In this document: positions 1-64,000 of the stretch, piece by piece | How the letters are laid out: each line of letters begins with the position of its first letter | Numbering within the stretch: the stretch's first letter is position 1 | Assembly (NCBI GenBank): GCA_035236585.1 | Contig: CP141139.1 | Location: 17,624,990-17,688,989 of the forward strand | From: Warburgia ugandensis | Lineage: Eukaryota > Streptophyta > Magnoliopsida > Canellales > Canellaceae | DNA: 64,000 bases | Reading direction: 5' to 3' | The notes under the pieces: model-generated | Database searches by the model: none | Told to the model about the DNA's origin: nothing | The model's input: the letters and a program-made list of their open reading frames with translations, nothing else | Translations under genes and position numbers: made by a program

Positions 1-470
1 ACACGAACACTACCTGCTAACCCGAATTGCCAACCCTAGTCATGTGGTCAGCTGGATCCATTATTCCCAGCTTTAAATAAAGGGCATTGATAGGAGCAAC
101 CAATTGACACTTTTTTAACACTTCCCAAGGATCAAATGACAATTACATGGGTGCATTTGCTATTTGAAATGCATGTCCTTATTATTTTTCTAAATAAAAA
201 AGGAAAAAGAAAATTTCTCTCCTCTCTCTCTTCGAAAATTTCAACGACAAATTACTTCTGGCAAGAAAATCAATCAAGCATGTATCCGCTCTGTTTAGGT
301 TTTGTGGCATGTTTTTTCTTTGGAAAAATACAGACCTCAATAATTTCCCTGAGGGTCTGTTTATGCTGGCAAATAATTTGCTTTGTTAGAAGAGTCATGA
401 ACTGTATATTCATCTTGGTGGGCAATTGTGATAACAGATTCATTTCTAGTTTTTGTCATGTATTTTTCAG
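1..470. other. No gene recognised (upstream of WD40 pseudogene)
   Basis: A+T-rich sequence with no coding similarity that I recognise. It ends in a pyrimidine-rich stretch and CAG at 468-470, which would serve as the acceptor of the first recognisable exon of the pseudogene that follows. It is therefore probably intron of that relic, whose 5' part lies outside the window. Confidence 0.4.
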
Positions 471-1291
471 ATAGTTGAAATGAAGTCTAAAAACCTGCAT
501 GAGAATTTTTCAGTGCCAACATCTGAAGGAGAATTACTTAAAAAGAAGACTAAATTATGGTTGAACACCACTAATAACTCCCTGGCAGGATGCTTCATGG
601 AGTAAATTGTTGTCATCACTTATTGTTGCCTGGTCCCCTTTAGTGCGAGTATGCTCTGAAAATGGTCCTATTTCCAAATAACTTCTGCAACAATTGCGCT
701 GTACTGGCACAGTTGGATGGAAGTCTGGTAAACTTTCTTTATGGAGAATGCATGAACCACAATGCTATACCATCGAAAATGACACTGTTCCTGTTGATGC
801 AATGCTCATTGAAACACGGATGGGTCACTGCAATAGTTTGGGGACAATATATAGAAGATGCTTCACATTCCCATTTTCTCTTAGCTACAGGGAGTTCTGA
901 TGGGGGGTGAGTTCGCTATACCATATATATTGGTCACTGTTGCTTTGTTGTACTTATTTTATTTTATTTCTGTTTTCCTTTGTGACCTTACTAAATTAGC
1001 ATAGTTGCCCCCTTCCTTATAAAATGACTTTAGCTTGTTTATTTTGTTCGCGTTTATACAAGTGGGCTGCAGCGTGTTACAGTCTCTGTGGGAGTAATCA
1101 ACTTACTTTCCTGTGTTTCAGTTTACTTTCCTCTAGTTGGACAATGGCAAAGATTATAGAAACTGGATGGAAATGATTCTGAGCATGAGAAGTGCCGACC
1201 AATAAATCTTAGAGTGGTTCCATTTGTCTCATGTTAAACATATCCTACTTTACTAGACAGTTGTTTTTTCTTGACATCTCAATAGATTGCC

Positions 1292-1462
1292 GAAGGGGAG
1301 CTTGGCGCAACGGTAAAGTTGTCGTTGTATGACCTTGAGGTCACGTGTTCAAGGCGTAAAAACAGCCTCTTGCAAAAATGTAAGATAAGGCTGAGTACTA
1401 TAGACCCTTGGGTCTGCCCCTTCCCTGGACCCCACATAGGCAGGAGCTCGGGGCTGCCCTTT
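1292..1462 (+). mobile_element. Au-type SINE, full length
   Basis: This is a tRNA-derived SINE of the Au family, with the head GGGAGCTTGGCGCAACGGTA, box B GTTCAAGG, the middle CAGCCTCTTGCAAAAATG and the 3' end GGGCTGCCCTTT. It is flanked by a 16-bp target-site duplication with one mismatch, ATCTCAATAGATTGCC at 1276-1291 and ATCTCAACAGATTGCC at 1463-1478, which fixes both ends. It lies in an intron-like part of the WD40 pseudogene. Confidence 0.9.
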
Positions 1463-2710
1463 ATCTCAACAGATTGCCAGATGTTGGTCTTCATCTATAA
1501 GTTAATATTCAATTTTAACTAGTTTAGTGCACATCGGTCATCAAAGATTTTAACCTCTTAATTTGAGAACTTTTTTCTTCCTTTTTTTTCTTTCTTGTTA
1601 GTGTAGGTTAATGTATTATGAAGCTTAGAGGCTGTCATTGTGTTTGCTTCTGTTTTGGACTTTAAACAGAAGCCTATAGAAATCTGATTAAGGAAGTCAG
1701 AGAAATTAGATGGACGGCTGTGATCAACCAAAGTCAGGGATCCATCATTGCCAAGGTGAGGCGCTGCACATTAGCTTGCTGTAGCATCATGGACTATAGC
1801 ATTATGTCTCTTTGTTTGAGTTTGTAGATGGCACATGCTCCTAGTTTTGTTCGAAAAATAGCAGAGGAAAAAGGTACAATTGGGTCCTATTTTTTTCAAT
1901 GATCCAAACCATCTTTCTCACAGCCGATTTTACCAGATAAATCATTCATATCATTGAAATGCTAGGCCATTATAGAGATGATAGCCTTCCAATTATAAAT
2001 AATTTGGAAGCAAGGGAATTTGTCCATAGATTAAATAATTTGTATTTCCTACCTAAGCCAACTAGTTTGGATTTCGATGGATGAATTATCTGTACAAGTT
2101 GGAATTCTTTATGTTTAGACTGTTTGAAACCTCTGAGTCACCTGTCAATTTACTTTTTGCGGCTGCAAGGTTTAAGGTTTTAGTTTCTGTTCTTTTGTTT
2201 GAATTTTCAGATATTGTTGATTATTGTGTTAGCTATGTTCTACAAATAAATGAACGCCAAATGTGTGAATCTTTTATCTGCCTTTGTCTATATGATTGTT
2301 TTGGACTTGGAGTTTCTTATTTTATGATCCTGCAAATGCTTATTTTTTTTCTAGATCTGACAGAAGTTAGTTTTTCGGTTCCTCAATGGATTTTTTTTAC
2401 TGCAACCGTAAGCCTGGTTGATTCCTTCTAATAACTCCATCCACTATTATGTTATCTATGCACCTGTCTTCTTTGTTTTGGCAGAAATATTTGTGTTTCT
2501 TTACTAAGTTGATATGTAGGCTATTCTCCACTTTCTTACAGTGGTGTATAGTGTATACTCTATATCGCTATTTCCAACAAAACCTAATGTCCGGAGCATA
2601 GTCAGAATCATCAATAAAGATGTGTTACTTGTATTGTTTACTGTAATACTGAAATCTGAAATGGGTGTCTTAAGAAGTCAAAACTCATTTTCTCCTTTTA
2701 TTTATTAGTA

Positions 2711-2778
2711 CTATAGACCCTTTGTAGTCCGCCCTGACCCTGCATTGGCAGGAGCTTTGTGCACCAGGCTGCCCTTTT
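2711..2778 (+). mobile_element. Au-type SINE, 5'-truncated (about 70 bp)
   Basis: Only the 3' third of the Au element is present, from CTATAGACCC through GGAGCTTTGTGCACCAGG to CTGCCCTTTT. It is flanked by TATTTATTAGTA (2699-2710) and TATTTGTTAGTA (2779-2790), a 12-bp near-identical pair. The short copy therefore appears to have integrated as such rather than being eroded afterwards. Confidence 0.75.
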
Positions 2779-4454
2779 TATTTGTTAGTATATTCCTTTT
2801 ATGGCAAAATGACTAGGAACCTACTGTTCAGAACATGAATAAGTACAGGTAAACTTAAAAAGTTTTCATAAAAAGCATTTAGTTTCCTTGCTTGATTTGA
2901 CTAGTTTTATACAGCTTCAAGATATGGTTGGGAGATGCTGAAGGATTGGTCAATTCTTCAGGGGTTAAGGGCACTTCCTTTTTATTGTTGCAAGAGGTAT
3001 GATAGTAATGATTTTATGAATAGAAAGCCCTACAAAAAAGTGGCTTGCTATTTGACTTACTGCAGGTGCCATTTTATGTAACTTCTCTAAATAGGTAGTA
3101 ACTGTTACTTCCATCCCAGTCTCGGCACTTTCAAAGGCTGTTCCTCAAAAGTCTGTGGACAAGGGTCTTTTAGCAATTGGGAAAGGATCTGGATCTGTGG
3201 TAGGTTTTCAGTTTGATCCACCTGATCATGTGGTAGGTTTTCAGTTGTGAGTATTTCTGTGATATCATTACAAGATCTGACATGTTTATCTTCATTCAGG
3301 TGACTGCCATTGCTTGGAATCGTGGTCAGGATCAAAATTTGAATTCCTTCAACCTTGTTTACAATCAGAGGTATGTACTGCATTGCTAAATTCATATTTG
3401 GGCACTTCTTGAACTCTAGCTTTATGTCTGTGAGTTAGTCATCTTCAAACAAATCACAAATCTTAGTGGAATGTCACTGGAAGCTGATAAAGCATGAAGT
3501 TGTATCCCCTAGTTATGAATCTCAGACCTTGTGTTCATTGACAATTCCATCATCTGGGTTAATTGAGAGAGTCATCCTAGTCTTCTCATTTTCTATCCTC
3601 AGTATTGAAAGATTTGAAGGTACATGAACTTTAACACAATCTTACTGGAAATCGATAAAATAATATCTTTTACTTCTGGTAATCAACAAAACCTGGTCAC
3701 TTGTGCCAACTGTGTAGAGTTAATGCACTCTCTCTCTCTCTCTTAGGAATAAAAAAACAAAAAAAATCCTGAAAAAAGTATGCCTTTTGGTCCTGCTTGA
3801 CCTTCCATAATCAGGGGCTATTTCATGTGAAGGAACACAAAACATGGCCGAAATGTTTCATTGAGAAGTCAAAAATTAAATGTCCATCTTGTAAAATTGA
3901 GAACTGTAACTCGATCCACCTGAAGTTGTACCTTTGAATTGAGTTATTAGTTGCTCTGCCGCCTCCTTAACTTGCTGCTTTGCTGGATTTTCCTTAAAAT
4001 GTGATGATTATATGCTTATAAAGTCATATAAGTCGGTGCATTCTTCTTACCTTTTGATGTTTCTATATGTTTACTAGTTTGTCTCAAGAACCACTATAGG
4101 CAACTGGACTTGCCCATCACTTAGTTGAGCCAGGTGGTAAACCATGCCTCTTCCACAAAAGAGAACGCTGTATAAATTAAACAGTTTATGGTCCAAAATT
4201 GTTTTTTGTTGAATCCTTTGGCTTGATCCTCGTTCGTTATCCCTAGTTTGATATATTTGTTAACAATGTTTACGTTCTCATTTGTTTAAATTAAACATCA
4301 CTAGCCCATATAGTGTACTATGTTGATATGAGGGATGTTATTGATGCATAAAATTTGTTTGAATTGTGGTCACCTGATTATACTTAAACAAAAATGAGAC
4401 ATGAGAATGGGCCAAGGTAGAGCTTAAGGAGACTAATGCATTGACTTGACCATT

Positions 4455-4550
4455 TAGCCTAGTTGGTTAAGTGCCTTGGACTCTCACAACCTGGATTTTG
4501 GGTTCAAGTCACTGCTTACCTATAAAGAAAGAAAAAATTAGAAAACAAAA
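4455..4550 (+). mobile_element. tRNA-derived SINE-like fragment (not Au)
   Basis: TAGCCTAGTTGG at 4455-4466 fits the Pol III box A consensus TRGCNNARYNGG exactly, and GGTTCAAGTC at 4501-4510 fits box B, with tRNA-like spacing. No acceptor-stem pairing is visible, and the sequence runs into an A-rich tail (about 4520-4555). A SINE head is more likely than a tRNA gene. The family was not recognised. Confidence 0.5.
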
Positions 4551-5064
4551 CAATGATAATAATGAATTTATCACTTTGAATAAGACAAAAATCTCATGTC
4601 TTGTTAATTTGAACAAGTTTCATCTTTATGGCACTCCTAATAATTGACAGAACATTAGAGTTTTCAGATGTGGTACTTGTTAGTTGCCAATTCTTATTGT
4701 AGGTGATATATCTTCCTATGTTGTTGAATGCTAATGCAAAAAGGAATAATAGAACCTTATGTCCATTATCACCGGCTCAGATAATCTTCTACTAGCTTTG
4801 GCTATTGGTGTGACTAAATCACTGGAACCATGATCATTTAAAAAGCATATAACCTCTTGGAAGTGGAGGGAGAGTAGATCAGCCCTTTCTACAAAAAAAA
4901 CATGTGGGAGATCATGGTGAGGCATACAATGAAAATTAATCAACTATAATGTGTGTATAAGTTTATGAAGAGGACTGATGTATTATCTTCAGCTATAAAG
5001 TGAGACTTGTTGCTCAGACCTGTTAACTATGATGAGATCTTAATGCTAGTACAAAGAAAAAGAG

Positions 5065-5133
5065 AAGCTCAGTGCACGAAGCTCCCACATATATAGGTCC
5101 GGGAGGGGTGGACCACAAAGGGTCAATAGTAAT
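5065..5133 (-). mobile_element. Au-type SINE, 5'-truncated, minus strand
   Basis: The reverse complement matches the Au 3' region: ACTATTGACCC, GTGGTCCACCCCTCC, GGAGCTTCGTGCACTGAG. It stops at the same internal point as the truncated copies at 2711 and 9809. ACAAAGA repeats lie on both sides (5051 and 5134), suggesting a short target-site duplication. Confidence 0.65.
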
Positions 5134-5540
5134 ACAAAGATGAATATAATTATCTCCTACTTGCTTTGGCCAGTGCATTTGGCTGGAGCCTCTTTTAGAT
5201 GGATGCTAGCAATACCTTTATTCATTAGAGTTTAAGAGGGGAAGCATATATGGAAGTGCACAGATCCTTTGGAGTTCAGATAGAAGATAGTTCTACTTAA
5301 AAGCAATTTTTGGCCTAAGGCAGAACATAGTCTTTAGAGGATGAGAGATACCTTGACAAGAACTTTCTTGATGAAGGTCCTTAGCAAGATATACTAGAAT
5401 CGAAAAAAACTAGTAGCCTTGGGACTAGAGGTCTTCTATTGATTGAGCAGGGTTTTATTTTATTGAATAACCCCCTTAAATTAATATATATGGTAACGCC
5501 TATCATTTATTGATTTAGTAAAATTTATTGTCTTTCCTAC

Positions 5541-5748
5541 TCTTTCTCTCTCTCTCTCTCTCCCTCTCTTGTGTGTGTGTGTGTGTGCGTGCGTGCATAA
5601 ATGCTCCTTTGCATTTATCTATTACTATTTTTTCTCCAACCTTTTCAATTTTCTCTCCAGTAGATAAACAAATATCTCTCTCCTTTCTAATGTATCTATC
5701 CAATAGATAAAAACATCTCTCTTTTCCAATTTTCTCTCCAACAGATAG

Positions 5749-5803
<55 letters not shown>

Positions 5804-5805
5804 AT
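5541..5805. repeat. Paired compound microsatellites (CT)n(GT)n and (CT)n(CA)n
   Basis: A CT-rich run followed by (GT)n lies at 5541-5588, and (CT)n followed by (CA)n at 5753-5803. Between them, near-copies of TTTTCTCTCCAGTAGATA occur three times (about 5630-5740), each followed by A-rich then CTCT sequence, so the block looks like an imperfect tandem expansion. The predicted reading frames across it are simple-sequence artefacts. Confidence 0.85.
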
Positions 5806-6798
5806 GAGTGTGCCTTGCTTTTGTATTTCAACCATTCTATGAAGCAGACAACTTTAAGCTCTTTTCTCACCAAAGAGGTTCCTCAAACTTGAGAATACTA
5901 ATTTATATAATCAATGGGTTCTTAAGGAAATACTGAAATTTTGTATCTTATTAGTTCAGTAAATTTATTAGTCTACCTCATGACCCAAGCTGGGATTGAA
6001 TTTATTATCTTATTAACTCCAAGAGATAATTGATTTATTGGGTATTAATTTTAGGGGATTCTTCCATACAACATTATTATTGTTTTCTGTCTTACTTCCT
6101 CTGCTCAAGAAGTTGTTGCTAAATCATTAAAACATAAACAATACATTATTTTTTCTGAGTGCAATAGGTTGACTAACTTTCTTCCATCGTTTGGCATGGT
6201 TGCTTCATTTAGCTCCAAATCATGTGTTGGCACATCCATCTCCTAAGCCTCGTCAAATGTTGGTGCATTGCCTTGGTATTCCTCCTCTCATCTCCCCGGC
6301 AGATGAATGATGGGAGGATTGTGGAGAGCTTAGGCATGAATGATGTGTTTTTGGTGGGTTGCATGTTGTCACTAGGACCAAACTGCACACTAGTTTTCAA
6401 ACTCAAGATTTCGCATGGAGCAAGTTTGATGTTAGAACTCAAGGATATAAAGAGTGATCATATGAGCACTAGTCAAATATGGAACTTCAAACAATATCTC
6501 TATAGCTTCAAAGGAAGCTTGATCCTAGACAACAAGGTAATAGAAGATCGTTAGCATATTCTTGCCTTTCTGAGACAAGCATTTATGTTATGTGTGAAAA
6601 ACATCAAGCATGAGCCATCAAATCTTTTGTTTTTCTCAGATCGATGTAAAGAGTCCTCAAGGTTAAGTCCATGGAGTTTGATTAGGAGCTCAATCGTGTT
6701 CATCACCCAAATCTGTACACTTTTCTTGATTTCTAGACTTTGCAAAACCAGTTCATCAATGAAGTGCATTTAAATTTGCTTTCTTAATGATGCCCAAT

Positions 6799-6978
6799 GA
6801 AGGGGAGCCTTGGCGCAACGGTAAAAGTTGTCGTCATGTGACCTCGAGGTCACGGGTTCAAGGCGTGGAATCAGCCTCTTGCAAAAATGCAAGGTAAGGC
6901 TGTCTACTTTAGGCCATTATGGTCCGCCCCTTCCCTAGACCCCGCATAGGCGGGAGCTTTGTGCCCCGGGGCTGCCCT
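6799..6978 (+). mobile_element. Au-type SINE, full length, perfect target-site duplication
   Basis: A complete Au SINE from GAAGGGGAGCCTTGGCGCAA to GGGGCTGCCCT, with box B GGGTTCAAGG. The flanks are a perfect 15-bp duplication, TTAATGATGCCCAAT at 6784-6798 and 6979-6993. It is one of the youngest-looking copies here. It lies within the WD40 pseudogene span. Confidence 0.93.
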
Positions 6979-8550
6979 TTAATGATGCCCAATCCCCCAG
7001 CCCTTTTTTGGGTCTAAGTTCTCCAAGAATGACTTGCAGGAGCGCTGCCACCTGAAAATGGCAGCTCAATTTGTCAATCTATTTGGCTTTACAAATGGAG
7101 GAGTTACTTGGAGGAACCTCCTGAAAGGGGACCAGGTGTCCTGCTGTCCATTGACAACTGTATCTCTTTGCAGGATAGTATGACATCAGGAATCATAGTC
7201 CATATTACCTCATCTTAAGAAGGAGACCAGTCTTCTTTTTCACTTGCTCTCTTAGGACCCACTTGTTCAACCATTCAGACCATAGGGGCGTCCCAATCTT
7301 TAAAGTTCCTATGCCCCCAAGCTAGGCTTAACGAAGCTATTCCTGCTAGCCAAACATCTATCTTTGGGATTCATTTTTGCTTTCACATTACAATAATTTC
7401 TAATACTGTCCATGAACACACAAACATTTAGAAATTCCCTGAACAAGAACCCAAGCAATACATTTCCATGAACAACATTTGTTGCTAAGTTTATTGCTTA
7501 TATGTTAAATTTGTTTTGTTTCCCAAGTGTATTATTGATGACTGGAAAGAGTCCTAAGGGTGGCATTAAGATAAGTTAAAAGAGTCTATAATCATCTTGT
7601 CCAAGCAGGGCAAGTCTATGAATGGCTAAATGAAATAACAGTTTTGAGTGTATTTTTCTTATATCACTCTTTAGAACTCCAGTAATGCTCAACTCACCTA
7701 AACTGAAAATACTGGAAGATAAAGGTATACAATATATAGAGAACTTGCATTCTTCCTGTTTCCATGAAAGAGACAAGGACAAGATATGTAGGCCCAGCCT
7801 TTTGTCTTGATCTTCATTGCTAACTTTCTTTTACTCTCTCTCCTCCCCCCCCATTATTACCTGAGTGAGGTTTTCATTGGATTGAAGCCCAAAAGCTACT
7901 GTAGCTGATCTACTTTCTATCTGTCATTGTTAATGATAGTTTTGCAAGAAATGCCATCATATATCCTTGAGTCTAAGCCCCCTAAACCCATTATATTTTC
8001 TCTTTTCTTTATATTCCTTTACCTTGAATTTATGCGATTGACATTCTTTCATTCTCAATTCTTATGTTAGTGAAGAATTTTTTTTTTTTAAATGGTGTAT
8101 TTTCTCATCATTATCATTTCATTGGAAATGAGTTGATTCTCTGTCACTATGATGAACTGTTTAACTTTTTTTAGCCCCTTTGTAGAGCTGGTTTTTCTTC
8201 ATGTTTGTTGTTTTAGAAAGTGACTTATATACCAGGTGCTGCAATGGGGATTCTTATTAGCGAGTATTATGATTTATGAGTACTTCATTTGTGAATCATG
8301 TTTTATTTGCTAATGATAGGATAATTCTGTAACTGCATTTTTCGTGGGGCTACTCTCTGTGAAGTTCCTTTCCCTTCAAGTTTTATTAGTGCTGGAGGTT
8401 CCAATGATGTAAGATGTGACCCTACTGCTCTCTTTTCTATTCATTTATCCTCCTCTTTGATTTGAATGAGAGATTTCATTGCAGCTTCCACTTGTATCTG
8501 GTTCATGCTTTGGCTTGGCAATGTACCCTAGAAATCTGATGGTTGCTGTG

Positions 8551-9314
8551 GTAATATAACTTTTCTACATAGAAGTTTTATTTTTATAACAGTCATTTAG
8601 CGGATGTTTCTCATGTCTGGTGCCATGGTCTGAAGTAGTTGTTACAAAATAGTTTTGGACCTAAACAACTGTCAAGTGCCAGTCGCATTTGTTTGCCAAC
8701 TTCAAACAGATCTTCTTGAGGGTCATAGTTACTGGAAAAGCCCCTGAGGTTGGGAAATGCTTTTCCAAAACCGGAATGGAATGTTCTTAGTTTTTGGAAA
8801 TGGATGGGAAGCTGCAGGGAAAAGTTGGTGAAACAAAAGAGCTGTTTATTTTCCTTTTCTTCTTCCTAGCATCTATGTATTTCATGGATGGTTGGAGGGA
8901 GTGGGGTCTGCTGAGCCTGCAAACCTTATTAAACAAGCATAGCAGTTGTAAGACAGCACATGGCCGAACAAGATGGAGAAAGGACAATGAGAAGACAAAC
9001 AGCTAGAGGTTTAATTTTAGGGATTCTCCCTTCCTTTTAACTCGTTTTTATTTTAAAGAGAAATGGAGTTTTAGTACTTCCTTTTTCTTTTCTTTTTTTA
9101 CTGAACAAGTACTCCACTTTAAATAAATTGCAAGCATGACATTTAACTAATTACAAGTATGCCTCTAACTTGTGTTTCTTTTTCATAAACTTATCTTGAC
9201 TCCCGGTAGTCAACGCTTTTGAGTGAGAGAAGAAGTTGACATTCCTTTTTCCATGGATGGTGAAGCTTTTCTATAGAATGGCTTAGATAGGCTAGAGACC
9301 AAATTTCATGCTCA
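8551..9314. other. No gene recognised
   Basis: Downstream of the last recognisable exon of the WD40 relic. Short open frames exist on both strands around 8790-9006 but show no known domain and overlap as antisense shadows. I see nothing to annotate. Confidence 0.4.
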
Positions 9315-11050
9315 TTGGATGCTTTTAGCCTATATTTCTTTACTCAAAAATCACAACCATCCATTTTTATTAATATTTTCAAATTGGGTGCCAACTTAGA
9401 TCTACAAAATTTTTTTGTCATCCATCAAAATAAGGGGTGTGGACTCCTACCTGGACTCAATTTAGTGTTATGTACTCTTTTAAAGTTAAATTTTCCTTTG
9501 ACCATTTTTATCCATTTTGGGATTGAGGTAGGTAATCTTGCTAGGCTTTTGGGAAGACTTATCGGTAGGTTCTAGGATGTTATGTCAAGTATTTTCAGAC
9601 CTCCATAGGTTTGTGGTTAATAAAGGGGTGAGTATCACTAATTGTTATGAGAGAGTGGGTGGAATTGTCACTTGTGAAGTCCAAAATTTGAGATTTCTTT
9701 TCTTCTTCTTATCCTTGAGAAGGTATTTATTTCTTCCCCCATAGAGGATGAGATGTATGGTCCCGCGATCCTTGTTCTGATTTTAGCATTAGATTATTTG
9801 CCTCGTCACTGTGTACTATAAAGCCTTTGTGGTCCGCTCCTTCCCCGAACCCCTCATATGTGGGAGCTTCATGTAGTAGGCTGCCATTTTATTGTTCGCC
9901 TCTTGTTGTTCCCTTAATAAGGGGCACTTGTTCTAAGACTTGGAATAAGATTTGGGTACAGGTTCTTAATCCACAGATTGAATGTTTCAGTTGGCTGCCT
10001 TGTCATCAAAAGATCAAAACTTTGGAGATTTTTTATTTTTTGAAAGATAATCGGCACTTTGGATATCCTCAAACACAAAAATGAACTCCCTAAACTGTAT
10101 CATGTGCAAGAATGAGAAAGAGTTATTTGTGAGCATTTACTTATTCATTGTGAGATGGTTCATGCTATTTGGAGGAGGATTCTTGATAGAATAATATCAC
10201 TTGGGTGTTTCCTAATTCAATTGCATCTCTCATCTTACTGTGTAGTTGGCCCTATCTTGGGGAGAAAGGAAAATTGCTGCTGTCTTTGGGACTTTGTGCA
10301 AATCTTTGAGTCATTTAGAGCAAGCATATAGGAGAACTTTCAAAGACAAGAACAGGTCTACTTTAACTTGAGGGGTCGACTATAGCATTATGCATGGAGA
10401 ATTACTAGCTTATTCTTTTTTGGGCGGCATCTACAAGGGAGTTCAAGAGCTAATTATGGTATTCATTGAGATTGGTATTTTATCAATCTTAATGCAATTG
10501 ATAAATCTAATCCTAAAACCAAAGTGGTCTGCTCCTCTGTTGGGTTCTTTCATATTAGACTTTGATGGCGCTTCATTGTGGAACACAGGAGAGAGAGAAA
10601 TTGGAGGCATTATTTGGCACCATCAGGGGGTTGTTGTGTTAGTCTGTTGGGGACCAATCGGTAGCAAGGATTCTAATAAAGAGCAGGTTTGGGCTCCTCT
10701 AGTTGGTTGAGATTGACAATAGCTGAATTGGATGGAAACTTGATTCTGGAAGGAGATTTGCATTGTTATTGCATGGTCTTCTAATTCTTGTCCAGGCCCT
10801 AGGCAGTTTGTGGCAATCATTGATGAGATCTGTTTTTTATATAGCTGTTCTGGTTTCCCATTTGAACATGTCTAAAGGTCTCCTAATGATGTAGAAGATG
10901 CTCTTGCTAAGAGAGAAGCTCAGGCTGTAGATTCGTGTGTGGGGCAATCTCTGCACCAACAGTAGTTTTGTTGTTTTGCCTCCTTTTGTTTGTACTGCTG
11001 TTCCTGGTTGTGTGTCTGTTTCTTTCTAATATAATCTATCTTGAAAAAAC
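9315..11050 (+). mobile_element. L1-type LINE remnant: zinc-knuckle and RNase H region
   Basis: This is the 3' part of a plant L1 LINE with a C-terminal RNase H. Around 10097-10190 the DNA encodes a zf-RVT-like stretch (C...E..., then HLLIHCEMVHAIWRR) in broken frames. At about 10516-10700 it reads KPKWSAPLLGSF, then LDFDGASLWNTGEREIGG and GPIGSKDSNKEQVWA, matching the first catalytic strand (DFDGAS) of the LINE RNase H. Frameshifts and stops are frequent, and the sequence ends in an A-rich tail near 11040-11050. The reverse transcriptase is not recognisable upstream. A truncated Au SINE (9809-9890) sits inside it. It is a dead fragment. Confidence 0.7.
9809..9890 (+). mobile_element. Au-type SINE, 5'-truncated (82 bp)
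   Basis: It runs from GTGTACTATAAAGCC through GTGGTCCGCTCCTTCCCC to TAGGCTGCCATTTT. Flanks ATTATTTGCCTCGT (9793-9806) and ATTGTTCGCCTCTT (9891-9904) match closely and look like an aged target-site duplication. It is inserted in the L1 remnant. Confidence 0.75.
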
Positions 11051-11999
11051 GTACTAAAATCTAGGCCCAGGCAAACAATCCCCTTTACCGTATGCCATGT
11101 ATTTCCCAATGTTTCCTCGAAGTTTCCCAATTGCTGCCTTGTCTCACATGTTTCCTTTCTGAACCAGTAACAGTAGTTTAGTATTATATAACTCAGATTT
11201 CAGTTCTGTATGATGAATGCAACTTATATTTTGACATAGTTCTGATATAAACTACAAACTGCATTTACAGATCTCTGTAAAATACAAACAACCAAAACGT
11301 ATCAAACAACTTGGTAAAAATTAATAGGACAAACAAACATGGTTCAGACTGCCTTTACAATGGTTGGTGCTATTTCTTGTATGGGATAAATGGGTCTTGA
11401 TTATTTAGATTGATCCATTTTATGGTGTTTTTCCTTATATTTATTAAGTTTTTATATATTTTCAAGAGTTAATGTATAGCCATAAGCTCTCTACCAGGTT
11501 TTGGGTTTTATGACAATTGTAAGTACTAGTTTTCTTTTGGCAAGTGCATCAGTTTTAACTGTCGAGGTTGGAAAATTGGCACAAAATTGGGGTGATCTCG
11601 TACTAGTCCTATGTCTTTTGATTTCGGCACATACCGGTTTGTATCAGTTGCTTGTGTCAGTCAAAATATCCATATAAGCTAAAACCAAAGTCTAGTCCGC
11701 CACCAAAGTTGCAGTTTATAACATTTTTGGTTGCATCAATTACTCAGAAGTTTGAAGTAGAATTAAGTTCAATATCTTGGTCATGATATATATTGAACTC
11801 GAATTACATAGAGTTGAAGATGGGAACCATACATTACTATCTTAACAACTAAACAGACTTGAACCTAACTAAGATTTTCTGAATAGTTGGAAACAGAAAC
11901 GCTGATGCATGAGTCCACAATGATATGGAAGGTGTTGGATCAAGATTGTTGGTCAGAGAACTATGAAAAAGTTTTTTTTTTTTTTTTAAAGAAACTTTT
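11051..11999. other. No gene recognised
   Basis: A+T-rich DNA. The right part may be decayed sequence of the minus-strand gypsy element that follows, but I could not read convincing protein in it. A run of T at 11971-11988 is the only other feature. Confidence 0.4.
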
Positions 12000-13020
12000 C
12001 AGGATTGCTCAAGTTTCTTCTGTTTGGTGGCACATAAAGATCTCCTGTTAAACTTTTCCTTATGTGAAGATCTATTTCAGACAATCTTCAGTTGACAGAA
12101 AAGAAATCAAGAAATTTGTCTTCTCCTTGTTGCTCAACAAAATGTAGAAAATCTTGTGGAAATGCCTGGGGAAACATGAAACACGTTAGACACAACACGA
12201 AGTGGATGCTTTGGAGCTCTACCATTGATAACTTAGAACGATCTTTTGCTTGTAGAATGGTTTGACAAGCTAACTGCTTGAGCTAAAGCGACATCACAGT
12301 GTTTGGGCCAGCAAGACAAACCGTGTAACACGTTGGCGCACTTATTGTGACCTCCGTCTGACCTTGTCTATGGATAATGATATGATGCATTCCATAAAGT
12401 TCGCCATAAGTGATTCAAAGACTTAAAGAGTCATGATCAGTTGTAATTGACTTCGAAATCCTGCAGAAATGAACCACTTCTCCAAAGAAGAAATTGGCAG
12501 TAAAGGTGACGATAGGCCACCTTCAAGAACTTGTCAACAACCACAGATGGCATAGTACCGCCTGTGCATGCACAGAAGCTAAAAAAAGGGTAGCCCAGGT
12601 GCACGAAGCTCTCTCGTATGCGGGGTCTCTAGAAGCGTGGACCACAAGGGTTAATAGTACACAGGCTTACCTTGCATTTTGCAAGAGGCTGTTTCTACGC
12701 CTTGAACCCGTGACCTCAAAGTCGCACAACGACAACTCTACCGTTGCGCCAAGGCTCCAACACAAAATTTTTGGACAAATCTCCCTACCAAGCATTTGGC
12801 ATTGGCAAAGAATGCAGAGGCTAGTATTCTATGCATTGCCCCTGGGGCCTGACAGACCAAACAAATTTGCCTGAGTCTGCCCACATTGTTCTTTAGGTAT
12901 GGCGAAGTAACACTTCCCCACGATCTCTATAGTCTTGACATATTCCAAATGATCATGTGATCCTCTGCTATGTAGCTCCGTCCAAATCTGTTCTCGTAAG
13001 GAAACTCTACTAAATACATA
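12000..13020 (-). mobile_element. Ty3/gypsy retrotransposon integrase relic, minus strand
   Basis: Read on the reverse strand from about 13000 leftwards, the DNA gives fragments typical of a gypsy integrase. There is a zinc-binding-like region (GGSHDHLEYVKTIEIV-type and TMWADSGKFVWSVRPQGQ in different frames), then PMPNAW and GDLSKNFVL just before the inserted SINE. VVDKFLKVAYRH follows, corresponding to the core motif VVVDRFSKMAH, then WPKHCDVALAQA and APKHPL near 12200-12300. Stops and frameshifts are scattered throughout. No LTRs or reverse transcriptase were recognised nearby. The assignment rests on the order of these motifs. Confidence 0.6.
12588..12758 (-). mobile_element. Au-type SINE, near full length, minus strand
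   Basis: The reverse complement begins GGAGCCTTGGCGCAACGGTA, carries box B GGGTTCAAGGCGTAGAAACA and CAGCCTCTTGCAAAATGCAA, and ends GGGCTACCC. It is inserted in the gypsy integrase relic between the segments that would encode KNFVL and VVDKFLKV. Target-site duplications are not clear. Confidence 0.85.
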
Positions 13021-15572
13021 AACGTAAACCCAAGAAAAGATTTGGCTGGCTTTTTAGTTCTTATTTGAGAATTTCATTTGGCTGGTTTGATTGGCACATA
13101 TCATATATTTGTCGAAAATTTGGATCCCTGGCTTATAGATCCTTCAAATAATCAAATCTGGTGGTTTCAACGGTTAAAGCCATTAGCCACTTTATCCTGC
13201 TTCTCCAATTTGTGCTTTGAATTGATCATGAACTCTTGCAATGGCACTACACATCTTGGATGCATGTGGTTCAGATCTGCAACGCCACTAAACGCCCTTA
13301 TCTATCTCGTGGATGCCTGGTTGTTCCTAGTTGCTTCCTAACTCAGTATGCACAAAATGCTAAATTGAAGCTTAGACAAGTGATTGACACTTTCTTTAAT
13401 CTCAGGTGATCTGAGAGAGAGAGATTATACGATACAACCTGTTGTGTCATTCCGGTTTATGAAATTGAATAGCGGATCCATGTTTTTTTAGTTTTTTTTT
13501 CAACGATCCAAGACGTTCATCTTAGTCGCTCTCATCTCAGATGGCATAACTACCGAATCTAATGTCTGTTAGATGTCTACCGGCCCTTCTATTTTTGGAC
13601 CTTTTGAACAAAAAAAAATAAAAAATGATGTAATACAACAAAGCCCCAAAACATGGTATTAATATCTATTTTTTTTGCTTCAGAAGGTCCAAAAAAGGAC
13701 TTAGATACATCCAACAAACGTGAGACTTGGTAGATAGGCGTATTATCCTGCCTTATATATGTATGTATATGTGTATATAAGGTGATTTTTGGGAAATGGC
13801 TCATCTATGATTAAGATGGTTTAGATGAATAATTCATACCATTCAAAAAAGTCTGCCTCACTCCTTTAAACCACAAGTTAGGGGCTGTTACATTGTTCCT
13901 CACGGTTTTCCCAAGTTCTTATTAGCTGCCTAACATGGAAATCATACGGCTAGCGGGATGTATTCTTAATCACCTACCATAATAGCATGGTGAGCAATCG
14001 CTAGGATTTGGTTGGCAGTGGCACCTTTTGCCTAACGAAAAGTGAAAAGGCACAGCAGTAGTGATCCTGAAGTTCAGAACCTGCCCAAGCTCAAAGGCAT
14101 GGAGATAGTCACGGAAGAGGGACAAGATGAGTAACATCTCAAGTTCGATGCAGGGCTTAAGAATCAGGAGAACTAAGCCGTAGATAGTTTATCCATGATT
14201 TGTTACCCCCTTCCCAAACAGCCCTCCATAAGAAAGTTTAGTTGTCTTTTCTTTTCCCATTCTCTTACCTCCTGTTTCTTAGAATCCACAAAAATGAGAA
14301 TTGCTGCTGTTATTGGTTTCAGTCGTGCAAACCAATCAACTTACTCTTTTTTTCTTCTTCTTCTTTTTTATTGATTTTTACAAGCAAATAGCTCACACAT
14401 ACTCCTAAATCTAATCTCCTAATAAAGGAAAAAGTGACAATTTGAACCTGCCACTTAATATACTTTAAGAAAGATGCGGAGTTGTCTGAGACCGACTGCA
14501 CCTGTACCAATTAACTTAGTTAATTGAAATGCTAGAATTAGTCAAAGAGAACAAAGTTAAGAGTTAACGGGGAAGTGAAGACTGTCACTATCAAAACAAG
14601 TGGAAAAGATATAGCAAAGAGGGAACTAGGCCCCCGTATTTATGCCATGAATGGATGAAACTACAAGCGAGTCCCATTGCTTGTAGGATGTAACCCGTTT
14701 CCCCTGTCGTAGACAAGGTTTCTCCTCATCTAGACAATTCTAAGCCTTTAATCCGTGGAGGTCCTTTTGATGTACATCATGTAGCCATTGCTGTTTTATT
14801 TTCTAACCAGAACAGAAGAGGATTGGAATTATCAGATGGGTCTGAACGTCATCCCTCATCTCATCCATAAATGGCTTACGGTTTGGATCATTGAAAGAGT
14901 ATGTACCTTTCTGCTGACACAGCCCTCTTTTTGGTTTTGTTCGTTCACTATGTCACGACATCACGAAGAAGCTAGAATAACTCAGAAAGAAAGTGCCACC
15001 ACAGCCCACACTTTGTTCTCTCACGCTGCTTGCGGAGCGGCATTATCGGACGGACTCAAACTCAAAGCGAAGCAAATGTACATTTGTACTCTCATATTAT
15101 ATTGCAGGTGTACTAGGAATGGATTTATATATTGATTCACTAACAACAATATGAGTACCAACCACAACTTGCCCACCAACCTACATAACTTTATCAAATT
15201 TCATCTATCTGGCTCAAACCAGAGAGAAGAAGGTTCTTCCGTCTGCATTACGTGGGAACAAACAAAAAGACACTCGAGTTCCAACCACGTACATGGGATC
15301 CAACATCAACACGCCCAATAAGCCAAAAGAGGTGGTTTAGCTGACCAACAAAGAGCCAACACACCATATTCAAATGCCTCAACCACGAAGAGATGCTTTT
15401 CTACTTAAAAATATGAGCAAAGGTCACTTCTATTTTACACAATGATTCCCTGTATACGCGACCGGATGAGCCAACCACCAAAAGATGAGAATAAGTTGGC
15501 CTCTTTAAGTACAATGTTGCACGAGTTAGCCACATGAAAATACCTTTCCAGTTACTTATGTAATATTAGACT
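13021..15572. other. No gene recognised
   Basis: Short open frames at 13078-13341 and 14788-15135 have no domain I recognise and no visible splice context. A TATATGTATGTATATG run lies near 13755 and T/A-rich tracts near 14345-14370. I see no RNA gene or conserved protein here. Confidence 0.4.
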
Positions 15573-15742
15573 AAAATAGGGCAGCCTAGGTACACGAAGC
15601 GTCCACCCATGTGAGGTCTGGGTAAAGGGCGGACCACAAGGGCCTATAATATGCAGCTTTACCTTGTATCTTTGTCACGCCTTGAACCAGTAACCTCAAA
15701 GTCACATGACGACAACTTTACCATTGCGCCAAGGTTCCCCTT
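15573..15742 (-). mobile_element. Au-type SINE, near full length, minus strand
   Basis: The reverse complement starts GGGGAACCTTGGCGCAATGG and ends TAGGCTGCCCTATTTTA. The flanks CTTATGTAATATTAGACT (15555-15572) and CTTATATAATATTAAACT (15743-15760) form an 18-bp target-site duplication with two mismatches. Part of the middle (the CAGCCTCTTGCA region) is deleted. Confidence 0.9.
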
Positions 15743-15760
15743 CTTATATAATATTAAACT

Positions 15761-16886
15761 CTAATCCCAATTATCTCCTTGGTAAAGCTGAAGCATTTTA
15801 TAAGGTCTGCCATCATAAGATTTGATAATGCATACATATTTTTGTTGCGAAGGGAGTGATTCTACGTAACGAATAAAGGCTATCTGATGCCAGTCTGATA
15901 AAGAATGGCGCTGCAAGATGAAATCCGTCGACCTATGTCTAGTGGTGCCTACAGGTCGAACCAACAGCCTTGTAGATGTCCAGTTTTTCTTTTGACCGTT
16001 CTGGGCTGGTCATGGGTCCATTTGCTATCCAAGCCAAATGAAAAATGTTCCCCAAGTCTGGTCCATCAACATCCTTGGCTAATGATGGTGAAGGTTCAGC
16101 CAACTTTCATTGATAAGTAGACATGGACTGCAAGAATTAGCAGCCATGAAATGCAGCAAGAGGTGGTACAATAAACTTAGCATGAGTGAACCGGAGTGGT
16201 CTTTGTAGTTTCAGGTGGTAATAACACACTGAATTATTCATTGCTAATGAGTTCAGATTTTTCATGCATGGGAAATGTATAGGAATGTGTCTTTGACATC
16301 TTCCAATCCCAAAGAGAGCCAAAGAGGATCTGAAGAAAGAACTTTAAGGCCAAATTGTTCTCTATCATCTCATTCAATTTGTTGTAGGAGATGCACTTGG
16401 AATCAGTAATTGATGTTCATCGCCTTGAAATGTAAATAAGAGACTTGAGTTAGAGATTAAGTTGAATGTTAACTCTGCAAACCCTGCCAAAAGGCCTTCC
16501 AGTGCAGGTAGAATCTAATGTAGCAATGAAAGAAAGAAATTTGGGGAACCCTTCCAAGACCAAACAGGACCTACTATCTCATTCAACCCAGAATTTGGCA
16601 TAGGCTTGTTTTCGTAATGGCTGTTTGGCACGAAAACAGAAAAAGTTATATTACAAATTTATGCTTGATGCCTCTCTCAGTGTCTGCTATTGCTAAAGGC
16701 TAATCATAAATAGAGTTGTTTTCACTACAAAACTATCTTAATCAAACATGAAATCTTTGGTTTCATCTGGAATTTTATGATAAATTTGCAGTTATTGTTT
16801 AGTTAAATTCAATGAATTATGTTTTCCTCTTATGTTTCATGAAAAATGAACAAGAAAATGCCTACTACCTTTGATATACTGGAAAT
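15761..16886. other. No gene recognised
   Basis: Overlapping antisense open frames occur at 15761-16120 and 16137-16322, all under 75 codons and without known motifs. Nothing else was supportable. Confidence 0.4.
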
Positions 16887-17072
16887 AAAGGGAAGGCAGC
16901 CCTGGTGCATGATGCTCCCACGTACGTAGGGTCTGGGAAATGGGTGGATTACGAGGGTCAATGGTATGCAGCCTTATCTTGCATTTTACAAGAGGCTGTT
17001 TCCACACCTTGAACCCGTGACATCAAGGTCACACGATGACAACTCTACCATTGCGCCAAGGCTCCCCTTCCG
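16887..17072 (-). mobile_element. Au-type SINE, full length, perfect target-site duplication
   Basis: The reverse complement runs from GAAGGGGAGCCTTGGCGCAA through GGGTTCAAGGTGTGGAAACA to CAGGGCTGCCTTCC. A perfect 16-bp duplication, TTGATATACTGGAAAT, lies at 16871-16886 and 17073-17088. Confidence 0.93.
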
Positions 17073-17639
17073 TTGATATACTGGAAATCTCACAAAAAAG
17101 AAAAAAAGAAAAAGTGATTCAAACAGCATGTCCACAATCTAGCACCTAACGTAGTTTAATCTTTGGAAAAAATGTGGAGTTTCCATTAAATAGAATCTAA
17201 ACCTAGTTACTAAAAATTTGACTATAAATATACATGTGCCACATACAATGGACCAATATGAGTTTGTGCAGCAATTTTTGTATCTCAGGTAAATTGTACA
17301 ATGGCTTTCCATTGAAACCAGCAAGCCAGGCAAGTACTATCATCTAAGAAACTAGGGTTATTCGTGTGTAGTCCAAAATATCAAAATGTGTAATTGTTGT
17401 ACCCATGACTAGTAAAGGAAAGCGTATCACTCCGTTTAGGAATAGCAATGCTATTCTCCTTGACAATTAAGATAAAGTTAAGATTGCATTAGACGTTGAA
17501 ACACAACTAAATATTCCCATCAGTCAATTTATTTTAGTAAAGTCACGACTGGATCGTCAACCTTTTCCCAAATTAAGAAGGGAAGTTAAAGTTCCACCCA
17601 TTCCTTGCAAGCTCACCCTTGTTCATTTCTCTTTGTAAA

Positions 17640-18255
17640 AATCTATACATATATTCCTGGGCCAAGTGGATTGGGAGGGATGATTGCTGATCATAAAGAC
17701 AAGATCACTTTGGACTTCTGTGATTCTCTGGGCATCTGTAACTCTACAGAGCTGAGGTTGCAACCTTGGCTTTGGGAATCCAGTGTTGGAGTCAGCTAAA
17801 GGTTCAATGCATCATCATGAAGGTGAGTCTCCCAATACAATAAATAGAGTGCTAAGAGGCCTTGAAAAATCTGGAATATTTTTTATAGAATTGATAAACA
17901 GCTTATGAACTCTTAGTTCTTGGTAGTTCACACACACAGATCTGTGAACAGCCAAGAAGATGGGTTGGGCAGAGAGGGCATTCTCCTAGAAGAGCCTAGG
18001 ATCAGAATTATTTAGTTCATAGATGGATGATCACATTTTTTAGCGTTACAACTTGGTCTTATGGATCTCTATGTCATTGTCTTTTTCTATTTAAGTGTAA
18101 GGGTGAGGGCTTGTATTGTTTGGTGTGTATGTCCTTGAGTCATTTATAAATGAAGCATATATTGTCTCGCCCTGGGCCCTTACTCTTCTACGAAAGTAAG
18201 GAGGGCTTTGGTTCCCCTATCAATAAAACTTATTTTTCTCAAGAAAAAAAAATGT
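17640..18255 (+). mobile_element. L1-type LINE 3' fragment: RNase H and A-tail
   Basis: GPSGLGGMIADH, then DSLGICNSTE (about 17656-17755), match the central part of the LINE RNase H including its conserved glutamate. Downstream, in other frames, traces of the C-terminal ANKKADGL-type motif occur near 17950. The block ends with CAATAAAACTTATTTTTCTC and an A-run at 18243-18250, a typical LINE 3' end. It is 5'-truncated and frame-broken. Confidence 0.65.
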
Positions 18256-21040
18256 TTGAACATAAAAAAGTCATTTCAATTAAAGTACGACCTAAGAAGA
18301 TTAACAGTGTTTGGTAACCACCATGTCTAATTCAAATTTCCATTTCTTGCATTGTTTGCATCATAAGGAAAGTGTTTTTTCTTATCTTTTTTCTTTTTAC
18401 ATAGGATTTTTTGGGAAAATGTCATTACATTTTGCCTGAACAATAACGGTATTTTTCTTATGATTTAAAAATAAATTTAAATATATTTTTATTGATCAAA
18501 TTATTTATTATATTCTAATTTGTATTAGGAAGATTTTTATATAAGTTTTTAGGGAGAAATCAAAGTTTAAATTATTGAATTTCATTGAGGAAGATCAACA
18601 TGTATTGTTGGGCATGTTAATGAACATGGTATTTTGCAATTGAATATATCACTATCAGTTGGTTTTTGTTGAAACCTAACTATAACATTAGATTTCTTGT
18701 TATCGAATTGAGTTAAATACCAAGTTTCACTGAAACTTTCAATAGAGAAGTCATTGAACTTAGTGGTCAAAGTCAAGAACTTAATCACAGGTTGCGGCCC
18801 TAAAGTATAAAACTTTGAATTAGAAATAGGGAAGGGTAAATTGAAAATTTGAAAAGATTAACAAGGAAAGATAATGAGAAAGTAACATAATGGCAATTTT
18901 GCAAAGCTTACGAAAATTTAATTACAATTTTGCAAAACTCAAGAAACATTGGACTTTTTGGCAAAAATGCCAAAATGTAATAGCATTTTTGCAAAAGACC
19001 CTTTTATATAAGTTGTCCACCCAAAGGGAAAAGCCAAAAAATATTCTTGTAATTATGACCAAATATACAATAAAAGATGAAAAGGCTATCATAAACATAC
19101 TAAAGATAAATCATGTGTTGAACTAAAAGTTATGGAGGGGGCCATCAAATGTTTATTGCAATTGGTTGAAGACAACTTGGCATCTTCCTTTAAATATGCT
19201 TGATTAATGTTTGAGTCACAGTTTTCCCCTTCGACCGGGGGATTAGATTTAAGAAGTTATGTCAATGATTTGCTTTGTAATTCTTTAACTTGCACCAAAA
19301 AAGTAAATCATAGAGAAAATCCACATTGTCATCACATAAATATTCATAAGAAAAAGCAAGCACGATGTCCATGTAAATTAATCATAGAAGTAACTATATA
19401 TAATGCATGTTTATACAAATCAAAACAGAATAGGAAGAGAAAAAATCAATTGCTAGTGCACCACAATGCGAGGGAAAATGTCTTCTAGAACATCCATGTC
19501 ATGCAAGACCATAATCCAAGGATTAGTGCAATCACAACAATCGAAAGCTTAAGGTTTGAGCACACAATTGTGTTGGTTAAATGCCCAATCTCTCATCCAA
19601 TAGCTTGCAACACATTTTTAAAGAAAAAAACTTGATTCTCAAATTTCCTAGAGCACTATCTCTTTGAACATAAAGCAGGACTTTAACAAACATCAACATA
19701 GAAGTCATGATTCAGCTAGAATAGTAGTTTTAATTAACAAACTGAGGTTATTAGGCCATGATCAATCTTAATCATGATTTCTAATAGAAAAATCACAACA
19801 ATAAATGAAAGCTGAGAAACAATAGGTTATCCTAACCAACAATCCTAGAAATATTTTACCAATATCATTAGAAGTTTATAGGACTACCTTGTTCAAATAA
19901 TCAAAAAGTACTTTGAATCAAATAGGTCAACTAATTCTAACTAATTTACTTAAATTTTTTTTGAACCAATGGTCTAGAATTTTCAGCTAGAAAAAACATA
20001 AACTATGATCACTCAATGGTCACAGTTTTTTTGAGGTAGTCTATCCAAGGGTTAGCAGACAAGGAGGATGGCATAGATCTTCAAGAAAACACGCCTAGAT
20101 TGAAATCTTTACTTGAGACTCAATTTATCATTCCCCATTTGCATACACACAGGAGTCTTAGTTTACCATTCCTCATTTATACATATTGTAGTCTTCTTGA
20201 TAATGCAACTCGTTAAAAGTAAGCAAGCTCCTCCTATTTTATTAAAAATGCACTTTATTGTTCTTTTATAATACTTAGTGCATCAATATTTTTGATATTT
20301 CTGAAGGTAAATGATAACTTTAAAACCTCGGAGGCATGGATTCTAGCATCAGCCATTAAAGGCAACTAAGTTGACTATAGCCTTGGTTCTCCTAAACAAC
20401 TACTACAATTGGGCATTAATATTAATCTCAATATCTTATCATGTGAATTGTTATGTTTCAATAAGCATTGAGCAAGAATCAAAACTAGAAACAAGATAGG
20501 ATATGTTTTGATGGTCAAAAAAGTTTTAAGGGGTATTCAAGGTGACCCTCTAATGAGATTATGTAATGCAGGCGGTTTGATTTGGATCCAAGATAACCTT
20601 ATTGTATAGAAAATTGCAATCATTTAATGTCCTAGCTATTTCTACCCATATAGTTTAGCCTTTTTTTATGTATACTATTGGATATAGAATAATGCTTATG
20701 GCTAACTTGTCTTCATGTCTATCATGTGAATGATCTAGATTGTGTATTTATTTTCTTTAACAGTCACAGTCTAGATTATTTTGATCCATACCATGAATGT
20801 CTCTTATTTAAATATCTACCTTGTAGTAATTAGACTGTGTCTAAAAAGGGTAAGTTTATTAGAGTAATGTCTTCTCCATTGATGGTGGAAACTATTGTGA
20901 AGAGGAAGATGAAAGACTGTGTTTGGACATATTCATCTCAAAGGGCATGTAAAATGAAAGACAACACTTAGTTTATAAAAAAAAATTTCTTTCATGTGTT
21001 CTAGTTTAAATAGTGATATTGTTGACTTCAAATGCTTTTA

Positions 21041-21105
<65 letters not shown>

Positions 21106-21914
21106 GATGAGTTGGCAATAATTATTGGTAGGCAGATTGAGTATTCCAAGTTGTGAGGATCATTGCCGCTTATATAATCTTAAGAGGTGATCATAAGTTC
21201 GATTTGATACTATTAGATGGAAAATGGTGAAGTGGCAAACTCATTTTGTCATATAGACTACATAGATGTGTAAGTTTAGGGAGAATGCAGTTTTTACTAA
21301 CACTAAAACTTTAATTTACTCAAGGATCACTGTACTAACATTTTGATTTAAGTTACCTTTCATTTGCATGTTGAATGTACTTCTAGAACCTCAAAATATA
21401 TTTCACGACTACAACTTTGTTATTCAAATCATTATTAGGTCCTATCTTTCATAGATCATGCAAAAAAACAAATTGGAGGATCTTAGCCACTTTTGAGGCA
21501 ACCTAATCTATGAAAATATTCTCGATAGTAGCTTATCTGAGAACAATAAGGTTCAAAGAGAAACATGTTAGATCAACAAATGGTATCTACATGTCTTTTA
21601 GGTTAAAATTTCAATGTCTGCTAGTAGTCACTATGCAACTTTGTTTTCATATTATTTCTGAATGGCTTCAAGGTTAGGGGTTCAACCATAACTCAAGAAA
21701 TAGTTCCTAGCATTATTGTCATGCAAACAACTTGCTACTAATATTATAAAGAAGAATATAATAAATAATTATTATTTGAGAGGGAAAAGCTATTTACATC
21801 TCTATATTCTCATAAATGAAATTATCCCAAAATAAAAAATGGAAAAGAAAAACCTGCACTTAAAAAAAACAAAAAAGAGAGAGGCCACTATTACAAACAA
21901 ACATTGCTGTTGAA
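18256..21914. other. A+T-rich region without recognised genes
   Basis: No known protein motif was seen on either strand. Open frames at 18582-18788, 18890-19126 and 19207-19488 are short and of low complexity. The main feature is the long CT microsatellite listed separately. Confidence 0.45.
21044..21101. repeat. (CT)n microsatellite, about 28 units
   Basis: An uninterrupted CT dinucleotide tract of about 57 bp. It is directly visible. Confidence 0.95.
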
Positions 21915-22064
21915 AGCTGTCTAGCACAGTTAGTCGTAGACAACAAGGTGACTCTCCTCGTTACACTTAGTTGAAAGTTCAAGGCGAGCTTTAGTAGATT
22001 TAAGAATTAGGGTATATCTTTTAGGTAGTTTGCTTCATAACTCTTTCTCAAAAAAAAAAAAAAA
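21915..22064 (+). mobile_element. Possible tRNA-derived SINE (not Au) with A-tail
   Basis: TAGCACAGTTAG at 21922-21933 fits box A of Pol III promoters with one mismatch, and AGTTCAAGGC at 21976-21985 fits box B loosely. The element ends in a run of 15 or more A at about 22050-22065. A relative of its 3' half lies at 22600-22690. The family is not recognised, and no target-site duplication is obvious. Confidence 0.4.
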
Positions 22065-22599
22065 AGTGACTAGATACCATTATTCCATTACAATTTAAAA
22101 GATTAAGGGTTGTGAATTAATAGATTCAATTGACTATAAGAATTGCATACATGGCATGGGTCTATAAAAGGGTAAAATTTGACAAGATTCAAGCTACTAC
22201 CAGTTTGACGATAAAGTTTTTCATCACAACTTGTCATCTTAAAGAATGTAACTCTTTGTTTGCATTAAGAACAAAATTTTTTTGCTCCAATTTTAAAAAA
22301 CCCATATATGTCTTGTGGTGTATTTCTAATATACATTCGGTGAGAAAAGTTGCAATTGTTCCTCAGCAAAGATTCTCTAAACCATTAATCTTATTTAATG
22401 TTGAAACTAAACCGACATAAGAATTACACCTAATGAAAATAATACAAAATTCGTATCAATCTTGAAAAGCTATTATACAAATGATCTTTCTTGCATGAGA
22501 TTTACCTTGCAAAGTTCACCTACAATGAAAAATCAACAAATCCTTAGCCAGTAGATTTTGTTAAAAGTTTTTAAGAGGAGGATCAAGGTGGCACTTTTC

Positions 22600-22690
22600 C
22601 CTTATTAGTGAGATGTTTGGGAGATTTAGGAATTAAAATATGCTTTTTAGGTAATTTGCTTAATAATTCTTTGATGTAAAAAAAACCACT
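22600..22690 (+). repeat. Second copy of the 3' half of the 21915-22064 repeat
   Basis: GCTTTTTAGGTAATTTGCTT and the following AATTCTTTG plus A-run parallel the 3' part of the element ending at 22064 (TCTTTTAGGTAGTTTGCTTC and its A-run). This is an interspersed repeat of about 90 bp, probably a truncated copy of the same SINE-like family. Confidence 0.4.
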
Positions 22691-23292
22691 AATTATTATT
22701 ATTATTAGGAAAGGTTGAGGTAGTAAGACCGATTAAATGGTCCACATTGCCAACCCCTCATGAATTGGCAAATCATTCCATGTGATCCTAGATGTCCATT
22801 TCCAAGTATAGATATCCATTAGGGAAGGCTATAATGACAAGAGAAGAACATAGGATGTTTTCGTTGAACCTCTACTACCCAAGTTTGGTAAAGACACCCC
22901 AAGGGCCATTTGGAAATTTAATGCACGATGCCCGGATCAAGAAAATCTGCCGTGCCCTTCTGCCATGGATATAGACGGCATTAGAGGGAGACAGAGTCGC
23001 CTCTCCTCTCACGCGTGTTACACTTTCCCTCCATGCGCCGAATGGAAACGACCACCCTGAAATGGAAACTCATCATCCATCATAATCATCCATACATAGG
23101 TGCCAGTCATTTGACGCCACCTATGGATGTGAGCATGACATGCTTGGATGATGTTCGATGGTCATTTCTCCATATTTGAGTACGCTGGGGACAGAAAGTC
23201 TAGAAAGGCAGAGGAGAGCAAAGGGACGATCGGAAGAAAAACTCCGCCCTCTGCAACGAATAAAATAATAAAACACAAAAGCAGAAAAAAGA
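22691..23292 (+). promoter_or_regulatory. Upstream region of the PAM2/RRM gene
   Basis: Intergenic sequence leading to the CID-type gene. A run of A+T (AATAAAATAATAAAACAC near 23260) is the nearest TATA-like sequence but is not a clean TATA box. No other motif is convincing. The extent of the promoter is inferred from gene position only. Confidence 0.3.
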
Positions 23293-23300
23293 AAACCCTA
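23293..23300 (+). promoter_or_regulatory. telo-box (AAACCCTA)
   Basis: AAACCCTA lies 232 bp before the start codon. In plants this motif is common near transcription starts of translation- and ribosome-related genes, which fits a poly(A)-binding-protein-interacting product. One octamer can occur by chance. Confidence 0.35.
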
Positions 23301-23389
23301 CTTTTAATCCGAAATTTGGCGCTTTTTTTTCTTTTTTGGTTTGTCATTTCTCGACCGATCGTTTGATGAAATGGAGAGCATTTAGCAAA

Positions 23390-23531
23390 CAGGTAAGTTG
23401 CAATCCTGATGTGAGATTTCAGGTCGATTTGTACATTTTCCCTTGTTTTTGGTTTTCTTTTCGAGTTTTCTGCAATCGATCTGTAGAAGGGAGGGAAAGA
23501 GCGTGGAAAAGAAGAGATTGATAGGCGTAAA
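23390..23531 (+). other. 5' leader with possible leader intron donor
   Basis: CAG|GTAAGT at 23390-23398 is a consensus splice donor ahead of the start codon, so a 5'-UTR intron is plausible. The acceptor cannot be chosen by eye; TTTCAG at 23417-23422 is one candidate. An upstream ATG at 23366 would open a short reading frame if the region is unspliced. Confidence 0.35.
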
Positions 23532-26500
23532 ATGGCCGTGGTAGAGAATGCCGGCGTGGATTTGGGGAGTCGGAATTTCGAAGCGGCCAGTTCTGATTCG
23601 CACGATCACGATCAGCAACCGAAGCAGAATCATATGGGGCAAAACATGCAGCAGAATCATTTTCATATGAAGGTTCAGCAATTACAGCAGCAGCAGCAGC
23701 AGAATAGATTGGTGCCTCAAAATCATAAACCCCAGATTTCTCATGGGCCTGACCACAACGGAGGGCAGAATCTGCAGACGGGTGGGATCGTGCCGCATTA
23801 TGGCGGCCATGCTCATCAAAGGTTGAACGCTGTGGATTTGCCGAGGGACGGGGAAGTCGGGGAGGGGTTCAAACGGGATATGAGGGACTTGGAGGAATTA
23901 CTTTCGAAGCTGAATCCTATGGCGGAAGAGTTTGTTCCGCCATCGCTGGCTAATCATCATGGATCTGGTGGTGGTTTTTATTCGAACAATTTGATGATGC
24001 ATACTAGCCCTCTCAATGGTAACGGCAATGGTAATAGACGGGTAAGGGGGATTTGTTTTTCGTGTATGTTTCCTTGTTCTTACAAATGGGTTTTGGTTTT
24101 TGTTGTTGACTGGTTTATGTGCTCCCGTGCAGAAGAAAAATAGCTATAATCAAGGAAAACGGCGTCTGAATAGCCGAACAAGTAATGCTCAAAGGGAAGA
24201 GGTGATTCGGAGGACTGTATATGTTTCTGACATTGATCAGCAGGTATAAAGCTTGAGCTCACGAGTTGAAGTTCCTTTTTCTCGTTTACTTAATTCCTGT
24301 AGTTCAATATATTTTTCGTTTGGTGGGTTTCACATGCTTCAAATTTTCTTTTAACTAAATTAAGTTCGTAATAGTTGTATCGAAACTGTTGTCTGGTTAT
24401 GAAAATTTGACACTTATTCATTGCCTATGTCTTGTATTGGTTGCTTTCTCTCGGGTATTCTTTGATTAGGACACTGGCAACCTTTTCTTGGGGTTGCTGT
24501 GTATTGTTGGGTATATGATTTTTGATGTCTCTTAGTAGCCATTATCAGATTCCTTTGTCTTGTTTGGTAAAATATTTTGCTCATGATTGAGGTCCTTATG
24601 TTCGGTGTGTTCTATCTTTGAATGCCTAGGTCACTGAAGAGCAGCTGGCTGCCCTTTTCATCAATTGTGGACAGGCAATTCATATTTCCTTTTGCTTGTC
24701 TATGCTGCTTTGAGATTTGTCTTTGGAGACGTATAATCTTAATGAGTTTTGGTTTTATGGGCTGAAGGTTGTTGACTGCCGTGTATGCGGTGATCCAAAT
24801 TCTGTTCTTCGTTTTGCTTTTATAGAGTTTACTGATGAGGGTAAATTCCACTACTTTTGTGGGTTATTATTTTGCTTTTTGTGGATCTTGTGTATCTTAT
24901 TTTCTACCAATCTTTATATGTCTTCGTGCGATTTGCAATTGCAGAAGGTGCAAGGGCTGCATTGAGCCTGGCAGGAACTATGCTTGGATTCTACCCAGTT
25001 AGAGTGTTGCCTTCAAAAACTGCTATTGCACCAGTTAACCCAACATTTTTGCCGAGGGTGAGAGATTTCTCATGCTTGATGACTGGAAGCCTGTTTGTAT
25101 GAAGTGTGATGTTATTGATGTGTTCTATGTATAAAAGTCACTAACGCACACCTTAATCCTAGTTTTCCATGATTTGTCCTTAAGAGTTTGTGCTTGACTT
25201 CCTTTCTGATGTGTAGTCTGAAGATGAACGCGAAATGTGTGCACGGACTATTTATTGTACAAATATTGACAAAAAGGTAAGCAAACCGTTACATCTTGTG
25301 GTTGATTTGATGCCAGTGAATGGCTAATCCACTTCTAATTTAACATTTACTTGGTGCAGGTTTCTCAAGCTGATGTTAAGCTCTTCTTTGAAACAATCTG
25401 TGGAGAGGTTGGTGCTGCTATTTCAAACTATACATGCTTTTGTTTATCATGAGGCATTTATGTTTCCTTTAGAAAGGAAAGTGCCAACGGGTGAAACTTT
25501 GTATTGTGCAGGTTTATCGCTTGAGACTGCTAGGCGATTACCACCATTCTACTCGTATTGCTTTTGTTGAGTTTGTAAATGTAAGTATCTCTCAGTTTCA
25601 TTCATTAAACATGAATAATACCCATTTGTGTTAGTCTGTCAAGAAATTGGTGTTGGTTTCTCACAAACTCAACCCTTAGATGACACTAGTAGTGAGATTT
25701 TAGTAAATGTTTATGATAATTTTAGGTCGATATTTGAAAGGTAGTAATTCTGCAGAAAGATCTTGGGACAATATAAATGTAAACTATAATATGACAATCT
25801 TGACATCTAGTGATAGTATCTCTGTATCAGTTACGTTGTCATACTCAGCCTACAATATGATTTTGAAACAAACTAAGTAGTGGTTATCCATTTTGTCTAC
25901 ATAAAGTGATCTGATCTGATTAGCTGCTGTTTACATAGTTCTATACAAGTCTACCATGAGCACTTAACTACTGTCTCTGAGGTTAGGTGAAAGATATATC
26001 AGAGAGAAACAAATACTATAGTGAGCCAAACTTGATGTGAATAGTGGGACTCTATGGAATGTGGTCTTTTTCTCAGATCTGCCATAAAAGCACTTTGACT
26101 TAATGAAGCCCTCTTAGTTATGTAAATGCACACAAAAAGATAGACAGGACATGCAGACTTCCCTCTCTTCCATATCTTTTACTAATGTATATACTTGCAT
26201 TGAATTCTTTTAGATGATTTCCCTATCCGTTTTGGTTTTTTGGCACATTAGCTACAAGTCTGAAATTTCTAGAAACGCAGAGTGATCTTTTGAAGAAAAT
26301 ACTTGAAAAGATGTATGCTTAGCATAAAGATACATTTTCTGCTACAATATCAGGCCAGTTTATTTATTGAAGTTTTACCTTTTGAATCTTGATAGGTTTG
26401 TCTTCTGTGATTTACTGGATTAGTTTTGTATTAACAGCTAGTGTCTTGAGACTCTTGATCACGATATCTAGAACTTGTTCAGAACTATAATTTCCTGCTC

Positions 26501-29500
26501 CTGTTGGTTCCTAACGTATGTTGTCATGTAGTGCCATGGTGTTGGTCCCTCCGTGTTAGGCAACTCTTGACATGGTGGTTATAGGTTTAACATGTGGCAT
26601 TGAGCTGTCTTGAGTACTTTAATGGCCCACTATCAGTGTGTCAGACATGAAATGATACTGATGCATATACTGGGTGCAGTTTAAGAACCTATTTGGTTAA
26701 ACAAGAAATATTTAGCTCCATTCAAAATAACCATAATGCATTTTGCTGGTTTATCTTTATTATATATGCTAGAATTGGAGAATTGGTTGCATGAGAAGAA
26801 AGTGCAGTCCTGGATTTTTTGTGTTCATTTTCTATGTTTTTTCCCATTCATCTTCATTTCTGCTCTCCTTATTGCTTCCCCGTTCATTTGCTTCTGGTAA
26901 TTTCTCTTTTTCAGAGCTTCTTCTTCCTTCTTTTTGCTTCCTGCATTTTGTTCCAGCTTGGCAACTGTGAACTAGTAAACCTTTCCTTTGGATCTTTTTC
27001 ATCCATCTTCCACCTAAAACTTAGGAGTTGTTTGTCCAACTATGTTAGTAGGAAATTGATCAATATTAACCCTCTGCCATGTTGGTTGACAGATTATACC
27101 TTCACTCTGCCATGCATACCATCCAGATGGGGTGTCAAGAGGCCCACCTTCATATATCTAAAAAAAGTTATTCTTTTTGATACATGTCCTGTTTTTAAAA
27201 TCCTTAAAAGCTTTCAAACATTTTCTCAAACTAATGCCATGAGGTTTTCCTCGCAAGAAGTGTTTGAGAGGGTTAATACCTCTATAAAGGGCAGTCCGGC
27301 TGCACGAAGCTCTTGCCTATGTGGGGTCCGGGGAAGGGGTGGACCACTTGGGCCTAAAGTATACAGCCTTACCTTGCATTTTGCAAGAGGCTGTTTCCAC
27401 GCCTTGAACCCGTGACCTCAAGGTCACATGATAACAACTTTTACCGTTGCGCCAAGGTTCTCCTTCAGGGTTAATACCTCTATTCACATCTTTATTGTTT
27501 GAAAGAGAGTGTTAGTACCTTGGAAGCACCTTTGACTACAAAGTCTACATAACCTCCTAACGCACATATCCCCATGCAAAATTCCACACGGCTATGGTAC
27601 CAGTCCATGTCTTCAAGATATTTATTCCATGGAATTACAAGTAAAGCTTGAAGATTGGAGGGATAAGAACAGGAAGGAAATGACATGGAACTTCTGCTCA
27701 CCTTTCAAATGGATGCTCAATCTTTGGTGAGCGAATTGTGGAAGTGACAAGTTTCAATCTCATATAAGTTAGGACATTCTGAAAAACCACTATTTTCAAA
27801 GAACCTATCCATAGAGCACCAATCTTCTATCAACAAGATAGACGATTCTTTTGATGCATAAACAAAGCTATAATATAGTAGATTGCGATTACTACTATAC
27901 CTAAGGTTTAGAAATGGTTTAACTTGAAAAATGAAAAAGAACAAAATAAAATTCTCAGCTTGTGTTTTGTCTTTCACAAGTGATTGTATGTTGGATTTGT
28001 AAAGTGTATGCCTCCAACCTGAGGTGTACACCTTATTCTACCTTAGGCCTGAGGTGTGGGCTTTATGGGTTTACAGCTTCTTTTAGTGTCTTGAGATGCT
28101 GTCTCATATGCTTCCAATATCATTTTGGCATCAACTTCTGTGTTCTTAAGCATGAAACTGCAATCTTCCCTCTGGATTCTGGGGGATTGAGGTTATCCTG
28201 GAAACTCAAACGAAAGTTTCATAATTGGAGAGTGGAACAAATTCTTGATTATAATGTAATGTTTCTAGTGTTTGAGGGCACAATTTATTATTTTCTTCTA
28301 TATGGTAAATATATATTCATCTTGCACCATTGAGCTTCTCTTGACAAACGAACATGGTTGTCCTAACTGTGCAGTAATTTTGAGAGGCCTATTGATTGAC
28401 CGTAGCACCACTTGATATCTGGAAGTTTTGATGGTGCCTTGGTTATCTTTTGCTTCACCAACAGGGAGCTTTTTCTACCACATTAGGTCATATAAAGGAC
28501 TCAGCTTCATACATTAAATGCTATTGAAATGATTTTTCTAGAATATTGAATGAATTTTAATGAAGGGGAGCTTTGGCCAAAAGTAGAGTTGTCGTCATGT
28601 GACCTTGAGGTCAGGGGTTCAAGGAGTGAAAACAGCCCCTTGCAAAATGGAAGGTAAGTCTGCGTACCATTGACCCTTGTGGTCCACTCCTTCCCTGAAC
28701 CCTGCGCATGCGGGAGCTTCGTGCACCGCAGCTGCCCTTTTTATTGAATGAATTTTTAATGTAGTCAGTGCATTGATGTTTTAGTATCCTTTTGTTTGTC
28801 TTTGGTGTATGCCTCTTGAGTATATGTGCAATAGCCTTCTTTAGACACTCATCCTTGTTGGGGATATAGACAAGAACTTCTATTTAAACAACTATAAATT
28901 TTCTAACGAACGGGTGTAACATTTGAATAGTCATGCACAGAAGCATGCTGGTTGCACAATTAATCCATTAATTCCTAACATTCATAGAGAACTGTACCTG
29001 GTTGGAGACGAAGTTTTCTGCTTATCATCTACAGCAATTGTATCTGATGATGTCCATTGTTCAAGTCTGTGTCTAGCAGGTTATCCAACAGTTGGTTGGT
29101 AGTGAAACTTTATTCAGAACTTGATGACTATGCAGTTAATGCATTATTGCCTCAGTCCATCTTCAGTGTAAGAAAGTAGTGCAGACGAAGAAGAAGTGCT
29201 TTCTTGAATTAATGCTTAATAAAAGAGCTCGTTAACTGGATTTTGAATTTCTTCAGATTTAGATGAAAATTCTAAAAGGTTCTTGATTCTGTAAATTGTT
29301 TCTTGGTATAAATTAATATCATGTTTGATATCCTTTGGCAGAGATGGCTAGTATGATATTTCTTTGCTGAGAAGTTAGAAAGGCTGGACAATCTACTCTA
29401 GTTTTGATATCCTCTGGTGTAAAGGGCAAGTATAATAGTTCTTTGCTTGAGTTAGAAAAGGCTAGATGGTCTTATCCTAGTTGTTGGCTGCATGGTGTCA

Positions 29501-32500
29501 TTCTTGGTATTCATGGTATTTGTAACCTTCTCCCTTCCAGTCAAACATGTGTCCTTTACCTCAAGGAACAGTCACCTGTTGACTGAGGATGATCCCTCAT
29601 CAAACTGAAATCCTATGTTCTTTTAGATTGAGAAGTCATAAAAAAATTATATATTTAAATGAAATCTTCACCATGCAATAGAAATCCAAAACTGATTGGC
29701 TCAGTCCCTCTCTTGAATCATGTTATACATAGGTTCCTGGATGTTTTCCTGCTTCATATTCCAGTTGCTTACAGCAGTCTCAGGACTCTAATAGTCTATT
29801 ATCCATATATCTAATGCAAACTAGCATTATGTTATATTCTCCCTAACCAATTACTTCCCTTTCTGTTTTGCTGTTGTTATATGGTATTTAGAAAGACTCC
29901 TTATTTCTAGACCAAATGTGTGTAATTCTCATTTGCTAAATCTTGAATGATCATGTTTTTCTCCATTGTCGCTTCTTGCTCAGCAAGCATGTAGCCAACT
30001 GAAGTGGGTACATAAGTTGAGATGCCTTCCTCAAGTATTTTGCTATACTTCTTGAAAAGAGGCCCTTTCTTCTGAGATGTGAAATAAATCACTTGTGTTA
30101 ATATGATATGCTGATCACTTCTGAATAATGCAACTTTTTGTAAGGTTTACTCTTGGTGCCATGAAGTTCGCTGGTGGATATGCCAAGTCACTGGTTTACT
30201 TCTTTCCTTGAGCTTCTTCTAACTGCAGATTTCCGCATAGTTTGTCCAAAAATTCTAGGATCAGCTACCAGCATTACAGGCTTCAAGTTGCTGCATATGT
30301 TGGCAAATCAAAATACCTATGGTATTCTTTCATTCACTCCAAATTGCTCAAACAGTAGCATAGAGATAGTCTGTTGACTATTGGGAAGAATAACTTACTT
30401 CAGGGCTTCTCTTTCTTGTACTCCCGTTAATAAATTTGAGGGCGTCCAACCATTTCATGCAGCCATTATAGTATTTGCCCCAAATTGAAACAGATCCTCT
30501 CAAGTTTGCTTTCAGAACTTGGGTCAGACTTTGGTATATGAGCATAGGGCCTGGCTATGATTTGGTTACTGGTTTAGTCCTTTGGGTTGATTAAAAGTAT
30601 GAGTTTGTCATTATCACATGTTTGCTGTTGATATATGCATTGCTATTTTGAGTTAAGAATGGATTTTCAAGTACTTTTCACTATAGTTCATAGCTAGTGT
30701 TTGGAAAGTCTTAACTTTGGCTATGAAATATCAAGATATATTTGTGTCAACTTTGTCAACTCAATATGTAACTTGGCAGAGCCTAACAAGTCTCTGCAAG
30801 CCCTTAAAAAATCCGAAGTAATTTACCCCTTTTTTTTCCTTAAAAATATTTATTAGTGAATGAAGCATAAGAAATTTTATTGTAGAATTCTCTAGCTGGA
30901 AAGTATCTTAAGATATATTTATAACCAAGAAATGATTTTCCATTTCTACATAATATACACTGCAAGTAGAGACGATTTTGCTGCTGCTGCTGCTTCAAAA
31001 ACCGCTCCTGGGCTTACCCTGATATGCACAGTTTGAGGGTGATTGTGCTGCACCTGCAGGGATTAGTCCCACTCACAGAGGTTGGGGCCCCCTGGTGATA
31101 TCAAAAAGAAAAAAAAATAAAAATGACTGAAAGAGTAAGAGGGGGATAGATGTGGGAGGTGTGTTGATAGTGATAAGAAAGGGCAAGGAGAGAATTACAC
31201 TGGTGGTTAAAGAATGGAAATATGGTTGGTCCCCAACCTTTCCTATCAATGTTGATAATCAATGGCCGCATATCTGATACTCAGAATTTCAATTGTAAAG
31301 CGTGCCTTCTACCACCTCCATCCTAACAACACTCAACACACAAAAGAAGAAAGGATGGCGGCCTGTGTCTATGTGATGTAGATGAAACTTTCCAACCTAA
31401 GAGGTACTGGTAAATGGTTATATGTAGGGTACGATAACTAATCTTACTTCATTTGAATTTGAGGAAAATGATAGAAAGAGTCAAGCTCACAAGATTTTGT
31501 CTGTCCACAAATCTTTGGTTTTCTCCCCCTTATGTATATTTTCCGAACAAAGTGGAGCCCTTACATGTATGGAGGACCATTGGAAAAATAGAGATAGGAA
31601 GAATGTTCACCACTTCTCTCCCTTTCCTTTTTCTCTTTAGTTGAAACAACCTCTCACAATGTATACCAAGGGTATACTCCTATGTTTAGAAAAGTTGAAT
31701 GAGTTGTTTAGCATTGGATGGCTATTAGGTGCTCTTATGGATGAAAACCAAGACGACTCCAAGTTCCAATTCAACTTCCTACCTCAGATGATTATATAAG
31801 TTTCATGGAAAAGTAAGCAATGCTCACTGGAAGCTGGGGTTGGTAGTCCTCTCAAAATATTTCACTATGCATTGGTTATATCGGTGACGACTAAAGACAG
31901 CATTCCTGCTATGGGAGCTGAGCCATGAGAAAAATGATTAGTCAACTTGTGAACCTTATCCATTGTCAGAGAATTGGCTCTTGATTCATCCTATAGCAGC
32001 AGTCTGTCTACAGAAAGCCAGAACTTCTTCAACTACTTGCATGCATAGTCAGATATGTTCCAAAGTGGTAGAATCCTTCACCTTCTCCTTAGGCTAAAAA
32101 CTGAAGGTAATTGAGTTACGATTTTCTTAAAATATGTGAGATGCATTCATGTTTACTCCTTCGGAGATTCATATAGCTCCTTTTTCAACATGAGTAATGC
32201 AAGATGTTGAGCCGAGCCTAGTTAGTCAGCATGTCAAGCGAGGGCTGCTTGTGGGTGGTCAAACAAGTAGCTGAAAATCTTAGAGTACAAGAAAGTAGCT
32301 GAAAATCTTAGAGTAAAATATATTTCTCAATAGGATGTAGGGTCTAGCGTTTTGTGTCATCTTTTACTTTCATTTTTGATTAGGTAGGAGGACCAAACAT
32401 TTCTCTCTTGGTTATTTTCTTTGCATTTTTTACATTAAGACAAACACGTGGATAGATGTCTTTCTATTTCTTGGTTCAGTTGTTGGCATCAATACATGAT

Positions 32501-35114
32501 CTACATATATTCAACATGTTTAAAAGTCGTTCTGGTTTGAGGCACGAAGTAATTGATCAATTACTAATTTGCAAAATAATGGAAGTTCTATCAAAGCCTT
32601 ATATGTATATAAGGGGCCCCAAGTAGTCAGTAGGTGATAAGGAGTTATATTTTTTTAGTTGTTGAAGCCAGAGTAAGTATTATATCTGATCATTAAAATC
32701 ATTAAGGCTTTTGCTAATTGGAATACATACATAAGTTGGAGCTGATACAAATGAATCATTTATGGAATGATAGTGCCAAATGTGGGAAATGGCATCTTAT
32801 GCCCTTGAATATGGTCTGCAAGCACAAGAAAGGACTGGTGTTATGAATTTAAGATTCATTAATTGATCTCTCCTTGATAAATGGATTTGAGGATATAGAG
32901 AGAAGGGACACTTTTGACTGGAAGTGTTGTATGGTGAGCTGGGGGTGGGGAGAAGCTGAGGGAGATGAGTGCCGTAAGAGGGTTTGGGTGTGGAAAGATA
33001 TTCGCAAAGTTTACACCAACTTGACAATGGGATTAGCTTCTTGGCTAAGAGAGGAGATCAGGGCTGGTTTTGTCTAGGCTAGCAGGGAATGAATTTTCAA
33101 CTGCAAGTGCAATCCCTACAAGCTTTATTTGTTAGTGTTGCACTTTTACTGAAGGATAGGTCAGTTACCCTTTTGGTTTCATAGGGAGTTCTTGGACTAT
33201 GAAATTGATATTTTGGAGTCTCCTGGATATCTCAGGATGGTTTTTGTTTGTGTGTCCGTGTTATAGAAGAATGCGACAGCTGCTGTAGGCTGGATATGTT
33301 TTCCACAAGATTATGAAAGATTGATTCTCTGGTGGTCAATTCTTGTTTAGATAAAATCCTAATTGATATTCATTCAAATGCACCCGGATTGGGCAATTCA
33401 ATACAGATTTGTGCAATGCAGAAACCGTTAAACATCTGTTTTTCCTGATTGCAAGGACAGAGATGTTTGCTAATTGGAATATTGCTTCCTTCCCAAAGAG
33501 AGCTGGACTTACCTCTAAAGTTGGCTAGATGTATTGGATCTTGGGGTTAGTTGCAGGCAGCCTGTAGGATTGGGAAGGAAGTATGAGAATATTCCAGAGC
33601 AGAATTAGATCTACTGAGTCCATCAGTGAGAGCATACTTCTATGAAATCTTCAACTACAGAATGCCTATTATTCAGAAGTAGTTTAATTGATCTTAGGAT
33701 GTGCTTGAATTAGTGCTTTTAAGCAGTCCTGTTGCAGAACATCCTGGAACCTTTCCAAATGGCTGCTTAAAGTTGAATTATGAAGGCTAAAGTCTAGGTA
33801 ACTGGTGCAGTGATCTTGAGGAAGTCCCTAGTTGCTATTCTCTGGGCCCAATTGACTGCAAGGATGTATTTGTAGCTGAAGTATTGAAATGTCATTTACT
33901 AAAACATTTTGAGGAAATTGTCACTTGTAGAAACTACTTGACTAGTATGATGCAGAAGTGGTGCACCTGCAATGATTGCTGAGGTGATTGTGGATCTTCA
34001 ATCTTTGACGATGACGAAAACAAGGACTTAAACTAGACATCTCCCAGTAAAATTATTGCCAAAATTCTCATATCATGATCAACTGGTTGCATGTCTGAAC
34101 TGATTCATGGTTTTAGAGGTTCTTCTTGATGGCTCATGCCAAAACCAATGGGGACAAACTCTTTAGTTCTAGAAATCATAACCAGTAAACCAACATCAAA
34201 CAGCAGATTTTCTGCAACCTAATACCCTCTTCCCTTCTCACCTCAAACCTTATACTGTATTAAACTTTTGATGAGAGATGTAAAGATACATGAGTTATCC
34301 AAGCCCAATTCGGATGAGGCTTTGATGATGATGTAAAGACACTTGAGTCTACCATGTAGTCACCCAAGACAGCTAACTTGAAGTGCCTGATATTTTATCA
34401 AGACTAATGCTGCTTAAAAAGTGCATGCCTTTTTTCGAAATCCACAAGGCAATTTGCTCTAAGGTACTTTGTTCTTTGCTTCTAAACGTAGTCAGGTATT
34501 TCACTCAAGCTGGTTTCGCCAACCTCTTAGCTATCACATAAGAGATCATTTAACAAGTAGATGAAGTACACTACAAGGTTCATTTTAGCATGGGAAGCTT
34601 TAGTAAGGTTCATTCAAACATAAAAAAGATAAACTCAGCATTGGTTCTCTCACTGAACCAAAATTTTGGTCTCTCTCTCTCTTTGGAATTGGATGACCTG
34701 AGTAAGGAATTATAGTTTCTGTCTACAATTGATTTGTTTGACATTTATATGCCTAAACTTGTTTGGCATTTAACATATGTATATTGTTTGGTCAGTGTGT
34801 CTTTGCATTTCTTATTTTACCAGTTGTCTGAGCTTGGTTTCCAAAATTCAATTGGGATACCTTTCTGATGTGTTTCCATCTTGCAGGCTGAAAGTGCAAT
34901 TATTGCTCTCAACTGTAGCGGTGTGGTACTGGGATCCCTGCCTATAAGGTCTGTGTTTTAATGGCATTTTCATCTTCTAGATTTTCGACTTGCGTCAGTA
35001 TATATAGTAGCTTGGTTTTTAATTGTGTTGGTTTGCTGTCCTGATTGGGTGTTCAGGGTAAGTCCATCAAAGACACCAGTTCGTCCACGCGCTCCTCGCC
35101 CTTCCGTGCATTAA
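23532..35114 (+). CDS. PAM2-motif, two-RRM protein (CTC-interacting domain CID8-13 type)
   Basis: Spliced gene; coding exons are 23532-24041, 24133-24243, 24630-24674, 24768-24840, 24945-25057, 25217-25276, 25360-25407, 25512-25580, 34887-34948 and 35057-35114. They sum to 1149 nt, 382 residues plus TAA, with phase kept at every junction. The N-terminus is H/N/Q-rich with LQQQQQQ at 51-57. SKLNPMAEEFVPPS (125-138) is a PAM2 motif, which in this family binds the MLLE domain of poly(A)-binding protein. A basic stretch (GKRRLNSR, 178-185) follows. RRM1 has RNP2 VYVSDI (199-204) and RNP1 LRFAFIEF (236-243). RRM2 has RNP2 IYCTNI (296-301) and RNP1 TRIAFVEF (334-341). The C-terminus is SPSKTPVRPRAPRPS-like. 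Order and length match plant CID8-13 proteins; a role in mRNA metabolism is inferred from the family. The member number cannot be given. All donors are GT except intron 3, which is GC. Confidence 0.93.
24675..24767 (+). other. GC-AG intron (intron 3 of the PAM2/RRM gene)
   Basis: The exon ends ...GGACAG at 24674 and the next bases are GCAATT. The acceptor is ...GAAG before GTTGTTGAC at 24768. Joining here keeps RRM1 in frame (NCGQ then VVDCRV). No GT nearby preserves both frame and sequence. GC donors are a known minor class of U2 introns. Confidence 0.8.
27286..27466 (-). mobile_element. Au-type SINE, full length, in intron 8 (minus strand)
   Basis: The reverse complement begins GAAGGAGAACCTTGGCGCAA, carries GGGTTCAAGGCGTGGAAACA and ends CCGGACTGCCCTTTA. 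A perfect 17-bp duplication, AGGGTTAATACCTCTAT, lies at 27269-27285 and 27467-27483. Confidence 0.94.
28563..28741 (+). mobile_element. Au-type SINE, full length, in intron 8 (plus strand)
   Basis: It runs from AAGGGGAGCTTTGGCCAAAA, with box B GGGGTTCAAGG, to GCAGCTGCCCTTTT. The flanks TATTGAATGAATTTTAATG (28544-28562) and TATTGAATGAATTTTTAATG (28742-28761) are a target-site duplication differing by one T. The box A region is altered (TTGGCCAAAAGTAG). Confidence 0.92.
33380..33560 (+). mobile_element. L1-type LINE scrap with zf-RVT motif, in intron 8
   Basis: CNAETVKHLFFL, ANWNIASFPKRAGLTSKVG at about 33413-33525 resemble the zinc-binding region between reverse transcriptase and RNase H of plant L1 LINEs. 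The surrounding 32.9-33.6 kb may belong to the same element but is too decayed to read. Confidence 0.5.
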
Positions 35115-35570
35115 AATCTTGCAGGTCCTATGAGGCGGCTAATGTTACTACTATAAATACATATACACAGATATTTAAGGTATTTCTCCTAGTCTAGTTA
35201 TATTTCATTTGGTTTTTCTTTCAAGCGTTAGGGGGGAACGGATTGTTCTTGCTAGCATGTCGAGGTGGTTGGAACTTCGAGGCTGTGATTATTTATCAGT
35301 GCACATTATCTTGAACGCTTGGGGACGTCCAAAATGCAAGTGTTGGGATGTTTTCACTGCACCTAAGTTACTTAACATGACTAATCCATTCTCTGATAGA
35401 TTGGTTTTACGATGCACTCATTTTGGTATGAGTTTTAAGGTAACTTACAGATTCAACGGTTGTATACTACAGTAACCTTACAGACCTTGCAGTGGCTTGG
35501 TGTTTACTTTCGAGATGGTCCTGTTCATCATTTTGCTTCAAGCTTTACAAAATTAAAATTTTTATTACGC
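35115..35570 (+). other. Probable 3' UTR of the PAM2/RRM gene
   Basis: Sequence after the stop codon. There is no clean AATAAA; AATTAAAATT near 35551 could act as a plant-type near-upstream element. The end is uncertain. The open frame at 35209-35475 lies inside this region and has no known motif. Confidence 0.35.
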
Positions 35571-37595
35571 ATCTGAGTTTCACATCTTGTTTGGAAATGG
35601 GAAACATAGTTAACGAATGATATCTTGTGATCTTGGGAACGATTTAAATGCAATATAGTATTTTCCAGGACAAAATCTGTTCACCAATAATCCAACTTAA
35701 ATATGGGGAACGACCCAGTGAGAGAGCTGAGGTGAGAGGTCCACTTGTAGTGAATTTTTCACGTAATTCTTTTGCCCCTCTATGACGGGAAATGGCTTCC
35801 ATTCTATTTGAAAGGTATGAACGGATGCTAGTGGGGTTCCAGGGCCCTGAGATTCCTCTGAAGCTGGTGGTTCCCATTCTGTTAATGATCAACTCTGGGT
35901 AATAGGGAAATTAATTCAGCATATTAAAACGGCTTATGGTTGTTCTTAAGGTGTGAATCAGATTTGGTTGGTCGTGTTCTATTTGAAGAACGTTCAGTAT
36001 TGTTCTAGGATTAGGGGGCGGGAATGATTTGGAAGATCCAAAATAAAAAAGAATGGTATTTGCTAGCAAGAGCATAATGGAGGCTGTCAATCGATATAGA
36101 TTCATCCAAAATCTGATTTAAATCCAATGTAGCACAATCTTCATAAATTTCATCCGAAATGTAAAATACTCGTACAAATACAAATGTAGGAGAGAGCAAG
36201 AAGATGCGAGTCAAATGGGCAAGCATGCACGTCTTCCATTTTCTCTTTATAGAAAAGTACACTTCACCCTTTCACGAGCTTAATGTTCTTCCCTGCATGG
36301 TCTTCTTAACTACAAGGGTAAAGGAGGAGCAATTAGATGAATATCTGAAAAAGGTGGATTGCTTTGAGTCAATTGTATTGCCTGATATAGGCTTTGAGTC
36401 TGTCTGAGCGTTGGGCTTAGGTAGACACTATCTTTGGGTTGGGCTCTCAGGTATGTGCTTAGTGGGGAGTAGCCCTGGCTCTTAGCTTTGATGAGTGGGT
36501 AGAATTTGTGTAGAGCGGGTGGATTTTATGCCCGTGCTTGAGTTTTCCGTTTGCATGTGCTTTTAAATTAGCGTAGCGGAGGGCTTTGGTCGAGGCCTAG
36601 TCTGAGTTTATGTGATAATCCTTATCCGCTGCCAGGGCATTAATGGAGATGGAATCCAGTCGCCAGTTCGCAATAAAGCTCTAATTCTAATGGCGTCTTC
36701 CATGAGTAAAAGAAGCCGTTTAACAAAGAACTCCAACACTGTGAGAACCCTTTCCAAGTAGGAAAAACCATTCATGAGGAGAAATGATATTGCAAGTGGG
36801 CACTTGCAACTTACCCATGTCAAATGCGTTCTGTGCATCCCGTGGTTAGGGAAAAACAGATCCGGATGAGAAAGGTAAGGTTTAAGCTGAGGATTAGTGA
36901 TATGGTTACATAGGTCAGTCACCTTTTCTCTCAGAAGAAAAATGGACTTTGCAATAGGAGCGACCGATAACCTATCAGTATGGGTGGAGAACTCCAAGCG
37001 CAAGAATTATTCAAGCGCTCACATCACCATCTTTGTGTGATCAATGCTACCGAGTGGATGGTATTATCACCGATTGCAGTTTGTGAATTACAGTGAAATC
37101 TGCATTGGACAATGTTCGGATTGATCACCTGCCACTGCCGTATCGATTACGGGTTGTGTTTTCATATGATGTGAACAAGTTGTTTTGTGGGTGCTACCCC
37201 GGACGGACGTGGGTACAAAAGTCACACTTTGGGCAATCGCTGTGGCTGATTAAAGAACTTATGTCCAATTCGGCCTTCCATTTTTAAGCGTGCATTTGAT
37301 GGTTAGGATTCAAGGAATAGCCTGGTTGTTACTATTGATTTGTGTGTGATCCCCATCATAGATGCGTAGGAATGATATCGACAACACAACCTGTTGACAG
37401 AACTACCAACCCAAGGTGATGGAACCAAGTTACGTGACTTCTTTAATTTCAATCTCGATATGATCACCTCCCATAAGCTTCTTCAAATACATTGAGTCTC
37501 CGACAGATGCGAAAGCAACGCATCAGCTTTTGATAAAGAAAGAAAATGGTCCTCATTCCCCCTACCGTGACGCTCATCCTGTTCTTTCAATTCAT

Positions 37596-37658
<63 letters not shown>

Positions 37659-39190
37659 AGCTGGATTGAATTAATCATCAAAATGAAAGAAGGTAATACT
37701 ATCGGAACTGACTCGGTGACCCCTCTATTTGGATGATTGACTTGGTAACTCCTCTATTTGGATGATCTGACTCATTCATCTTCTTCACCGAATCAATCAT
37801 CAAAATGCAAGAAAGAAAAAAGAAATGCTTTCTAAACTGACTCCGCGACCCTCTATTGAAACCTCACATTTGGATGATTTGACATATTCATCTTCTTCAG
37901 CTTCCCTTAGATATACAAAAACTTGAACTTATGCCTATTGCTTACTAGTTTTCTCGGTAAAAAACTTAGTTGGAAGCATCAAATGAACATGAAATTTTGT
38001 AAGTAGTCAAATTATGGGAGGAAGAAGAAGATGAGTGGTAGATAATCCAAAGTGGGGTCATAGATGTTGGGGTCATTGAGTCAGTTCGGATAACATCCTT
38101 CAAAGCTGCTAAAGAAATGAAATGAAAGAAACCGTCCGAGTGCACACGCAGAAGTCGGAAGGTATTCGGTGGACCAAGTTTGTGTTTCTTCTCTCGTAAC
38201 CTGCTAAGTTTTGTTGCGGGGCCGAAGAAAGTGACCCCTTATTTACTGCGTTTCGCAAATGACGAGGAAAAAGGGCAGGAGAAGGTGTCATTACCATTTT
38301 GGGCCAAATACCAAATACCATTTATGTCGGACCTTTATCCGAAAAGAAAATTACGGACAGGTTGATCCTGAAATTAATTGTCTCTGAGGGCCCCACTTTG
38401 TCGGGCGGATGCGATTATAACGACCTTAGAGGATAAGGCCGTTGGCTGTCACAACGGATGCCGTGCCGTTAGAGAAAGATGGAGGGAAACAGAATGGAAT
38501 TAGGGGGCCCAAACGCGTGGACGGCTCACATGGCAGATTGGCTGGACGACTTGGTCTTCCAGGCTGGAGTGCTTGCTGGGGCGAACCCGAATTGGCTGCC
38601 AGATGTAGGAGTGATCAGGGGAAGTCTTTTCTTTGTCCGGGACAAGGACAGCGATACATTTCCTCCTCATACTCAGGTGTCCACATGGGAAATTTAATCT
38701 GCCATTAGAGAAATGTTGGAATTAATATTTGACGGGAGAAGGTTAACGCATTGCTGACTTTATTGCCTTGCTAATTGTCAAGAAAAGAAAAGAAAATCTT
38801 GCCCTTTGCAAGAAGGTATAGTAGATGACTTAAAGATGAACAGGAAAGGAAAATGAATTTTCCACCCTTACATTGACCTTTTTTTCCTATTGTTTTTTTC
38901 TTTTTGGCTATTTGGAGCTGCAGACTGTTTACTTTTATGGTAGAAAATCACATAAGCAACTCTAAAAGGGTTTCAAGGGGTGGGAATATCATTTTTCAAT
39001 GGAGAAGAGGTCAAATGCAACTATACAGAAGAAGGAGGGTCTTGTGTCAGGTGTCAGCCGGTAATGAAGAAATTGAAGATGATTTTGTTATTTCTTTCCT
39101 ACTTGCAAATGAATATGCATTTGTATATTAGTTTGTAAGTAAGAAATAAAAATCATCTCTAGCTTATTAATAGTATGGCAACCTTAATAT
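35571..39190. other. No gene recognised; simple and imperfect repeats
   Basis: No conserved protein was seen on either strand. The longest frame (36608-37003, minus, 131 codons) and the pair at 38442-38708 have no recognised domains. A (GA)n tract lies at 37599-37658. Around 37670-37900 the phrase TTTGGATGAT recurs three times beside CTGACTC-type sequence, with CATCAAAATG nearby, suggesting an old tandem duplication of about 120 bp. Confidence 0.4.
37599..37658. repeat. (GA)n microsatellite, about 29 units
   Basis: An uninterrupted GA tract. It creates an artefactual alternating E/R reading frame. Confidence 0.95.
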
Positions 39191-40629
39191 GACATGAATC
39201 GAAAACTGACATTCCTTCAAGTTAGGGCATTCCCCATAAGCGACGCGCTGTATCGGATCCTAGGTGCGGTGAAAAATGGGCAAGGGCTGCTAGAGCGTTC
39301 CCTCGAAAGCGACACGTTGCATCAAAACCTAGGTGCAGTGAAAAGTGGACATGGGTTCATGCCATGGAGGTTAAGAAGTGCGCGGGTAAATAGGATATCT
39401 CAAGAGCATAAGATTCGTATCGCCACATGAAATATTTGGACATTAACAGGGAAGAGTTTGGAATTAGTAGACATGATAAAATGTAGGAGAGTCAACTTTG
39501 CTTGTATCCAAGAAATCAAGTGGAAAGGGGCTAAAACTAGAGAAATCGATGGTTGTAACTCTGGTATGTAAGAAAGGATAATAATAGTTGTAGATGTTAA
39601 AAGAATTAGTGATAGACTTATAATAATAAAACTTGTTGTAGGTGAGCAGATAATAAATGTTATAAGTGCATAAGCACTACAAGTAGGGTTAGAAGATATA
39701 ATCAAGAGACAGTTTTGGAAAAATATGAAGGAAGTCATGCAAGAAATTTCCAACACTAAGGGGATATTTATAGAAGCAAACTTAAATGACCATGTAGAAA
39801 AATAAAAGGAAGGATATAATAGGATACATAGAGGGTATGATATAGGAAAACGAAATGAGATGGGGGAAACTATCCTCGATTTTGCTTTGTCATATAACCT
39901 GTTTATTGTAAATACACTCTTTAAGAAGAGGGATAAATACTTAATAACCTTTAAATTTGGACTTCATAAAAGCCAAATAGACTTTTTTCTACTTAGGAAT
40001 ACTGAAAGATCAATGTGTAATAATTGTAAAGTAATACCTAGTAAGAGTTTAACCCCACAATATGAGTTAATCGTTATGAATATTTATATTAAAAAATAAA
40101 AGAAAGAAAATAAATTAATAAGTATCCAAAAACTAAGTAGTGGAACATAAAAGGAGAGAAAATAATCTCATTCACAAATAAGTTGATGGTAGAAGGAAAC
40201 TGGAGCTATGAAATAGAAGTAAACATCATGTGGATTAATACGGCTGAGTTCATTAAGAAAGTGACAATAGATGTCTTAGGAATATTTAAAGGTAAAAGGC
40301 AATTAGTAAAGGAAACATGATGGTGGAGTGAAACATTGCAAAAAGTTATTAAAGAAAAACAAATGTGTTTCAAGCATAACAGAAGACTATAAATAACAAA
40401 AACTATGAACAGTATAAGAATGCTAAAAAGGTGGTTAAGAGAATAGTAATTGAGGCTAAAGTTAAGATGTATGATGACATCTATAATAGACTAGGAATAA
40501 GAAAATGTATTTAAACTTGTAAAAATAAGAGAACAAAAGGGTAAGGACTTAGATCATGTCAGGTACATTAGAAGTAATGATCAAAGGATACTAGTCAAAG
40601 ATGATGAGATCAAATAAAGGTGAGAAACT

Positions 40630-43600
40630 ATGAAAACCCCAAATTTTCTGAAATTATTTGAAATTAATTGGAAATTTTATGAAAATTGAGGTAAAATATT
40701 ATATTTAATATAATATTATTTAAAAAAGAATCAAGTCTTGAAACATAGATATTTGAAATCATACTTGGGAAATCGGTCAGAATGACTATAAGCACGCTGA
40801 AATCTGAACTCGGGTGAAAAATTTATATATTTTGTAATTTTAGAGAATTTATATTTACCTAAGGGGTAAATTGGTTATTTAACTTTTGTGTGGGGTCCAC
40901 AAAAGTTAGGTGAGTTGGTAGATAGCCATCTTAGGGAATATCAATGATGAAGAATAAACATGATGATGAATCTCTTTTGAATTTAATAAGAAAAGTAAAA
41001 AAATCATTTAAAATAAAATAATTAAAAAAAACCTATAAATACCTTCCCTAACATTCACACAAAAATCCTAAGTTTCCACTCCTCTCTCACTCTCTTCGCC
41101 CTTTCCCTCTCTCTTTCCTCCTCTTTCTCTTTCTCTTTCTCCTTCTCTCTCTCTTTTTTTTTTCCTCCCTTTACAATGTAGGGTGTGTTTGCGGATGCAT
41201 TGGAGGGAATATTCCTTCAAGGAATGTTGGGCGTGTCTGCAAACTTGTCATCCCTGGTAAACTAGGGTTTTCGCCTAGAAACCCTAATTCAATTAGCCAT
41301 CCAAATTTGGCCGTTATAATTCAATCACCACCGTTCGATAAGTTTGGAGTTACCTGATCTACAAAAGTCCTCCACTTTATCTATTCCGGTAGTTTTTATT
41401 GCAAGAAGATCACTAGACTAAATTTTCCTGCAAGATTTCTTCGATGAATCCAGTATCGGTGAACTAGCTTGAAAACATTGGTGAAATGTGATTTTTTTTG
41501 AGTTTTTGAGCCATTGGATGGATTCCTAGGGTCCAAAAACCCCAGGGTATGAAATCCCAGAGGATGGCCAGTCTAGATTTGTAAGATAGGGGAAAAAGTT
41601 GATTCAATGGCCTAGATCATACCATCTCAACTTAACCTTGTGATCAAACCCTAAGACGCACCTAGGGAAATGCGCTAAATGATGCTTGACTTGGGCGGGC
41701 CTCTGTGCATGCTCAAGCGTGTGGAGCATCGGGTCGTAGTCATGGAGGATGGCGACGTGCGTCACTTCCCTGTTATGGTGAAGCCTGCTGCCCCTATTTT
41801 GTCGCATTTTGGATTCCAGATCAAATCTGGATCGTTCATTCTTATCCAAAACATCAAAATACAATTTAGAGCTCATTTTAACTCCAAATCAAGATCAGAA
41901 TGAAGTTTTAAATTCTTGGTGAAGAGTAGAATCTAATGGAAATATAAAATTTAAGTTTTATTCACTATAAGTTTCTATAAATATCAAAAAGTAGTGGTAA
42001 TTCCCAAGATCAGTCAAATCTAACATGATCAGACCTTAGAATTCTGATCCATTAGTGACCTAATGGTGTGATAACTTAAAGAAATGGATTGGATGTAACT
42101 GATTTGACTGATCTTAAGATCTTAACCATTAAGAGTAACAAAATCCTTGAAAATACGTAATATTCTCCTTAATCAGATTGATTAAGGATGATAAGAAACT
42201 ATAAATTAGTATGGATGATGATCTAATGATAAGATCATGAGAAATGAATGGCCTGATGTGGCTAATTTGGGATAGATCAAGATCTATGCCCTTAATTTTG
42301 ATAAAATGACTTAAGATCTTCTTGATTGGTTAGATAAAGAAAGATCAGATCATATGATGAGATGCATCAATGATCTAGTGATGATATCACATTAAGAGAA
42401 TGTGATAGCTCTGAATAAAAATGAAAGATCAAGATATAAACCTTTAATGAGATGAAAAATGAATAGAAATCAAAATATGATCATTGGATCAAAATGAACA
42501 AATATGATATATTCAAATGAGCATGTGAATTATTATATTCTATTGTAAATGTTCTTTTAATTGCTTAGTAGATTTAATTATTAGATTTACATATTTACTC
42601 TTTAATGTTCAAGTTATGTAAATTACATGAAAAATATAATTGAATAAAAATAGATATTGATGAACATTTACAATGAATATGGACATGGACTTAATGATAG
42701 TAAGGGCTATAGTTAGTAGGACATTATAAGGAATATCATATCTTGGTCCCAATTTAAGCGAATAATAAACATCCATGAATGACATTATTTATGTTCATGG
42801 ACATAAGTTAAAATTAAGTAGAAAGGTATACAAGCTCATAAGAACCTTATAAAAGGTTGAACTAAGGTCACTCCAGTAAATGTTGAACATGGTGGTTAAG
42901 GGGGGTTCTCTAATAGAGCCTCTCTTTTCCCCCACCTTCTAGCGACATTTGTGAGGTCTAAACGCCTCCTTACATGAGGATTGAATTAACCACTATATAA
43001 GCATCTTTTAACTGGTAAGCTTTAGTCAATTCTAAAATAAGGAGAAGCGGTCTAGTATTAGGAAAGAAATAAACTATCTTCAACCAGTAAGACATTAGCT
43101 GGTTGAATAATAATAAGAACATAAAAGATAGCAAATTATCTAATCCTAATAAAAATTATAAGTAAGATAAGGATGATCAAACAAGATTCATGATGAGATC
43201 TTGAATGATCAAGAAAGTGAATAGAATTATAATTTAGATTAAATGTTTGATTTTATATAGATGTTAGATTTAAATGTAGATCAATAGATTATATATTTGA
43301 TTAATACGATCCAAGGAAAAAGATCCAAGTCATCCTATGTAAGGATGATAAAATGAAAAACTAGGAAGTATAAATGAGTTGACGAATGACTATATACGTA
43401 TGATTTGACAGATACATGAAGGATATGATGATCAAGATCAATGAGGAGATGAATTGTTGAAAGTAAAGGTAGGTGGACCTTAAGAATATATTCAATATAG
43501 AAGATACATGTATTTTATATATAATCTTATCTTGATAACTATAGATTGATTATAATTGCCTTAGAATTGTTTATGAATCAACAAATAATGTTGAAATGAA

Positions 43601-44920
43601 TACAAAGTGATTGATTAAATAATTATGAAATTACTTAAGGTAACAAATGATGTGAAAATGAATACAAAGGGATTGATTAAGTAATTATGAAAATACTTAA
43701 TGGATATAATGAGAAGATTTGAACTATATAAGTTGGACCCCCAAATCTTAAGGAAAGAAGATATATGCATGCCCTATTATAACTAGACACACAGTTTGTA
43801 AATATGAAATATTATTTTTCATACAAGCATGGAGGCTTATGATTTTGTTTTAAGATAGGCTTATGCCTGGGGATGCCAATAATAGGAGAGTTATGAGGGT
43901 TTGACCACCCGCTCTCCAAAACTGATTATGATGATGATATCATGCCCAAAGAGAGGTAAAATGTCAGGTGAGGCAATTATGAGAAGGCCGCCACTGTGAC
44001 AGCCATGGTTCCCCCCATATGAACATCGATTTGTATTTTGCACCGTGGTATTAGTGGATTATTGAGCAATTATCTGGGCGTGCTGTATGGATTGAGACTG
44101 TAAGCATGGTATTCCTTTGATTATATTTTGTATTATGATGCAATTGATTATGGTATAATGAGATGCCTTATGTTATGGCATGATGAGATGCTCAATAAAA
44201 GTTATTACTGATGTTATATTGAAGGATGATTCCCAATACTGTATGATTATATATTAACACCTAGTTTAATATAATTAGTTTGAAAATGAGATATTATTGA
44301 TTATATTGACTATATTCATGATTTTTAGTGGTTTTATTTATATTTAATATATACATATAATTCATATGATGAGTGAAGGATGAAATGGTTATCCAATTGT
44401 ATAAATTGATTTATATCATGGATATAAAGAATTGTTGATTTTGAAATATATTGATTATATTTCTTAAATCCCCTACCAAGCATAACTTATTGAGATATTG
44501 TAAATGTTTGAATGTTTACAATATCTTAGATACAGTTAAAGAAGATTGAAAGTTCAAGACTTGAGCATAATCATAACTAAACTACTACTCAAGGTATTTA
44601 CTTTGAGGAAGATTATATTGATTGTTTTGTAATTTGGATTGTAATATTCAGACAAGGTATGTAAAGACTACCGGGGCTGTGTATGTGAACCACTAGATTA
44701 ATCCTGATTTTAATAAAAGTATTTCTATTGATATTCAATGAAAATTTTGTTTTATACAAAAATCTATGTATGATAAGTAATTTGAGGTGACATTCGGGTT
44801 TTTCACAAATAAATTTCAAAGAAGATATGTTTTCGTTATTTGTATTTTAAAAATTTTCAAAATCAAGGCCCAACCTTTGCAAATATTTATAAAAATATTT
44901 TAAAAATCTAGGTTGTTGCA
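40630..44920. mobile_element. 4.3 kb non-coding insertion, probable solo LTR of a long-LTR retrotransposon
   Basis: This block splits the RTE reading frame. Removing it and one flanking copy of GAAACT (40624-40629 and 44921-44926) rejoins the LINE sequence so that it again reads ...ETYFQKLLND. It starts ATGAAAACCCC and ends TTGTTGCA, so TG...CA ends lie at or one base from the borders. It has no gag/pol coding. A TATA-like CCTATAAATACC sits at 41032-41043, with a CT-rich leader-like stretch after it (41080-41165). These are features of an LTR, as in gypsy elements with LTRs over 4 kb. A non-autonomous element is the alternative. Orientation is suggested as plus by the TATA position. Confidence 0.55.
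43575..43705. repeat. Tandem duplication of about 65 bp inside the long LTR-like element
   Basis: Two adjacent units share AACAAATAATGTTGAAATGA / AACAAATGATGTGAAAATGA, followed by ATACAAAG.GATTGATTAA and AATTATGAAA.TACTTAA. It is directly visible. Confidence 0.75.
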
Positions 44921-46515
44921 GAAACTTACTTTCAAAAATTGTTAAATGATAATGACTTTGAGAATATAAGGATTGAAAATACTATAAATAAATAACATTG
45001 GACATTATAGATATGAACATAGGATTAGAATACCTGAAGTGAAAAAAGCCTTGAAAAAGATGAAATTAGGAAAGGCCATAGGGCCTGATGGTATACCAAT
45101 AGAGGCTTGGAAGCATATGAGAGATATTATGGTAGTTTGGTTGACCAAGTTGTTTAACAAGATTATAAAATCAAAGAAAATGCCTGATGAATGAATTAAA
45201 AGCTCTATTGTACCAATTTATAAGAATAAAGGAGAGATACAGAGCTGCACTAATTATTGGGGAATCAAACTTATGAGCCACATTATGAAACTTTTTGAAA
45301 GAGTGATTGAGAAGAGGCTACGACATGAACAAGCATATCGGAGAACCATTTTGATTTCATGCCTAGGAGGTTTACCATGGAAGCTATTTTCTTACTAAAG
45401 CAATTGATAGAGAAATACAGGGAGAGGAGGAATGACCTCCACATAGACTTTATCGACTTAGAGTAATCTTATGCTAGAGTCCCTAAAGAGTTAATATGGA
45501 GTGTGTTAAGCAAGAAAGGAGTTTTACGGGGGTATATAAACATAATTAAAGATATGTATGAGGGAGTGGTAACAAATGTTAAGACCACTAGTGGCGAGAC
45601 TGATGATTTTTCTGTCACTGTAGGATTGCACCAAGGATCAGCATCGAGCCCATATCTTTTCATATTGGTTTTGCATGAATTAACAAAACATCTGCATGAG
45701 GAGATTCCGTGGTACATGCTGTTTGCACATGATATAGTCTTACTTGATGAGATAAGGAAGAGCGTAAACACAAAGCTAGAGTTATGGAGAGAAGCGTTCG
45801 AATCTAAAGGATTTAAAATTAGTTGAACTAGGACAAAATATATGGAATGCAATTTTAGCAAGTAGAGGAGTAGTAGTGGAATGCCAATTAAGATTGATAA
45901 CCAAGAAGTCTCTGTAAAAGACCACTTTCGGTACTTAAGATCAATGATCCATGAGAGTGAAGAGATTGAGAGGGAGGTTACCTAGAGAATTCAAGCGAGT
46001 TGGAATAAATGGAGATGTGTATAAGGAGTTTTGTGTGATTGGTGAGTGCCACTCAAAATAAAAGGAAAATTCTATAGGATGGCCATAAGGCTAACCATGC
46101 TCTATGGATCAGAGTGTTGGGCAGTTAAGGAACATCATGTTCATAGGAAGAGCGTTGCAGAAATGAGGATATTGAGATGGATGAGTGGTAATACAAGAAA
46201 ATATAGAATTATGAATGAAAATATTAGAGGAAACTTAGGGGTACCACCAATAGGTAACAAGATGAGGGAGATTAGACTTAGATGGTTTGAACATATCTAA
46301 AGGAGATTGGCACTGGTTAGAAGGAGCGAGGCAATTCAAGTAGAAGGTTCTAAAATGGCAAGGGAAGGCCCAAAAGAACATGGATAGAAGTGGTGAGAAA
46401 AGATTTAAAAACTTTGGAAGTAAATGAAGCCATGATACTTAAGAGAGGAATGGAGGAATAAGATTCATGTGGCTGACCCCTAATTGGGATAAGGTCTTGA
46501 TGATGATGATGATTT

Positions 46516-47434
46516 GAAGAGGAAGAATTTAGAATAGAACTTAATAGTTTACATTATGAAGCTATGTAGTAGAGTAATATGACGATGCTAGAAGCTACAT
46601 GTACGTCTCTGCCAAAATCACTTCAATTAAGGTTGTTTTATCAAACATAAATTTCAACTTATTACCTACCTATTTTCAAATGCGCATTGATTGTGGCAAA
46701 TACTAGAAAAAAGATTGGAGCACTTAGCTGCATGGGAGCAAATCTATAAGCACAAATAAGATGGGGGACTTGGATCATGAAAGTTATTATAGTGAACCAA
46801 GCTCCTGAAATGATGGTGAGGATTTGGAGCAGAGCCTAACCTTCTACAAAGACATGTAATTTTAGCTAAACATGGTGCAAAATGGGGGAACTAGTTCCTG
46901 AGAAACTAATTTAGAGGCAGAATGAGCCCTTGGAGAAATATTGTTAAGTATGAGCCTCAATTCAAGGAGGACAAAATGTTTTATATTAGATCTGACTTCA
47001 TAGTCAACTTTTGGTTGCCTATTCTTTCTTATAAAAAATAAAGATATCATTGGGTCATGATGATCATTTGGGTGTGTGTGTGCATGTCTTGAGAAGAATA
47101 GGAGAGCTTTCTAATTCAAAAGACAAGTTATAGAGCCTTACAAAAGCAAATGTGTAGATGGCTTGCAGAAGATATTAGTAGAAATTAGATTAACACCTTT
47201 CTCCTTAAGAAAAAATAGCAAATTCAATAGCAGTTGAATGAAATATTCTTGAACCAATTACATCTTCACCAAAACACAAAAAGATAAAAAGTAAAATAGG
47301 ATTCTCTCAATACCTCAATCATAACAGAAGCATTTCATGTATGTCAGAATAGGAAAGCATGCAAAAAATATTTCGGTAGGATATCTCAGAAGTTCTTAGC
47401 ACAAAATATTTTTAGCAAATATACTACATAATTC
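46516..47434. other. No gene recognised
   Basis: A+T-rich DNA after the RTE tail. The open frame at 46862-47050 (minus) has no recognised motif. Confidence 0.4.

Positions 47435-47519
<85 letters not shown>
47435..47519. repeat. (TCA)n microsatellite, about 28 units; (TGA)n on the minus strand
   Basis: An uninterrupted trinucleotide tract of 85 bp. On the minus strand it follows a sequence resembling the RTE LINE 3' end (see the rRNA fragment), so it may be an expanded LINE tail. Confidence 0.95.
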
Positions 47520-47726
47520 TTAGATCTTATCTTGATTAGAGCTCTTGGGAGTCATTAGCCTGTTATCCTCGACGTACCTTTGATCCATTGAGCGAGAGCC
47601 CTTCCACATGAGACTCCCGAATCACTATGGCCAACTTTCGTCTTTGTTTGACCAGTTAGTCTCACAGTCAGGCAGCCTTATACCATTATGCTCACGAGTA
47701 GAATCTTAGCTTGAGCCTACCTTCGC
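47520..47726 (-). pseudogene. Nuclear copy of an organellar LSU rRNA segment (mitochondrial 26S-like) joined to an RTE-like tail
   Basis: On the minus strand, 47726 to 47539 reads as peptidyl-transferase-region rRNA of bacterial type: GCGAAGGTAGGCTCAAGC, GCCTGACTGTGAGACTAACT, GACGAAAGTTGGCCATAGTG, GTGGAAGGGCTCTCGCTCAA, GGATCAAAGGTACG, GGATAACAGGCT, GACTCCCAAGAGCTC. The GATGACTCCCAAGAGCTC-type wording fits plant mitochondrial rrn26 better than chloroplast 23S, from memory. Substitutions (for example GTCGAGGATAACAGG for a GCCGGGGATAACAGG-type original) show it is a diverged nuclear copy. It stops at GAGCTCT and is followed by AATCAAGATAAGATCTAAA and (TGA)n. Confidence 0.8.
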
Positions 47727-48485
47727 ACATCAAATTTTCTTAGAAAACCTCTCTTTTTCATATTTCTAGGTGCACATGTCTTGCATGTATCTATCACTTT
47801 CCTTTTCTCTATGTCCATTTCTATCTCAAATTTGGATAGGGAGAGGGTATGACACCCTAGGTTTTCAAAACACTTTTTGATTTTATTATTATTATTATTA
47901 TTATTATAAATTTGGGATATCTCTTGTTTGAAATTCTTTTCAAAAACAAAACTGAAAAAAAATTTCATTGAAAGTTTTCCTAAACATCTCGAGTGTCATT
48001 TCTTACACAAAATAGAAGGATTTTACAGTAAAATGAGTGTCTCATTTTTGCCAAAAATTTGGTGGAGTTTTCTCTGTTTTTCAAACATATGCACATTTGA
48101 CACATGCGTGTAGACACTTGATAGACAATACAACAATTTTCATCATCTTGGAAGTTTAGGAAAGTGGGAAGGTGGTGAAGTTGATTAAGAGAGGGAATGT
48201 AAGAGGGGAAGGTAGATGGATGGATTTGATTAGCTAGAAACTTCTAAAAAGAAATAAAAAGAAGAGAAAATGTGGGATGGAGATAGATGGAGAGTGAAAA
48301 CGTGGGATAGATGTAGAGTCAGATAGGAAATGGAAAGTGATGATGGGGAGAGAGAGTTGGAGTGTGGGTTGAGTAGGAGATTGCATAGGAGAGATAATGA
48401 GGAGTTGTGTTGAAGTGGGGGAATCCAAGGGAGAGATGTGAGAGAACGTAAAATGCAGTGAGGAGGAGAGAGAAAGAAAAAAGTG

Positions 48486-48529
<44 letters not shown>

Positions 48530-48881
48530 ATGTCTAGTACTCTTAAATGGCTAAGAGTCCTAACCATTGAGGACACTAGGACCTTATTTATTTTTCTTCC
48601 TTTTTCCTAAAAGAGATCAACATAAACCAAAGTGTGTCCTTAGGCTGGGGGAATAATCTTTCCTTGTCTTTTCTCTCTTCTATTTTGAGTTCGCCACTCA
48701 AATTTCGTATGTAAGGTCTCTCTTCCTAACAGCGCATCAACGACATCCTAGATTACAGTGTTAACGGCGCATGTGCGACTGCTACTGAGGCTGAGGCTAA
48801 TATGCGACATCCCAGAAGGAATACCCAAGATGGGATCGAGCCCACACTCGGTTCAAGGCTTTAAAGAATAAATACCTGAGT
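47727..48881. other. No gene recognised; short repeats
   Basis: It contains a (TTA)n tract at 47881-47906 and (GA)n at 48491-48526. Minus-strand open frames around 48234-48576 are CT-rich artefacts. The end (48720-48880) is less A+T-rich but has no recognisable coding sequence. Confidence 0.45.
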
Positions 48882-48886
48882 GAATG
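48882..48886 (+). repeat. Left 5-bp direct repeat of the TRIM cluster (GAATG)
   Basis: GAATG directly precedes TGTCACAGCCCC. The same GAATG follows GGGGCTGTGACA at 50954-50958. Five base pairs is the usual target-site duplication of LTR elements. Confidence 0.7.
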
Positions 48887-49834
48887 TGTCACAGCCCCGT
48901 TGGGCCCCCAGCAATGATATTGTCCCATGCGCACGCGCACGGGTTTTGGTCCTTACCCCGCGTCCAGGGGAAAACGAGTCATTCGTGTTATCAGAGATAC
49001 GCAGCGGACGATATTGTCCCCTCTGGGTCCCCTCAGAGTATCTTGGGCTATTGCTCAGAGTATCTTGGGTCCCCTCACAAGGCCAACCCTCAACCCATCT
49101 TGCGCACCCTCAACCCATCTTGGTCGCCCGCAGGGTTTTGTTCTGGGATTCTCCCAGACGCGTCATTGCTGTGAAGGGAGAGAACCCCCCTTATAACCAG
49201 GCCCATCACCCCCCCTAGCTGATGTGGGACTAACTCTCCTGCGTCCCGCCCTCAGACCATCTTGGGTCCCCTCACAAGGCCAACCCTCAGGCCATCTTGG
49301 CACGGTAGCCATCTCCCGCCTACGGGACACACGCCCCCGTGTGTCACCACACGAGCGACGGTGCGGCTAGCCATCCACCCTCGGGGTCGGGTTTTGGCTC
49401 TGATACCATTTGTCACAGCCCCGTCGAGCCCCCAGCAATGATATTGTCCCGTGCGCACGCGCACAGGTTTTGGTCCTTCCCCCGCGTCCAGGGGAAAACG
49501 CGTCATTCGTGTTATCAGAGATACGCAGCGGACGATATTGTCCCCTCTGGGTCCCCTCAGAGTATCTTGGGCTATTACTCAGAGTATCTTGGGTCCCCTC
49601 ACAAGGCCAACCCTCAACCCATCTTGCGCACCCTCAACCCATCTTGGTCGCCCGTAGGGTTTTGTTCTGGGATTCTCCCAGACGCGTCATTGCTGTGAAG
49701 GGAGAGAACCCCCTTATAACCAGGCCCATCACCCCCCTTAGCCGATGTGGGACTAACTCTCCTGCGTCCCGCCCTCAGACCATCTTGGGTCCCCTCACAA
49801 GGCCAACCCTCAGGCCATCTTGGCATGGTAGCCA
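48887..49834 (-). mobile_element. TRIM family A element, complete, minus strand
   Basis: This is a terminal-repeat retrotransposon in miniature. The LTRs are 48887-49311 (425 bp) and 49411-49834 (424 bp), nearly identical. On the minus strand they begin TGGCTACC and end GGGGCTGTGACA. The internal part is only 99 bp (49312-49410). It holds a primer-binding site TGGTATCAGAGCC (49396-49408, minus strand; complementary to the initiator methionine tRNA 3' end) next to the LTR end, and a purine-rich GGCGGGAGA before the other LTR. The LTR contains a TATA-like GGTTATAAG. There is no coding capacity; open frames on both strands here are artefacts of GC-rich repeats. Confidence 0.88.
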
Positions 49835-49885
49835 TCTCCCGCCCAAGGTGACACACGGGGGCGTGTGTCCCGTAGGCGGGAGAAA
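49835..49885. repeat. Centre of the TRIM A inverted repeat
   Basis: TCTCCCGCC, the complement of the A-family purine tract, is followed after a few bases by GGTGACACACGGGGGCGTGT and GTAGGCGGGAGA. These are the same internal sequences in the opposite direction. The orientation of family A therefore flips here from minus to plus. Confidence 0.75.
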
Positions 49886-50511
49886 TCGACACACCCCACC
49901 CACCGTGGGGTCCACAGTAACAATATTGTCCGCTTTGGGTCGGGGCCCGCACGGCTTTGTTCTCACCCTGGCTTCCCAGGGTAAAACGCGTTGTTACTGT
50001 GAGGAGTGTTCCCACTCCTTATCAACCAGCCCAGCTCCCCTCTCCAGGTGGTATGGGACTAACTCTCAACCGTCGCCCCCTCGGCCTTCTCCGCTTCGCC
50101 ACCCCTCACAAGGCCATGGTACCTCACGGTGCCTGAGCCGGCAAGGCTAGATCTCTCCCCCTTAGGGGACACACGCCCTCGTGTGACCGAGGCACGCATG
50201 CGGTTAGCCACCCATCACCACGAGGAGACTGGCTCTGATACCAAATCGACACACCCCACCCACCGTGGGGTCCATAGTAACAATATTGTCCGCTTTGGGC
50301 CGGGGCCCGCACGGCTTTGTTCTCACCCCGGCTTCCCAGGGTAAAACGCGTTGTTACTGTGAGGAGTGTTCCCACTCCTTATCAACCAGCCCAGCTCCCC
50401 TCTTCAGTCGGTATGGGACTAACTCTCAACCGTCGCCCCCTTGGCCTTCTCCGCTTCGCCACCCCTCACAAGGCCATGGTACCTCACGATGCCTGAGCCG
50501 GCAAGGCTAGA
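49886..50511 (-). mobile_element. TRIM family B element, complete, minus strand, nested
   Basis: The LTRs are 49886-50151 and 50246-50511 (266 bp each, about eight differences, mostly transitions), with a 94-bp internal part (50152-50245). The internal part carries a primer-binding site, GGCTCTGATACCA read on plus at 50231-50243, and a GGGGGAGA purine tract. Both the internal domain and LTR phrases (ATGGGACTAACTCTC, AAAACGCGT, CTCACAAGGCCA) resemble family A, so the two are related. Its ends are unusual: on the minus strand the LTR starts TCTAGCC and ends GTGTCGA rather than TG...CA. It sits exactly between the purine tract of one A copy and the LTR start of the next. No target-site duplication is visible. 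Confidence 0.8.
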
Positions 50512-50512
50512 T

Positions 50513-50953
50513 TGGCTACCGTGCCAAGATGGCTTAAGGGTTCGCCTTGTGAGGGGACCCAAGATGGTCTGAGGGCGGGACGCAGGAGAGTTAGTCCCAC
50601 ATCGGCTAGGGGGGGTGATGGGCCTGGTTATAAAGGGGGTTCTCTCCCTTCACAGCAATGACGCGTTTTCCCCTGGACGCGGGGGAAGGACCAAAACTCG
50701 TGCGCGTGCGCACGGGACAATATCATTGTTGGGGGCCCGACGGGGCTGTGACAAAAGGTATCAGAGCTAAACCTCGACCCCGAGGGTGGATGGCTAGCCG
50801 CACCGTCGCTCGTGTGGTGACACACGGGGGGGGGGGGGGTTCTCTCCCTTCACAGTAATGACGCGTTTTCCCCTGGACGCGGGGGAAGGACCAAAACCCG
50901 TGCGCGTGCGCACGGGACAATATCATTGCTGGGGGCCCAATGGGGCTGTGACA
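50513..50953 (+). mobile_element. TRIM family A element, plus strand, with deleted second LTR
   Basis: The LTR at 50513-50753 (241 bp, TGGCTACC...CTGTGACA) contains TTAGTCCCACATCGGCTAG and GGTTATAAAG (TATA-like, 50627-50636). It is followed by a primer-binding site GGTATCAGAGCT (50757-50768) and internal sequence to ACACGGGG. A run of 14 G (50826-50839) then fuses the internal part directly to LTR sequence TTCTCTCCCTTCACAG, so the first half of the second LTR is missing. The second LTR ends CTGTGACA at 50953, followed by GAATG. Relative to the minus-strand copies this LTR lacks about 184 bp. Confidence 0.85.
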
Positions 50954-50958
50954 GAATG
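50954..50958 (+). repeat. Right 5-bp direct repeat of the TRIM cluster (GAATG)
   Basis: Matches GAATG at 48882-48886, directly outside the opposite end of the cluster. Confidence 0.7.
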
Positions 50959-53400
50959 GGAATCCGATAGTTCTACCAGCCTGGGAAGAGGAGTTAGAGG
51001 AAATAAAGTTGATATAAATAGCTTCATATTAGCGAATTGCCTCTTTTGCCCGTTGGGCGCTGTGAGGAGTTTGCTCCATCTCCGATACTTATCGTCGAGC
51101 TGCTCCCTGCCCTCTCATGTTTTAGAAAAGAATGATGAGAAAGAGTTTGGAAAAGGAAGACTCTTCAAGTAAGAGTGGGTCTCACTTCTTTCCCTCTCTC
51201 CCTTTTTGAATTATGAAGGAACATAGAGACTAGATTGGAATTGAAAATTTGAAAGTTTTGATGCCAAACACACTATCAAAGTTTAATTCTTAATGGCCGA
51301 TTGGAGGAGTCCAAGTTTGCTTCAATGTTGGCTTTATCCTATGAGATTTTGCAATTACATCCTAGCACCTTATAATTTTGGATGGACTATAGTTCTTCAA
51401 ATCATTCAAGATTGAAGCCCATTGTGCAATGGATCTTACGATCTTGTTTTCAAGGTTGGAGGACTTCAATTTCCTTTAAAAAATGTATTGCATTCTGCTT
51501 AGACTGTATGGTCCTCAAACACTAGTTTCTAAAGACTTTTCTTCTTTATTTTTTCTTTGGAATGCATTATTGAACAATGTGGTTCTCTACAAATTTTGAA
51601 GCACTCATTGTGCACCAAAAATTGCCAATTATTTGGTCCCAAAATCCACTGAAAAGAGGGGCATCATAGGTAGAGATGCTCTATATTCTAAAGCATTTAG
51701 GTAATAACAACATATAGAAGGATCAAACCACCCTCTTGACATCAAATTGTCATAGGTAAGAGCTTATCAAGTGATATGGTCCAAGTGAAAATCGCAACTT
51801 TTGGTGGGATGATGGTATTCCATGTAAAGTTTGCATGAATTCATTGATCACCTTCGTGAGCCATAAGATAGTATTTTGATTGAATCATAAAATTCTCGTT
51901 TGTGCTAGGATTTTTTGTGGATTAATAAAGACCCTATCAAGGTTGCCAAAAGCTTAGCAAATTGGTCTTCTTCAAGACTATTTTTTTTTATTAAGATGAA
52001 GCTCCCACCTTACTAGGATATTTTACAGAGAATATATAAATTTTGTGTTGTATACGGTCACAAGCATGACATAACTTTTCATGTGATTATTTAAGGACTT
52101 GGTCGCCCAACAAGGGACAAGTGCCACCTTGAACCTCTGACCTAGCATAACGAGAAGAGGTGCCATGTTGTCTGCCGCCAACTATGTTGGATAGCTTTCA
52201 ATAAGTTCAATTATGTTACCTTGTAGCATAAGGGCCTTTTGTGTAGCCTCCAAAAATTATTTCCATAATCTAATCTCTAGAGATTTTTATTGGCACATAC
52301 AAAGTGTAATATAAGAAGTGTAATAATTTAACCTTTTTTGGAGTTATATAGTTGATGCCTTTCAAAGAGACTCAATGTGTGAATAAGATTAACTTAAATT
52401 ATCTTTAGGGCAGTGATAATTGTGTCCCTCGATTTTTCTCATGATTCCCTTGCTAAAAAGTATAAATTGCTATAACTTAAAGATCAAAATCACTTACAGA
52501 GTTGACCTTGACCTAGATGGGTCATCTTCTGAAATATATTGGATGATCTGGTCATTGTCATAATTAGTTGTAAAATGAAGGCAAAGTGTTGTACCCTCCA
52601 TTTTGCAACTAAAAGTATCAGTAATAGGATAACCAGTGAATGGGAATATCAAAGCCCAACTAGGTCAAGGGAATTATTTTAAATGAGTTTGGATTTTTGG
52701 GAATTCTAGCCCACCTTGAGTTTTAAATATCAGGTTGAGGGGCACATACATTAGTGTACCTTAGCTTCATCTATATTTGAGGAGTCGTTTAACTTGTTCA
52801 GCCCCTATGTTTAGCCTATGTATGGAAATTAGGCCATATTATAATTCTAACCATTATTTTAGTTTTCAAAATTTCTATATATAGACGGTCCTGATTCAAA
52901 TCACATAGAAACATATGCTGTAAATATTCAAAGAGACAGATTCATGGTGTACATTTAATGTAGTAGATTCTAAACAAGTTCCATGGTTAAGATATTTTGA
53001 AAATATTTTCTAAAATCACGAAAACGCTAGAGTCTACTTAAAGACGCTATTTATGATATGAGTTTACTAGGACTCATATTTGAGTACCAATTTAACTGAC
53101 AACGAGTTTGCATTTTTCATATGATCATATATTAGCAAGTTGCTTATGAAATGCATAGGGTGAAAAGTAATTTATAAATGAAGCAAGTCTAAAGTTTGGT
53201 TAAAATTGAACCTTATATATAATTATAATTCTTTGTAGTATTTTAAAAACATTGAACTAGTTTATAAAAGTGCGGTACAAAAAGATGATTCAGAAGATTT
53301 CTTCGAGGCATTAAATATTGGATATTTGTTAATTAATTATCGACTCTCAAATGACGTCCAAGAAGAGGAGGGGAGAGACAGAGACAGAATAGAATAACAG
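50959..53400. other. No gene recognised
   Basis: A+T-rich DNA with no protein motif that I recognise on either strand. GTCGCCCAACAAGG and similar phrases do not form a known element. It may be old transposon sequence. Confidence 0.4.
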
Positions 53401-54309
53401 TGGAAATTGTAGAAGGGTCTTGGTCTCAAAAAATATCACGGTCAATCCTAACAAGTTGAGCAGGTGTCCGGCGAGTTTTCTGGACGTGCTTCTCCGACGT
53501 CTTCCCTTGACAGTGGAGAGGAAGGACCTCTCGCGGTCATTAACGTCCAGAAAACCTTTTCCTAGCCCTGAGGCTTTTCCTCCTCGCCTCTCTTTTTGCC
53601 GGTTTTTTGGTTTTCGTCATCATATCTAGTTTTGTCTGAGAACGGATCGAAGTTTTCAGGGTCGTTATTGGCCGGAAAAGGGTCCTACCCGTTTTACGTG
53701 GAGGAAATAACTATCAATGAAGGAGATGATGATTCTAAGAGTGGTACGGAAGAGGAACCGTCTGGGCAAGTCGCCATGGATTTGCAGCAGATGTCATTAC
53801 AAGAACTATGCTTTTTGGGATCTTTGTTTTAACTGTGAAAGTTGGGTTCTCACCGACAAAAGTTTCACGATCCCCTTTACAAGGCCTATCCCATATGATC
53901 GAAGGAATATGGAAGGAACCATCAATCATGCACGGTAAGGTGAAGCTAACCCGTGGGAATCTTTTTCAGGCGGAGGATGAAAACTCTAACGATCGGGCAC
54001 CTAGAGGTGGAAAGGAATCCTCGCTTAAGATGCTAATTTCCTTAGGACCAACCCCTCCACACACATGGGGTTTCTGTCCTGATTGACCACTGTTCATATT
54101 CCTGGCAAAGGTGGAGAAACGAAGTTTTCTCCTTAAAACTGCTTTGATTCGGAAGGTGTGCAACGAGAAAGCTCCAATCTCTCTCTTAGAACAATGGGCT
54201 AGCAAACAGTGGAATGTTCTGGTGTAGATTAAGCCCATTATCAAGGAGGAAGTCATTATTTTCTTTTCGTCCGAGGAGGAAACTAATGATGTTCATCCCC
54301 ATAATTGCC

Positions 54310-57075
54310 TGAAGATTCTTGCAAGATAAGGAATAGGTTAGAGTTTGATTAGAAGTCTTAATTAGAAAAAGGAAAAGGTAATAGAAATTGTATTCTAGTA
54401 GAATACGTCTAGCTGTCCTCTGATCTCTATAAATAGGATTTAGAGGCAAGAGCCAAAGCCATCTTTGAGCTGTAAACTTTTCTCCTATAGTGGATTGTTC
54501 CCCTCCTCTTCTCATGGACGTAGGTTATACATAGCCGAACCACGTAAATCTTATTGTGTTTCTGTGTGTAATTTTGTTACTGTGAGTTTGATCCTAACAA
54601 TTGCGTATAAAAAGTAGTATCAGAGAGGGTGAACACAAAAGAAGACTACCGAACCAGAACCGGCGACGAAGGAGATCAACTAGACCTGGGCCAGGAGCAG
54701 CTCAGATCCACTTTCAGAATTGGGCCATGTGTGGCCCAAATCCACGTATAGACTCGGGCCTAGTGTGGCCCAAATCCACGATCAAAACTAGCCCAGGTGA
54801 GGCCCAGCTCAAGTCTAGGCCCAGACAGGTGCAGCCCAGACTACGTTTGGACATAGGCATGCCCAACCCAGATCCTATTCAGATCTAGGCCGAGTGGAAG
54901 CTCAGATCACAGGAAAACCCTAGATCTGAGGGCTCAGATTGCTTGATCATCGAACTACCCAGATTGTCTAACCAAAGAACGATCCAGGTTGTCCAATAAA
55001 AAATCAACCCAGATCACCCAGATCGAACGACCTAGATCGGTCGATCAAAGGAACGACCTTAGAAGCTCAATCGAAAAACAACCTTAGGCCAGAGAACCAT
55101 TTTTCAGTAAGACTTCTCGCTAGAATAACAACAAGGAAAAGAGGGGTTCTAGGGTTTCGGCAGGTTAGTGAAAAATCGACTGGAATCCCTTTGTTGTTGT
55201 AGCTGGCACAGAGGGAAAGAGAAGAAGATCGACCACAACCGGCCCTCCCAAGAAGAAGACCAGTCAGAGACCCTCTCTGCGAATAGCAAGCCGGCGAAGA
55301 AGAAGAAGAAGAAGAAGAAGAAGAAGAAGAAAACCGGCGTCAACTGCTTGGTAGCAGGCCGGTGACGTGGTTGCTGAGAAGAAACAGAGAAAGGGAGAGG
55401 AGATCGAACTGGCGATTGTAGCCAATGACCGTAGCCGGCAATCACAAAAAAAAATAAAAAAAAAGAGGGGTAAAGGAAAGGGGGGAGATTTATCTACGTG
55501 TTTTTTTCACCAGGATCATCAAGCCTCAATCTCTTCGACGAGCTCCACTGTGTAGTTGAAGATTGTTGCCGGCAGAGGAAGTAGCGCTGGAGATCGTCTC
55601 AACCAGGGGCAGTGTAGCATAGCCGTTGCATCCAAAGGGAAGAGAAGGAGAGGGGGAGAAAATTAGGTAGGGTTTTGAACTTACCCTTTTATACTGCGTC
55701 TACAAACATTAGGTCCTTGGTTGATAACGACACCCCCTAGCAATCATCACCCCCTTCTACGGCCTAAAAAAGAACTGTGCAAAATTATAGAGATACCCCT
55801 TTACATCTTATTAGTACCCCTTTTATTTGATGAAGACACCCCCCTGAATAGAAAAAAATAGAGCACTCTTCAAATTGTCAAAAATACCCTCCTAAGTTTT
55901 TGACTATTCTGGACTTAGCTGTACACTCCATTCTTCCCAATTCTACTAAAAAAAAGTAGAAATAAAGTTTAAAATCATGGAGGAGACCAGTTTTGGGAAT
56001 ATCATGGTGGAGGCTATGATAAAATTAAACACAACTAATTATAAACTGTGGAAACTTAGAATGGAAGACCTTTTGCACTGCAAAGATCTTCATAACACCT
56101 TAGATGATCATGAAAAAAGGCCTGAGGGAGTTTCTGAAAAAGACTAGATAAAACACAGGTCAGATTCAACAGTGGATTGATCATAGCATATTTCACCACA
56201 TTGCTCAAGAAGAAAACGCCTATATTCTCTGAAAAAAGTTAAAAGAATATGTATCAAGCTAAGACCGCTCGAAATAAGGCCTTGCTGATAAAAAGGCTTG
56301 TTAATCTAAAGCTAAGGAACAGAATGACTGTGGCTAAACATACCAGTGAATTTTAAAATCTGGTAAATCAGCTAGGAGTAATGGCGTTACAACTTGGAGA
56401 TGAATGGCAAGCTCTACAATTGCTGAGCTCACTACCTGAAAGCTGGGAGACACTGGTAATTTCACTTAGCAACTCAGTACTAGAAGAAAAGTTGACCATG
56501 ACTATGGTCAAAGATGCGTTATTCAATAAGGAGACTAGAAGGGAAGAAGCTGGCATAGACTAGGCACATGTCCTAGTAACAGAAAACAAGCACACTAGAA
56601 GAGACATGCAAAGGGGGAGGAGCAAGAGCAGTCCAAAATGGAGATCGCAGACTGGTAACAGATTAAAAAGTCAACCTAGAGGACAGTTCAAGTGTTACCA
56701 TTGTGGCATTCCAGGGCATATGAAGAGAGATTGTCGAAAATTGAAGAAAGAGATGGGTCATGACAAGCCAAAGGAGGACAATGGTGAGACACTAGTCATC
56801 ATTGCTCAGGACATAGCAGTGCTCACTATTAAGGAAGAGCCATGCTTGCACGTGATCAAGAGAGAAGCAAAGTGGGTGATACATACAACAGCGGCTTCCT
56901 ATCACGCCACTCCACACAAAGACTTCTTCATTACATACAAAGAAGGAGACTTTGGCATTGTGAAAATGGGGAATGACTGTTTCTCAAGAATAGTTGGGAT
57001 CAGTGATGTGCAGATAAAGATAAACATAGACTGCACAGTAGTACTCAAGGATGTGCGACACATACAAGAACTCAA
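54310..57075 (+). mobile_element. Ty1/copia retrotransposon remnant: 5' LTR, leader, gag, start of protease
   Basis: The probable 5' LTR is about 54310-54600, with a TATA-like CTCTATAAATAGG at about 54426 and end CCTAACA. It is followed by a weak primer-binding site GTATCAGAGAG (54618-54628). The leader has repeated GTGTGGCCCAAATCCACG phrases (54730-54780) and a (GAA)n tract. Gag starts at 55977 with MEETSFGNIMVEAMIKLNTT and NYKLWKLRMEDLL, a UBN2-type gag, and continues through VMALQLGDEWQALQLLSSLP. It ends in a CCHC knuckle C-YHC-GIPGH-MKRDC (56692-56740). The protease start is WVIHTTAASYHATPHKDFF where a WVIDTGASYH-type active site is expected, so the catalytic aspartate is lost. Integrase, reverse transcriptase and the 3' LTR are absent. 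Multiple stops occur in early gag. The right border (about 57075) is uncertain. Confidence 0.75.
55296..55331. repeat. (GAA)n microsatellite in copia leader
   Basis: A trinucleotide tract of about 12 units, producing an artefactual polylysine frame. Confidence 0.9.
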
Positions 57076-57417
57076 GAGCCGGTGGGGGAGGTTGCGAGCC
57101 CTTGCATACTTCACACTTGAAACCAATCTCAGTTTTAATGTTTATAGCGAAAGAATTGGTAGTTAATTTTCATAGGAAGGAGTCTGCACCTAGAGAGGCT
57201 TATATTGAAATGAAAAGGAGAGAGACGTTCTCCTCTTTCTTTTAATCAGATGTAACGGTTCTGCAGTTCTTGTAGTGGGTGTTTCTTTTCTTTTTACTTT
57301 TCATCATGAAGATTATCTCTTTGGAACATTAGAGGCTCGGGCAGAAAGGAAAAAGGATGGTAGTGACGAAAACTTTACTTCTTCATAAACCTTGCGTTTT
57401 CACAAATTAAGAAATAG

Positions 57418-57574
57418 AGGGTAGTCCTGGTGCACGAAGCACCTGCCCATGCAGGGTTCGGAGAAGGGGTGGATCACAAGAGTCTATAGTATGCAGCTTT
57501 ACCTTGCATCTTTGCGGGACCTCAAGGTCACGTGACGTGACGACAACTTTATCATTATATCAAGACTTCCCTTC
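57418..57574 (-). mobile_element. Au-type SINE, near full length, diverged, minus strand
   Basis: The reverse complement contains GAAGGGAAGTCTTGATATAA, GTTGTCGTCACGTCACGTGA, GTAAAGCTGCATACTATAGA, GGAGAAG-type sequence and GTGCACCAGGACTACCC. Part of the middle with box B is deleted (GACCTCAAGGTCACGTGACG with a GTGAC duplication). It is inserted in the endonuclease start of the L1 remnant. Confidence 0.75.
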
Positions 57575-58956
57575 TACATAAAAAACAAAGATGGTGGATA
57601 TATTACAGTTCAAGTTTGGCGATCTCTGCGGACTTCAAAATTAGCAATGGATGGAATTGAAGGCAAGAGGCTCTGCAGGCGGTATTCTTGTGGCTTGGGA
57701 TCCTTAAGTTCAATATGAGCTAATGTCTTGGAAGGAACATATTCTATCTCGGTGCTCTTAAAGACAATTTAGGATGGAGCGTCGTGACTTTTCTCGGGTG
57801 TTTACGGGCCAAAGCCCGACAATCTTAGATATCTTCTTTGGGGAGAACTGAAATTGATTAAACAAGATGACAAACACCATGGTGTATCGCTAGGGGTTTT
57901 TAGTGTCACCCGCTGGTCTCATGAAAGGAACTCAAATGATTCGAGAACTTTAGCAATGGAGGAATTCTGTAATTTCATTCAGGAACAGGAGCTTCTGGAC
58001 CTTTCTTTGCAATGGGGAATTTACACATGGTGAGACTATAAGCACCCCCGTAGCTTAGCTAGGATCGACATATTTCTTCTTTTGTCTGATTGGTGTAGTC
58101 TCTTTACTTGGATGCAACAGTTCGATTAGAAAGATCGTATCTGACCATTGGCAATTGAAAACCCTGGCTATGATTGGGTGCCAAACCCTTTCGATTCAAA
58201 TACGAGTGGTTGAAAGAATCTAATTTTGACAACTTGATTCAGCAATGGTGGTCCTAAACTTGCACAGAGAAAATGATAGGAATGACACGGATCATATTTT
58301 CGTCAACAGATCAAAGAAATTGTTGAACTGGAGGAGTCACAACCTCTTTCGACTTAGTTCTTTAAGGAAAGAATTCGGCTCAAGGGTGAAGTTCAGTCTA
58401 GAGCTATTCAAGTAGAGATCCACTGGAAACAACAATCTAGAGTACGTTTGATCCTGAAAGGCGTTAGGAACACTAGTTTTTTCTATCACATGGCATCTGC
58501 AAGGCAGGCAACAAACCTTATTAGCAAACTTAAGCTCGATGGGGAGTGGATTGAGGAGCCACCTCCTATTGAAAATGAGAACATCGATTTTTAAACGTCT
58601 CTTGGACCTCTCGTGCCAAACGAAGCTTTCTTGGCTGATTTTAAACTTCGATTAATGGGTGGATTAAATTTAATTTTGATGGCTCCAGAGTCCAAACTGC
58701 AGGATTGGCAGGTATGGGTGGAGAAATCCGCGAGGACAAAGCCTTCTCTCTCTGTTAGAATTTTTAGGACCACTGGGACCTAAGGAAGCAATTGATGTGA
58801 GATCTAGGCAGCAAAAACTGGCATTCTACTAGCCGAAAATTCCTTCCTCTTCGATTGATTGTTGAGGGTGATTACAAGGTGGTTATTCGGAGGATTAACA
58901 ATCCGATCCGGTGGTTTGAGATTTGCAAGTATCATGTTGAAATTTAGAGAAACAAT

Positions 58957-59060
58957 CTCTTGCAAAATACAAGATAAGGCTGTGTACTATTCAACCTTTT
59001 GGTCTGCCCCTGCTCAGGATCCCATGTAGCAGAAGCTTCGTGCACTGAACTGGCCTTTTT
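58957..59060 (+). mobile_element. Au-type SINE, 5'-truncated (about 104 bp)
   Basis: It runs from CTCTTGCAAAATACAAGATA through GGTCTGCCCC to GAACTGGCCTTTTT. The flanks ATGTTGAAATTTAGAGA (58934-58950) and ATGGATGAAACTTAGGGA (59061-59078) resemble an aged target-site duplication. It is inserted in the RNase H part of the L1 remnant. Confidence 0.65.
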
Positions 59061-59456
59061 ATGGATGAAACTTAGGGAGCACTTTCACATTGGCTGTTCT
59101 CGATAGCCAAATTTCCGAAATCGGCCAATGATCGTGTGAATGCTCTGGCAAAAAGGGATGCAAGGTACGGTGGTCTTAGGATTGACCCATTCAGAACAAG
59201 GGCATTTGTAAATACATTGTCTTGCTGCTTGCACCCTATCTTTGGTTTAAAATTTTTATCCTTCTGTTGAACTCTTGGCTTCTTCTTTCTAAGCTACTGC
59301 CCTCTGGATTACTGTGGGTAAAGCGTCCAATTGAACCTCTTCCTAGCTCAGTCATCTCAGGGTTCAGCAATCTGGTAATTAAGAAGTCTTGTTTCTATTG
59401 CTATCACCTTGATCGCTTATTAACAAAAACTTCTGCTTCTCCAAAAAGAAAAAAAG

Positions 59457-62400
59457 GTCAATTAAAATATTTAATAAAATACTATTTTTTTAATTCAATT
59501 ATTTAGCAACTTCAAAAAGCAGTTTTGTCATTTAGCTATTTCTAAATACATATATGACTTGAAATTTTGCAGATAAAACTTTATACAATTTGGTTTTTCC
59601 TCTAAATATTTAAAATGAGAAAGTTGCTAAAACTTTTAGTCCTACGCCGCTTGAAGAGATAAAATTGTTCGGTTTATATTAGAAGATTGATTTCTTGAAA
59701 GGTAGCGATCAACAGAGAAGAGAGATTAAAGTGGGAAATCGATCTTTTGGAGCACATAACAGTTCATATGTATTCTCTTATCTGCTAATTAGAATTCTAG
59801 GCAGATCTTTGGAAGTTGCTGACTCCTGTCCACACAAGGCTTATAGCATCTTTGAAGTGGTTTGCAAGTTATCTAGAGAGTGAAGCAAAGAACACTTCAA
59901 TTTCAAGCCTTAAGTAACTTGTTTCTCTTACTCTGTTTTTCACTCTCTTTCTTAAATTTTTCAACATTAAATTTGATTAGAACTTGTCAAAATTTTGTTT
60001 CAATTGACAGCTAGAAGCCTACAATAGAATTGGGCTTTACTGGTAGAATTATCGACACGTAAAATCGGTTGATAATACTTGCCCACTAGTGAAAGTTTAC
60101 ACGTACTGCCACTCAACCTAGCGCAGATCCCCGGTAGGAATATGGTTATTATTGGTGACATTTTGTTCGTCCAAGAGGAATAAGCTTCCACCAAATCCCC
60201 GGCCGAGTCTTTCGTGAATTTGAAGCCCTCATTTTGATATGGGCACCCATTTCGCTCTTTTAGTTATCGAATCCCATGCGCGAGCCTTCCCGGGTAAAGT
60301 TCTGGCCTTTTTATCCGTTTTTAATGTTTTCCAAAGCCAGACCCAAGCCCACTTTTTCCTCCCCTCCTCTCTGTTTCTCTCCAAGCCCACTCGTCATCTC
60401 TGTTTATTTGCCTCTCTCAAGCCCATTAATCCCTAATCGGTGTTGGGCAAAGATAAAGTGTGTAGTATTTGCCGAATATGGCATGCATTCCGAATGTTCT
60501 CCAATCATGTAAGTTTTCTATGTCTACTTGCCATTTCTTTTATGGGTTTTTCATGTTTTGCTCCCCTTCTCGGAATCTCTCTTCCACCCCTCTTTCTCCT
60601 ATTGAATCCATAGGTTTTGTTGTTGCTGGTGGAACTTTGTTGAAGCAATGGGGAAAGGATTCAAAATGAGAGATTGATTCCACTAGGGCTCTCCAATCAC
60701 ATAAGTTTGTGTGTTTTGTTTTGTTTTCTATTATTGGTTTTTGCTATTTTTTGTTTTTGTTTTATAGTTTTAGTTCATCACGATTTACTTAAAAATACAC
60801 TCTAAGTAATTTTGGATTATTAAATGTTTTATTTTTCTTACTGACTTTTTACTCTGGGTGATTTGTGTATCATATTTTTCAAATTTTCTTGTCTCCAAAA
60901 ACAAACATGGTGAGACCTATGAGATACAGAAAAATTTCAATTTCTACATATTTTCTAGTTCAATGTTTGTTTGTTGAAGCATTTTCTTGAAGAAAGAATT
61001 GTACTTTTGCAATTTGGCATTTTTATTATCTAATCACACTATATTTCACTCAAAATCAGGTCGGATGTTCTTTTTCTTAGGCTCCATTGTGTCTTATCAT
61101 TAAGTTTTCACTTGTTCTATATTATTTTGAGCACTTTGAAGTTTTATTTTCTAGCGAATCAAATGGAAAGGAGAAAAGGAAAAAAATAATAATCCAATTT
61201 TTGGTCCTATGCTCTATAGAATTGATGAAGTATATTTATGTTTTAGATCTTTAATGTTCCTATTTTATTTTATAAAATGAACCAAAAACAAAAGAAATTA
61301 TTTCTGTCCTGGTATTATTTGGTAGGAGTGTTTTGAATTTTGGGTGCCGCTCACTTTATGTGAAACACTTGTTTCTTATTGGAAACAAAGTACATTTGCG
61401 TTTTAAGCCAATGGTAGATATTTGGTGTAATAGAAATTTAAGAACCAAGAAGATCAACTTCTAAAGCTGCCTCCCTCTTTAAGATGTGCTTCCAATATCT
61501 ATGCTTGGAATCTATCTTGATGTGCGGATTCTAGGGGCTAGTTGAGCCTTTAATGTCCTTGAATAGTGGACTCAGAAAAGCCTCATATTAAAGTTCATCT
61601 TGCATCCAATTCGGGTTAGTGTGTACTAAAACATGAGTTGTCCAATAATTTACATGAATGTGTTGTTGTACATTTTCCAATTCAGTGGAACTTTCCTGTG
61701 TGTGAATGAACCTCTATTTATTCTCACGTTTTTATCTAGCTATGAAAACAATCAGCTCTCGCCAATTTTGTGTGCATGAAACCATGGTGTTATGAACTTC
61801 TAGTGTGTTGGTTAGATATTAACTTTACATCCAATCCATTAAAAAAGTGTTCTATATTTTCTCCTAATTCAACATGCTTACAGTAGGTTATGAAACTTCT
61901 CTTATTGGATGTTTGTAAGGCATTGTGCTATGATTTGGTTATGTTTGTGTTTCTAGAGATACACTCAATTTTGATGCATGCTTTCTAGTGATATCATTAT
62001 TTTTCTAATGTAGGCATTTGCTATCATTTTTATAGTACTTCTAATTTTGCAAAGAAGATCATTACTATCGAGCTCTAACATTCTTAGTTAACATTTATTC
62101 CAACTAAACCTGTTCAATGAGAGTTTACACAGAGAATGTATATTCGTGGCACTCATATACACTCTATAGTCCAAATTAACTTATACCAAACTAATTGCAT
62201 TCCTTCAACAAAGTTAATATTTTTTGCATTTGTCATTACCTTTATAAGTTGCATCCTCAACCAAAGAAAATCCATTATATGGACTTGGCCAAACTAACTG
62301 GAAGTTCATGAGTTTATGCTTTAAACTAGTCATCTTAAATTTGGATATTGCATCATGTCTCGTATTACAATATAGTTCAATGGAGATTGACATTACTTAT

Positions 62401-62704
62401 GTCTTGTTTTTTATTACTACACTATAAACAATTAAATTTAATGTCTTGCTAGTATGAGAAAGGAGTAGGTTCTATTCATGTTTCTAATTTGTATATAGTA
62501 TAGTTCAAAATTTTCACTTTCCTAATATAGTTACTTGCTATCATTTTTGTTGTTATTAGTAAAATCACAAAGAAAAGCTCAATTTGATATCTAACGAGGC
62601 AGTGCTACTATAACAAGTAGCATCATGTCTACTACTATTCTCCACTTGGAGCTTAAAAATTTCATCTTATTTTGTAGTAGCTTCCTAAATTAGTTGAGGA
62701 AGAA
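59457..62704. other. No gene recognised; possible 5' part of the CACTA element
   Basis: A+T-rich DNA. Frames at 60239-60669 are short and lack known motifs. Because the following transposase is CACTA-type, some of this may be its 5' region, but I found no convincing CACTA terminus or subterminal repeats. Confidence 0.35.
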
Positions 62705-64000
62705 ATGGACAAGAGTTGGATCAATATGAAATATAGGAGTTGTGAAGCTTGTATAGAAGGATTCAATCAATTTCTCCAGTATGCTTTCAAATATGCTAAT
62801 GATGGAAGAATCGTGTCTTTGTATAGATTGTTGCTTTGCCTAGCGAGAGAGTTGAGATCAAGTATATGATGACATTATCTATATGGGATTTCCTCCAGGT
62901 TAAACCAACTAAATCTTTCATGTGGAACATCAAACCTCTTTTGTGGTTGTAGTGGAAATGTTATGCCTAGTGAAGCATTTCATTGCAATAATATGAATGA
63001 AATGTTGCACAATGCATTTTTAAACATAGTCCTTGATGGTGTGACATCTAATATAGTGCATGAAGCTTGAAATGAAAGTAATGGTGAAGCTAATAACTTG
63101 TACAGGTTGGTAAAAGATGCTCAACAGTAGTTGTAAGTAGGGTGCAAGAAATTTACAAAGTTGTCTTTTGTAGTTAAACAATATCACATCAAGTGGCTTT
63201 CTGGATGGAGTAACAAATCATTTTCAATGTTACTTAAATTGATAAAAGATGCACTTCTTGAAGGTGATAATTTGCCAAGTTCATTTCGTAAAACAAAAAA
63301 GATCATTAGCGACTTGGATCTCAACTACAATAAAATCCATGCATGCCTCAACAACTATAAATTATAATGGGAAGAGTTTTCCAAGGAGTCCTATGATTTT
63401 TTCCATACTTCAAGATGGAAACGGTTTGATCAGTTGCAAATAGAGGGTGGACTTTCATCTAAAAAATGTTTGAAAATTCCTGCCATACCCATTTAGGATA
63501 ATGAGCATTGCTCATAGTAAATGGCCTACTCTTCTAATTCCATAAAACTTGCTGCCATGGGTGTGCATAAAGCAGCTCAATATCGTCTTATCATTGTTGA
63601 TACTAGGCTTTCTTCCCGTCATGGTAATAACATTAATGTGTATTTGTGGTCTTTGATAAAGGAATTGGAAGATTTTTGAGAGGAAGGGCAATACACTTAT
63701 GATGTAGCAAAGAAAGAGACATTTAGAATGCATATAACCTTGATGTGGATAATAAGTGATTTTTCGGTGTATGCCAACTTGTTAGGTTAGACCAAGAAAG
63801 GAAAATTAGCTTGTCTTTGTTGCAATGAAAACACTTGTTCTAGTACTAAAAGCATGGTAGGAAATTCTATTTTATGAGTCATCATCAACATCTAGAGCTA
63901 AGTCACGTATTTCAAAGTAACAAAGCATGTTTCATGAAACCATTGAAGAAAGATTACCACCTAAGCCATTATCTAGGGATGAAGTTTTGAGGCATTGAGG
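62705..64000 (+). pseudogene. CACTA (En/Spm) transposase, degenerate, continues beyond the window
   Basis: It begins MDKSWINMKYRSCEACIEGF, an N-terminal zinc-finger-like region typical of plant CACTA transposases, with FLQYAFKYANDGRI. Then NNMNEMLHNAF, ANNLYRLVKDAQQ and a clear run from 63161: MSFVVKQYHIKWLSGWSNKS, SMLLKLIKDALLEGDNLPSS, DLDLNYNKIHACLNNYKL. Further fragments are NNINVYLWSLIKELEDF, AKKETFRMHITLMWIISDF, SVYANLLG, TKKGKLACLCCNENTCS (63630-63830), matching the Transposase_21 domain. Stop codons and frameshifts interrupt it, and long conserved stretches (around 63420-63540) are deleted or scrambled. The protein would mobilise elements with CACTA ends; this copy cannot be functional. 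Confidence 0.85.

Follow-up and report, generated by a model that had tools for sequence, protein, structure and literature searches.

An inverted TRIM array with two U5 ends in Warburgia ugandensis entered its site as a unit

Textbook LTR retrotransposition requires one U3 and one U5 end. The closest described counterpart to the locus studied here is a maize SMART array 'with two inverted TRIMs' and the target-site duplication (TSD) CTTCA (PMC4717578, legend of Fig. 2C); as far as the accessible parts of that paper go, the arrays of this figure were checked by PCR and sequencing. Wukong, another maize TRIM, forms multi-LTR arrays as do the two families A and B of this study, but in the portion of the source available to us its LTRs are 'usually' in the same orientation and the arrays are attributed to inter-element recombination (PMC4528315), unlike those of A and B. 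Abnormal template switching has been proposed as the origin of complex LTR insertions with a single 5-bp TSD in the Triticeae; each is a set of three LTRs, and inverted or palindromic forms are not mentioned in the available parts of the text (Sabot and Schulman 2007, PMC1950507). Likewise, the accessible parts of PMC1950507, PMC7215508, PMC3281118, PMC6934838, PMC12312487 and PMC10462705 contain no comparable inverted or palindromic LTR-element form. The open-access literature offers one maize inverted TRIM with a TSD as a precedent, and we found in it no family living in this way, although a report elsewhere is possible.

Our analysis started from a stretch of 64,000 nucleotides of W. ugandensis (contig CP141139.1), referred to below as the window, in which an inverted array of A and B TRIM sequences occupies positions 48887-50953 (2,067 bp). 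The original prediction had described a palindromic TRIM cluster with the U5 end of the family A LTR on either outside and GAATG at both flanks. The array indeed starts with TGTCACAGCCCC at 48887 and ends with GGGGCTGTGACA at 50953, and GAATG flanks it on the left (48882-48886) and on the right (50954-50958). Allowing at most one mismatch, TGTCACAGCCCC occurs five times in the window against 0.09 expected, and four of the five occurrences are exact, all of them inside the inverted array. The outer ends can be recognised as U5 ends because inner copies run on into PBS-like sequence: the inner A LTR end reads GACA-AA-TGGTATCAGAGC on the minus strand, and the right arm has a counterpart with one mismatch. 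The identity of both outer ends is thus confirmed by the motif positions together with the PBS-like sequence behind the inner copies.

The array map is more complex than the predicted palindrome. The left outer end is the U5 end of a long-form A LTR (48887-49311, minus strand), which is followed on the same strand by the A internal domain (49312-49410), with the PBS-like TGGTATCAGAGC at 49397-49408 and a PPT-like AGGCGGGAGA, identified by eye, adjoining the LTR, and by an inner long-form A LTR (49411-49834). Next comes a 37-bp stretch of A internal domain in inverted orientation (49847-49883, plus strand), 100% complementary to 49312-49348. Positions 49886-50512 of the minus strand represent a complete family B TRIM, composed of an LTR (49886-50152), an internal domain (50153-50245) with PBS-like sequence at 50232-50243, and a second LTR (50246-50512) whose U3 end abuts that of the right arm exactly at 50512/50513. 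The right arm, on the plus strand, consists of a short-form A LTR (50513-50753), positions 1-77 of the A internal domain (50754-50830; PBS-like sequence at 50756-50767 with one mismatch) and a 5'-truncated A LTR (50835-50953, corresponding to short-form 123-241) that provides the right outer U5 end. Inverted arms match best over 188 nt (93%) and over 154 nt (97%). Accordingly, the cluster is inverted with two U5 ends as proposed, whereas a clean palindrome is refuted by this mosaic of A and B.

Within an arm, both families have the anatomy of TRIMs. Their LTRs (241 or 424 bp in A, about 267 bp in B) bound a short internal domain (99 bp in A, 93 bp in B) and occur in arrays. The PBS-like TGGTATCAGAGC of A, which would be expected to pair with initiator tRNA-Met, starts two bases past the LTR end; at one genome locus among 12 matches to a 22-mer, ARAGORN called no tRNA in a sequence that is tRNA-like. 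A PPT-like stretch, recognised by eye, lies ahead of the 3' LTR (AGGCGGGAGA in A, GGGGGAGAG in B). The B LTR begins with ATCTAGCC (ATCTAG) and so is without the TG expected of an integrase substrate, and where the TRIM rule is TG...CA with one U3 and one U5 outer end, these arrays have a U5 end on both sides. A and B are TRIM-derived and TRIM-like within an arm, but as inserted they fall outside the canonical U3/U5 end rule of LTR elements. Among known RNA families, the only match in the window array was a sub-threshold one to the MIR839 precursor (50375-50640; 32 bits against a gathering threshold of 200); three other arrays gave only sub-threshold mir- and snaR models, and no hammerhead or 5S family was among the RNA-family matches in the stretches searched. 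We take the sub-threshold matches as a sign of hairpin-likeness.

To find the empty site that the original prediction had proposed as a check, the 250 bp of left flank ending in GAATG were joined to 245 bp of right flank and searched against the whole genome (14 contigs, 1.12 Gb). This query gave 13 matches, two of which were the window's own halves and two of which spanned the join: C6:73221766-73222168 (96%, query 1-403) and C11:10520239-10520507 (96%, query 135-403). At both sites the 131 bp inspected are uninterrupted, with a single GAATG and neither arm nor element sequence. We take them as paralogous copies of a low-copy repeat rather than alleles, and as showing the pre-insertion site of the window array, including the single copy of what became its left and right TSD.

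We then asked how general such duplications are. Using an end-motif tolerance of at most three mismatches in A and two in B, 41 arrays had two resolved U5 ends, and their flanks matched at 5/5 positions in 30 arrays, at 4/5 in five and at three or fewer in six (L011, L061, L064, L071, L073 and C2:6298185). The exact duplications in 30 of 41 arrays are 5-bp ones as in TRIMs. When left and right flanks of different loci were paired (1640 pairings), 5/5 matches made up 0.12% and matches of at least 4/5 made up 2.3%; the original prediction had put a chance match at about 1 in 1000. The sixth flank base agreed in 10 of the 41 arrays, equal to the chance expectation. As to outer ends, 26 arrays were A/A, 10 A/B and five B/B, and nine of the 10 mixed arrays had a 5/5 TSD. 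Two further B arrays, L080 (76 bp, CTACT) and L082 (TTAGC), were scored as 5/5 by eye and stand outside the 41. No U3 outer end was flagged among 60 mapped clusters.

The single GAATG at the C6 and C11 sites and the 30 exact TSDs support the earlier proposal of unit integration by an inverted-repeat DNA bearing a U5 end on each side. Our data show that the window array entered its site in this way, with a 5-bp TSD of the kind that LTR-element integrases make. The alternative raised in the original prediction, namely recombination between two opposite insertions with a 5-bp match arising by chance, draws nothing specific from the data beyond the fact that A and B copies are often close neighbours; it is practically excluded by empty sites with a single GAATG and no remnant of an arm, and by the number of exact TSDs. 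A similarly negligible probability attaches to an assembly artefact. Palindromes are generally prone to read artefacts, but false palindromes could create neither differing 5-bp duplications at 30 loci nor asymmetric arms of mixed family.

The U5/U5 inverted architecture is the usual one among the examined A and B copies of the genome, and arms of the two families are mixed, neither of which the original prediction had anticipated; array sizes lie between 76 bp and 3.7 kb. That prediction had recommended looking for further A copies with U5 on both outsides, and these were found many times. Exact genomic matches to the A U5 end GACGGGGCTGTGACA number 164 on the forward and 177 on the reverse strand (reversed control: none), and those to the B U5-end pattern 319 and 294 (control: 1 and 0); the census covers the copies with an exact U5 end. 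The A U3-end pattern has 183 forward and 190 reverse matches. A third, older TRIM family was considered as a control, but its U5 end has only two exact matches in the genome, too few for this purpose. A top-hit set comprised 20 loci from among the best matches to the window element; having been picked by similarity to an inverted query, it is biased in favour of the inverted form, though unbiased as to flanks. Together with the window, both U5 ends were resolved in 19 of these 21 loci, the exceptions being L020, which has a single orientation, and L014, which is without its right end, and 17 of the 19 had a 5/5 TSD.

A structure-blind sample was drawn from 100 A places among the matches listed, which form 44 clusters. 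Of these, 35 were examined (31 structure-blind and four from the top-hit set). In 30 of the 31 structure-blind clusters the orientation goes from minus to plus, and the remaining one, L078, is truncated by the end of the fetched stretch. A canonical LTR-internal-LTR insertion was shown in none of the 31, ten of which are without one or both resolved ends. In the 21 with both ends resolved, the flanks matched at 5/5 in 12, at 4/5 in four and at 3/5 or less in five. Three structure-blind clusters on C2 (6.30, 6.52 and 6.56 Mb) closely resemble one another as copies of a single segment, and two of these are counted in the 21 (TSD 2/5 and 4/5); such near-identical copies with similar flanks look like segmental duplication. 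We also scored the order of strand switches between neighbouring U5 ends within 4 kb for 100 A and 100 B ends. Among the matches listed, 45 switches were outward, i.e. minus then plus (27 A, 18 B), and one was inward, in array C2:239865, where two palindromes stand in a row. Multi-end clusters with exact matches on one strand only amounted to 6 of 32 for A and 11 of 29 for B among the matches listed; a partial explanation is that the opposite arm terminates in the other family or carries an altered end.

For contig C1 the A and B lists are complete as to copies with an exact U5 end, and by hand count 24 of its 27 clusters are inverted. This was evident for 20 from end order alone (some of them unfetched), for one from its sample map (C1:23161370) and for three (L084, L085 and L086) only from the fetched sequence. 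L087 and C1:99618187 are without an assigned form. The remaining cluster, L091, is a B copy of the order LTR-internal-LTR; one of its outer ends is U5, the opposite one is the U3 end with nine additional bases, and both flanks read ACGCT. It looks like a near-canonical B copy, and its outer end suggests that the true B U3 start may lie a few bases further upstream. Among the matches listed for the U3 end, there were at least about eight more A clusters on C1 that are without an exact U5 end.

How would DNA with a U5 end on either side be made? Minus-strand DNA starts, primed by a tRNA, at the U5 end. The array is probably one retrotransposition product of the non-autonomous families A and B, generated by fold-back or joining of minus-strand cDNA and followed by U5/U5 integration. 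On this model, A and B RNAs would be co-packaged in particles of an autonomous element, and minus-strand cDNAs, with U5 as their 5' ends, would fold back or become linked at the 3' ends being extended, whether at full length (the U3 end), at a PBS stop or in a truncated state. The joining itself could be due to template switching by reverse transcriptase or to self-priming between minus strands. The product, carrying U5 at either end, would be made double-stranded and then inserted by a trans-acting integrase, with need for neither a U3 end nor a completed second strand transfer; as to the second strand, our guess is that synthesis runs on into the tRNA primer and is re-primed at the PBS copy. 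A joint at the growing 3' end of a minus strand would leave the U5 ends outside at whatever length the strand had stopped. Joining at growing 3' ends would account for the one-sidedness of the order test as well as for the mixing of A and B arms, the variety of joints and the short forms described below.

We gathered the inner arm ends at 61 minus-to-plus joints, which gave 118 arm ends once two segmental duplicates were left out. U3-end arm ends (LTR positions 1-4) numbered 23 (15 A, eight B) where about one would be expected under uniformity, and PBS-start arm ends (internal positions 1-8) numbered eight where about three would be expected; these expectations are crude hand calculations, and the zones were partly picked after the data had been seen. 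At least six of the 23 U3-end arm ends extend a few bases into the PPT, and arm ends of neither class are scattered. In addition to the 61 outward joints, the mapped modules contain six inward (plus-to-minus) ones; some arrays, including that of the window, to which one of the six belongs, therefore carry more than one inversion. Around the LTR inverted repeat, arm ends are few: 10 + 4 of the 118 in A and 3 + 2 in B. The RNA 5' end was considered as the sole cause of the joints and not upheld, since the transcription start zone predicted from the TATA box (A 135-159) accounts for only 10 of 118 arm ends and the excess at the U3 end and PBS start is clearer. Autointegration by integrase is not preferred as the maker of the inversion, given that eight of the 23 U3-end arm ends belong to B, which is without CA-3' on the minus strand.

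The smallest elements with TSDs measure 76-128 bp; they are made up of part of an LTR and a short inverted U5 end of about 22-47 bp. L060 (128 bp) has 27 bp of U5 inverted next to LTR 139-241, and L076 (115 bp) almost mirrors it; in B, the counterparts of this minimal form are L079 (116 bp) and L080 (identified by eye), and C1:44754711 (125 bp) is a minimal form containing a piece of PBS.

The main rival is host end joining before integration, which differs from the favoured cDNA joining chiefly in the enzyme. Linear cDNAs with a normal U5 end but a faulty or exposed U3-side end would be joined U3-to-U3 by end-joining enzymes of the nucleus, and the dimers would be integrated via their U5 ends. 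Inserted bases at 30 of the 61 joints and overlaps of at least 3 nt at 11 speak for it, as do the recurring exact or near-exact U3-to-U3 joins (window 50512/50513, L012, and L009 within 3 bp), which are possibly of common descent. Random end joining, however, would also yield U5-U5 centres and U3 outer ends, against which stand the single inward and 45 outward switches among the matches listed; with no U3 outer end in the 60 mapped clusters, the U5 ends would need protection. Moreover, the 76-128-bp forms with their short inverted U5 tags fit self-priming more simply. On balance we regard host end joining as unlikely.

Fold-back of minus-strand cDNA would be helped by self-complementarity within the LTR, and such an inverted repeat is present: the nine bases directly before CGCGTTTT are complementary to the nine after GGACAATA. 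In A the first stem half starts at position 141, 24 bp past the start of the TATA box (117). The second half ends about 22-27 bp from the U5 end. There are seven types of perfect 9-bp stem, five in A (with AATGA, ATAGA, AACGA, AAGGA and, once, AGTGA cores) and two in B, and a perfect stem was found in 38 of 47 A copies, in 36 of 53 B copies and in 74 of the 134 copies found in all. Complementarity averaged 8.31/9 for the 13 distinct A stem pairs against 7.25 (sd 0.18) after shuffling, and 7.94/9 for the 16 distinct B pairs against 7.34 (sd 0.15). Because related copies lack independence, this covariation is support rather than proof, and the pairing-preserving changes could reflect templated conversion instead of selection. 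In RNA folding, the covarying stem encloses two hairpins in both families. Minus-strand DNA folds are mildly better than those of shuffled sequences but unexceptional (z -1.55 and -1.71); the covarying stem is present in the B fold, but the window's A copy leaves it unused in its best fold, which joins the two ends of the strand, TCACAGC to GCTGTGA. The covarying inverted repeat supports a fold-back mechanism without proving it. A bolder reading, on which we would not yet rely, is that A and B, mobilised together, have dropped the U3 end and multiply as fold-back U5/U5 cDNAs, the LTR inverted repeat being kept for self-priming of the first cDNA.

A different origin would be as a DNA transposon, the A/B outer ends being terminal inverted repeats moved by a Ginger-like or TDD-4-like transposase. 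Inverted-repeat outer ends with TSDs of fixed length and the MITE-like small forms would agree with this, and terminal-inverted-repeat elements with Gypsy-like transposases exist, TDD-4 and TDD-5 with 5-bp TSDs (PMC2836005, accessible parts). On the other hand, the inner order is LTR-PBS-internal-PPT-LTR, the 21 mapped top-hit loci are, by eye, differing mosaics with no constant element, and unlike ends (A and B) pair. The window array has 16 ORFs of at least 60 aa and no ATG-started ORF above 104 aa, and its four longest ORFs (246, 133, 119 and 112 aa) gave no Pfam family at E 0.01. We consider a DNA transposon very improbable.

The many A/B copies with two U5 ends and proper TSDs show that integration on U5 ends alone occurs in nature, and they suggest that these elements copy by an unusual fold-back route that bypasses the normal two-ended cycle. 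With dozens of sequenced products, the reverse-transcription error or design behind U5/U5 copies can be read. Annotation tools that seek direct terminal repeats would overlook or misclassify such copies, the smallest of them as MITEs. Having predicted outward promoters and long inverted arms, the loci are candidate sources of hairpin RNA and small RNA. If the U3 end has indeed been lost, an LTR retroelement would in effect have turned into a terminal-inverted-repeat element while still being copied through RNA, and might link LTR retrotransposons to integrase-type DNA transposons.

Elements of known systems resemble single aspects of A and B. In HIV-1, a stem-loop in R of minus-strand strong-stop DNA lets the first cDNA self-prime; as described in the available portion of the paper, this is an aberrant reaction suppressed by nucleocapsid (PMC4668388), whereas for A and B its products would be the integrated form. 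Ginger and TDD-4 share inverted terminal repeats with A and B, but in the accessible text theirs are moved by a retroviral-type transposase which the elements encode, and the Ginger1 TSD is 4 bp (PMC2836005). A and B differ from them by their retroelement anatomy, and the window array is without recognised coding sequence. TA-TRIM, to judge from the available part of the source, consists like A and B of short non-coding LTR elements with a PBS, a PPT, LTR-sharing arrays and a 5-bp TSD (PMC4717578). There the inverted form is a single case given without a mechanism, while in A and B it is the usual form among the examined copies, down to a length of 76 bp.

Three near-identical A arrays with similar flanks were found on contig C2 (6298185-6302918, 6524428-6527782 and 6560960-6565693), where a stretch of ~265 kb spans all three; apparently, they represent a segmental duplication with the TRIM palindrome aboard. 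The site in which the window array is inserted (48637-48886 and 50959-51203) is itself a low-copy repeat, and a genome search revealed related pieces on C6, C11 and further contigs.

The long form of the A LTR is distinguished from the short form by the presence of an insert of ~183 bp. In the window array, this insert was located on the minus strand at 48985-49168 and again at 49508-49691 (coordinates worked out from mapped sequences). It contains many CCAAGATGG/TGAGGG-type repeats and a second GGACAATAT motif. The sole near-canonical copy among those seen is a family B LTR-internal-LTR element in locus L091 (363-984), which has one outer end on the U3 side and is flanked on either side by ACGCT. 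This copy helps to define the U3 end of family B.

We also observed that the A array in locus L059 is adjoined by a diverged third TRIM family, C (L059 2205-2410). Its U5 end reads ...CCTCGCACTATTACA, followed by a PBS-like TTGGTATCAGAGCC, and has only two exact matches genome-wide; by eye, family C contains an inverted repeat of its own. Separately, a sequence at 1490-1560 of locus L088 resembles tRNA-iMet, yet is not recognised as a tRNA. A 22-mer of the tRNA 3' half has 12 matches in the genome, which are perhaps tRNA-derived repeats.

Within the window array, the minus-strand ends of the A copy at 50649-50753 (minus strand), TCACAGC and GCTGTGA, are complementary. Judged from this sequence, the strong-stop strand of this copy could therefore also close on itself at its extreme ends. 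The B/A head-to-head joint is crossed by a sub-threshold match to the Rfam MIR839 precursor (50375-50640; 32 bits versus a gathering threshold of 200), a resemblance that probably reflects hairpin-likeness.
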